Assembly (NCBI GenBank): GCA_021804985.1
Contig: JAJZGD010000005.1
Coordinates: forward strand, 1-42,181
Direction: 5' to 3'
Origin: Planctomycetota bacterium
GTDB lineage: Bacteria > Planctomycetota > Phycisphaerae > WQYP01
DNA length: 42,181 nucleotides
Below, one piece after another: positions 1-42,181 of this stretch (within the stretch, counting starts at the first letter, position 1; every line of letters starts with the position of its first letter). Position numbers and translations under genes: made by a program. The notes beneath the pieces are model-generated. The model did not search any database. It worked only from the letters and a program-made list of their open reading frames with translations, and was not told the origin of the DNA.

Positions 1-118
1 CTCCGGTTGCTCTTCACCTTGCCTCGCGGCAACGCAATGACCTTCGACTACGGATCGGAACATCGATCCGGGAGAAACTTACATCCTCCTGACTCAATAC
101 ACTCTCCATCGCACTAGC

Positions 119-137
119 CGGCGGCATTGTGCCGCCG
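119..137. terminator. GC hairpin, possible terminator of an upstream gene
   Basis: CGGCGGCA and TGCCGCCG form a perfect 8-bp stem with a TTG loop. No T-tract follows on the plus strand, so it may be a Rho-assisted or structural hairpin rather than a classical terminator. Confidence 0.3.
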
Positions 138-157
138 TGTGGTTCAGCGTGCGTCAC

Positions 158-184
158 TAAGCCGGCCAGCCTGCTGGCCGCGCC
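158..184. repeat. 27-bp palindromic repeat, copy 1
   Basis: The 27 bases here are identical to 14264-14290. The core GGCCAGC-CT-GCTGGCC is a 7-bp hairpin. Both copies lie between genes, which suggests a REP-like dispersed element. Confidence 0.6.
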
Positions 185-259
185 CCGTCGGCTTGTGTTT
201 CATCCGCTCGGAATGAATGCATCCCCCCGCGTGTCCAACCATGTTTAGCCGGCCAGCAT

Positions 260-307
260 AGGAGCCTGTCCGAGTAATCGCCGGGTTGCGACGGCGTGAT
301 TTTTGGC
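260..307 (+). repeat. 48-bp dispersed repeat, copy 1
   Basis: It matches 19113-19160 at 45 of 48 positions in the same orientation. The shared core runs through TAATCGCCGGGTTGCGACGG and is preceded by AGGAGCCTG. This copy lacks the right-hand inverted arm present in the other copy. It probably belongs to a genome-wide intergenic repeat family. Confidence 0.7.
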
Positions 308-542
308 GCCCATCAAGCAGCGGCGACGATGGCGTACCTGACACAGATGGTACACCGAGGAGCCATCCCGCATGGGCTGCGAAATATCCCACATCCCGCC
401 TGCCCGCGCTTCCCCGCTGCACGCTGCCATGTGGCGAGGGCGACCGGGCGGCGACAATAATATTTTCAGGCCGGCTGACGCCATTCACCCTTGGCGGTAT
501 GTTGACGGTATGTCGCCCGTATCCAATGGATGAGGAGCATGG

Positions 543-2204
543 ATGTACTTTGAAGAAATAACCGCCCCCCGGCCGACGCGCGAAAACCTTGAGCAGGCCT
601 ACGCCCGGATACACGGTGCGATCCGCGCGGGCAATTTCACCGATGCCATGACCCAATGGGATTCTCAACGCCGTGAAACGGAAAGCTGGTTTGCCCTGAC
701 CTACCTGCATTTTTCGCAGGATACCACCGATGCGCAATATAAAGCCCAGCGTGAATATGCCGACGAAATGGGCCCCGTCGTTGCAGACTTCGATACCACG
801 GTCAAAAAAGCACTTCTGGAACAAAGCGCTGCAACGCTTTCCGTCGCCGCGCCCCACGCCCTGGCACTCTGGAAAACGGACATCCAAACCTTTGACCCCG
901 CCATTGCCAAGGATCTGGAGGCCGAATCACGCGTCGAGGCCCGCTACACTGAGTTACTGGCCTCCGCGCGAATTGCGTTTGACGGCCAAACACTTAACCT
1001 CTCCGGCCTGACACCGTACAGCCAGAGTTTGGATCGCAGCGTTCGCCATCGCGCCGCGACCGCTCACTGGCAATTCTTTCAGACGCACGGCCCGGAACTC
1101 GATGCTATCTTTGATCAGCTCGTATCTTTGCGCAGCAAAATGGCCGAAGCACTCGGAGATGCATCATTTACCCCGCTGGCCTATCGGCGTCTGCGGCGTG
1201 TGGATTACGGCCCCGAGCAGGTCGATCGCTATCGCCGTGAAATACATACGCATGTCACACCGCTGGTGGCGCGTTTGATGGAAGAGCGCCGCAAAACCAA
1301 CAACTGGGACACGCTATACGCCTGGGATGAACCCCTGATTGATCCCACCGGTAATCCAACTCCCGCCGGCGATCAGGCGTTTTTGGTGGCTGCGGCGCAA
1401 GAGATGTTTGCGGACATCGATTCGCGGCTCGCGGAATTTTACGCGCAGATGCGCAGCGGCCGATTCATGGATTTAACCAATCGGCCGACCAAGGCGGGCG
1501 GCGGTTTCTGCACCTCGTTTCCGACGGCCGGGATGCCGTACATCTTCGCCAACTTCAATGGCACCCATCATGATATCGATGTGTTTACCCATGAAATGGG
1601 CCACGCGTTTCAGAATTTTCAAAGCCGCCGCCAACCCCTGATCGATTTTCTCTGGCCAACCATGGAGGCCGCCGAAATTCATTCCATGAGCCTCGAGTTT
1701 CTTGCCTACCCATACATCGGTCGGCTGATGGGCGCCGGTGCGGCGCGTTATCGACGAATGCATCTGACGGCGGCGCTGGAATTTCTGCCGTACGGTGCAT
1801 GCGTGGATCATTTCCAGCACGAAGTTTTCGCGAATCGGCAACACTCGGCCGCGCAGCGTCATGAAATATGGCGCACACTCGAAAGCCACTACATGCCGTG
1901 GCGCAATTGGGGGGATTTGAGCTATCCGGCATCGGGGGCGCGCTGGCAATCGCAGCGACACATCTATTGTTCGCCCTTTTATTACATTGACTACACGTTG
2001 GCACAATGTGCAGCGCTGCAGTTCTGGCGGCTCTCCAACCAAAACCATCGGCAAACCATGGATCGTTATGTGGAACTCTGTTCGCTCGGCGGCTCGGCGC
2101 CATTTACGGAATTGCTAAAAGCCAGTGGTCTTGTTTCGCCCTTTGATGCCGGTTCTTTGGAATCAGTCGTACAGGAAGCGGCGCGTTTTTTAAATGCGGA
2201 TTGA
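543..2204 (+). CDS. M3 family oligoendopeptidase (PepF-like)
   Basis: A 553-residue cytoplasmic zinc metallopeptidase predicted to cleave short peptides. The zinc site is plain: HEMGH at residues 350-354, with a downstream glutamate (E378 in AAEIHS) in the usual place for the third ligand. The length fits the M3B oligoendopeptidase group, and there is no signal peptide. The start at 543 is fixed by GAGGAG at 532-537; an ATG four bases upstream reads into a stop after four codons. It is followed by a convergent minus-strand gene, with a short GCGTGC/GCACGC hairpin in between. No operon partner is visible. The family assignment is secure; the exact substrate is unknown. Confidence 0.93.
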   Translation: MYFEEITAPRPTRENLEQAYARIHGAIRAGNFTDAMTQWDSQRRETESWFALTYLHFSQDTTDAQYKAQREYADEMGPVVADFDTTVKKALLEQSAATLSVAAPHALALWKTDIQTFDPAIAKDLEAESRVEARYTELLASARIAFDGQTLNLSGLTPYSQSLDRSVRHRAATAHWQFFQTHGPELDAIFDQLVSLRSKMAEALGDASFTPLAYRRLRRVDYGPEQVDRYRREIHTHVTPLVARLMEERRKTNNWDTLYAWDEPLIDPTGNPTPAGDQAFLVAAAQEMFADIDSRLAEFYAQMRSGRFMDLTNRPTKAGGGFCTSFPTAGMPYIFANFNGTHHDIDVFTHEMGHAFQNFQSRRQPLIDFLWPTMEAAEIHSMSLEFLAYPYIGRLMGAGAARYRRMHLTAALEFLPYGACVDHFQHEVFANRQHSAAQRHEIWRTLESHYMPWRNWGDLSYPASGARWQSQRHIYCSPFYYIDYTLAQCAALQFWRLSNQNHRQTMDRYVELCSLGGSAPFTELLKASGLVSPFDAGSLESVVQEAARFLNAD

Positions 2205-2269
2205 GGCCGCCAGGCCGGCGTGCCACGGCACGCGGGTGGGGCGACACGCGGCACCAAAGCGGTCCGCGT

Positions 2270-3358
2270 TTAATAGGCTGCCGCGTGTTCGGGGATGCCC
2301 TGACGCGTAACCGCCACCAGGCCGAAGCGTTCGATAAGGCCCGACCATGCCATAAGCACGCAGCTGGTAAGCACCAAATCAAGCCACATCAAGCCCACGC
2401 CGAACCATCGCGCTGATTCCTGAAACACCGATGATATCTGGGCCACCTGGGCACAGAGCACCAATCCACTGAGGCTCATCATCACAATGGCGGTGGAAGA
2501 AAAAACGCGGGCAATTCGATTGCGCTGGGGGGAAAAGTTCTCGCCGGAATCAATCACGCTCATAACGCCGGCGCAAAAACCGGCAGTGCTTGCCACGCCA
2601 AATGACCACCAAAGATAATTTCCGCCCGCCGTCTGCAAAATGGATTGAATCGCGCTGTCCTGAAATACCTCGTACGTGGGCAGCGACCATAGCACCACCG
2701 AGCCCATGCCGGCAAATATCTGCCAGGTTCGCAGGCAGTTCACGCGCGGCTCCAGCGTGCGGGCGCGCAAAATCGCATTGAGTATCGCCATCATCGCAAG
2801 GCCCAGTGTGGGCATAATCACCAGCGGCGCGCCAATGGCATGCTGTTCGAGCACGGCAATAAGCAAAAGAAATCCCACACTCAAGCTGAGGTTCAGCGCG
2901 AGTCGGCCCCGATTGGCAGCCCGCAGGAACGGAACCAGCACCAAACCGATGGCGCCCGCTAAAAGCTCCCAATGGCCGAGCAGAGCGGGCACGAAGCCAC
3001 CCGCCGAATTTCGCGCTAGCCCATGCCACCAATTGGATGCCAACTGTTTGCCCGGCATAAACAAACTTCCCACCAACAGCATGCCGCATGCCAGGAGAAT
3101 CATGCTAAGGTTGGCCACGCGCACATGGGCCGGAAACGCCGCCACCGGATGGGCAAACGATTCCTCCGCGCCCGCCACAGCGGCCGGTTCGGGCGATGGT
3201 GCGTCGAAGGGAACGCTGATCGGATGTTTAATCCGCGTCTGGGCGAAGGGAATCACGAGCGGTATTTCGCGCGGATCGGCGGTTCTTCGGCCGGTGGTTC
3301 TGCGGGATCCGAAACGTTGTTTGCTTGGTAAATGCGGCACTGTATTCTCCCGGAACAA
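2270..3358 (-). CDS. Hypothetical multi-pass membrane protein
   Basis: A 362-residue protein I do not recognise. The first 80 residues are polar, rich in Arg and Pro, and lack a signal peptide. The rest holds about eight hydrophobic segments, including stretches around NLSMILLACGMLLVGSLF and LNLSLSVGFLLLIAVLE. There are no evident catalytic motifs. It lies convergent to the M3 peptidase and about 210 bp downstream of a GT39-like gene on the same strand. Membrane location is well supported; function is not. The true start may be one of the later in-frame codons. Confidence 0.65.
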   Translation of the reverse strand: MFRENTVPHLPSKQRFGSRRTTGRRTADPREIPLVIPFAQTRIKHPISVPFDAPSPEPAAVAGAEESFAHPVAAFPAHVRVANLSMILLACGMLLVGSLFMPGKQLASNWWHGLARNSAGGFVPALLGHWELLAGAIGLVLVPFLRAANRGRLALNLSLSVGFLLLIAVLEQHAIGAPLVIMPTLGLAMMAILNAILRARTLEPRVNCLRTWQIFAGMGSVVLWSLPTYEVFQDSAIQSILQTAGGNYLWWSFGVASTAGFCAGVMSVIDSGENFSPQRNRIARVFSSTAIVMMSLSGLVLCAQVAQISSVFQESARWFGVGLMWLDLVLTSCVLMAWSGLIERFGLVAVTRQGIPEHAAAY

Positions 3359-3571
3359 AAAAAGAGGCGAGCGATCTTTTTAATATTGGTGGCCGCAGAC
3401 AGCGGCTCCTCAGGATTGCCTCACTCACTGCATGCCCGAGCCAATTTCATATCGGTAGCAAAGATGGCCCGCTTGAGACATGCTTGGGCGTTTGTGGGCT
3501 GGCCGATAATACGCGCGGACCTTCAATGCAGGTGGGGCGTCTGTGCGTTTTGGGGCGTACAGATTTTTCCA

Positions 3572-5449
3572 TCATGGCCGCGGACGCAGCGCCCGAGGCG
3601 CAGCTTTGGCGTCGGCAGCGGTGGTAAGTGCGGGCGAAGCCGCCGGCTGAATCACCGCCGGCACTATGCGGTATAGCGCCATGGCAATCGTCCGGGCGGA
3701 CGCCTTTCTGTGCTTCCCAAAGCCTGCCCTGCCACGCTGCGATTGCAAGATCACATCCTGCCACTCGGCCACTTCCTCGGTGCGGATCCCCTTTTCGCTC
3801 GGCACCGTCGGCCACTTGAGCCGCCTTGGAACGATATAAAACACCTCGCGGCCGGCCGTAAATGCCCGGCGAATAATGCGTAGTTCAATCGCATGAAAAC
3901 CGGCGAGAGAAAGAGGCTGGCGCCGCCCGTGTTGGCCGCGCACCGTTGGTTTGCCAAACAGGCGCAAATATTCCGCGACCCGGGCGGCTTGCAGCGGATG
4001 GGGCCCTGAAGATGATTGCAGCTTGACGCAACGCTGAAAAAATTGCGGCGTAAAAAGTTGCAGATTATAAAGTTGATACCCGCCAATACTATTGAGGTAA
4101 TCACACTCCGGCATTTCTGCAAACACGATAGATCCCCTTTCGCCATGGGCCTGGAGTGCTCGGGCCGCCGCCAACAGGCCCCATTTGCTTTGGCGTGCCT
4201 GCTCCATGGCGGGCACTGCCATCACCAGGCCATATTCGCCCGCGAGCGCCGCAAGCAGGCCGACGACCAACGCGCCGGTAAATGGTTTGCCGCGGAAAAT
4301 GGTCTCAAGGCACCAAAGCGCCACGAGCAGCATGGCCGGAATTACATCGATGAAAAATCGCAGATAGCCCACGGTATCCAGCCGATCCGGCGCCCAGTAA
4401 TAAAAAAGATACACCGTGGTACTCGGAATTATCCACGCGGCAAAAAACATCCCCCACTTCGGCTTTTCGGCCAGCAGGGCCCCAAGGCCGGTGATGGTGA
4501 GCGGAAGTATTAAAAAAAGCCCCATGTTTTCAAACTGCCCCAGCGCGGTAATCCAATTGCCCTGATCATCGAAATGGGTATGATCGCCCGCCAGCAAATA
4601 TCTCCAGCCAAAACCGCTCTGTTCGTCGCAGAACCAATACCCCGTTCGCCACGGCGCGCCAAAGCTCGCCCAGTTGATCATGCAAAGCACAAGCACCGGC
4701 AACGCAAATGCACCCGCGACCGGCAGCACTTCGCGCCAGCGGCGCCGGGCATCAAACCGTGCCAGCAGCAGCACCCCGGCCAGCGGAATGCACCAGAGTA
4801 TCTCGGTGTAGCGCATCGATGCGCAGGCACCAAGGAAAAAACCGGCCGCGATGCCGCGCCAATATCCGCCGCATTCCCACCAGATCACCAGCAGCGAAAA
4901 GCCCACAAGCGTAAAACCGAACGCGGCCCCGTGAGAGTTGGCATCGTCGGCAAATTGCAGAATCACCGGATTAACGGCGAGCAGCAATACGCCAATGAGC
5001 GCCAGAAAATGGCTGACAAACCTCCGGTAAAGAAAGAAGGCCGCCGCCAGGCCGATGATCGCACACGCAGGATCGACAATGTAGATCGCGCGGGGGCCGC
5101 CGATGAACCACGCCAGCGCCGCCAAAACACCCACACCGGGCGGATATTTTGCGAATATTTTTCCCGCCGGTGTTTGTACCATCATCGCGCCGACGAACTG
5201 ATAGGGGTTTCGCGGCACAAAATACAATCGGGCGTGCGTAGCAAGCTCGCGGCCGGTGGTCATATAGCCGTTTTGATCCACGCCGGGATGCGCTGGCACA
5301 AAAAAGGCCGCCAGCAAAAGCGCGTACGCCAGCAGAATCGCCATGAGCACGGGCCACGCGAAGGCGGTTCCGGTTTCGGGCCATTTCGGGCGCGTCCCGG
5401 ATGGCCCCCGTTCGCCGCCCGCATTGCTCCGACTTTCATCAACCGCCAT
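3572..5449 (-). CDS. GT39-like integral membrane glycosyltransferase
   Basis: Length is 625 residues from the chosen start at 5449, which has GAGGG seven bases upstream. A longer reading to 5515 lacks a good ribosome site. The N-terminus is a short cytoplasmic tail followed by a membrane segment, then a loop with VDQNGYMTTGRELA and YPPGVGVLAAL. Early acidic residues in the first outer loop and many later membrane segments are typical of dolichyl-phosphate-mannose or ArnT-like (GT39/PMT_2) enzymes, which use polyprenyl-linked sugars. A soluble C-terminal part of about 200 residues follows. The substrate cannot be told. It is divergent from the secreted propeller gene at 5675. A second protein of this general class is cut by the right end of the window. 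Confidence 0.75.
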   Translation of the reverse strand: MAVDESRSNAGGERGPSGTRPKWPETGTAFAWPVLMAILLAYALLLAAFFVPAHPGVDQNGYMTTGRELATHARLYFVPRNPYQFVGAMMVQTPAGKIFAKYPPGVGVLAALAWFIGGPRAIYIVDPACAIIGLAAAFFLYRRFVSHFLALIGVLLLAVNPVILQFADDANSHGAAFGFTLVGFSLLVIWWECGGYWRGIAAGFFLGACASMRYTEILWCIPLAGVLLLARFDARRRWREVLPVAGAFALPVLVLCMINWASFGAPWRTGYWFCDEQSGFGWRYLLAGDHTHFDDQGNWITALGQFENMGLFLILPLTITGLGALLAEKPKWGMFFAAWIIPSTTVYLFYYWAPDRLDTVGYLRFFIDVIPAMLLVALWCLETIFRGKPFTGALVVGLLAALAGEYGLVMAVPAMEQARQSKWGLLAAARALQAHGERGSIVFAEMPECDYLNSIGGYQLYNLQLFTPQFFQRCVKLQSSSGPHPLQAARVAEYLRLFGKPTVRGQHGRRQPLSLAGFHAIELRIIRRAFTAGREVFYIVPRRLKWPTVPSEKGIRTEEVAEWQDVILQSQRGRAGFGKHRKASARTIAMALYRIVPAVIQPAASPALTTAADAKAAPRALRPRP

Positions 5450-5590
5450 TTGTGACCCTCTGCTGTGAAAGTTCAACGCGCCAATCGCCGAATCGTTGCG
5501 ATCCGGCGGGGCCATTTGTGCCTGAAAAGCGCCCTATCCCCGCCGCCGCCCCGCCGCCACTCCGCCTTTCCCCCAATTCAAAATTGCCAC

Positions 5591-5621
5591 TTGACGGGTG
5601 CGCGTTTTTTTGTCGTATAAT
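5591..5621 (+). promoter_or_regulatory. Sigma-70-type promoter for the propeller gene
   Basis: TTGACG (5591-5596) and TATAAT (5616-5621) are separated by 19 bases, slightly longer than the optimum. The gene start lies 54 bases downstream of the -10 box, and the element sits in the gap between divergent genes. Confidence 0.55.
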
Positions 5622-5674
5622 CCAGATTCGTGCTGCGTTTCTTTTCCTGTCTCTGATACCGATGGAGAGCGGGC

Positions 5675-8323
5675 GTGCTGCGAAAGTCTGTGAGATTCGG
5701 CCTGACATTTCTTCGGCGGCTTGGCGGCCGCGGGCGTTTGCTTGCGGCCACCGCATGGGCCGCGACGGCTTTGCCATGCGGCTTTGCCGTAGCGCGCGGA
5801 GATGCGGCCATCAGCCAGATCCCGGATCGCTTTATTATTTCCGCCTGCATGGGCCACCGCGGAAATATTTGGCTCGGCACGGAAAGCCATGGTGTCTACC
5901 GTTACAATCCCCATGCCGATCGAAACGCCGCGTGGACCCATTTCACCACCGCTGGCGGCCTGCCGGGTAACACGGTGCAGGCGATTGCCTGCGACACCAA
6001 GGGGCGGATCTGGGTGGGCACCTCACGCCATGGCGTGGCGGTTTTTAATGGCGCCCGCTGGCAGCGCTACGGCCTGTTAAATGATCCGGCGCACCATGAG
6101 CTTGCAGGCCCCATCAGCGAACATATCAACGCCATCGCCGTAAACCCCGTGGACGGCTCGGTCTGGATGGTGGGCAATTCCGGCATCGCGGTCTACCATT
6201 CTGGCTATCGTCCCGGCTATCGTAAATGGTCATACCTCACGGTCGCCAACGGCCTTCCAGCCGACGCGGTAGATAGCGTCGCGTTTGGGCGCCGTGGCAC
6301 GGCCTATGTTGGAACGCAATGTTACGGGCTGGTAATTCTGCGGCGGCAAAAAGCAATTCGCCCCCCGGGCGGCCAAGCCCCCGAGCATTGGGCCCGCTAT
6401 CGGCTTTGGCGAACCGTTTCAAGCCGCTGGAAGAACGGCCCACCCCTGACGCCCGCAGGCATGGGGCTGCCGAGCAATTTAATCAACGCCGTTTTGGTCG
6501 CGAAAAATGGCACGGTCTGGGTGGCCACTGATGAGGGCGTTGCATGGAGTATAAACCGCGGCCGCACTTGGCGGTTTGTACGCGGCGCCGATTGGCGCAA
6601 GAAAGATCAGCAGCTTACCCATCCGCCGGCGGCGTTTTTTATTGCCAACGCCGCCTACCTTTGTCCTCCCGGGCAGCTGCTATCCGGCGACCACGTCAAT
6701 TGCCTTGCGGAGGATTCGTCGGGCCAGGTATGGTTGGGCTTTTGGCGGGCGGGCCTCAACGTGCTCGATCCGCAAACGGGCGTCGTGGCCCCGCCACCGG
6801 TGGCGTGGCAAAAAGCCGCCAAACTTAAGCCCGGTGCCGCTCCGCTGCGCGATGACGTCTTCTGTGCGCTTCCCTTGCCGCGGGGGCGCATGCTCATTGG
6901 GTATTTCGGCGGAGGAATTCAGATATTCAGTCCGCCGACGGGCCATTCTCACGCGGTCTCAAATCCCCCCGGCGGACAATCGCGCCGGGCCGCCGCGCCA
7001 ACGCCCGCGCGGGCGCCCATGCCAGCCGCGGCGGAGGCGCCCACGGCCGCGCAACTTGCAATACTAAAAACAGCATTCCAGAAACGCGTGCGCGTGATGC
7101 TGGCGCGCCACGGGCCGCCAATAGCCGTCGCGCTGGATCAAGATTGGATCACCGAAGGTAATTGGATGGGGCGATACGGAACCGATTGGGCGCTCCTGAC
7201 GGCGATGGACGCCCCGAATCTATTCGAGGTGAACAACGGCTGGCAGCCCAATCAAGGGGCGCTCAACCGCATCGGCGCCCACTTCCTGGGGCTCAGCGGC
7301 TTGCGTAGCTGGGTGCAATGGCTTTACACCACCGATCGGCGCGTGCTGGAAATACCGCGCGGATATCTCTACAACCAATGGATTAACGGTTTGGTAAAGT
7401 CCAGGCGCCTGGATCGACGCGAGGCCGAATATGACGACCATGGCGAGGCGCTGCCCACCACGTGGCAGGGGCCGGGCCTTTTCGACGCGACCGAAGTCCC
7501 TCCCGGAATCAACATGCTTTCATTTTACGAATATAACTACAACGGTCTGAGCGGCCCGATGCGCCAGCGTGATTACACCTTCACACTGCGCCGGCAACCC
7601 CCGTCGGTGCCGTTCGGCGCGATCAATGGGTTCAACCATTGGCCCGATCCCATTCGCCAGCGGGTGGTAAATTTTTGCGGCGGGGTATGGGTGCGCTACC
7701 TGGTGCGCGGGCCGGGCACCTTCACCCTGAAGATCGGGCGCAATTATTCACTAAACACCATGGTACAGGCCGAATGCCTCGACCTCGCGGTCCGACGGCC
7801 AAGGCCCTTTTTTGGCGGCCTCACAAAACGGGCGCAGCGTTGCGCCGAGGAGCCCACCTTGGCGCCGTGGCATTACCATCACCTTGGCCGCAAGCTGCCC
7901 GACCCCAACGCCTTGTACCTCGGCTTGGGAATGGTCGAACGTTTCCATCACCCGCCGAGCGCCATCCTGCCGCGCTGGGCCATGGGCGTAGGTTATTTTG
8001 CCGAAGCGCTGCGCTCTGACTGGGCGCACCGCCCCAAAAAGCTGGCGAAACTTTCCGCCTGGCGGCAAAAAGTTGGGCGCAACGCCTGGCTGCTGCACCG
8101 TTACCGCCGCTCGGAGCAGCAGCTCGCCCGGCAAGGCTTCACCACCGCCCGGCATATTGAAAAATCACTTTGGCATTATTCAGTCGTGAACGGTTGGTTG
8201 GCGGTGCCGTCCTACTGCAACGCCCACGGAATCTACGCCGCGGATCGGGCGGCGCTGAAGCGGCTTAAAGCCAGCACAAAGGCCAGCACAAAGGCCAGCA
8301 CAATGAAAGGGCCACACCCATGA
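5675..8323 (+). CDS. Secreted beta-propeller protein (Reg_prop repeats) with unknown C-terminal domain
   Basis: An 882-residue protein starting with GTG, with GGAG about eight bases upstream. The N-terminus looks like a signal peptide (RRLGGRGRLLAATAWAATAL). The first half has about seven blades of two-component-regulator-propeller type, seen as IWLGTESHGVYRY, IWVGTSRHGVAVF, VWMVGNSGIAVYH, AYVGTQCYGLVIL, VWVATDEGVAWSI, VWLGFWRAGLNVL and MLIGYFGGGIQIF. Seven repeats fit a closed propeller. A Pro/Ala-rich linker follows (about residues 430-465), then a roughly 400-residue region I do not recognise. That region is Trp- and Tyr-rich (WITEGNWMGRYGTDWALL) and may be a carbohydrate-related or binding domain. 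There is no kinase or membrane segment, so it is not a hybrid sensor. The C-terminus carries a KAST tandem repeat. Confidence 0.75.
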   Translation: MLRKSVRFGLTFLRRLGGRGRLLAATAWAATALPCGFAVARGDAAISQIPDRFIISACMGHRGNIWLGTESHGVYRYNPHADRNAAWTHFTTAGGLPGNTVQAIACDTKGRIWVGTSRHGVAVFNGARWQRYGLLNDPAHHELAGPISEHINAIAVNPVDGSVWMVGNSGIAVYHSGYRPGYRKWSYLTVANGLPADAVDSVAFGRRGTAYVGTQCYGLVILRRQKAIRPPGGQAPEHWARYRLWRTVSSRWKNGPPLTPAGMGLPSNLINAVLVAKNGTVWVATDEGVAWSINRGRTWRFVRGADWRKKDQQLTHPPAAFFIANAAYLCPPGQLLSGDHVNCLAEDSSGQVWLGFWRAGLNVLDPQTGVVAPPPVAWQKAAKLKPGAAPLRDDVFCALPLPRGRMLIGYFGGGIQIFSPPTGHSHAVSNPPGGQSRRAAAPTPARAPMPAAAEAPTAAQLAILKTAFQKRVRVMLARHGPPIAVALDQDWITEGNWMGRYGTDWALLTAMDAPNLFEVNNGWQPNQGALNRIGAHFLGLSGLRSWVQWLYTTDRRVLEIPRGYLYNQWINGLVKSRRLDRREAEYDDHGEALPTTWQGPGLFDATEVPPGINMLSFYEYNYNGLSGPMRQRDYTFTLRRQPPSVPFGAINGFNHWPDPIRQRVVNFCGGVWVRYLVRGPGTFTLKIGRNYSLNTMVQAECLDLAVRRPRPFFGGLTKRAQRCAEEPTLAPWHYHHLGRKLPDPNALYLGLGMVERFHHPPSAILPRWAMGVGYFAEALRSDWAHRPKKLAKLSAWRQKVGRNAWLLHRYRRSEQQLARQGFTTARHIEKSLWHYSVVNGWLAVPSYCNAHGIYAADRAALKRLKASTKASTKASTMKGPHP
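8267..8302 (+). repeat. Three tandem 12-bp units (KAST) at a gene end
   Basis: Three in-frame 12-bp units near AAGGCCAGCACA encode Lys-Ala-Ser-Thr three times just before the propeller gene's stop. The second and third units are identical; the first differs at one base. This is a possible slippage site that would vary the tail length in steps of four residues. Confidence 0.8.
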
Positions 8324-8510
8324 ATTTCTTATCCCGCCAATTCTGGTGCCGGGCTTTTCTAGCCGCCCCAGTGGCCGGAAAGCAGCGCCGTCTTCAACGC
8401 CGCGGCGGCTGCCTTGGACCTCGGCGAGAATTCCTCCGGGGGCAGCGCCGATTTTAACGGCAGTTTTTAGCCGACGCGGGGAAGCCGCTCATTTTCGAAG
8501 GAGTTCTGCA

Positions 8511-10043
8511 ATGCCAACCGGGCCTCGGCCGCTTCCCGCCGCCGCCATCACGATGGCCCTCGCCGCGATGGCATCCGGCGCTGCGGCGCTGGCGGCGACG
8601 GGGGCCAATGCACCATGGACAGGTGCCCTTCCGGTCGTCCGGCCGGCCGCCCATCCCTCGGCGCTAGACGGCCCGCATATCGTCACGACCCGCCACCTGC
8701 TGATGGCGAACCCACCTGTCGTCCATCTGCCGGGCGGCGGGTACATAGCCATGGGTACGCAATACATGGTGGTTTCGCAGGGATCGCTTGCGCGGTGGAA
8801 GCTTATGCCGATCCCGCGCCGGCCCGGGACGGAGGTTTGTATGGGAATAACATGGCTTGGCGGTGGCAGGCGGGCACAGTTTTTTACGCAGTCCACCGGC
8901 AAAAGAACGGCCTGGATCGGGCCGCCCAATGTTTACGGCTGGGGGGTGATGTTGCCGGGGCCAAAATTCAAATACCTTGGTACCATGATGATGTACACGC
9001 GGCCACACGCCTTCCTGAATTCCCGGATCGGCGTGGTCCGGGGCCTGCAGAAACGCAATTTCGTCCTTATCCTGGATGGCGGCGCCCGTTTTCGGCCGCT
9101 GCCCCCGTTGCCCGGCATGGAGAACATAAGCCGCCTGCGATGGCTCTCCAACGCCCGGCTGGCCGTGGTGGCAACCTATCAACATAAACTGCAGGTGATG
9201 ATGTTCCAGCTCACGCCGCAGCTCACGCTGCGGCTGCTTTGGCACCACGCGCCGGTGATGGCGTACCTTGGCAACCACAGGGTGGTGGCCAAATTTCCCA
9301 AGGCATACCAAGTGGACGCGAACAGCGGCGGGTACCATTTGGCCGGGATAACGCCCGGCCTGCTCTGGATAGAGTGGGACAACAACCTCAACGCGGTGAG
9401 CACGCATAATGGGCGCCTGGTGGCGTCAGTGTCGGGAGAGCGCCTGGTTTTTCCGCGGGCCGGCCATTACACCCTGGCGATAAAGCAGAACCTGGCATAC
9501 ACCAGCGAAAAGCCGGGCGGGCATAAGATATTGCCGTGGATGTGGCGCGGGTGGCTGGCGGCGCGCTTGGTGGGTGATCACCTTATCGCCCATGATTACC
9601 TCGGCGGGCGGAAGCAATTAAGAAAAAAGCAGATCTGGACTATCGGCAGCAAGCATATCCATTATGATTTTACGGTGTCCGTGGGAATGGCCAACCAGTA
9701 CCTGAAAACGCGTCGGGGTCTTTTTGTCGTCGGCTTCCGGCATATCGCTCGGATATCCTTTCGGAAAAAAGCCCTGGTTCCGCTGCAACTGCAAACCTTG
9801 GTTCCCTATCGCGGCCCGTGGGATCCGATGAAGCCGTTGCCACCCGCGGTTGAGAAGAAGTTTTTCGCCGTAATCGACAGGCTGCCTCGCGCCGCCGTCA
9901 AGCGCGTGGGAAAGTGGGAAGGAAAGTACAGACGGGTGTCGGCGCTCCGACGCGTGGAAATCCTTATACGGTGGGGCGAAGCCTATTTGAAAGCGCATCC
10001 GCAGCCGCAGCCGGCCACCCGCCGGCATTCGGCTAAGCCCTGA
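8511..10043 (+). CDS. Secreted protein of unknown function, probably propeller-like
   Basis: 510 residues from the ATG at 8511, which has GAAGGAG seven bases upstream. The open frame extends further 5' but without a ribosome site. The N-terminus has a signal-like segment (AAAITMALAAMASGAAALAA). The body is rich in Gly, Trp, Arg and beta-branched residues, with repeats of alternating hydrophobic strands such as ARLAVVATYQHKLQVMMF. This suggests an all-beta, propeller-like fold, but I cannot name a family. It follows the propeller gene by 187 bp and may share its transcript; the two could be partners in an exported system. Confidence 0.6.
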   Translation: MPTGPRPLPAAAITMALAAMASGAAALAATGANAPWTGALPVVRPAAHPSALDGPHIVTTRHLLMANPPVVHLPGGGYIAMGTQYMVVSQGSLARWKLMPIPRRPGTEVCMGITWLGGGRRAQFFTQSTGKRTAWIGPPNVYGWGVMLPGPKFKYLGTMMMYTRPHAFLNSRIGVVRGLQKRNFVLILDGGARFRPLPPLPGMENISRLRWLSNARLAVVATYQHKLQVMMFQLTPQLTLRLLWHHAPVMAYLGNHRVVAKFPKAYQVDANSGGYHLAGITPGLLWIEWDNNLNAVSTHNGRLVASVSGERLVFPRAGHYTLAIKQNLAYTSEKPGGHKILPWMWRGWLAARLVGDHLIAHDYLGGRKQLRKKQIWTIGSKHIHYDFTVSVGMANQYLKTRRGLFVVGFRHIARISFRKKALVPLQLQTLVPYRGPWDPMKPLPPAVEKKFFAVIDRLPRAAVKRVGKWEGKYRRVSALRRVEILIRWGEAYLKAHPQPQPATRRHSAKP

Positions 10044-10079
10044 TGCTGCGCCTGCAACCGCCGCTTGCTGCACCGAGCC

Positions 10080-10108
10080 TTGACGGCCGACGATTGCGCC
10101 CCTAGCAT
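10080..10108 (+). promoter_or_regulatory. Promoter of the SAM-riboswitch operon
   Basis: TTGACG (10080-10085) and TAGCAT (10103-10108) have a 17-base spacer. Transcription would begin near 10115, just before the riboswitch aptamer. Confidence 0.5.
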
Positions 10109-10130
10109 TACGCCAGACAATTGAAGACCG

Positions 10131-10265
10131 CTCTTATCCAGAGTGCCTGAGGGACGGGCCCGTTGAAGGCACAGCAACCCGTGCGGAACCGCTTGATAGG
10201 CGGGAGCCGTGAACAGGGTGCTAAATCCCTCCCGCTCGCGTTATGCGATCTTGGGGATAGATAAG
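10131..10265 (+). promoter_or_regulatory. SAM-I (S-box) riboswitch aptamer
   Basis: The conserved S-box blocks are readable in order: CTCTTATCCAGAG (10131-10143), GAGGGACGGGCCC with GAAGGC (10150-10170), CAGCAACC (10172-10179) and GGTGCTAAATCC (10217-10228). P1 closes by CTTATC (10133-10138) with GATAAG (10260-10265). P4 fits CCC..TCGC/GCGA..GGG between 10228 and 10256. S-box aptamers bind S-adenosylmethionine and turn off sulfur-assimilation and methionine genes when SAM is plentiful. Here it heads the thrC-like/CysO-like/NIL/ThiF operon, which argues that the operon makes homocysteine or methionine. Confidence 0.93.
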
Positions 10266-10350
10266 TGGTGCACGTTCGCACACCATCCTCGTGCCGTTTC
10301 GTCATCCCCTTATCTTGATTTATCTCCCCGGAAGGCTTTCTGGATTTTTT
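10253..10350 (+). terminator. Riboswitch expression platform with intrinsic terminator
   Basis: The terminator is CCGGAA (10328-10333), loop GGCT, TTCTGG (10338-10343), then A and six T (10345-10350). A competing antiterminator can form between GGGG-AT-AGATAA (10253-10264) and TTATCT-CCCC (10320-10329). It uses the 3' strand of P1 and part of the terminator's 5' arm. SAM binding would stabilise P1 and free the terminator, giving an OFF switch. Confidence 0.75.
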
Positions 10351-10438
10351 CCGGCCAAGCATCGCATCTGGCGCCACCGCGTCGGACGATGGCCGGGAAC
10401 TACCCGTTTTTCGGGCGGCCGATTTTGCGGAGATCACA

Positions 10439-11698
10439 GTGTCTTACGTCCTTGGATTAAAGTGTCGCGAATGCGGACAGACCTACCCCGAAAAGGGTGT
10501 GCATGTCTGCGAAACCTGTTTCGGCCCGCTTGAAGTTCAGTACGACTATCCGGCGATGCGCGGCAAGGTGACGCGCCAATCCATCGCGTCCGGCCCGCAC
10601 AACCTATGGCGCTACCGCGATTTGCTGCCGATCAACGGCGAGCCAAAATCAGGCCATCATTCCGGCATGACACCCTTAAAACGCGCCAAAAATCTGGAAA
10701 AGGTGCTCGGTGTCCGCGAGCTGTACATCAAGGATGACTCCGCCAATTACCCCACCTGGAGCTATAAAGAACGCGTGGTATCGGTTGCCATCACCAAGGC
10801 GATTGAACTCGGCTACGACACCGTCGGCTGCGCCAGCACCGGCAATCTCGCCAACAGTGTTGCCGCCCACGCTGCCGAGGCCGGCCTGCGCGCCTTTGTC
10901 ATGATTCCGCACGATCTCGAACAGGGCAAGGTGTTCGGTTCCCTGATCTTCAACCCGACCATGGTCCGCATCGAGGGCAATTACGACGATGTCAATCGCC
11001 TCTGTTCGGAAATCGCCGACAAGTATCGATGGGCCATCGTGAATGTGAACCTGCGGCCGTTTTATACGGAGGGGGCCAAAACCTTTGGCTTCGAAATTGC
11101 CGAACAACTCGGCTGGAAGCTTCCCCGCCATACCATCTGCCCCACCGCCGGCGGCACGATCCTGCCGAAAATTTATAAGGCGTATCGCGAATTCATTGAT
11201 CTGAATTTGGTCGCCGACAACCAGCCCCGAATTTATTCGGCCCAGGCGGCTGGCTGCAACCCGGTCGTCGAGGCGATCATCGCGGGCCGCGATCTGATCA
11301 AACCGCAAAAGCCCCGCACCATCGCCAAAAGCATTGCTATTGGAAACCCCGCCGACGGTTACTATGTTGTCCAGGCGGTTAAACAAAGTGGCGGCTGGGC
11401 GGCCGATGCGACCGATGTCGAAATTGTCGAGGCGATCAAATTATTGGCCCGCACAGAAGGCACGTGGACGGAGCCAGCGGGCGGTACCACGCTGGCCGCC
11501 ACCATTAAACTCATTGAATCCGGGCGAATTCCCCGCGATGAAAGCATCTGCGTGTGCATTACCGGGAATGGCCTTAAAACCGTGGAGGTGGTGGTGGATC
11601 AACTGGAACCCCCAGCATCCATCCCGCCTCGGCTTGAGGCGTTTGACCGATTGATGGCGGGCGGCGTTGCCATCGTTGCAGCACCGGCCCCGGTATAG
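10439..11698 (+). CDS. Threonine-synthase-like PLP enzyme, candidate homocysteine synthase
   Basis: A 419-residue fold-type II PLP enzyme with a GTG start and GGAG six bases upstream. An N-terminal zinc ribbon (C9, C12, C24, C27) precedes the catalytic domain. The PLP lysine is K110 in PTWSYKER, where classical ThrC has GSFKDR; STGNLANS is the phosphate-binding-type loop. By homology it would act on O-phosphohomoserine. It lies behind a SAM-I riboswitch and directly ahead of a sulfur carrier, a NIL protein and an E1 enzyme. From this I infer that it, or a dual-function version of it, attacks O-phosphohomoserine with carrier-bound sulfide to make homocysteine. An ordinary threonine synthase remains possible. 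Confidence 0.88.
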   Translation: MSYVLGLKCRECGQTYPEKGVHVCETCFGPLEVQYDYPAMRGKVTRQSIASGPHNLWRYRDLLPINGEPKSGHHSGMTPLKRAKNLEKVLGVRELYIKDDSANYPTWSYKERVVSVAITKAIELGYDTVGCASTGNLANSVAAHAAEAGLRAFVMIPHDLEQGKVFGSLIFNPTMVRIEGNYDDVNRLCSEIADKYRWAIVNVNLRPFYTEGAKTFGFEIAEQLGWKLPRHTICPTAGGTILPKIYKAYREFIDLNLVADNQPRIYSAQAAGCNPVVEAIIAGRDLIKPQKPRTIAKSIAIGNPADGYYVVQAVKQSGGWAADATDVEIVEAIKLLARTEGTWTEPAGGTTLAATIKLIESGRIPRDESICVCITGNGLKTVEVVVDQLEPPASIPPRLEAFDRLMAGGVAIVAAPAPV

Positions 11699-11728
11699 AA
11701 TACCTATGAATTCCGGAGGAGTTTTTTC

Positions 11729-12004
11729 ATGGCGATAAAAGTTCGTATTCCTACGCCGCTGCGATCCCTGACCAACGGCGTCGATATGCTTGAGGCCGCC
11801 GGTGCGGATGTTCAAAGTGTGCTGACGGAAGTTTGCGCGCGGTTTTCCGGTATGGAAAAGCGGCTGTTCAAAGAACCGGGCGAATTAAATCGATTCGTCA
11901 ATATATATGTAAACGATGAAGACATCCGGTTTCTCGAAAACCTTAAGACACCGGTAAAGGATGGCGACGATCTGAGCATCGTACCGGCCATTGCCGGAGG
12001 TTGA
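11729..12004 (+). CDS. CysO/ThiS/MoaD-like sulfur carrier protein
   Basis: A 91-residue ubiquitin-like protein ending in Gly-Gly, the site that E1-type enzymes adenylate and convert to a thiocarboxylate. The stretch RFVNIYVNDEDIRF and the tail IVPAIAGG closely resemble mycobacterial CysO, the sulfur donor for a cysteine synthase. GGAGGA lies eight bases before the ATG. It follows the PLP enzyme by 30 bp and overlaps the region of the NIL gene's start. Its likely activator is the ThiF-like protein at 12369. It probably feeds sulfur to the PLP enzyme, since no thiamine or molybdopterin genes are nearby. Confidence 0.92.
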   Translation: MAIKVRIPTPLRSLTNGVDMLEAAGADVQSVLTEVCARFSGMEKRLFKEPGELNRFVNIYVNDEDIRFLENLKTPVKDGDDLSIVPAIAGG

Positions 12005-12012
12005 AAAGCAAA

Positions 12013-12267
12013 ATGGCCAAAGACCACAAACGCGTATGGCTGACCTTCGGCAGCCGAAACCTGGTGGAAAAGCCGATCCTCTGGCAAATGGCGCGCCACT
12101 ACCCCGATGTCAGTTTTGATATTCGGCAGGCGAGCGTCACGGCGGAAATCGGCATCATGGCGGTGCTCTTTGAGGGCGAAGCGGAAGATGTGGCCGCTGC
12201 CTTGAACTTTCTTAAATCCCACGGACTGACCGTTGAACCCATCGAAAAAAATATGATCGAAAGCTGA
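12013..12267 (+). CDS. NIL-domain protein
   Basis: 84 residues from the ATG at 12013; GGAGG at 11996-12000 lies inside the end of the carrier gene. A TTG at 12001 is a less likely start. The small alpha/beta sequence (RVWLTFGSRNLVEKPILWQM, then AEIGIMAVLFEG) fits the stand-alone NIL domain. That domain is also found at the C-terminus of the methionine importer ATPase MetN and fused to ferredoxins linked to homocysteine synthesis. It may bind methionine or SAM, or help sulfur transfer; this is inferred from family and context. Confidence 0.8.
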   Translation: MAKDHKRVWLTFGSRNLVEKPILWQMARHYPDVSFDIRQASVTAEIGIMAVLFEGEAEDVAAALNFLKSHGLTVEPIEKNMIES

Positions 12268-12368
12268 GCGCGTCGAGGCCGCCGCTGCCCGCACCCGGCG
12301 GCAGAATCCGGCCACCGCAACGCCGCAGGCACGGTGCTTCAACGTTTAAAGTGAATGGAAAACCAACT

Positions 12369-13463
12369 ATGGCTCTTTCGCAAACCGCACAGGAACTTGA
12401 ACTCGCAGACCCCTCGCTCGCCCGCTATAACCGGCAGATGCTGTGGGAACCGATCGGCATCGCCGGCCAGAAAAAACTTCGCGCCGCGCACGTGCTGATG
12501 GTCGGCTGCGGGGCCTTGGGCACCGTGCTGGCCAATACCCTCGCCCGGGCCGGCGTCGGCACGCTGACCATTGTGGACCGTGATTTTATCGAACTCAACA
12601 ACCTGCAGCGGCAGGTGCTTTTCGATGAACAGGATATCGCCGATCAGTTACCCAAAGCGGAGGCCGCCAAACGAAAAATCGCGGCCATCAATTCATCCGT
12701 GCGCGTGGAGGCGGTGGTGGCGGATGTGAATCATACAAATATTGAGCAGCTGGCCGCCGGAAAGCACCTGCTGCTGGATGGTACGGATAATTTTGAGACG
12801 CGCTTCCTCATCAATGACACCTCCATCAAAACCGGTATTCCATGGATTTACGGCGCGTGCATCAGTGCCATGGGGCTGGGCATGGTGATTCGCCCCGGCA
12901 TCACCCCGTGCTTGCGCTGCATTTTTGAAACCGCACCGCCCCCCGGCATGAATCCCACGTGTGATACGGCCGGCGTGCTCGGCCCCACCGTTAATCTCGT
13001 CGCGAGCTGGCAGGCGATGGAGGCGATCAAACTGCTGACGGAAAACATCGCCACCCTCAGCCCATTTATGTTCAGCTTTGACATGTGGGATAACCGCTAC
13101 CAGCAGCTGAATGTTGCCAAAGCCCGGGACATTGCCGATTGCCCCGCCTGCAAACATGGCAATCTGGAATATCTATCCGGCAAATTTGGCGGCAGCACCA
13201 CAACGCTCTGTGGCCGCAACGCCGTGCAGATTTCACAGCCGGCCGGCTCGCGCATTGATTTTGAACAGGTTGCAAAGAATCTCGCGGCGGTGGGCAAGCC
13301 GACCTTCAATAAGTTTATGCTCAAATGCCCCATACGCGAGGGGCACGGCGAAAACAAAAAGGATTTTGAGATCACGCTTTTTTCGGATGGCCGAGCTATC
13401 ATCAAGGGAACCAACGACGCCGCGACCGCCAAGGCGATCTACGCCCGTTACGTTGGCAGCTGA
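12369..13463 (+). CDS. ThiF/MoeB/HesA-like E1 adenylyltransferase
   Basis: 364 residues from the ATG at 12369; a GTG at 12351 in frame is possible. It activates the C-terminal glycine of a sulfur carrier with ATP. Features are the nucleotide loop GCGALG (46-51), DGTDNFETR (137-145), a zinc-binding pair CLRC (181-184) and CPAC (258-261), and the candidate catalytic cysteine C198 in TCDTAGVLGP. The C-terminal about 90 residues (from CGRNAVQI) form a small extra domain and contain no rhodanese. It is the fourth gene after the SAM riboswitch, 101 bp behind the NIL gene. No JAMM protease or sulfurtransferase gene is next to it. Confidence 0.9.
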   Translation: MALSQTAQELELADPSLARYNRQMLWEPIGIAGQKKLRAAHVLMVGCGALGTVLANTLARAGVGTLTIVDRDFIELNNLQRQVLFDEQDIADQLPKAEAAKRKIAAINSSVRVEAVVADVNHTNIEQLAAGKHLLLDGTDNFETRFLINDTSIKTGIPWIYGACISAMGLGMVIRPGITPCLRCIFETAPPPGMNPTCDTAGVLGPTVNLVASWQAMEAIKLLTENIATLSPFMFSFDMWDNRYQQLNVAKARDIADCPACKHGNLEYLSGKFGGSTTTLCGRNAVQISQPAGSRIDFEQVAKNLAAVGKPTFNKFMLKCPIREGHGENKKDFEITLFSDGRAIIKGTNDAATAKAIYARYVGS

Positions 13464-13609
13464 CAGTGCGGAACGGCCCCCCAAAGGGCCGCTGACCGGG
13501 CCGCGAATTCGGCCCCCGTTTGTCCCTCAGTTGGGCGCCCGCGGATGGGCTGGCGCCGCCGGTTTTTGATGGCGGATGTTTCGACGACCCTTGTTTACAG
13601 GAGAACCCC

Positions 13610-14095
13610 ATGCTTGATGCCCTGATCCAGACCCTTGCGACCACACGCGGCGCGACGCTTAAACTCGTGGCCGACCTTTCCGATGATCAAATCGCACTGC
13701 AGCCCGCGGCGGGCATGAACCACCCGGCGTGGGTTCTCGGCCATCTGCTGATGGTCGATGGCAGCTTCCTCACGCTCGTGGGCGGTGCGGCCCCGGCGCT
13801 GGATGCGAATTGGAATGCAATCTACGGCAATGGATCAAAGCCCGTTGCGGATAAATCCATCTATAAAAGCAAACAATGGTACATCGATCAAATGGCCGGC
13901 GTGCGGGCGCAGATCATTGAACGGCTCAAAGTGCTTACACCCGCCGATATGGCCAAACCTCATCCGGACCCCGCCCGACGTGAGCGTTTTCCAACCATCG
14001 GCCACATGGTTTTTCTTTACGGCACCTGGCACGAGGCGTATCACGCCGGACAGCTTTCCGCCTGGCGGCGGGTGTTGGGATTGCCGTCGGTATAA
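13610..14095 (+). CDS. DinB/YfiT-like metal-binding protein
   Basis: 161 residues from the ATG at 13610, with CAGGAG six bases upstream; the frame extends to 13520 without a ribosome site. Four-helix DinB-superfamily character is seen in the start helix and in histidines H45 (GHLL), H141 and H145 (HEAYHAGQ), which would form the metal triad. Members include thiol transferases using bacillithiol or mycothiol, but most are uncharacterised. It lies 146 bp behind the E1 gene and probably has its own transcript. It is unlikely to be part of the sulfur pathway, although a thiol link cannot be excluded. Confidence 0.8.
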   Translation: MLDALIQTLATTRGATLKLVADLSDDQIALQPAAGMNHPAWVLGHLLMVDGSFLTLVGGAAPALDANWNAIYGNGSKPVADKSIYKSKQWYIDQMAGVRAQIIERLKVLTPADMAKPHPDPARRERFPTIGHMVFLYGTWHEAYHAGQLSAWRRVLGLPSV

Positions 14096-14185
14096 CCGAT
14101 CGCAAATATTCTTCGCCCCGCTCCGCCTTATTCCATCGGAATGTTTCTTTGCGATCTATTGCGAGCCGATAAACCGCTCGGCTCA

Positions 14186-14241
14186 TCGTGGGCGCGTGTT
14201 GATCCGCTGCACGCGGGCCGCGCCGGGGGGACCGCTGGCGT
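14186..14241 (+). repeat. 56-bp direct repeat, copy 1
   Basis: It matches 14575-14630 with two mismatches seen. The shared core begins TCGTGGGCGCGTGTTGATCC and continues through a GC-rich run. It is followed directly by the 27-bp palindromic repeat family member at 14264. Confidence 0.8.
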
Positions 14242-14263
14242 CTCGCCTGCTTGTCGGCGGCAT

Positions 14264-14290
14264 TAAGCCGGCCAGCCTGCTGGCCGCGCC
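14264..14290. repeat. 27-bp palindromic repeat, copy 2
   Basis: Identical to 158-184 over 27 bases, with the GGCCAGC/GCTGGCC hairpin at its centre. Confidence 0.6.
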
Positions 14291-14574
14291 TTGTCGTCGT
14301 CACCGCGTCTTCGATTCTCTGTGTGAGATATTAAATAATTACATCATGCCGGAGCATGATTCCATAATTTTGCCTTTGGCAAAAATCGCTCTCCCGCTCG
14401 CCCGAAACGACCGAATGTCTCACGCAGAGGTGCAGAGGCACAGAGGCCACCTGCGGGCAGCACGCCGACCCGCGGCCAGCAGGCTTGCCGGCGTAGGGCG
14501 CATCGCTGAATCCGAATGTTTCCGATGAGTAAGTTTTTCACGAGCCGCCGCCGGCCGGCCAAACGCCTACCGCC

Positions 14575-14630
14575 TCGTGGGCGCGTGTTGATCCGCTGCA
14601 CGCGGGCCGCGCCGGCGGGACCGCAGGCGT
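14575..14630 (+). repeat. 56-bp direct repeat, copy 2
   Basis: Second copy of the element at 14186-14241, 389 bp downstream in the same orientation. A partial third copy of its end (GGCGTAGGGCGCA) can be read near 14493-14505. Confidence 0.8.
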
Positions 14631-14866
14631 AGGGCGCACCGTCCTATCTCATCGGAATTATCGTTTGCACCGCTGGGGTGCGCAATGGCCGCGAGGCCGC
14701 GGAGTGCGCTGCGGTATTGCACCCGGCACGCGGGCAAGTTTTATGGTAAATTCCCGGTTCAGGGGTGTGCTCAATGTGGCTTGGTGATGCAAGCCGGCAG
14801 GGGCATCCCCTGAAATTCGGGTGTGTCAATAGCAGAATAATCATTGTCAGCATGGAGTGGTTCTTC

Positions 14867-15796
14867 ATGTGGAAGGCGAAATGTTTTTTGTCCGCCGCCG
14901 CGGTGCGTGCCTTACCGGCCTTGCTGATATTGGCTGCGGGTCTGCATAGTGCGGCGGGCGCGCCCATGCGGCATAACGCCATCGGCGGCGATTACACGGC
15001 GGTGGCAAAGCCTTGGCGGGATGTGAATTTGTCGTTCAGCCGGCCGGGGCGGGTGGTGCGCATCCTGGTGCATCGTGGGCAGACGGTAAAACGGGGGCAG
15101 TTGCTCGCCGAGCAGAACGACCGCTCGCAGAAGATTGCGGCCGCCGTGGCGCGGCTTTCCGCCGTTAGCCGACTGCGCATACAGGCGGCCGAGGCGGAGC
15201 TTGCGCAGGATCAGGTATCGCTGAAGCGAACGCTATGGGCTGCGGCAAAGCATGCGGCCACGGCCTTTGAAGTGCGGCGGGCCCAGCTGAAGGTTACGAT
15301 CGATGAGCTGAGCCTGAAACTCGCGGAATTAAAGCACCAGCATGATGTGCTGGCGTGGCAAGCGGCTGAATTGGCGGTGGCACGGCGGCAGCTTCGCGCA
15401 CCATTTGATGGCATGGTTGAGGATCGATTTATCGATGCGGGTCGGTCCGTTAATGCCTTCAAAAAAGTTCTGCAACTGGTTCAAATCAAACGGCTGCGGA
15501 TATTCGTGTCGGTGCCGCTGGATGTTGCGATGCGCCTGCGGGTTGGCGCGGGGGCGTTGGTGCATCCCACCGAGGGGGTTTTGGGTGATGGGAAAATACG
15601 CTGGATCGCCAGCTTGGCCGATAGCGGAAGCAACACCTTGACGGTTGAAATTTCGGATGCCAATCCACGGGCCATTCCGGCGGCCCAGCAGGTGCAAGTG
15701 CGCTTTTTGGGGAGGGATAAGTCGCCGGCGCACCCGGCGCGCGGCGGTGCGCCGGGAATATCTGCAGCGCCCAGCGGCCAGCGAGGGCGCCAATGA
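14867..15796 (+). CDS. HlyD/RND-type periplasmic adaptor (membrane fusion protein)
   Basis: 309 residues from the ATG at 14867, which has GGAGTGG upstream; several in-frame ATGs lie further 5'. A signal peptide (CFLSAAAVRALPALLILAAG) leads into a short lipoyl-like half-motif (RPGRVVRILVHRGQTVKRGQ), a coiled-coil hairpin rich in Ala, Glu and Gln (about residues 80-165), and a second half (RAPFDGMVEDRFIDAGRSV). Such adaptors bridge an inner-membrane pump and an outer-membrane channel. The stop overlaps the next gene's ATG by four bases, so it is co-translated with the GAF-HlyD protein. Confidence 0.88.
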   Translation: MWKAKCFLSAAAVRALPALLILAAGLHSAAGAPMRHNAIGGDYTAVAKPWRDVNLSFSRPGRVVRILVHRGQTVKRGQLLAEQNDRSQKIAAAVARLSAVSRLRIQAAEAELAQDQVSLKRTLWAAAKHAATAFEVRRAQLKVTIDELSLKLAELKHQHDVLAWQAAELAVARRQLRAPFDGMVEDRFIDAGRSVNAFKKVLQLVQIKRLRIFVSVPLDVAMRLRVGAGALVHPTEGVLGDGKIRWIASLADSGSNTLTVEISDANPRAIPAAQQVQVRFLGRDKSPAHPARGGAPGISAAPSGQRGRQ

Positions 15797-17232
15797 CCAA
15801 CGCACCACATCCGGAAACCAGGTATGCACAAATGTTGGTCTCGCAGCAGAAGTGGCAGGACCTTCAGGCGCGGCTGATGCATGTGGAAATGGCTCTGGGG
15901 CTCGCGGCCGCGACGGCCGGCCTCACGCGGTTTCAGGCGCTGGCCGTGACGATATGCAATGATCTGGCGGCCCGGCTTGGCGCGCGGCGTGTGTCGCTGG
16001 GGATATTGCGGGGACGATACGTGCATGTGGTGGCGATGAATCAAACGGAAAAGATTCTGCGCAAAATGCAGCTTATCCGCCAGATTGAAGAGGCGATGGA
16101 AGAATGCCTCGATCAGGATGCAGATATTTTCTATCCGTCGCCGGCATCGGCCGATTTAATCACGCGGTGCAGCGCAAAACTGATATCCACTTCTGCCGGT
16201 GATGAAGCGATTATGGCGCTTCCCCTGCGACGGGGATCACCGGTGGGTGTGCTGATACTGGAATTTGCCGGCGGGTCGCAGAGTAAACTCAGCGACGTTG
16301 CACGCGTGCGGGTGGCATTGGATCTCATTGCGCCGCGACTGATGGATTTATATGCCCATGACCGTTGGTTTGGCGCCCGGTGGCTCGCGAACTCTCGTGG
16401 GTACCTTGCGAAACTGGTTGGGCCGACCCACACGTGGGTAAAGGCGGCGGCGATCGCCGTCGCGATTTTTCTGGCGTGGGCTTTTTTTGCTGAGGGAACA
16501 TTTTATCTCATCGCCAATTTCACGCTGGAGCCAACCCGTCAGGCGGAAATCGTGGCGCCGTTTAATGGCTACATCAAGGCGGTGCGGGTGCGTCCCGGGG
16601 ATAAGATCATCGCGCATCAAACGATACTGGCGGACTTGTATACGGCCAAACTGCGCGATCAGCTCGCGGCGGCGCAGGCCCAATATTTTGCCTTCCGGAA
16701 GCAGGCGGATGTGGCCCGGGCCCGGGGCAAAATTGCGGATATGCAAATTGCAGATGATTCGATGAACGGCGCCGCCGCGCGGATGCGGCTTTTGCATCGG
16801 CAGATCGCCCATGCGCAAATCAAGTCGCCCATTTCGGGTGTGGTGCTGACGGGCAATCTGATGCGCCGCATCGGATCGCCGGTACATCTGGGGGATGTGC
16901 TTTTTAAGGTTGCGCCGATCCGTCCGCTGGTGGCCCGGATCGATGTGCTGGACTCGGATGTTCTTTATGCCAAGGTTGGCGAGAAGGGAACACTGGCGAC
17001 GGCATCTTATCCGGGTGATGTGATCGGGATCCGCATCACGCACATCAACCCGATGGCTCAGGTCCGCCATCATGAAAACGTTTTTCGGGTTCGAGCGGCG
17101 CTGCACGGTGCGCCGACATGGCTTCGGCCCGGAATGCAGGGAACCGCGCGCATTGCTGCGGGGCATCGGCGATACATCTGGATATGGACACGCGGATTGG
17201 TCAACTGGATTCGCATGAAATTGTGGTTTTAG
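15793..17232 (+). CDS. GAF domain fused to an HlyD-type membrane adaptor
   Basis: 479 residues. Residues about 20-195 look like a cytoplasmic GAF domain (FQALAVTICNDLAARLGARR, then IMALPLRRGSPVGVLILEF). One membrane segment follows at about 217-237 (AAAIAVAIFLAWAFFAEGTF). Then comes an HlyD-like periplasmic part with a lipoyl half (APFNGYIKAVRVRPGDKI), a short coiled coil and the second half (IKSPISGVVLTGNLMRRIGS). The domain order suggests that a small ligand in the cytosol tunes the export assembly. In related loci such proteins sit with M50-type or ABC membrane partners; none is encoded here. Confidence 0.85.
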   Translation: MTNAPHPETRYAQMLVSQQKWQDLQARLMHVEMALGLAAATAGLTRFQALAVTICNDLAARLGARRVSLGILRGRYVHVVAMNQTEKILRKMQLIRQIEEAMEECLDQDADIFYPSPASADLITRCSAKLISTSAGDEAIMALPLRRGSPVGVLILEFAGGSQSKLSDVARVRVALDLIAPRLMDLYAHDRWFGARWLANSRGYLAKLVGPTHTWVKAAAIAVAIFLAWAFFAEGTFYLIANFTLEPTRQAEIVAPFNGYIKAVRVRPGDKIIAHQTILADLYTAKLRDQLAAAQAQYFAFRKQADVARARGKIADMQIADDSMNGAAARMRLLHRQIAHAQIKSPISGVVLTGNLMRRIGSPVHLGDVLFKVAPIRPLVARIDVLDSDVLYAKVGEKGTLATASYPGDVIGIRITHINPMAQVRHHENVFRVRAALHGAPTWLRPGMQGTARIAAGHRRYIWIWTRGLVNWIRMKLWF

Positions 17233-17244
17233 CGAGCACGAACC

Positions 17245-19080
17245 ATGAAACCAACCAAGCGGAAAACAACTCGGATCGGGCGGCTGGCCATCGGCAATCC
17301 TTTTTTGTGCCGGCGGCCGAAGCGCGGTATTTCAAGGCATGCGATGGGGTGCTTATTGGCGGCGGCTGTGTCGCTGGCGGGGTGTGCGTCGCCGTTTGCT
17401 TCGAGCCGCGATTCGCGAAGTCCGGATTTTGCCAACAGTGTGCTGGCGCATTGTCTGGCAGATGGTGAGCTGCTTTCTGCATCCAACCGGACGACCAACG
17501 GGGGCGTGCACGTGGTGGGGCATGGCGCCGACGGAGCGACGGGAAGACAATCCTACCCGGGCGCGATTTCACCGGCAGGCGCCCCGGAACGCGCCACGGT
17601 TGCCAAGGCTGCGGTGGGACATAAGCCGATCTTGTTGTCGCTTTCAAGGGCGCTGGCGGAGGCGCTGGAACATAATCTGGCGATTAAATTTGAGGCGTAC
17701 AATCCCCCCATTGCACGCGACCGGGTAATCCGCGCCATCGCGGCGTTTGATCCGAGTATTTTCGCGGGATCTACGTATCAACATATTAATGAACCGACGC
17801 CGTTCCCGGAAACCATCGGCACGTTTTCGCCGATCGGAATAAACAATGAAGATCAGGTGAATTCGCAGGTCGGGGTCAGGAAGCGATTCGCAACGGGGGG
17901 CACGGTTTCGGTTTTCGGCTCCGACAATTATCAGGATTTTCACACCTCTGCGGGCCTGCCCCCGGATATCAATCCATCGCATACCGCGGGCGTGGGTATT
18001 GAGATTAAGCAGCCGCTGCTTAAGGGTTTTGGGCCGCAGGTCAACCGGGCCGCCATTTATATTGCGCGCCGAAACCATCGGATTGCCCGATCCTTGTTCC
18101 GGTCTTATGTCATAAAAATTGTGGCGCGGGTGGAAGTGGCATACCTGCAGCTGGCGAAGGCCCGCGATGATCAGCGTATTGATGCACACCTTGTGGCACG
18201 GGCACAGAACACGCTGCGGCGGCTGAAAGATCGGCTGCATATGGATGTGGACGCCGTGCAGATCAATCAGGCGCGGGCTGCGGTGGATATGGCAAAATTT
18301 AATCTGGCCGCGGCCGCTGCCCGCGAAGCGGATGTATCCGAGGCGCTCAAGGCGCTGCTCAATGAACCGGGAATGCCGCCCGGGCCGGGGCCCAATATCA
18401 TTCCCACCACCAAAATTGTGGCCATTCCGCTGGCCTTTGACCTGCGGCGTGAAATAGTGACGGCGCTGGGATTGCGCGGCATTATGCACCGCGATCGGCT
18501 CGCGGCTGAAAAGGCAGGTATTCGGCGTGGCGTTGCGAAAAACGCACTGCTGCCAAGCCTCGACCTTGTCGCCACATCGGATACGGCGGGGTTGGCATCG
18601 GACGGCAGTTATCCGGGGGCTTTCAATCAGATGATTTCCGTCCCGCACATCGGTTATTCAGTGGCATTGAAACTAAGTTTCCCGATTGGTAATCGGGCGG
18701 CGAATGCAGAATATAACCTCCGGCGGGCGCGCTGCCGGCAAGCCCTGACGCGCATATTGCGTGATGCACAAAATATTGCTCGGGATTTGGCCAGCGATGT
18801 CATTAATCTGCATGCGGATTGGCGGCAGGTCGCGCTGGCGGTCAGGCGTGAACGCTCCGCGGCTGCGGTGCTTCGGGGTTTGCAGGTGCAAGAGCGCGCG
18901 GGGCAGGCATTGGACCCCACCTTTCTGCAATTGCAGCTTAATGCGCAGCAAGCGCTGGCAGACGCTCAAAGCGCCAAGGCGCAAGCGCTGGTAACGTACA
19001 ATGAAGACCTCGTGAAATTTCAGCGCGATAAAGGCTCACTGCTGGCGTTTAACAATGTGCGCATGCGCAAGCCGAAATGA
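17245..19080 (+). CDS. TolC-family outer-membrane efflux lipoprotein
   Basis: 611 residues. A basic N-region and the lipobox LAGC near residue 47 indicate a lipoprotein. Two repeats of the outer-membrane efflux protein type follow, with long Ala-, Arg- and Gln-rich helices (for example LQVQERAGQALDPTFLQLQLNAQQAL). The ATG at 17344 has a better ribosome site (AAGG six bases before), but it would leave a signal without positive charges, so the upstream start is kept. It starts 13 bp after the GAF-HlyD gene, and the three genes form one operon. The convergent end with the hyf-like operon carries a repeat element. Confidence 0.9.
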   Translation: MKPTKRKTTRIGRLAIGNPFLCRRPKRGISRHAMGCLLAAAVSLAGCASPFASSRDSRSPDFANSVLAHCLADGELLSASNRTTNGGVHVVGHGADGATGRQSYPGAISPAGAPERATVAKAAVGHKPILLSLSRALAEALEHNLAIKFEAYNPPIARDRVIRAIAAFDPSIFAGSTYQHINEPTPFPETIGTFSPIGINNEDQVNSQVGVRKRFATGGTVSVFGSDNYQDFHTSAGLPPDINPSHTAGVGIEIKQPLLKGFGPQVNRAAIYIARRNHRIARSLFRSYVIKIVARVEVAYLQLAKARDDQRIDAHLVARAQNTLRRLKDRLHMDVDAVQINQARAAVDMAKFNLAAAAAREADVSEALKALLNEPGMPPGPGPNIIPTTKIVAIPLAFDLRREIVTALGLRGIMHRDRLAAEKAGIRRGVAKNALLPSLDLVATSDTAGLASDGSYPGAFNQMISVPHIGYSVALKLSFPIGNRAANAEYNLRRARCRQALTRILRDAQNIARDLASDVINLHADWRQVALAVRRERSAAAVLRGLQVQERAGQALDPTFLQLQLNAQQALADAQSAKAQALVTYNEDLVKFQRDKGSLLAFNNVRMRKPK

Positions 19081-19098
19081 CAGGGGCCGCGTGCATCC

Positions 19099-19169
19099 AG
19101 GGGCCAGGCTTCAGGAGCCTGGCCGGGTAATCGCCGGGTTGCGACGGCGTGATGTTTGGCCAGGCTCCT
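19099..19169. repeat. Dispersed repeat copy 2 with nested hairpins
   Basis: 19113-19160 matches 260-307 at 45 of 48 bases. Here the element is palindromic: AGGAGCCTGGCC (19113-19124) pairs perfectly with GGCCAGGCTCCT (19158-19169) across a 33-base loop. A second hairpin, GGCCAGGCT/AGCCTGGCC, overlaps its left arm. It lies between two convergent operons and could act as a bidirectional terminator or REP-like element. Confidence 0.75.
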
Positions 19170-21318
19170 AAAGTAAACGGTTAACCACCAGTGCCACAAG
19201 CAGAATGACAAACACCCAGGCCGCATACGCGTTTACCACGCTGGGGCGATGAATTCGGGCCAGCAGCCGGGAAATGGCAACGGCACAGATGGCTATGGGC
19301 GCCAGAAAAATGCGATCAAAAAGATACACGTCGGATTGTTCGCGTCGGATGGCGGTGCGAAAATGGCTTTCAACAGCAACTTTGGAATCTTCGCGTTGGC
19401 CGGCGCTGAAAAACGTTTGAAAAATTACCCGCACCGGATTGGAAAAGCCGGTGGCGCTGTAAGTCATCTCGGGCGCCAGATCGCGCATGCCGCCTGCCCA
19501 GGGAGCGCCGATGGCGGCGCGGGACCTTCGGCATACCAACCGAATCATCACCCACGTGGCTGCCATAATAAGGGCCAAAATAATCGCCATATAAAAAGTA
19601 GACATCGCATAGACGACCGGATTGCTTTTTCCGCCCTGGTGCAAAATGACCAATCCACGCGCGGGAATCACGCCAGCCCCCACGCCGGCTCCAATCGTCT
19701 TGAAGCCGGAAATAAACTGCGGCTTAAACGGCGGATTTGGCGGATGCGCGGCGAAGAACGGCGGCACCAACGCAGCGGTTGCATGATGGTCGGCAAGTTG
19801 CGGCACGGCGCGACTGATGCCAGGAATAATCCACGTTGCGCCAACTCCCAATACCAGACAAAGCGCCGCGAGTGCCAGCATCGGCGCTTTTGCGGAAAAG
19901 TCGGCTTCGCGGGCGTCCGCGGCATTTTGCGATCGCGGCATTCCCAGGAAGCTCATGGCGAAGGCCTTGAGAAAGCAGGTGACCGCCAAGGCGGCGCCGA
20001 GCGCCAGCCCCGTGCCGCAAAGGGCAAATATGACGCGGCAAAGCGCGGAAGGAATTTCCTCACTGCGCAGGATATTTTGCAGCGTCAGCCATTCGGTGAC
20101 AAACCCATTGAGCGGTGGCATGGCGGCGATGGCCAGCGCACCGATGAGGAAGGTGGCGCCGATCACCGGCATACGCTTAAGCAATCCACCAAGGCGATTC
20201 ATGTTGCGGGTTCCGACATGTTGATCAATCGAACCGGCGCCCAGAAAGAGCAATGTTTTATACGCAGAATGGTTCAGCATGTGATAAAGCGCCACGATAT
20301 ACGCAATCGACGCGAGCACGGGCAGATGTTCCGCCGTAAATACGAGTGCCATGCCGATGTTGACCGCAATGATCCCCATATTTTCGATGGTGCTGTGGGC
20401 CAGCATTTTTTTTATATCGCTTTCAATGGTGGCAAAAAGAATGCCGATGAGGGCGGAAAGGGCGCCCACGATAAGGACAATCAGGCCGGGGAGTGGGCCG
20501 GTGGATGGCAAAAGGATGGCCACGAAGCGGATGATTCCGTAAATTCCGAAGTTGACCAGCGCGCCGGAAAGAATGGCCGAGGCATTGGCGGGAGCGAGTG
20601 GGTGGGCACGCGGCAACCATGAGCTTACCGGCACCAGACCGGCTTTGGTGGAAAAACCAAAAAACAGCATGAGGAAAAATATCCATCGCCATGGCGCCGA
20701 TACGTTATGCATGGACGCAGCGATAGCGGCAAAGCCAATATGGCCCCCTGAAAAGCCTGCCATGATCAGCAGGGCGACGGTGACAACGATAATGCCGGCT
20801 TCGTTCATCGATAAAAAGAGATAGCCGGCCGGCCCCACCGGCTCGCGGGTGTTCTCCAGCACGATGGTCAGCGAAGCCAAAAGCGACATGATTCGCCAGA
20901 ACAACAGAAACGTTATTACGTCGCCGGCGGCAAGAACCATGAAGCATGTGGGGAGAAGCAGCAGAAAAAAGGATGCGAAATTGCGCGTGCGAAAGTGGCC
21001 CTGATATCGACGCATATAGCCATCTGAAAATAAGTATGCAGGAAGAAAGGAAATGCCGAGCGTAAGGGAAAAAAAGGCGGATAGCCCACCGATATGCAGG
21101 CGCAATGTGCCCAGCAGGGGCAAAGTTACCAGATGGATGGTCAAGCTTGAATGGCCCAGCAGCAGCAGTGCAGAGGTGGCGAGAAGGCACGCCGCGGCGG
21201 CGCTGCCAAAAATGGCCAGGGCGCGTGGCACCAGCGTTTCGGTAAGCAGGGGTAAAACGATGGCCCCCCCGATGGAAAAGGCCAGCCCGAGCAGCAAAAA
21301 TATTTCAGGTACGCTCAT
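19168..21318 (-). CDS. hyfB: HyfB-like antiporter subunit (NuoL/MrpA family)
   Basis: A 716-residue protein with about 15 membrane segments, close in length to HyfB (about 670). The proton-channel signature is clear: GFSTKAGLVPVSSWLPRAHP with its conserved lysine, then DIKKMLAHSTIEN. Its role is to move protons or sodium ions, driven by electron transfer in the peripheral arm. Its start overlaps the small-subunit gene by four bases. It is the last gene of the six-gene operon that begins at 26907. Confidence 0.93.
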   Translation of the reverse strand: MSVPEIFLLLGLAFSIGGAIVLPLLTETLVPRALAIFGSAAAACLLATSALLLLGHSSLTIHLVTLPLLGTLRLHIGGLSAFFSLTLGISFLPAYLFSDGYMRRYQGHFRTRNFASFFLLLLPTCFMVLAAGDVITFLLFWRIMSLLASLTIVLENTREPVGPAGYLFLSMNEAGIIVVTVALLIMAGFSGGHIGFAAIAASMHNVSAPWRWIFFLMLFFGFSTKAGLVPVSSWLPRAHPLAPANASAILSGALVNFGIYGIIRFVAILLPSTGPLPGLIVLIVGALSALIGILFATIESDIKKMLAHSTIENMGIIAVNIGMALVFTAEHLPVLASIAYIVALYHMLNHSAYKTLLFLGAGSIDQHVGTRNMNRLGGLLKRMPVIGATFLIGALAIAAMPPLNGFVTEWLTLQNILRSEEIPSALCRVIFALCGTGLALGAALAVTCFLKAFAMSFLGMPRSQNAADAREADFSAKAPMLALAALCLVLGVGATWIIPGISRAVPQLADHHATAALVPPFFAAHPPNPPFKPQFISGFKTIGAGVGAGVIPARGLVILHQGGKSNPVVYAMSTFYMAIILALIMAATWVMIRLVCRRSRAAIGAPWAGGMRDLAPEMTYSATGFSNPVRVIFQTFFSAGQREDSKVAVESHFRTAIRREQSDVYLFDRIFLAPIAICAVAISRLLARIHRPSVVNAYAAWVFVILLVALVVNRLL

Positions 21319-22115
21319 GGCGACATCTCCGGCGACGTAACTTTGCGCAATTCAGGATCGGCGGGCACCACGGGAATTGCCGGCTCCGGGGGCAGTTCGC
21401 CCTCTCGCCCGGCGAGAATCATCAGGCCGTGCAAAATGGCCAGTGGCGGAGGCGGGCAGCCGGGCACCACAACATCAATCGGAACAATGGGGGGCGAATG
21501 CAGCGCGGTCATCAGGTCGGAGCCAAAGACGCAGCCGCTAATGGCGCAGCTGCCGACGGCGATAACCCATTTCGGATGTGGCATCGCATCATAGGTGGCC
21601 TTGAGGGCGGCCTCCATATGCCGGGTAACCGGCCCGGTCAGCATGAGTACATCGGCGTGCCGTGGCGATGGCGTAATAAAGAATCCGAGCTTGTGCATAT
21701 TGTAAAACGGTTTGCCCAATTGTTTGATTTCATTGAGCACCGAATCGCAGGAGCCCCCATCGACGATCCGAATATGGAGCGATTTTTTAAAGGCCCGGGG
21801 AACCGGTTGAGATCGGTGTGAATCGCTCGGCGGGATCGCCGCAGCCCATTGATAATCATTCTGCCATGCAATGCCGGGTTGCTGCCGGCACGCCTGGCAA
21901 TGCACGCATTGCGACAAAGTGACGGTGGTATCGCGACCGTGGGCACCGATGGCCCCCACCGGGCACATGGCGGCCGCCGCCGATGCAGCCAATTCCGAGT
22001 TCGCCTGTTGCCCGACGGGTCGGCCCGGCGTTGTCCCCGGCGCAATTTCTGGCGACGCCGGGTAGCGCGTGGTGACCACTCTGGAAAACAATCCACTGAA
22101 AAACCAGTTTGCCAT
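21315..22115 (-). CDS. hyfI: HyfI/NuoB-like small subunit with N-terminal ferredoxin half
   Basis: 266 residues from the ATG at 22115, which has GGAG upstream. Residues 51-76 hold a CP (C51) and C70xxC73xxC76, enough for one [4Fe-4S] cluster of a bacterial ferredoxin. The NuoB-like domain follows with C123 (GGSC), C190 (GSCAISG) and C220 (GCPP). The usual fourth ligand of the proximal cluster, the second Cys of a CxxCxxE motif, is Val126 here (C-D-S-V-L-N-E). An extra C195 appears in SGCVF where Gly is common. The subunit would pass electrons to the large subunit. The altered motif may mean a changed or relocated cluster. Confidence 0.85.
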   Translation of the reverse strand: MANWFFSGLFSRVVTTRYPASPEIAPGTTPGRPVGQQANSELAASAAAAMCPVGAIGAHGRDTTVTLSQCVHCQACRQQPGIAWQNDYQWAAAIPPSDSHRSQPVPRAFKKSLHIRIVDGGSCDSVLNEIKQLGKPFYNMHKLGFFITPSPRHADVLMLTGPVTRHMEAALKATYDAMPHPKWVIAVGSCAISGCVFGSDLMTALHSPPIVPIDVVVPGCPPPPLAILHGLMILAGREGELPPEPAIPVVPADPELRKVTSPEMSP

Positions 22116-22155
22116 GATCGCTCCTGCATTGCGGGGCACCCCGCTGCACCAGTGT

Positions 22156-23790
22156 TTACCGATCGGATTCTGCCATGGATAGCCCGAAAGTTGCCATCAT
22201 GATGGGAAAATCCTGGAACGCAAAATTCTCAGCCGCCAGATGAAAGCCGTGCCAGTTGGTAAATGATGGGGTGATGAGCGCGAGCCGGCGCACCGTACCG
22301 GAGGGGGCAAGGTTCACCCCGTGGAATGCCGCCCCGTTTGGCGCCTCGACGGCGCCGAGCGCCTCACCACCAGCCAGGGTCAGTGCGGTCAGTGCATGTT
22401 CACCCGGGGGGATGCTGAGAGCTGTCGCGCGGATAATTTCGGCGGATGAATCAATTTCGTGAAATAGCACGCGAATTCTGGCGTAGCCGTCACCTTCAGT
22501 TTCCAATGCTTCGGGGAAAGCCGGAATATGGTGGTAATAGCCGTAGGGCATGGCGATTCGCAGATCGCCTGCAAGGTTGGAAGCGCGGGCGACCGGGCCG
22601 ACGAGGCCGAGGTTTTTGGTTTTTTCAAGCGGGGTAATGCCCACACCCTCAAACCGATCGAGAAAGCTGCTGGTAAACTGCAATTGGCTGAAAAGCTCGG
22701 CGGCCTGGGAGCGGAGGCGCTGCACTTCATCGGCCAAAAGCTGAAGCTGATCATCCTCAATGTTTCGTCGCAGTCCGCCCGGAATAACCAATCCGTAGAG
22801 GTAGCGATGGCCGCCGATCCGACAGGAAAGGCGAAGCATTTGTTCCTCGAGGATATCGACCTGTGCGGAAGGGACAATCATCCCCGTGGAGTGGCATACA
22901 TCCGATAGAACGCTCAGGTGGTGGCGGATGCGTTCGAGTTCAGCGAGAAGCAGGCGGATGGCTTGTGCGCGCGGCGGCGGATCCACCGCGGTGATTTGCT
23001 CCACAGCTTGAGAAAAGCAGATGGCGTGGGCCACGGCAGAGGTGCCGGAAAATCGCTCGACCTTAAGTAATACCTGCGCGATGGATTGGCCTTCGGCGAG
23101 TTTTTCGACGGCCCGGTATTTGTAAAAGAAACGGGGAATCATGCGGACAACATCTTCACCGACGGTCTCAAGAAAAAACTGCGCCGATTCGGCATAATCC
23201 GAGTAGACCGGCCCGATGGGCATCACAAATGCGCCGGGCGTTTCCAGAATGGTTTCCGGCGACCAGGGCATTGGCGGATCGGCATCCGTAGCCAGCGGCG
23301 CATGGTCGAATTGCCGCCGCATGGGATTAACGCCCTCCCGCCATTGCTCGTGAAGAACAAAATCGCCAAGCTTCGGATGGCTCGAAAAGATGAGCCCAAA
23401 AAGATCTTCAGCCTGCCGTTCATGCCAATCGGCCGCATGCGCAATCGCACTAATGGATGGCACTGTGGGCGCGGCGGCATCAACTCTCACACGTAATTTC
23501 ACACGCAAGTGGCCCGCGGATCGGTAAAACCAATACGCAACGATAAAACTCGACCCCTCCTCGCACGGAATGATCGCCGCAAAGCGAAAGTCAGCATCTT
23601 CCGTCAAGGTGCGGACAACCAGCGGAAGATTTTCAGGCTCACAGCTCAGCACGATCGTGACGAAGTTATCTGCGGCGGCGATTGGAGCGTGCAATGGATC
23701 GGCGGGGGCTTGCCATACGACGCTGTTGCCGAGTGCGGCGGCCAGCGCTGGCAGCGCCGATGGCGTTGCGGACAGGTTTGAATCAATCAT
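22156..23790 (-). CDS. Hydrogenase-4/NuoCD-like large subunit lacking NiFe cysteines (Ehr-type)
   Basis: 544 residues. An N-terminal NuoC-like part (about 40-165; ADWHERQAEDLFGL) is fused to a NuoD/HycE-like part. The L1 motif RxCGxC of NiFe hydrogenases reads R246-F-S-G-T-S251 in the sequence KVERFSGTSAVAHAI. The C-terminal DPCxxC motif is also missing; the chain ends FGLSMAESDR, closer in style to complex I. All four metal-binding cysteines are thus gone and no hydrogenase activity is expected. The family precedent is the energy-converting hydrogenase-related (Ehr) complexes. The gene lies between the two antiporter-type subunit genes and the small subunit, with 33 bp to the upstream gene. 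Confidence 0.9.
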   Translation of the reverse strand: MIDSNLSATPSALPALAAALGNSVVWQAPADPLHAPIAAADNFVTIVLSCEPENLPLVVRTLTEDADFRFAAIIPCEEGSSFIVAYWFYRSAGHLRVKLRVRVDAAAPTVPSISAIAHAADWHERQAEDLFGLIFSSHPKLGDFVLHEQWREGVNPMRRQFDHAPLATDADPPMPWSPETILETPGAFVMPIGPVYSDYAESAQFFLETVGEDVVRMIPRFFYKYRAVEKLAEGQSIAQVLLKVERFSGTSAVAHAICFSQAVEQITAVDPPPRAQAIRLLLAELERIRHHLSVLSDVCHSTGMIVPSAQVDILEEQMLRLSCRIGGHRYLYGLVIPGGLRRNIEDDQLQLLADEVQRLRSQAAELFSQLQFTSSFLDRFEGVGITPLEKTKNLGLVGPVARASNLAGDLRIAMPYGYYHHIPAFPEALETEGDGYARIRVLFHEIDSSAEIIRATALSIPPGEHALTALTLAGGEALGAVEAPNGAAFHGVNLAPSGTVRRLALITPSFTNWHGFHLAAENFAFQDFPIMMATFGLSMAESDR

Positions 23791-23823
23791 GACCGATCCT
23801 TTCGATCCGATAAAGACCCCTGA

Positions 23824-25272
23824 TTACGGGTGGGGCCCGGATAAAACCGCTGCAGCATGCGAAAGCAGCTGTTGGAGCGTGGCAGGAATAAACCCACCGA
23901 ATACAACCACCGGGACGGCGGCGAGTGCGACTGCGGCCAGCGACGCGGGCGCCATGCGACGCGGAACGCCTTGCGCCGCATCCGGTGCACCCGTCATCAT
24001 GCCGAATAGATGATAGGTTATGGCGCAAAACGAAACGATCATGAAGCCGCCGAGCAATGCAAATACCCAGATATGATGGCTCGCCAATCCGGCCTTGAGA
24101 ATGCCGAGCTCGCTTAAAAATAGCGCGAAGGGAGGAGCCCCCGCGACCGCCACGCCACTGAGCATCATCAAGCCGCCGACCAGGGCGCTTCGCGAAAACA
24201 GGCCATGGACGTTGGCGATTCGGCGCTCGCCGGTCAACACAAACACCAGGCCGGCACAGTAAAAAACGAGTGGCTTGGTTAACGCATGGGTCATGATCTG
24301 CCAGATTGCCGCGGTGTGGGCGGCTGCGGCCGAAAGCGACCCCACCGTCAGGATGATTCCGGCATTTTCAATCGTCGAGTAGGCGAAGAGTCGCTTGTAT
24401 TCATGGGTTTGAAGCATCAAAAAAGCCGCCCCGCCAGCCGAAACCAATCCGATCACCATCAGCCACGCGCCGGAATGCACGCCGTGTGCCCCAAGCAATG
24501 AAAAATGTAATCGCAGAAGCACGTACGGAATCAGGGCGCTCTCAAGAATGGAAAGCATGGCACACACCGCAAACGGTGCACGACTATACGTATCGGGCAG
24601 CCACGCGTGAAACGGAACCAGTGCCGCTTTGGTGGCAAAGCCGATCAACACCAAAACGAATCCCAGGCTCATGATTGGCACGGGTGCATCAGCCGCCACA
24701 GCGCCGACGGCGCTAAAAGTGAAATGAACCGCCCCGCCGCGCGTGGCGCCCCAATAAAGCAGGAGAATGCCCAGCAGCGCTATGGCCGCCCCGAGTATCG
24801 TCAACATCGCATATTTCCATGCGGCCTCGAGCGCAGCGGGTGTACGATCGAACGAAACCAGAAAGACAGAAAATAGGGTGGTGAGGGTAAGTGCCAGCCA
24901 GATCAGCGCGATTTCGCGCATCAGCAGAACTGAAATTCCGGCGAATAAAAAAAGATTGAACCAGATAAAATATCGGCGCTTGGCAGAATCGGGCGCCTCA
25001 TCCGACTCAAGCATGCCGACGGAAAACAGTAATGCGATCGCCCCGGCAAAGGTTTCCAACATCAGCACCAGGCTGCTCAGCGGGTCGGCCCCCACCCAAT
25101 GATCAATGGCGGTCGCCGTGCCCCCGTGCAAAAGGCCCATCGCCACGCAACTCGCCACCGCAAACGCAGCACACCCAAATAAAAAGGATACATATCCGGC
25201 GATGCGCCACGGAAGAAATTCGCACACGCTTGCGGCGATTATCGGCAGTAAGAGAACCATCCATATCAGCAT
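23824..25272 (-). CDS. hyfF: HyfF-like antiporter subunit (NuoN/NuoM family)
   Basis: 482 residues from the ATG at 25272, which has AAGGAG upstream; a TTG three codons earlier is too close to that site. About 14 membrane segments carry GFATKAALVPFHAWLPDTYS with the key lysine and EYKRLFAYSTIENAGII. This is the second ion-translocating subunit of the complex. It is five bases from the HyfE-like gene, indicating tight translational coupling. Confidence 0.92.
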   Translation of the reverse strand: MLIWMVLLLPIIAASVCEFLPWRIAGYVSFLFGCAAFAVASCVAMGLLHGGTATAIDHWVGADPLSSLVLMLETFAGAIALLFSVGMLESDEAPDSAKRRYFIWFNLFLFAGISVLLMREIALIWLALTLTTLFSVFLVSFDRTPAALEAAWKYAMLTILGAAIALLGILLLYWGATRGGAVHFTFSAVGAVAADAPVPIMSLGFVLVLIGFATKAALVPFHAWLPDTYSRAPFAVCAMLSILESALIPYVLLRLHFSLLGAHGVHSGAWLMVIGLVSAGGAAFLMLQTHEYKRLFAYSTIENAGIILTVGSLSAAAAHTAAIWQIMTHALTKPLVFYCAGLVFVLTGERRIANVHGLFSRSALVGGLMMLSGVAVAGAPPFALFLSELGILKAGLASHHIWVFALLGGFMIVSFCAITYHLFGMMTGAPDAAQGVPRRMAPASLAAVALAAVPVVVFGGFIPATLQQLLSHAAAVLSGPHP

Positions 25273-25277
25273 GGGTC

Positions 25278-25958
25278 TCAAATCTCCTTGAGTTCTGAAA
25301 GCGAACCAACCTGCGTGCTGCCCGATACGCGATGAATCTGCGTACTAAGTACGCCCAGCACCAGCACAATCATCGCGACATCAAAGCAGGCCGCCAATTC
25401 GCCGATAAGCGGGAAGTTCGGGGCGATGGCATCACCGGCAAAAAACGCCCCATTTTCAATGGCCAACAGGCTCAGAAGCTGCGGCAGCGCCTCGCGCCGC
25501 ACGGTGATGGTGTATACCGCGATTAATACCGCAGAGAATCCGATGGGAAGGTCGTCCTGAATGAAGGTCGATGTATGGGCAAGCAGCGGCGCGGTGACAA
25601 AATAGCCCACCCCGCAAAGAATTAGACCGATTAACAGTGATACGGGCACGCTGCGTACCTGCTGGAGTTCACGGCGGGCGATCATTTCGCGGCGGACGAT
25701 GCGCCGAATCAAAAATGGTATGAGCAGCACCTTGGTGATCAGTCCAATGGCGACCACGATCCAGAGATTGGAGTTGCCGGTGGAAGCCGCCATGATGGCC
25801 GCACCGAGGACCAAAAATATCGACTGTATGCGATAAATCTTAATGCAGCCGATGGCTTGCGATGCGGCGAGCAGGCCGAAGCTGCATAAAAGAAAAATGC
25901 CTGCGACGAGTGAATTGACCTCCGCCGCCCATGGTCCGTCCATCCAATGCATGATCAT
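25278..25958 (-). CDS. hyfE: HyfE-like membrane subunit (NuoK-related)
   Basis: 226 residues with about seven membrane segments, the usual length for HyfE. Conserved charged residues sit in membrane stretches, for example LLSLLAIENGAFFAG, which matches the NuoK-type glutamate region. It is part of the membrane arm that links electron transfer to ion movement. It starts four bases after the HyfC-like gene. Confidence 0.88.
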   Translation of the reverse strand: MIMHWMDGPWAAEVNSLVAGIFLLCSFGLLAASQAIGCIKIYRIQSIFLVLGAAIMAASTGNSNLWIVVAIGLITKVLLIPFLIRRIVRREMIARRELQQVRSVPVSLLIGLILCGVGYFVTAPLLAHTSTFIQDDLPIGFSAVLIAVYTITVRREALPQLLSLLAIENGAFFAGDAIAPNFPLIGELAACFDVAMIVLVLGVLSTQIHRVSGSTQVGSLSELKEI

Positions 25959-25962
25959 CCTT

Positions 25963-26907
25963 TTACAGCATGCGCGTCAGGAGCGCGGTCACGGCAATAA
26001 CAAATGCCAATCCGAGAAAGCCCGTGATCCGAAACAGCCGAAGCTTCGCCAGTGCGGTTTCTACAATCACAATCACCACCACGGCTGCGAGCATTTTGAT
26101 AAAGATCAGTGGAATCGCGCTAAGCACATCGAGAAAGCCATGGCCGGATGCAAGGCCCCAGGGTGCAATCAGGACGTTGAGCAATATGCATAAGAGAACG
26201 ACAAACTTCATGGCGCCGCCCCATTTGATCAGTGCCATGGAGGGGCCGCTGTATTCCAGGGCCTTGGATTCGTCGATCATGGCCAATTCAAAATGGCCCG
26301 AGGGATTATCGACTGGAATTTTTCCGGTTTCGGCAAGTATCAACATAAAAAAGGCGACGCATATCAGCAGGTGCGCCGGAGCGAAAAAGTTGCCAGCCGG
26401 ATGAAGCCACCGCTGCTGGACGATGTAAGGAATAGTTGAATTGGCGACGAAACAGACGGTAAAAAATACGGTCATAAAAACGGGCTCGCCGAGAAAACCG
26501 ACCATCCGGGTGCGGCTCGCTCCCATGGCGCCGTAGGGGTTGGCGGTGTCGATCGCAGCCATGCCATAGAAAAAGCCACCAAGGGCAAGCACAAAACCTC
26601 CGCCGAGCATGTCACCCATGAAAGCAAAGAAAAGGGGATACGTAGTTAAAACGGGGATCAGCAGTGTGACTAAAATGGGCGACGCAAAGATAACGTAGGG
26701 CGCAAAACGGAAAACCCAGGTGCTGTGGGATGAAATAACCCGATCCTTCCCCATCAGCTTGAAAATATCGCGATACAGCTGCCACACGCTTGGCCCCTGC
26801 TTGCCGGCCATCCGCTCTTTAAGCCGATTGAGAATCCCCACAACCAGCGGTGAGAGAAACAGCACCACCAGCACCTGGAGCAGATTAAAAGCGATCATCC
26901 GCAGCAT
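25963..26907 (-). CDS. hyfC: HyfC-like membrane subunit (NuoH-related)
   Basis: 314 residues, eight or so membrane segments. NuoH-type signatures are present: ERMAGKQGPSVWQ near the N-terminus and IPVDNPSGHFELAMIDES followed by EYSG in the middle. It anchors the hydrophilic arm to the membrane and forms part of the quinone- or ion-coupling channel. First confident gene of the operon; a possible small gene upstream overlaps it by 13 bases. Confidence 0.92.
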   Translation of the reverse strand: MLRMIAFNLLQVLVVLFLSPLVVGILNRLKERMAGKQGPSVWQLYRDIFKLMGKDRVISSHSTWVFRFAPYVIFASPILVTLLIPVLTTYPLFFAFMGDMLGGGFVLALGGFFYGMAAIDTANPYGAMGASRTRMVGFLGEPVFMTVFFTVCFVANSTIPYIVQQRWLHPAGNFFAPAHLLICVAFFMLILAETGKIPVDNPSGHFELAMIDESKALEYSGPSMALIKWGGAMKFVVLLCILLNVLIAPWGLASGHGFLDVLSAIPLIFIKMLAAVVVIVIVETALAKLRLFRITGFLGLAFVIAVTALLTRML

Positions 26908-27149
26908 AGGCGGTCCGATCCTTTCGATATCACCATTGCCAGAGCGATGGAAGCGGGCGCGCGTTGAGCCAGACGCCGCGTATGACCCCGTGGAGGCATG
27001 GCCGCACCGAAAAGCACGCCAGCCAGAAGCGAACCATCGTTCACGCCGTGGCCTGCATAGATGGCATGGCGTATTTCGCTGGCAACAGTGGCGACACTTT
27101 GGTGGGCCTGCGGGTTGGGATGGAGGCGGGAGAAGAGAACGATGCCCAT
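26895..27149 (-). CDS. Possible small protein ahead of the hyf-like operon
   Basis: 84 codons starting at an ATG with an excellent ribosome site (AGGAG, five bases before) and ending 13 bases inside the HyfC-like gene. The product has a moderately hydrophobic stretch (SLLAGVLFGAA) and an Arg-rich end, and resembles nothing I know. Third codon positions are GC-rich, as expected for coding sequence. It could be a leader peptide, a small subunit or a chance frame. Confidence 0.35.
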   Translation of the reverse strand: MGIVLFSRLHPNPQAHQSVATVASEIRHAIYAGHGVNDGSLLAGVLFGAAMPPRGHTRRLAQRAPASIALAMVISKGSDRLCCG

Positions 27150-27187
27150 CAGAACTCCTGCGTCAGGCCTCGCCAAAGCGACCTGCC

Positions 27188-27210
27188 AATTATGTGCGGG
27201 CCACATAATT
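27188..27210. promoter_or_regulatory. Perfect 9-bp dyad upstream of the hyf-like operon, possible operator
   Basis: AATTATGTG and CACATAATT are perfect inverted arms around CGGGC. The AT-rich arms stand out in GC-rich DNA. The dyad lies 39 bases upstream of the small gene and about 280 upstream of the HyfC-like start. A two-fold-symmetric regulator may bind here. The TGTG/CACA spacing is too short for a classical CRP site. Confidence 0.45.
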
Positions 27211-27347
27211 TCAGGAGTCATTGGCTTGGCGCTGCGCCGAAGCGGTTCACAGGGCAGACTCCACTGCCAAAGCGGTTTATATATCGCCGACACGCCTTCG
27301 TCAATAAAAATAATATTACGGCCGCTGTTATTTAACTTCCGGCAGCG

Positions 27348-27375
27348 TTGAATTTCATTGGTTGAGCGATATTAT
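27348..27375 (+). promoter_or_regulatory. Promoter of the fluoride-riboswitch operon
   Basis: TTGAAT (27348-27353) and TATTAT (27370-27375) are spaced by 16 bases. Transcription would begin at about 27382, exactly at the riboswitch. Confidence 0.55.
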
Positions 27376-27380
27376 GTCTG

Positions 27381-27440
27381 CCATGGGTGATGGAGTTCAC
27401 CCGAACTGTCCCGCTGTGTGCGGGTACTGATGACTCCTGG
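27381..27440 (+). promoter_or_regulatory. Fluoride (crcB-motif) riboswitch aptamer
   Basis: The conserved blocks GGTGATGGAGTTCACC (27386-27401) and CTGATGACTCCT (27426-27437) match the crcB motif, with a CCCGC/GCGGG stem between them. These RNAs bind fluoride through magnesium ions and switch on defence genes. The next gene is the fluoride channel FluC/CrcB, which confirms the assignment. Confidence 0.95.
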
Positions 27441-27463
27441 CGGCGCTGCCGGGGGTGCAACTT

Positions 27464-27501
27464 GCCTCGGCGGATAATATCTGCCGGGGCGTTTGTGTTT
27501 T
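27464..27501 (+). terminator. Terminator of the fluoride riboswitch
   Basis: GCCTCGGC (27464-27471) pairs with GCCGGGGC (27483-27490), with one G-U pair, and is followed by TTTGTGTTTT. Fluoride binding upstream is expected to prevent this stem and allow read-through into the channel gene. Confidence 0.8.
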
Positions 27502-27503
27502 AG

Positions 27504-27914
27504 GTGGCGACTTTTGGGACCAAGGCTTTGAAAAACGTTCTGCTGATGTGTGCATCCATCGGAATTTTTGGATTTTTCGGAGCGCTCACGCGGTATGGCG
27601 TAAGCCGGCTCTTTGCCCGGTTTTCCCCGCTGTTTCCCATCGGCACGCTGGTGATTAACCTGACGGGGGCTTTTTTTCTCGGCTGGTTCTTAACCTGGGC
27701 GCAAGCCCGAACAGGTGTTTCCAATGAGGTGCGGCTGGGCATTGCGGTCGGCTTTGTGGGGGCCTACACCACCTTTTCAACTTATATGTATGAATCGGAT
27801 CGACTGCTAAGCGATGGTGAAGGTATGCGGGCGATTTTCTACATTCTCGGCAGCGTGATGCTGGGCTTATTGGCGGTACGATTGGGAATTATCCTCGGCC
27901 AGCGGATGAGCTGA
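27504..27914 (+). CDS. crcB: Fluoride channel FluC/CrcB
   Basis: 136 residues from a GTG at 27504. A TTG at 27528 is also possible and would give a start nearer the usual KNVLL beginning. Four membrane segments and the FluC signatures are present: GALTRYGVSRLF, GTLVINLTGAFFLG with the pore Asn, and GAYTTFSTYMYE. It works as a double-barrelled dimer in the inner membrane and lets fluoride out. It is under the fluoride riboswitch and followed 22 bp later by the DUF190 gene. Confidence 0.95.
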   Translation: MATFGTKALKNVLLMCASIGIFGFFGALTRYGVSRLFARFSPLFPIGTLVINLTGAFFLGWFLTWAQARTGVSNEVRLGIAVGFVGAYTTFSTYMYESDRLLSDGEGMRAIFYILGSVMLGLLAVRLGIILGQRMS

Positions 27915-27936
27915 GGCGTCGGAATGGAGCATTGCC

Positions 27937-28728
27937 ATGATGGGCGAAAAAATTCTGCTGCGCCTTTTCATGCGTAGCGGCGATCTGTATCACTTTGGCC
28001 CGGCCTATGAGCGCATCGTCAGCGAAGCTTCGAGGCAGCGGCTCGCGGGCGTTACCGTTCTGCGTGGTATTTTAGGCTTCGGGGCCCGCGGCACGCTGAG
28101 ACCCTCAAACCTGCGGCTGATGGGCGATGCACCGGTCATCGTGGAATGCATTGATACAGCCGCCAAGATTAATACCTTCTTAAACGACATCTCCGCCAAA
28201 ATATTCAGACATGGAACCGCAACGCTGGAGCGTGCGGGCGTGGTGCTGTACCGGGCCAAAGATGCGGGGCGCCATGATGAGATTCAGCTGCTTGGCGGTA
28301 TTACCCCCCTGAGCACCCTGCCGGAAATACAAGGAGCCATCCACATGCATACCAACTCCACCGGTCTGCTGCTGCGGATATTCATTGGCGAATCGGATCG
28401 ATACCAAAAACGCCCCCTGCATGAGGCCATCGTCGAAAAGGCGCGTGAACTCGGGCTAAGCGGCGCCACGGTGCTGCGCGGTTCCATGGGATTCGGCGCC
28501 AACAGCGTTTTGCACACCAATAAGGTGCTTGTGATGTCGTCGGATTTGCCGATCGTGATCGAAATCGTCGATAGCCGGCAACAAGTGGAAAAATTGCTTC
28601 CGGCCCTTGATGAAATGGTTCGCGATGGAATGATCACTATGGAAGAAGTGCAAGTGGTCGCCTACCGACATGATCCCGAGAGCCCACCTGCGGCGCCCGG
28701 CCCCGGCGATAACCCCAGGAGCCTTTAA
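27937..28728 (+). CDS. Tandem DUF190 protein
   Basis: 263 residues made of two DUF190 (PII-like) units, at about residues 5-110 and 142-248. The repeat is visible in LLRLFMRSGDLYH..VTVLRGILGFGARG against LLRIFIGESDRYQ..ATVLRGSMGFGANS. Single DUF190 genes often accompany crcB. Here the two units are fused, so one chain could mimic a dimer. A role in fluoride response, perhaps ligand sensing, is inferred from context. The tail of about 15 residues is Pro- and Gly-rich. Confidence 0.88.
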   Translation: MMGEKILLRLFMRSGDLYHFGPAYERIVSEASRQRLAGVTVLRGILGFGARGTLRPSNLRLMGDAPVIVECIDTAAKINTFLNDISAKIFRHGTATLERAGVVLYRAKDAGRHDEIQLLGGITPLSTLPEIQGAIHMHTNSTGLLLRIFIGESDRYQKRPLHEAIVEKARELGLSGATVLRGSMGFGANSVLHTNKVLVMSSDLPIVIEIVDSRQQVEKLLPALDEMVRDGMITMEEVQVVAYRHDPESPPAAPGPGDNPRSL

Positions 28729-29028
28729 GCTGCGGCGGCCTGCCTGCGAGCCGGCATGTGTGGTCGCCGGAGGCGATCTTCGAAGGCAATCTCTCGGCGT
28801 GATCTCCCGAGGCACGCACCGAATAGGTGTTCTGCCGCGCATGGTCTCCGCGCATGCTCTCCGCGCGTAAACTCCGAGCTGTCTGGTGGCCTGAAAAACC
28901 TTCATCGCCGTCCGCACGGCGCATGGGGTCGGGCGGCTCAAGGACATATTTGCATCCCAAAAGAAAATATGGTAAAAATGCAAAAGCAGTGTACAATGCG
29001 GACGCAAGCCTATTAGGAGTAAAATGCC
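28729..29028. other. Intergenic region before the GH43 gene
   Basis: No gene is seen. A short GTCGCC/GGCGAT hairpin lies near 28757-28772 and may end the fluoride operon transcript. A run of related words (TCTCCGCGCATG, CTCTCCGCGCGT) near 28837-28867 resembles the degenerate words at about 30170-30200. The promoter proposed below lies at its right end. Confidence 0.4.
28950..28978 (+). promoter_or_regulatory. Possible promoter of the GH43 gene
   Basis: TTGCAT (28950-28955) and TAAAAA (28973-28978) are 17 bases apart in an AT-rich patch. TACAAT at 28992-28997 is an alternative -10 box without a good partner. Confidence 0.3.
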
Positions 29029-30090
29029 ATGCCTCGCAAAACCGTGGTATCAATCTCAAAGAACAGCATTTTAGCCGTCTTGGCATTATTGCTTGGATTT
29101 GCCTCAACCGCGTTCAAAATGGCGGATGGCAAAACGTTTTCATGGACCAATCCCATGGTGATATCCCGCCATGGCATTCGCGATCCGGCGGTGATGCGTT
29201 GGCATCATGCGTATTACCTGGTCTTCACGATGTGGACCTTTTCCGGCCGCGACGCCAAAGCGCTCGATCGGCCGCATCAGGGTGGATCGCCCGGCATTCG
29301 GTTGTATAAATCGACGGATCTCAAGCACTGGAAGCCGGTGGCGTGGCTCGTGAAAAATTCGGATCTACCGCGAAATTGCCCGTATAAAGATCGCTTCTGG
29401 GCGCCGCACATTACCCGTTTTGCCGGCAAGTTCTATCTCACCTTTACCGGCGACAATTGGCTTAAAAAGAAATACAACCCTGCGGGAGATTGGGGCACCG
29501 CCGGTTGGGCTTTTATTGGCGTGGCCAACAAAATAACCGGGCCGTACAAGCACATCACATGGATCGAAGGGGGCACCTGCGATCTGAATCTGCTGCCAAC
29601 CCATCACGGCAAGCTGTATGCGATTTACCCCGCATACAATATTTATGAGCAGCAACTGGATGTGCGGCATCTGAACCGCGGAATCGTGCGGCTCGTTGGC
29701 CCCAAAAAACTGATCGTGCGGGCCCACAACCCCGCGTTATGCCAGAGCAAATACGGCAAGCCGCACTACCTCGAGGGGTGCTGGCCGATGAAAATCGGCA
29801 CCCATTATTATTCCTTCTTTGCCATAACTTATTCCAAAGCGTACAAAACCGGCGTGCTATATGCCAACAGCCCCACCGGCCCGTGGACGATTGACCCCCG
29901 TGGGGCGATTTTCTGGGGCGGCCATTTGTCCGTAGCTCGCGGACCGGCAAAGCATTATTGGTTCTGCTATCGGGACGAAAAGTTCCCGCGCTATTGGGGT
30001 TATTTCTGCATTGATCCGATGACCTTCGCGCACAATGGCCACATTATTTGTGGCAAGCCGACGCTGGGCCTTCGCACCATTCGCCCATAA
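29029..30090 (+). CDS. Secreted GH43-like glycoside hydrolase
   Basis: 353 residues with TAGGAG nine bases before the ATG. A signal peptide of about 30 residues (NSILAVLALLLGFAS) indicates export. The five-bladed-propeller signatures of family 43 can be read: the base Asp D52 in GIRDPAV, an Asp in GTCDLNLLPTHHGKLYAIY, and an acid Glu in PHYLEGCWPMK. Enzymes of this family cut arabinose- or xylose-containing glycans. No other glycan genes are adjacent, so the substrate is open. Confidence 0.85.
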   Translation: MPRKTVVSISKNSILAVLALLLGFASTAFKMADGKTFSWTNPMVISRHGIRDPAVMRWHHAYYLVFTMWTFSGRDAKALDRPHQGGSPGIRLYKSTDLKHWKPVAWLVKNSDLPRNCPYKDRFWAPHITRFAGKFYLTFTGDNWLKKKYNPAGDWGTAGWAFIGVANKITGPYKHITWIEGGTCDLNLLPTHHGKLYAIYPAYNIYEQQLDVRHLNRGIVRLVGPKKLIVRAHNPALCQSKYGKPHYLEGCWPMKIGTHYYSFFAITYSKAYKTGVLYANSPTGPWTIDPRGAIFWGGHLSVARGPAKHYWFCYRDEKFPRYWGYFCIDPMTFAHNGHIICGKPTLGLRTIRP

Positions 30091-30465
30091 AATTTTTCTG
30101 CGGGGGCAGAGTAAATATGCCCCCAATCTCGCGACACTTTACCGCTGCGGTGAAGCGCTGCCCTCACTCATTCTTCGCGCATTCTCCGCGTGCTCTCGCG
30201 TACCGCCGTTTCCTCTCACCTTGTCGCCCGCGTTTACTCGGCATGTTGTCCGCGCGGCCCCCGCGCATTTGCTGCGCTCCGGCTCCATCTCACCTCGGCG
30301 GTGCAGCGGCGTTTGGCGCCGCATGGCATTGGCTGCCAAGCTTCCCATTGCTCTGCAACGGCGCCTCCGCACCCGCCTTCGGCTAAAATATTCCCGGCAA
30401 CTGAGGAGACCCGCCTGACAACCCAAACCCCCGACCCCGAATGGCAGCAGACCGATGCGCCTGCC
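30091..30465. other. Intergenic region with degenerate CTC/GCG words
   Basis: An open frame crosses this stretch, but it reads as low-complexity Arg/Ala/Pro sequence without a ribosome site and I do not call it coding. Words such as TTCTCCGCGTGCTCTCGCGT repeat in degenerate form. GAGGAG at 30402-30407 is followed six or seven bases later by a CTG in frame with the MATE protein. Confidence 0.4.
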
Positions 30466-31899
30466 ATGGCGCAGCAACCCGCTGCGCCACCCATACGGCC
30501 AGCGGCCCACCGCGGCTGGACAGACCACCCGGCAAGTGTGCGCGGGGTGTTGCGTTTGTCGCTGCCCGCCATTGGCGAACAGTTGCTTGGTGCGGTTGTC
30601 GGCATTACCGACACCGTTATCGCCGGCCACATGCCGGGAAATGCCAACCGGGTTTCCGCCGCCACCGCTGCCGTCGGCCTGATGACCTATCTTCAGTGGT
30701 TTGCCGGGCTGATGACCGCTGCCCTCGCCGTCGGCGCTACCGCCATCGTTTCACGCGCTGTGGGGGCCAAACGCGTTCGGGTGGCGAACCGCGCCGCCGG
30801 CACCGCGATTTCCGCCGCGTTTATTATTTCAGCCATCACAGCCGCTTTAATGTTTATCTTTGCGCACGCCATTGTCCATATCTGCGGCCTGACCGGACTC
30901 GCCGCCAAATTCGCCGTGGAATATCTACAGATCATGGTCATCACCATCAGCCTGCAAACCTCCGGGCAAATCGGAATGGCGGCCGTGCGCGGGGCGGGCG
31001 ATACCGTGCGCCCGATGTGGATCATGGCCGCCGTGATGCTGATCAACGCGGTCGCATCGGCCACTTTTACCTTCGGTCTTTTTCATGCGCCGGCGTGGGG
31101 CGTCCGCGGAAATGCCTTTGGCACCATGCTGGCATATCTAACCGGTGGCATTGGTGCGGCGGTGATTCTGCTTGGTAAAAAATCCCGGCTGAGCCTTTCG
31201 CTCCGCCACTTCAAAATTATTCCCCATGTGCTGATGCGCATTACCAAAATCGGCCTGCCGAGCTGGTTTGAGGGCATTTTGCTTTGGGGTGGGCAGTTCA
31301 TCATCGTCATTTTTGTCATCAATTCCAAAACCGATCCCAATGGTTACACCATGGCCGCCCACATCGCCGTATTGAGAATTGAATCGCTCGCCTTTCTGCC
31401 CGGCTTCGGCTTTGCCATTGCCGCATCCGCGCTGGTGGGGCAATATCTCGGCGCCGGCAAGCCGGAGCAAGCACGCCGGGCCGCCAAAATCGCCAATCGA
31501 TTGGCCATCGCTACCATGACCGTCATGGCGTTGTCGATGGTGCTTTTTCCGCGGCTTCTGCTATCACTCATCATCCACTCACCGCCGGTGGTTGCGGTGG
31601 GCCACTGGCCGATGGTGTTGGCGGGCCTTGCCCAGCCGGCCTTTGCGGTGGCCATCGTGCTTTCCGGCGCGCTCAAGGGCGCCGGCGAAACCATCCTCCC
31701 GATGATCTGCACCGTCAGCGGCATTTTTCTGGTGCGGGCCGGTGTCCTGGTGCTGCTGCTGGTTTGGTTCGCCAGCCGTGGAATCCACGGCGCTAACCTG
31801 ACGGCGGTCTGGATCGCGATATTCATCGATCTGTGCTACCGGGGGGTATTTAATTATGTGGCGTTTGCTAAATCGCCGTGGCAGCACCGAAAGATTTAG
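30466..31899 (+). CDS. MATE family efflux transporter
   Basis: 477 residues from the ATG at 30466, the usual MATE length, with about 12 membrane segments. The N-terminal region (LSLPAIGEQLLGAVVGITDT) and the matching internal half (KIGLPSWFEGILLWGGQ) show the two-lobe repeat. Other family marks are RGAGDT and GALKGAGET. It would export cationic or aromatic compounds in exchange for protons or sodium. The start is uncertain: the ATG lacks a strong ribosome site, while an in-frame CTG at 30415 lies just after GAGGAG. No neighbour suggests a substrate. Confidence 0.9.
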   Translation: MAQQPAAPPIRPAAHRGWTDHPASVRGVLRLSLPAIGEQLLGAVVGITDTVIAGHMPGNANRVSAATAAVGLMTYLQWFAGLMTAALAVGATAIVSRAVGAKRVRVANRAAGTAISAAFIISAITAALMFIFAHAIVHICGLTGLAAKFAVEYLQIMVITISLQTSGQIGMAAVRGAGDTVRPMWIMAAVMLINAVASATFTFGLFHAPAWGVRGNAFGTMLAYLTGGIGAAVILLGKKSRLSLSLRHFKIIPHVLMRITKIGLPSWFEGILLWGGQFIIVIFVINSKTDPNGYTMAAHIAVLRIESLAFLPGFGFAIAASALVGQYLGAGKPEQARRAAKIANRLAIATMTVMALSMVLFPRLLLSLIIHSPPVVAVGHWPMVLAGLAQPAFAVAIVLSGALKGAGETILPMICTVSGIFLVRAGVLVLLLVWFASRGIHGANLTAVWIAIFIDLCYRGVFNYVAFAKSPWQHRKI

Positions 31900-31909
31900 C
31901 CAGAAAGCC

Positions 31910-31934
31910 GGCCTGCGGTGCAAACAGGCCTTTC
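31910..31934 (+). terminator. Possible terminator after the MATE gene
   Basis: GGCCTG (31910-31915) pairs with CAGGCC (31925-31930) and is followed by a short TTT. It is weak but well placed, ten bases after the stop codon. Confidence 0.35.
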
Positions 31935-32105
31935 GGGCTCTGCGGGCGCACCGGAGATGCCAAATCACTGAGTTTTCGCCTGTGTTTATGGTTCAGACTT
32001 TTGCCCCTGTTTAAGCGCCAAGGCCGTTTTTAGTACCGAAGTGCTCAGTTTTAGGGTAAAGCCGGGTACCATTGAGGCCATGGAGCCGATTTACGAGGAA
32101 TGACC

Positions 32106-32408
32106 ATGCATACAGCCCCCGGAAATCAGATCAGCTACCGTGCAGAAATGGCGTACCGCTATACGCCTGCCAGCGCGAGAAGTGCGCACCCATCGCCGGC
32201 CGTTCACGCGAAAGATGGCATTGAGCCAGCAGGTGTTCACCCCCCGGCGCGCGTTGGCGGCGTGAGCGCGCCGGCGTGGCAGGGCGCTGCCGAGACGAAA
32301 ATGGGCTTGGCGCTCAAGGCCGCCCTTGAAAAGGCGGCTAATATTACTCCGCTGAGCAACGACGAAATCCTGCGCGATATTGCTGAAGGTCGCGAGCGGA
32401 CGCATTGA
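32106..32408 (+). CDS. Possible VapB-like antitoxin
   Basis: 100 residues from the ATG at 32106, which has GAGGA seven bases upstream. The N-terminal 60 residues are polar and Ala/Pro-rich. The C-terminal 40 form a helix-like segment ending LSNDEILRDIAEGRERTH, the style of small antitoxins. A four-base gap and a second GAGGA separate it from a truncated PIN-like toxin reading frame, the standard layout of a VapBC pair. The identification depends mainly on that layout. Confidence 0.5.
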   Translation: MHTAPGNQISYRAEMAYRYTPASARSAHPSPAVHAKDGIEPAGVHPPARVGGVSAPAWQGAAETKMGLALKAALEKAANITPLSNDEILRDIAEGRERTH

Positions 32409-32411
32409 GGA

Positions 32412-32525
32412 ATGACCAAAGCCTATCTTGATTCGTGTGTGGTCATCAACGGCTACAAAGGTAGCGATGATGAGTTGAAAAACCCCTGCCAGGATTTGCT
32501 CGGCTCGTCAGGCCACCAGATTTGA
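32412..32525 (+). pseudogene. Truncated PIN-domain (VapC-like) toxin
   Basis: 37 codons with GAGGA just before the ATG. The opening MTKAYLDSCVVINGYKG has the first beta strand and first catalytic Asp of a PIN domain, but a TGA stops it after about a quarter of the usual 130 residues. I find no continuation in other frames before the next gene, so the rest seems deleted rather than frameshifted. The remnant cannot be an active RNase. Confidence 0.55.
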
Positions 32526-32682
32526 CTGGCTTAAGCCGGGGCCTCCCGCAGCGGGCGCCGCCAGCCCGCTCACGATCCAACGCGTTTCTTCATTTCCACA
32601 GCGGTTCAACCCTTCGTCGGCCTCAGTTGCCGCCCTGCAAATCGCAATGGCGCCGATAAAGACGATGGCACGCAGTGTTGCT

Positions 32683-34251
32683 TCAGGCAGGCTTTAAAAC
32701 GCGCCCAACTTTAATAATGCCGCTGAGCAGGCGCCGGGTCTGCGGTGTAAGCCGCCGGCGGTTGTAAGTGTCGGCAGCGCGTTTAATAATTTCCGACTCA
32801 GTGGGATAAGGGTGGATGACGGAGCCAATTTTTCCCAGTGAAATGCCCGCGGTCATCGCCAGCGTAATTTCTGAAATCATTTCGCCGGCGTGAGGAGCCA
32901 CCAGCGTGGCACCCGCAATCTGTCCCGACCTCTTCATTACATGCAGCTTTAAAAAACCATCCGTCTGCGAATTAAGCACGGCCCGATCAATATCCCCAAG
33001 CGATATTTTTACCGTATCAACGGCGGGCCCGAGGGTGGCTGCAGCGGCTGCGTCGATGCCGACATGGGCCACCTCCGGGTCGGTATACGTACACCAGGGG
33101 ATGACAAGGTCGCTCGCCTTTTTACGACCAAAAAACAGCGCGTTTTGAATGACGATGCGGGCCATGGCGTCCGCCGCGTGGGTAAATTTTAGGTTAGAGC
33201 ACACATCCCCGGCGGCGTAAATACGCGGATTGGTCGTGCGGAGATAATCATCCACCGCCACGCCGCTGCGCGCGTCGAACTTTACGCCGGCGCCCGCAAG
33301 ATTCAGCGACTGCACATTGGGCGCCCGGCCAGTTGCCACCAGCACCGCGTCCGCCATCACTTCACGGGTTGTGCCCTGCGTTTTGACGGCCAGCGTGGTG
33401 TGCAATTCGTTCTGGCTTGCGGATGTAATTCTAGCGCCGGCGACGATCTCAACGCCATCACGCTGCAACGCAGCGCTTATCAGGACGGCCGCATCGGGAT
33501 CTTCGCGGGGTATGATCGCGCCGCCCTTGGTCAAAATGGTTACCGCGCTTCCGAGCCGGGCAAAAGCCTGCGCCAGTTCACAGCCGATAGGCCCGCCACC
33601 GATGATGGCCAAACGCTTCGGCAGGCTCGTGAGGGTGAAGATGGTCTCATTGGTGTAATAGCGGATGTCGGAAAGGCCCGGCACATGGGGTATCGCGGCG
33701 CGGGCGCCGGTGGCAATGACGGCGTGGCGAAATTTTAGACTCTGGCCCGCTACCGTGATCGATCGCGCAGATTCAAAGGTGCCGGCGCCTAGAAAGACAT
33801 CCACACCCAGCCCTTTGAAACGGGCGGCGGAATCATGCTCACTGATGCCGGCGCGCAATTTTCGCAGCCGCTCCATGGTTATCGCAAAGTCAATTTGGAT
33901 ATCCCCGGAAAGCCGGATGCCAAATTCCTGTAGATCGCGGGTGTCGGCGGCGGCGCGCGATGCGCGCAAAAGGGCTTTTGAGGGAACGCATCCCACATTC
34001 AGGCAGTCGCCACCCATCAGGTCGCTTTCAATCAGTGCGGTGCGTGCTCCAAGGCCGGCCGCGCCCGCTGCGCAAATCAGCCCCGCGGTGCCGGCCCCGA
34101 TCACGACCAGATCATAAAAGGGTGGTGGGGTTGGATTTTGCCACTCGGTCGGATGTACGTTGGCGGCAAGCGCCTGATTGTGGCTATCCAGCGGTGCGAG
34201 TGCCGCGTGCGAATAGCCGCTGGTGTCGGGCGTTCCGAAGGGCGGGTTCAT
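32683..34251 (-). CDS. MerA/Lpd-like FAD disulfide oxidoreductase
   Basis: 522 residues. A 45-residue N-terminal extension without a heavy-metal domain precedes the FAD loop GAGTAG (52-57) and the redox pair C83-x4-C88 in GGDCLNVGCVPSK. An NAD(P)H domain with IIGGGPIGCELA follows, and the dimerisation domain ends with the HPYPTESE motif. The C-terminal vicinal Cys pair of true mercuric reductases is absent. This type is often annotated mercuric reductase but probably reduces another disulfide or metabolite. It overlaps the VTT-DUF547 gene by four bases and lies in the arsenic-type cluster. Confidence 0.9.
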   Translation of the reverse strand: MNPPFGTPDTSGYSHAALAPLDSHNQALAANVHPTEWQNPTPPPFYDLVVIGAGTAGLICAAGAAGLGARTALIESDLMGGDCLNVGCVPSKALLRASRAAADTRDLQEFGIRLSGDIQIDFAITMERLRKLRAGISEHDSAARFKGLGVDVFLGAGTFESARSITVAGQSLKFRHAVIATGARAAIPHVPGLSDIRYYTNETIFTLTSLPKRLAIIGGGPIGCELAQAFARLGSAVTILTKGGAIIPREDPDAAVLISAALQRDGVEIVAGARITSASQNELHTTLAVKTQGTTREVMADAVLVATGRAPNVQSLNLAGAGVKFDARSGVAVDDYLRTTNPRIYAAGDVCSNLKFTHAADAMARIVIQNALFFGRKKASDLVIPWCTYTDPEVAHVGIDAAAAATLGPAVDTVKISLGDIDRAVLNSQTDGFLKLHVMKRSGQIAGATLVAPHAGEMISEITLAMTAGISLGKIGSVIHPYPTESEIIKRAADTYNRRRLTPQTRRLLSGIIKVGRVLKPA

Positions 34252-35843
34252 GGCCGATTCTCAATACTATCCAGATGCCAATTGTAGCTTTTGAATACAA
34301 TCGCCGGCGGTCGGCCAGCAGCGAGATCGGCCGCGGCCTGTTTATTAAAGCGGGCAACAAATTTTAAGACCGAACCGGCGGCCTGCGTGAAATCACCACT
34401 GTACCAATTGTAAAGTTGGGTGAGATGCAGGGTTTTGCCGTTGGCGGAAAATCGCACCCACCGTGGATTGTTATTGACAATGGTCGCCTGACTTTGCAGT
34501 TGGGCATTCACTGTGGCCGCCTCATAGGCCCGCTGCCGCAGCGGGGGGCAGCCGATCGATGCACAGTTGATGGCGAAATGGATGCGGGGGTCGGCAAAAT
34601 CGCTACGCAGCATCAATTCGATTTGATCGAGACTGTAAATTTTACCGCCAATGTTCCAGTGCACCCACGCCCAGCGGCGCGAAGCAGGTATATCGCGGAT
34701 TGATTTGATGTGCGGATAATAATTCAAAATCAGACGCAGGGTGAATGCGTTATAGGCGTTGATCAGAAGCGCCAGCTTGTTATTGCGGCCAAGTTTTGCG
34801 AAGGGGGCGCGGGCGATGGCTGCAATGTACGCATTGAGATTTTTGGGGTTTGCCGCCAACGCCTTGTAATCGACCCACCCCCCCTTTTGCACATATCGGC
34901 CAACCACTTTGTTAAACGCCGCGTTGCTGAACTGCGGGCCGGAGGGGTTGGATTTAAATTTATTAACCAGCGTTACCGGCGGCGGTCCAAACACACCGGC
35001 CAGGATGCCGCGATTTAACCATGAGCAGGCGGCCAATGCCAGCATGGCGGTCGCGGCTGCTGCCATGAGCCCCGTGCGGTAGATTTGCCGTGTCGGCTTG
35101 GCCGGGTGTTCCGCATCTTTTTGTGGCATTGTGCCGACTCCTGCCTCAGAGGCCAGCGCGCGTTTGGCCAAACGCGTGATGTAAATAGTCACTACGGCAA
35201 TCAGCGCCAGCCCGATGATAATCAGTGTCCAGTGGAGCGCACCATTCGATTTCCCGCTCGCTGCGCCGGCGGCCTCGCGGGCCGTATATCCGAGATAGAC
35301 ATAGAGCAACGTGCCCGGCAGCATGCAAATCCAGCTTACCAATACATAGGGCCAAAAACGTATGGCGGTCAGCCCGAAAAAATAGTTGCTCAGATTAAAG
35401 GGTACCACCGGCGACAGGCGAAGCAGCGCCACAATCTTCCATCCGTTTTTACCAATGGCCCGGTCGATCGCCGCGAATTTGGGCTTTTTTGCCGTCGCCC
35501 GCTCCACGCTGGATCGAAAAACATAGCGGCCCAGCAAATACGCCGCCGAGGCGCCTATGGTAGCGCCGGCCGATACAATCAGCGTCCCCCAGAGCGGACC
35601 ATAAATCAGACCGGCAATCAGGGTGAGGGCGGAACCAGGAATCAGCAAAACGGTTGCAATAATATACGCAGCAATATATATCAAAATGCCAGTGGTGCCA
35701 TGGGCGGCCAGAAAACTCTGGAGCCTGGCGATTCCCGTGCTTACCGGAAGAATCCGGAAAATCACAATCAGACACGCGATGATGATCAGCAGTGATAATA
35801 TCTGCAGCGTGCGTGAAATGATGAGAGAAGATTTGTCGGTCAT
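34248..35843 (-). CDS. VTT (TVP38/TMEM64) membrane protein fused to a DUF547 lipoprotein-like domain
   Basis: 531 residues. The N-terminal part (about 45-200) is a VTT domain with IPGSALTLIAGLIYGPLWG and LRLSPVVPFNLSNYFFGLT. The C-terminal part (about 290-530) is DUF547, with a Cys/His-containing core (INCASIGCPPLRQRAY, LINAYNAFTL). Between them, residues 250-273 form a second hydrophobic stretch ending in LAAC (C273), a textbook lipobox. An internal ATG at 35129 has AGGAG eight bases before it and would give a separate lipoprotein. No stop separates the halves. The gene overlaps the MerA-like gene and follows arsS in the same direction. Confidence 0.88.
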   Translation of the reverse strand: MTDKSSLIISRTLQILSLLIIIACLIVIFRILPVSTGIARLQSFLAAHGTTGILIYIAAYIIATVLLIPGSALTLIAGLIYGPLWGTLIVSAGATIGASAAYLLGRYVFRSSVERATAKKPKFAAIDRAIGKNGWKIVALLRLSPVVPFNLSNYFFGLTAIRFWPYVLVSWICMLPGTLLYVYLGYTAREAAGAASGKSNGALHWTLIIIGLALIAVVTIYITRLAKRALASEAGVGTMPQKDAEHPAKPTRQIYRTGLMAAAATAMLALAACSWLNRGILAGVFGPPPVTLVNKFKSNPSGPQFSNAAFNKVVGRYVQKGGWVDYKALAANPKNLNAYIAAIARAPFAKLGRNNKLALLINAYNAFTLRLILNYYPHIKSIRDIPASRRWAWVHWNIGGKIYSLDQIELMLRSDFADPRIHFAINCASIGCPPLRQRAYEAATVNAQLQSQATIVNNNPRWVRFSANGKTLHLTQLYNWYSGDFTQAAGSVLKFVARFNKQAAADLAAGRPPAIVFKSYNWHLDSIENRP

Positions 35844-35970
35844 GATGGCGGACTCAGTAGGAAACGATCAGTGAAACTTCGCGGGGGGACGGCGCCTGTG
35901 CCATTCATTTCAAACGCCCCGCCTGCGAAGCTTGGCCGCCGCAGCACCGCATGGGGCAGTCGGGGATATC

Positions 35971-36990
35971 TTATCCGGCCGCATCCTGGATCGGTTGCTC
36001 GGCGTGCACTACATCCTCAACCAAACTGCCCCCGCAGGATGAGCCGCGCCCCGCGGTGCATCCAAAGCAATGATTGCCGGTCGCGATGCGCCGCTGCAAA
36101 AAAGTCTGTGGATTAAAATCGCGGATGTGGCCGGCATCGGCGGGCAGCTTCAGGGCATAGTTGAAGTCGCAATCGTAAATGGTTCCGTCCCAACCGACGT
36201 GCAGCTGGTGGCGGCACATCAATTCCCCAAGGGTGGACGGATTAAAGGTGTGCTCGAGAAAGTCCTGATATTTCTGGGCGTACCCTTGGCGCTGCAGGTC
36301 GTGAAAAAAACGGCCGATGGGCAGATTCGTAATCGTATAAAGGCGTGTGAAGCGGATTCCAAAATGGCGGGCGAGTTCTTTGCGGTAGGCCGCTTCCAAA
36401 GTTCGTTGATCGGGCGGCAGCGAAGGGCCACCGGGGTTATAGACCAGATCGAGTTTCAGGTCGTCGCGGGCGCCATACCCGAGAGAATTCAGATGTTTAA
36501 GCACCTGAACGCTTTCCTGGTAAACGTGTTTGCCGCGCTGGCGATCCACATTGGTTTCCAGATAGCACGGCAGTGATGCGATGAGATGCACGTGGCGATC
36601 GGCAAAGAATTCCGGTAAATCGGCGTAGCCATCCTCCAGCATGATCGTCAAATTGGTGCGGACGATCACTTCAAGGCCCTGGGCGATGGCCGCGTCGACC
36701 AAGCGCATAAAATTCGGATTCATTTCCGGTGCCCCGCCGGTAATATCCATTTTAGAGGCGTGGACTTTTTCAGCCGCCGCCAGCACCATTTTCATGGTAT
36801 CCCATGACATTTCCTCCTGTCGCTTCGGCGATGATTCCACATGGCAGTGATGACACGCCAAATTGCACCGCAGGCCAATATTCACCTGCACCGTATCCAT
36901 CGTGAGGCCGCGGAAATCCTCATCGCCAGCCTGCCGCACGCGTTGATCAAAGCGGTTTTCAGTTCGGGAATTAATAACGGCTAATTTCAT
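35971..36990 (-). CDS. arsS: Radical SAM enzyme ArsS (arsenosugar biosynthesis)
   Basis: 339 residues from the ATG at 36990 (AAGG upstream); a longer reading needs a TTG and lacks a site. The SAM-cluster motif is C42-x3-C46-x2-C49 in LRCNLACHHCH, followed by MDITGGAPEMNP. The C-terminal DUF3641-type part carries further cysteines (LMCRHQLHVGWDGTIYDCDF and CFGC...GSSCGG). ArsS transfers a deoxyadenosyl group to methylated arsenic on the way to arsenosugars. It follows the ArsM-like gene by 52 bp. Some relatives use selenocysteine; here only Cys codons are seen. Confidence 0.93.
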   Translation of the reverse strand: MKLAVINSRTENRFDQRVRQAGDEDFRGLTMDTVQVNIGLRCNLACHHCHVESSPKRQEEMSWDTMKMVLAAAEKVHASKMDITGGAPEMNPNFMRLVDAAIAQGLEVIVRTNLTIMLEDGYADLPEFFADRHVHLIASLPCYLETNVDRQRGKHVYQESVQVLKHLNSLGYGARDDLKLDLVYNPGGPSLPPDQRTLEAAYRKELARHFGIRFTRLYTITNLPIGRFFHDLQRQGYAQKYQDFLEHTFNPSTLGELMCRHQLHVGWDGTIYDCDFNYALKLPADAGHIRDFNPQTFLQRRIATGNHCFGCTAGRGSSCGGSLVEDVVHAEQPIQDAAG

Positions 36991-37042
36991 GACCGATGCC
37001 TTTCGCACCAACCCGTCAAGTTCAATACGCTAATTCGCGCTG

Positions 37043-38203
37043 TCAGCAGCACCCGTCTGAGGTGCAATTGCCCGACGCATCGGTGGTGGCATCGTATTCG
37101 GTGCCCTTGGTTTGCCGCGGATGGCGAATTGTCATGCCTTTGCAGGCAAATGCCGCAGCTTCTTCTATCGGAATGTGCCGCCGCGGAGTCACGGCAAAAA
37201 TCTGCCCGGCGTACGGGCCATCCGCATGGGTCATGATATTAAAGGTCTTGTCGCAGACCGCCATGGGCTTTCCGCGCAAAAACACATGCCCATCATCATC
37301 AACCACCTGTTTCCATGGGCCGCCATAGATGACGGCCTGCTGCCGCTCGAGGCAAGGCCCCTGTTTGCCCTTGCGTGCCAAAACCGTCACGCTGCGAAAT
37401 TCGATCCCGCGCACCGTTCGCCAAGGCGCGGCGTCTCGCTTAGCCATTTGAATACCGAAAAAGCCGGCTCGCTCAAACGCCTCAAGAAAGGTGTCTTCGC
37501 GCAGCGCCCCGCTGATGCATCCCGACCATAGCTCCGGATCGTTTTGCAGCTCGGCAGGAACATCTTCATCACTGACAATATCACTGATGGCAACACGGCC
37601 TCCCATAGTGAGCACGCGGAATATTTCCTGGAATAATCGCGGCTTGTCCTGCGACCGCACCAAATTTAAAACGCAATTGGAAACCACTACATCCACCGAA
37701 TTATCTGCCACTAAAGGCCGCTCTTTCCGCTGAACCTCCTGATGGGCATGAAAGGCGGCGAGATCGGTAAGCGAATCGACGGGATGATGGTGCAGAAATT
37801 CCCGGGTGTCTGCCAGATCAAGCTGCAAATCCTGAATCATTCCCTGCCGAAAATCCACGTTGTCATAGCCGATCGTCTCGGCGACGGCCGGCTGGTGTTT
37901 TCGGGCCAATGCCAGCATGTCGTCATTCATATCCACGCCGATGACGCGGCCCGCCGGCCCGACGACTTGTGCGGCGATGAAGCATATTTTTCCACCGCCG
38001 CTTCCCAAATCCAGCACCGTATCGCCAGCCCGCAGAAATTCTGCGGGGTTGCCGCAGCCATAATCCCGCTCCAACACTTCCCGGGGAATGGCCGCAAGGT
38101 ATTTTGGATCGTAGGTAACCGGGCAGCACAGGCTTTCCTGCACGGCCATGGCGGCGGCTGAATAGGTGCGTCGAACCGAATCTTCTACCGTTTGGGTGGT
38201 CAT
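37043..38203 (-). CDS. arsM: ArsM-like arsenite methyltransferase
   Basis: 386 residues. The SAM-binding loop is VLDLGSGGG (63-71). Cysteines that could bind arsenite are C26-C27 (ESLCCPVTYD), C50 (DYGCG) and the one in VVSNCVLNLV. The C-terminal extension of about 100 residues ends in NCTSDGCC, a likely metal- or arsenic-binding tail. Related proteins methylate As(III) using SAM and thiols. The gene sits between an MFS transporter and arsS, which supports the arsenosugar reading over a general methyltransferase. Confidence 0.88.
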   Translation of the reverse strand: MTTQTVEDSVRRTYSAAAMAVQESLCCPVTYDPKYLAAIPREVLERDYGCGNPAEFLRAGDTVLDLGSGGGKICFIAAQVVGPAGRVIGVDMNDDMLALARKHQPAVAETIGYDNVDFRQGMIQDLQLDLADTREFLHHHPVDSLTDLAAFHAHQEVQRKERPLVADNSVDVVVSNCVLNLVRSQDKPRLFQEIFRVLTMGGRVAISDIVSDEDVPAELQNDPELWSGCISGALREDTFLEAFERAGFFGIQMAKRDAAPWRTVRGIEFRSVTVLARKGKQGPCLERQQAVIYGGPWKQVVDDDGHVFLRGKPMAVCDKTFNIMTHADGPYAGQIFAVTPRRHIPIEEAAAFACKGMTIRHPRQTKGTEYDATTDASGNCTSDGCC

Positions 38204-38242
38204 ACGCTAAAGTGCTCCTGGCCGTTCTTAAGGATTAACGCG

Positions 38243-39499
38243 TTAATGGGCCAATTCTTTCCGCGCAGTCTCCGGTAAATATACCCATGTAATGATAGCC
38301 CCTAAAACGCTGGCACCGGCCACCAAAGCAAAAGCGGCCGCCGGACCGGATCGGGCATCGATTACAGGGAGGAAAAAGGCACCGGACGCGGCCCCAATCC
38401 GCGAGAAGCCGGTGGCCAGACCCTGCCCGCGGGCCCGCAGGCGGGCAGGGAAAACCTCAGCCGCGACAATCCAGGTGGTGGTATTGGGGCCCGCATTGAT
38501 GCATATCTGAATGGCAGCAAACAAAATCAGCAGCCAAAGTACCGCAATCCCCGTGCCACCGATGGCCAAAGCCGCAAACAGCAACGCCATCAGCAGAAAA
38601 CCGGTTATCTGTAATTTTCTTCGGCCCAGCCGATCGATCGTCCAATAAGCCACACCAAAGCCCAAAAGAGTAAAGGCGGAGAGTGCGCAGGTGCTGATGA
38701 CCACGGTGCTGCGGCCGCCAATGTGCAATTGGGTCAGCAGCGTGGGCAGCAACAGACCGATGCCATATACCGGCAGGTCCATCAAAAACCAGGGGAGCAG
38801 TACTGCGATGGTGCGCCGACGATTCTCGGGCCGGCCGAGCGCTGTGTACGGCAGAGGTGGCAGGGTTTTACCGTGCTTCCATGCGTGCGATTCGGGCAAC
38901 TTGCGAAGAATAATAATCGCCAATGCGGCGATGGCCGGTATTGCGCCGGAGGCCAGCATGAATCGCCAGCCGATACTCGCGGGGAATAACGCCACGCACC
39001 ACCAGCCTGCCAGGCCACAGGCAAAGGCGCCGAAACCCCACCCACAAAATGCCAAGGTCATATTGGCGCCGCGATGATGGGCCGAACTGATGTCGGCAAC
39101 ATACGATGCACCAATGGGATACCCGGCCCCGATACCGATGCCCATCAGCAGCCGCATCAGCACCAATTCTGGTGCGTTTGAGATGAATCCGGACAGGACG
39201 GCAAAGAAAGTGATCAGGCTCATGTTGACGATCATCGCAGGGCGTCGGCCCACCTTATCCGCGAGATGCCCCAGCGTGGGGGCGCCGATCAGCATTCCCA
39301 TGAAGGTGGCGGCCAGTATCAATCCGATCGAGACGGAGTTCAGATGGAGTTGCGGCTTTATTTCGATCAGTGCGATAGCGGCGATAAAATTGTTGTAGCC
39401 GGAGAGAAAAAGGCCCAGGAATGCTGCCAATATAATCGTGCGTCCATCGCGGGCGGATATCGCCGATGGAATGCGGTCGGCTTGGTCGGTATGGTTCAT
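38243..39499 (-). CDS. MFS transporter, metabolite:H+ symporter type
   Basis: 418 residues, 12 membrane segments. MFS marks include GHLADKVGRRPAM between segments 2 and 3 and a related DRLGRRK in the second half. It resembles the aromatic-acid/sugar symporter branch. AAGGAA precedes the start by about eight bases. It is the first gene of the arsenic cluster, 39 bp from the ArsM-like gene, so it may move an organoarsenical or its precursor; that substrate is inferred from position only. Confidence 0.88.
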   Translation of the reverse strand: MNHTDQADRIPSAISARDGRTIILAAFLGLFLSGYNNFIAAIALIEIKPQLHLNSVSIGLILAATFMGMLIGAPTLGHLADKVGRRPAMIVNMSLITFFAVLSGFISNAPELVLMRLLMGIGIGAGYPIGASYVADISSAHHRGANMTLAFCGWGFGAFACGLAGWWCVALFPASIGWRFMLASGAIPAIAALAIIILRKLPESHAWKHGKTLPPLPYTALGRPENRRRTIAVLLPWFLMDLPVYGIGLLLPTLLTQLHIGGRSTVVISTCALSAFTLLGFGVAYWTIDRLGRRKLQITGFLLMALLFAALAIGGTGIAVLWLLILFAAIQICINAGPNTTTWIVAAEVFPARLRARGQGLATGFSRIGAASGAFFLPVIDARSGPAAAFALVAGASVLGAIITWVYLPETARKELAH

Positions 39500-39810
39500 C
39501 AGGTAGTTCCTTCAGCGTTTCGGATACTTTGCCCGGGTGCCAAGTGCCGCCATCGGTGTTGGTTACGCAAGATGCCCACCAATTGGATGAAACGCGCATC
39601 GCATGCTGCAAATGCCGCGGCACATCCAAACGCTTGGCGCACCATCAACCCACTGCACGACGGGCAGAGGGTGTATTATGCGCGAAGATGGGCCAAATAA
39701 TGCAATCCGGACAGGCTCCTGCAGCCTGTCCGAGTTGCAATTCTCTTGCATTGGTAATAGATTTTGTTGCATTCGATCACAGCGATTCAATGGGTGCACG
39801 GGGGCTTGGT
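39500..39810. other. Divergent intergenic region
   Basis: It separates the MFS gene from the secreted STN-like protein. An open frame continues upstream of the latter but has no homology that I recognise. The main visible element is the large dyad at 39701-39739. Confidence 0.4.
39701..39739. repeat. Large imperfect dyad, dispersed-repeat family
   Basis: TGCAA-TC-CGGACAGGCT and AGCCTGTCCG-AG-TTGCA are inverted arms around CCTGC: ten perfect inner pairs plus five outer ones. The inner word AGCCTGTCCGAG also occurs at 263-274, linking this hairpin to the 48-bp repeat family. Confidence 0.75.
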
Positions 39811-41268
39811 ATGCGTAGCGGCTGGACTTCTTATGTGGTGGGGTTTGTCATTGTGAGCGCAGCGGCGCTATTTGCAGTCGCGCCATGCGCTGCCGAGATG
39901 GTAATTTTGGTGCCGAACCAAACGCACCGCAGAATGTTGCACGTGAGAGTGGCCCACACTGGCGCTGTGGCCACCAGGCCGGTTGCAGCCACCCGCCCGG
40001 TCGCTGCTACGCACCCGGCGGCAAAGCCGAAGCGGCATGATCTGATATTTTCCGGGCCGCCGAAACTCTCAAGCCAACAGATTCAGGCGCGTATTCATCA
40101 GCTTGCCAGCGGGCGTTATGCGGTACGGGAAAAAGCGGCGCACGAACTGCTGACCATGGGTGATGCCGCCGTGCCGGCGCTCAAGGCGGCGCTCAAGGGC
40201 TTAACGACGCCTGAAATGCGGCATCTGATGCGGGGGGACATGCGAAAAATTATGCGCATGGACCTGATTCGCGGCCCGCTGCTTACCCTTAAAGCGAAGA
40301 ATATTTCGGCGATGCAGGCCTTTGACGATGTGTGTTCACAAGCCGGCACCTCCGCCAACATCATAAATTCCGGCAATCTTTCCAACATATCCGTGGATAT
40401 TAAAAATGCGCCGTTTTGGCGGGTGATGCAGATGTTGGCGGAAAAGACCGGCGTATCACCCGCCATGGGTTATTACAACAACAGTCCCGGCATCCCCCTG
40501 ATGGCTAACGGCGTGCTGCAGAAGGGGGACATGATTTCGTACGCGGGCGCTTTTGCCACGGTGCTGCAAAATGTCAATTACCAGCGCAACATCGATTTAA
40601 CGCAGCCCCAACATCCGCGATCGAGCACATTTTCCATTTCCGCTGATCTGCTTATGCTGCCCGCACAGGTGGGAACGGTGCAGCTTGCGCCGGTGGTTAT
40701 TACCAAAGCGGTTGACAGCCATGGCCATTCGTTGGTCGGGGGCGCTGCGCCTCCCATGTATTATGGCCAGATGATGGGCCCGGTGCAGAATTTTCAGTTC
40801 AATTTGCAGTATCCGGCGCACCCGGGAAAACGCATCGCCCTGCTCCAGGGGTATTTGCCGCTAACTGCTTCCACCGACCCCAAAACAATCACGCTTAAAA
40901 TACCCGCCAAAGGAATTACCCATGTCTCGATTCCGGGGGCTAAACTATCGGTATCCGCAGCCACGCTGGTGAATGGCGGCTGGCAGGTCACCTATACCAT
41001 TTCGATCACACAGACAAATCCGCAATTTGTAGCCCCGCAGCAGCAGAATCTTTTCAATGAACTCGGAAACACCGGCAACATGACCATCGACACCGCCCAT
41101 GGCCGCGTATTGCAGGTCACCAACTTTAGCGGCGGCGGCCCGTTTAATATGGCAAGTTACACGCTCGGTACCAACGGCAAGCCAGCGAAAATTTCCATGG
41201 TAATCTTCACGGGGCAAATGAATTTGAAGGTGCCGTTCAAATATAAAAATATCCCGATGCCCCGATGA
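39811..41268 (+). CDS. Secreted protein with STN/secretin-like N-domain
   Basis: 485 residues from the ATG at 39811, which has a G-rich site before it; an ATG at 39790 is also in frame. A signal peptide (VVGFVIVSAAALFAVAPCAA) is followed by an Ala/Thr/Pro-rich linker of repeated VAATRP words. A HEAT-like helical stretch comes next (RYAVREKAAHELLTMGDAAV). Then a region resembling secretin/TonB short N-terminal domains follows, with the typical LTLKAKNISAMQAFDDV and ISVDIKNAPFWRVMQML. The remainder is beta-rich and unknown. Its role is open; it may recognise or hold an outer-membrane partner. Confidence 0.7.
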   Translation: MRSGWTSYVVGFVIVSAAALFAVAPCAAEMVILVPNQTHRRMLHVRVAHTGAVATRPVAATRPVAATHPAAKPKRHDLIFSGPPKLSSQQIQARIHQLASGRYAVREKAAHELLTMGDAAVPALKAALKGLTTPEMRHLMRGDMRKIMRMDLIRGPLLTLKAKNISAMQAFDDVCSQAGTSANIINSGNLSNISVDIKNAPFWRVMQMLAEKTGVSPAMGYYNNSPGIPLMANGVLQKGDMISYAGAFATVLQNVNYQRNIDLTQPQHPRSSTFSISADLLMLPAQVGTVQLAPVVITKAVDSHGHSLVGGAAPPMYYGQMMGPVQNFQFNLQYPAHPGKRIALLQGYLPLTASTDPKTITLKIPAKGITHVSIPGAKLSVSAATLVNGGWQVTYTISITQTNPQFVAPQQQNLFNELGNTGNMTIDTAHGRVLQVTNFSGGGPFNMASYTLGTNGKPAKISMVIFTGQMNLKVPFKYKNIPMPR

Positions 41269-41294
41269 GGCTGCCGAGCGATTGGCAGAACGCA

Positions 41295-42181
41295 CTATCT
41301 TCCGTGCGGAAGAATTTTGGTCATATCAAGCCCTTTGAAGCCATAACATTTCCACACATTTAGCTTTTTGATCAGCACGTGGTGGTAATAAAGAGGAATG
41401 ACTTCAATGGCGGAAACACGTGTGAACGCCGGGCGAATAATGCGATTGAAAACCGGCCCGCTGAATGAGCCGGTGAGCACTGCATCACGGCCCCGGAATC
41501 GCAGATTGCCGGATTGGTTTTTTTGATCGACACCGGGCCACAGATTGTATTGACTGTGCTTGCCGCCGTTGATCGATCCAAGGCAGAAAACAAACGGATG
41601 CCCGGTCATGTAAAACGTGAGAGAACTCGATGTATCCCAGCGATCGCAGAGAACCAGGGGCTTCGGCCCCTTACCGGCCCAGATGGAATAGCGCACTTTA
41701 TTAATGGCGTCGGCGCGAAGTTTTAATCCGTGCAGACGGGCGGTGGGATCCCATCGGGGCACCGGCATGCCGTTGTGTTCCCAGGTGGCAAACCAGGGAT
41801 AAAGCCGCGAAATATTTTCCGCACACTGCGTTATCGCAAACCCCCCGATAACTGCGGCGATGATCCAAAATCGCCATCCATTTCTTAGTCGGCTCGGCGC
41901 ATTGAACCATTGTGTGGCAACACCCGAGAGCAGAATCATGGCGGTAAAATAGCCAGCTGCAGGCCAATTGGGTTCGATTTTAGTCCAAAGCGAAAGAATA
42001 AAATAAAAGCCAAATATGGGCAGCGTAAGCCAAAGCAGAAACGCCCATACCACGCGGGTGGGCTCGTCGGGGGCATGGCGCGCCAGGCGGATCGCCAGCA
42101 TCACGTTGCGCACCTGGCTCGCGCCGGCCTTGCGGTCGTCGGTGATCTGCACCAGCAGTTCGGGCAAGCGCCAGGCCAGCA
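41295..42181 (-). CDS. GT39-like membrane glycosyltransferase, partial (N-terminus beyond the window)
   Basis: The reading frame is open to the right edge, so only the last 295 or so codons are present. The visible part has four membrane segments, with WTKIEPNWPAAGYFTAMIL typical of ArnT/PMT_2 enzymes, then a soluble C-terminal domain (RWDTSSSLTFYMTGHP). The N-terminal catalytic loop lies outside the window. The internal TTG at 42167 is not a credible start. It is convergent with the STN-like gene. Confidence 0.8.
   Translation of the reverse strand, partial: LAWRLPELLVQITDDRKAGASQVRNVMLAIRLARHAPDEPTRVVWAFLLWLTLPIFGFYFILSLWTKIEPNWPAAGYFTAMILLSGVATQWFNAPSRLRNGWRFWIIAAVIGGFAITQCAENISRLYPWFATWEHNGMPVPRWDPTARLHGLKLRADAINKVRYSIWAGKGPKPLVLCDRWDTSSSLTFYMTGHPFVFCLGSINGGKHSQYNLWPGVDQKNQSGNLRFRGRDAVLTGSFSGPVFNRIIRPAFTRVSAIEVIPLYYHHVLIKKLNVWKCYGFKGLDMTKILPHGR

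Follow-up and report, generated by a model that had tools for sequence, protein, structure and literature searches.

Energy-converting-hydrogenase-related (Ehr) complexes, encoded by ehrABCDLS, were reportedly described by Coppi in 2005 and by Marreiros et al. in 2013. We know of no physiological role found for them in twenty years. A further puzzle dates from 2010, when Weinberg et al. reported the crcB motif upstream of genes 'encoding formate hydrogen lyase' (PMC2864571). A review from 2024 repeats the riboswitch-linked formate hydrogen lyase (FHL) and treats it as a metabolic shift. According to this review, fluoride enters cells as HF and acidifies the cytoplasm, Fluc channels depend on membrane potential, and Na+/H+ antiporters are the next commonest genes linked to the riboswitch (PMC11139923).

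The window (the whole stretch of DNA analysed, 42,181 nucleotides from a Phycisphaerae MAG) carries a six-gene operon on the minus strand in the order C-E-F-L-S-A. It encodes the C subunit (HycD/HyfC/NuoH-like, 314 aa, 25963 to 26907; NADHdh, E = 6e-30), the E subunit (HyfE-like, 226 aa, 25278 to 25958; PRK11492, E = 1e-20, under cut-off), the antiporter-like F subunit (HyfF-like, 485 aa, 23824 to 25281; Proton_antipo_M, E = 1e-39), the large subunit L (NuoC+NuoD/HycE-like, 544 aa, 22156 to 23790), the S subunit (NuoB/HycG-like, 21315 to 22139; Oxidored_q6, E = 3e-23) and the antiporter-like A subunit (HyfB-like, 716 aa, 19168 to 21318; PRK06521, E = 7e-150, under cut-off). Judged from the alignment of relatives, S probably starts at ATG 22115. 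A possible leader ORF of 84 aa (26895 to 27149, minus strand), whose stop overlaps the start of C, may not be a gene, and conservation of it was not seen. None of the matches of the operon proteins to individual NCBIfam families of hydrogenases and complex I reaches the curated cut-off of its family, which places the proteins in the superfamily but in none of those named families. The nearest relatives of the operon are labelled Planctomycetota/Phycisphaerae, one of them from a cave sample (SulCav), and six intact ORFs in conserved order are found in at least 11 genomes.

Neither the operon nor its conserved flanks contain the NADH module NuoEFG. MrpC/E/F/G-like genes were not seen in the cluster, which, given the presence of L and S, is not a stand-alone MrpA-G set. 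The sequence-only reading had proposed to look for co-occurring electron-input genes; the operon flanks show no conserved gene for a dedicated donor, and a donor linked to the operon was rejected. Since NuoL/M-like genes lie on other contigs of the same genome, we make no claim that complex I is absent from it; a second NuoD beyond L was not found.

L matches NuoC/NuoD/HycE in profile and structure-sequence searches (Complex1_49kDa, E = 1.3e-32). In the structure-sequence search, HycE of the E. coli FHL (7z0s) matches L with E = 1e-46, and MbhL and MbhJ of P. furiosus are among the best matches. Aligned with HycE, the NiFe ligands C241, C244, C531 and C534 correspond to S248, S251, S538 and E541 of L, so that none of the four cysteines is present, as the sequence-only reading had stated. 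The same alignment bears out both motifs given there: the L1 site (R246-S251, 23038 to 23055, minus strand; sequence of the region ERFSGTSAVAHA) reads RFSGTS in place of RxCGxC, and the C-terminal DPCxxCT(E/D)R is replaced by FGLSMAESDR (F535-R544, 22159 to 22188, minus strand). With this sequence L stops, without an extension of the kind cut off by hydrogenase maturation proteases. Cysteine pairs elsewhere in the chain at the metal site had been named as the case against such a loss. The alignment reveals no relocated site: L has only the five scattered cysteines 50, 76, 258, 299 and 323, with no CxxC pair among them. The four cysteines are also missing from every complete relative in the window clade (49-62% identity), and their loss is thus neither chance nor an assembly error. 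HypD was not found in the window's own genome (92.7% complete); the control search finds HypD in E. coli.

Glu201 in the N-terminal loop of L is retained, as in Ehr complexes and hydrogenases. The suggestion that a quinone might serve as acceptor found no support at residue level, because His224 of NuoCD corresponds to Ala200 and Gly249 takes the place of the RMDY-motif Tyr in the alignment. As the NuoD ligands are absent, a quinone pocket in L was rejected.

The main feature, which the first reading of the DNA had missed, is a predicted fluoride riboswitch in front of the operon. The aptamer (RF01734, 27205 to 27277, minus strand) reaches 33.8 bits, falling 0.2 short of the curated cut-off of 34 (E = 1.6e-7 genome-wide), and most relatives have a homologous aptamer that passes this cut-off. 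A custom model built from the relatives' aptamers gives the operon aptamer 51.7 bits; this model includes the window's aptamers, among them the operon aptamer itself, and its E-values are rough. A second, divergent fluoride riboswitch (27377 to 27446, plus strand) lies upstream of crcB and, with 36.5 bits, passes the curated cut-off. The whole genome (3.1 Mb) contains no fluoride aptamers besides these two at this locus, and the linkage is common to all testable relatives; a riboswitch placed here by chance was therefore rejected. The pseudoknot strands covary across the aptamers (GGAGT/ACTCC, GGCAT/ATGCC, GGTGC/GCGCC). The window also holds a SAM riboswitch (10131 to 10267, plus strand, 67.7 bits).

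Sequence complementarity indicates a possible expression platform (27154 to 27218, minus strand). The aptamer segment ACTCCTG (27218-27212) can pair with CAGGAGT (27160-27154), which contains the Shine-Dalgarno sequence before ATG 27149. In the relatives L125, L047, L056, L088 and L127, terminator-like hairpins occur at the equivalent place. Both arrangements predict an ON switch: the operon aptamer would bind fluoride, and the genes would be expressed with fluoride bound.

The relatives were gathered by similarity to L and not by the presence of a riboswitch. In spite of this, all 23 loci of the fluoride clade with upstream sequence carry the riboswitch (22 operons plus a solitary L gene). 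Their hosts are Planctomycetota, deltaproteobacterial MAGs, Burkholderiales, one Mycobacterium and one Alicyclobacillus; several loci come from MAGs, the plasmid loci from complete records. Scanned with the same RNA model, none of 29 classic Ehr, FHL and hydrogenase loci has the riboswitch, and the sole trace among the classic Ehr loci (L054; 17 bits, E = 0.005) is off the expected place. Selection bias behind the linkage was rejected, as the collection was protein-based and classic Ehr loci scanned alike gave none. Within the window's GTDB family, compared by reading, no riboswitch lies on the same contig as any of the 19 classic Ehr large-subunit genes. For another phylum (297 genomes, likewise compared by reading), six of six testable window-type operons lie less than 10 kb from a riboswitch; of about 135 further L homologs listed for these genomes, not one is that close to any of the roughly 150 riboswitch matches listed.

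In the L tree, the fluoride-linked sequences included form one 16-row clade (support 100/99), separate from classic Ehr and from the four-Cys hydrogenases. It joins an 18-row Ehr clade at a support of 82/87, the Ehr clade's own support being 82/66. Mycobacterium branderi sits on a long branch inside the fluoride clade, and its placement is less sure. Members of a Planctomycetota family (L058-L066, family f50), which branch basally in the Ehr-like clade, keep the four NiFe cysteines (RICGVCAASHA ... ELCYSCTDL) and may represent a hydrogenase near the point where Ehr arose. Group-4-like large subunits from six further genomes (L111-L117; G581, G470, G430, G506, G603 and G432) have in-frame TGA codons at both L1 cysteines (RIUGIUGYIHST, one RIUGICG; tail DPCFSCTER), which makes them candidates for hydrogenases with two selenocysteines in L1.

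On the opposite strand, the window carries a CrcB/FluC fluoride channel (136 aa, 27504 to 27914, plus; PF02537, E = 1e-27), followed by a double DUF190 protein, a recurrent companion of crcB (263 aa, 27937 to 28728, plus; PF02641, E = 4e-62, two stretches). The riboswitch-led clusters of the relatives encode CrcB, DUF190, enolase, metallophosphoesterase, dynamin-like GTPase, pyrophosphatase, MutS and UspA. In a deltaproteobacterial locus (L126), the riboswitch-led cluster also includes a Na+/H+ exchanger gene, placed between C and the gene for DUF190-CBS. Here and in L125, the gene that immediately follows crcB encodes DUF190 joined to four CBS domains (L126:1449-2729, L125:2583-3863). A Burkholderia multivorans plasmid has ten fluoride riboswitches in 31 kb with the Hyf-like complex in the middle of the island; this region (L092, 184000-219500) also encodes two enolases, two pyrophosphatases, two MutS, CrcB and a CLC-type channel. 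On a plasmid of Alicyclobacillus sp. ALC3, a Cys-less L (L090:8752-10248) has its own fluoride riboswitch (8546-8606) in a cluster with at least six fluoride riboswitches, CrcB and DUF190.

When HF comes in and F- leaves through CrcB, protons in effect leak into the cell and membrane potential is spent as well. A complex moving cations outward would make up for both. The riboswitch, the crcB-DUF190 pair, the half-ferredoxin and the altered proximal and pump residues described below make a part in the fluoride response the likely role of the complex. The sequence-only reading had assumed a generic ion pump.

Our preferred reading, to which we give a probability of roughly 0.55, is that the operon encodes a fluoride-induced, ferredoxin-fed, ion-translocating non-hydrogenase complex of an Ehr-like clade, which would defend membrane potential and pH. 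Fluoride would enter acid-living cells as HF and acidify the cytoplasm, and the exit of F- via CrcB would drain the membrane potential. Binding of fluoride to the riboswitch would turn the C-E-F-L-S-A operon on. Electrons from a soluble donor might then enter via the half-ferredoxin of S, cross a re-ligated proximal cluster and reach an acceptor in the vacated NiFe pocket of L. Cations would be driven through A and F by the energy gained or by an ion gradient already in place, and with membrane potential and pH restored CrcB could export F-.

A possible but rather unlikely alternative is that redox coupling has been lost and that the complex, induced by fluoride, works as a secondary transporter (cation/H+ antiport, Mrp-like) in which L and S serve as scaffold or sensor. 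That Na+/H+ antiporters are already known partners of the riboswitch (PMC11139923) is in line with this, as is the Alicyclobacillus plasmid, where no S gene was found near the riboswitch-led L, only C-like fragments at about 13.1-13.4 kb.

The S subunit bears on both readings. Its N-terminus contains a half-ferredoxin (21888 to 21965, minus strand; CP at residue 59 and CxxCxxC at 78/81/84), whose four cysteines are enough for one [4Fe-4S] cluster and are conserved in nearly all clade members. This suggests that clusters are still needed and speaks against the secondary transporter. One deltaproteobacterial S (L042) is without these cysteines, and its close relatives L040 and L041 retain them. 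The proximal (N2-like) cluster may be held by C131, C198, C203 and C228 (21456 to 21749, minus strand, by alignment). In the window's subclade the second cysteine of the usual CxxC is lost (residue 134 is Val in the window) and a cysteine is gained five residues past the third ligand. C203 aligns with Cys120 of E. coli HyaA (GSCAISGC in S, GTCASWGC in HyaA), an extra proximal-cluster ligand of oxygen-tolerant hydrogenases (PMC10583674). Going by the geometry of HyaA Cys115/Cys120, the proximal cluster of the window has probably been re-ligated rather than lost. A gain at a proven ligand position exactly where one ligand was lost is a further point against a transporter without redox coupling. 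Deltaproteobacterial and Burkholderiales members keep all four proximal cysteines. The secondary transporter draws support from three loci (L072-L074) that keep three of four and have His or Asn at the position of the fourth, and from the fluoride-linked M. branderi (L048, pJCM12687), which has none of the four and retains the half-ferredoxin cysteines. The same pattern (none of four, half-ferredoxin retained) is seen in a related non-fluoride complex of Allomeiothermus silvanus (L051, pMESIL01), a locus with no fluoride riboswitch.

As to the membrane subunits, called intact by the sequence-only reading, this holds for gene content (C, E, F and A are full length) but not for residues. In C, HycD R108 and E130, part of the E-channel of FHL (PMC9474812), correspond to G111 and T133. 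The whole fluoride clade has Gly or Ser at the first position and Thr, Ser or Ala at the second; in the Ehr/FHL set, the Arg108 equivalent is kept in all loci but one and the Glu130 equivalent in all. This clade-wide loss favours the secondary transporter, and NuoH likewise lacks both equivalents. The TM5 Glu (NuoM E144) is replaced by Arg142 in A and by Thr132 in F (codon about 24888-24886), a loss confined to the window's subclade, the one with the moved proximal Cys, and unfavourable to antiport as well. Mutation of this residue in HycC (E135) did not lower H2 production of the E. coli FHL (PMC9474812), and TM5 Glu may thus matter less than assumed. TM7 Lys and TM12 Glu are retained in both A and F, and TM8 Lys of A is Asn256, an Asn found clade-wide.

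With the NiFe/quinone site gone, the E-channel interrupted and the proximal cluster lost in some lineages, it is also conceivable, if doubtful, that a branch of the complex I superfamily was rebuilt as a fluoride-switched ion transporter (or a fluoride/proton-linked antiporter) that has ceased to rely on electron transfer through L. Redox-free transport of this kind stays under consideration on account of what C, A, F and M. branderi have lost. That the half-ferredoxin is conserved and that a cluster ligand has moved so exactly speaks for a continuing importance of electron transfer in most members, and for this reason the ferredoxin-fed pump is our first choice. The riboswitch, the known fluoride genes next to it, the absence of HypD, the half-ferredoxin cysteines and TM7 Lys/TM12 Glu weigh in its favour. 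Against it weigh the loss of TM5 Glu in A and F of the subclade, the clade-wide loss of the HycD R108/E130 equivalents, the altered proximal ligands (all lost in M. branderi) and the lack of a linked donor gene.

A classic Ehr complex, i.e. a redox-driven pump for ions that hands its electrons to quinone and has merely come under a fluoride switch, is improbable. The subunit set is identical to that of Ehr and Glu201 is kept, but the His and Tyr of the quinone site are not conserved, the sequences form a distinct clade with permuted gene order, and C and A show clade-specific losses. It is very unlikely that the complex is a decaying relic kept by chance in a fluoride locus. The unusual ligand and TM5 losses and the long tree branches would fit, but the six ORFs are intact and ordered alike across genomes, 66 columns of L are invariant even when the M. 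branderi and Burkholderia members are included, the riboswitch is retained in all testable cases, and the changes are shared, not random. A real FHL or group 4 hydrogenase serving a shift to fermentation is hardly credible in spite of the subunit homology and of its naming among riboswitch genes (PMC2864571, PMC11139923), since neither the window nor any fluoride-linked relative seen has any of the four NiFe ligands, HypD and a C-terminal extension are missing, and no fdhF or hycI is linked, both of which real FHL loci have.

The 'FHL' genes of Weinberg et al. are likely the window clade, if not proven so gene by gene, and for all cases examined here, judged by the missing cysteines, the label 'formate hydrogen lyase' is wrong. 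We found no literature noting the missing NiFe ligands in the riboswitch-linked 'FHL' genes, and a search by the Ehr name gave no direct study of the window clade. Two puzzles are joined here, the role of Ehr and an 'FHL' that has stood under a fluoride riboswitch since 2010 and was read as a fermentation shift. As the riboswitch-controlled genes encode a Cys-less complex, its likely job would be the defence of membrane potential and pH under HF stress. A complex annotated as hydrogenase or FHL thus probably helps cells to survive fluoride and acid as an ion pump or transporter. Ehr-like complexes thereby gain a testable inducer and phenotype, and the clade offers natural complex I variants that have lost the substrate site, the proximal cluster and key channel residues but retain the rest.

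Compared to known systems, the complex shares its superfamily with MBH, MBS and Mbx of P. furiosus, but has no MbhA-G-like subunits and differs in its ligand losses. With complex I it shares the homologous core (NuoBCDH LMN), L being a fusion of NuoC and NuoD like E. coli NuoCD, whereas the NADH module is absent from the cluster and the quinone-site His and Tyr from L. FHL and hydrogenase 4 (Hyc, Hyf) have homologous L, S, C, A, F and E subunits; unlike these, the window system has no NiFe ligands, FdhF, HycH, HycI, Hyp or HyfD, and carries a single half-ferredoxin fused to S instead of the separate HycF. The Ehr type proposed by the sequence-only reading applies in the broad sense: six homologous subunits, a large subunit without NiFe cysteines and relatedness in the L tree. 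It does not extend to the gene order or the residues. Nearly all classic Ehr loci collected here are ordered A-C-E-F-L-S (one, L049 from Rhodococcus, is S-A-C-E-F-L), whereas all window-clade operons have C-E-F-L-S-A. The Ehr tail SFNLSYxGHDL contrasts with GLSxAExDR, the window clade lacks the HycD R108/E130 equivalents and TM8 Lys of A, and its proximal cluster is altered. Finally, none of the Ehr loci scanned has the fluoride riboswitch, which precedes the genes in all testable members of the window clade.
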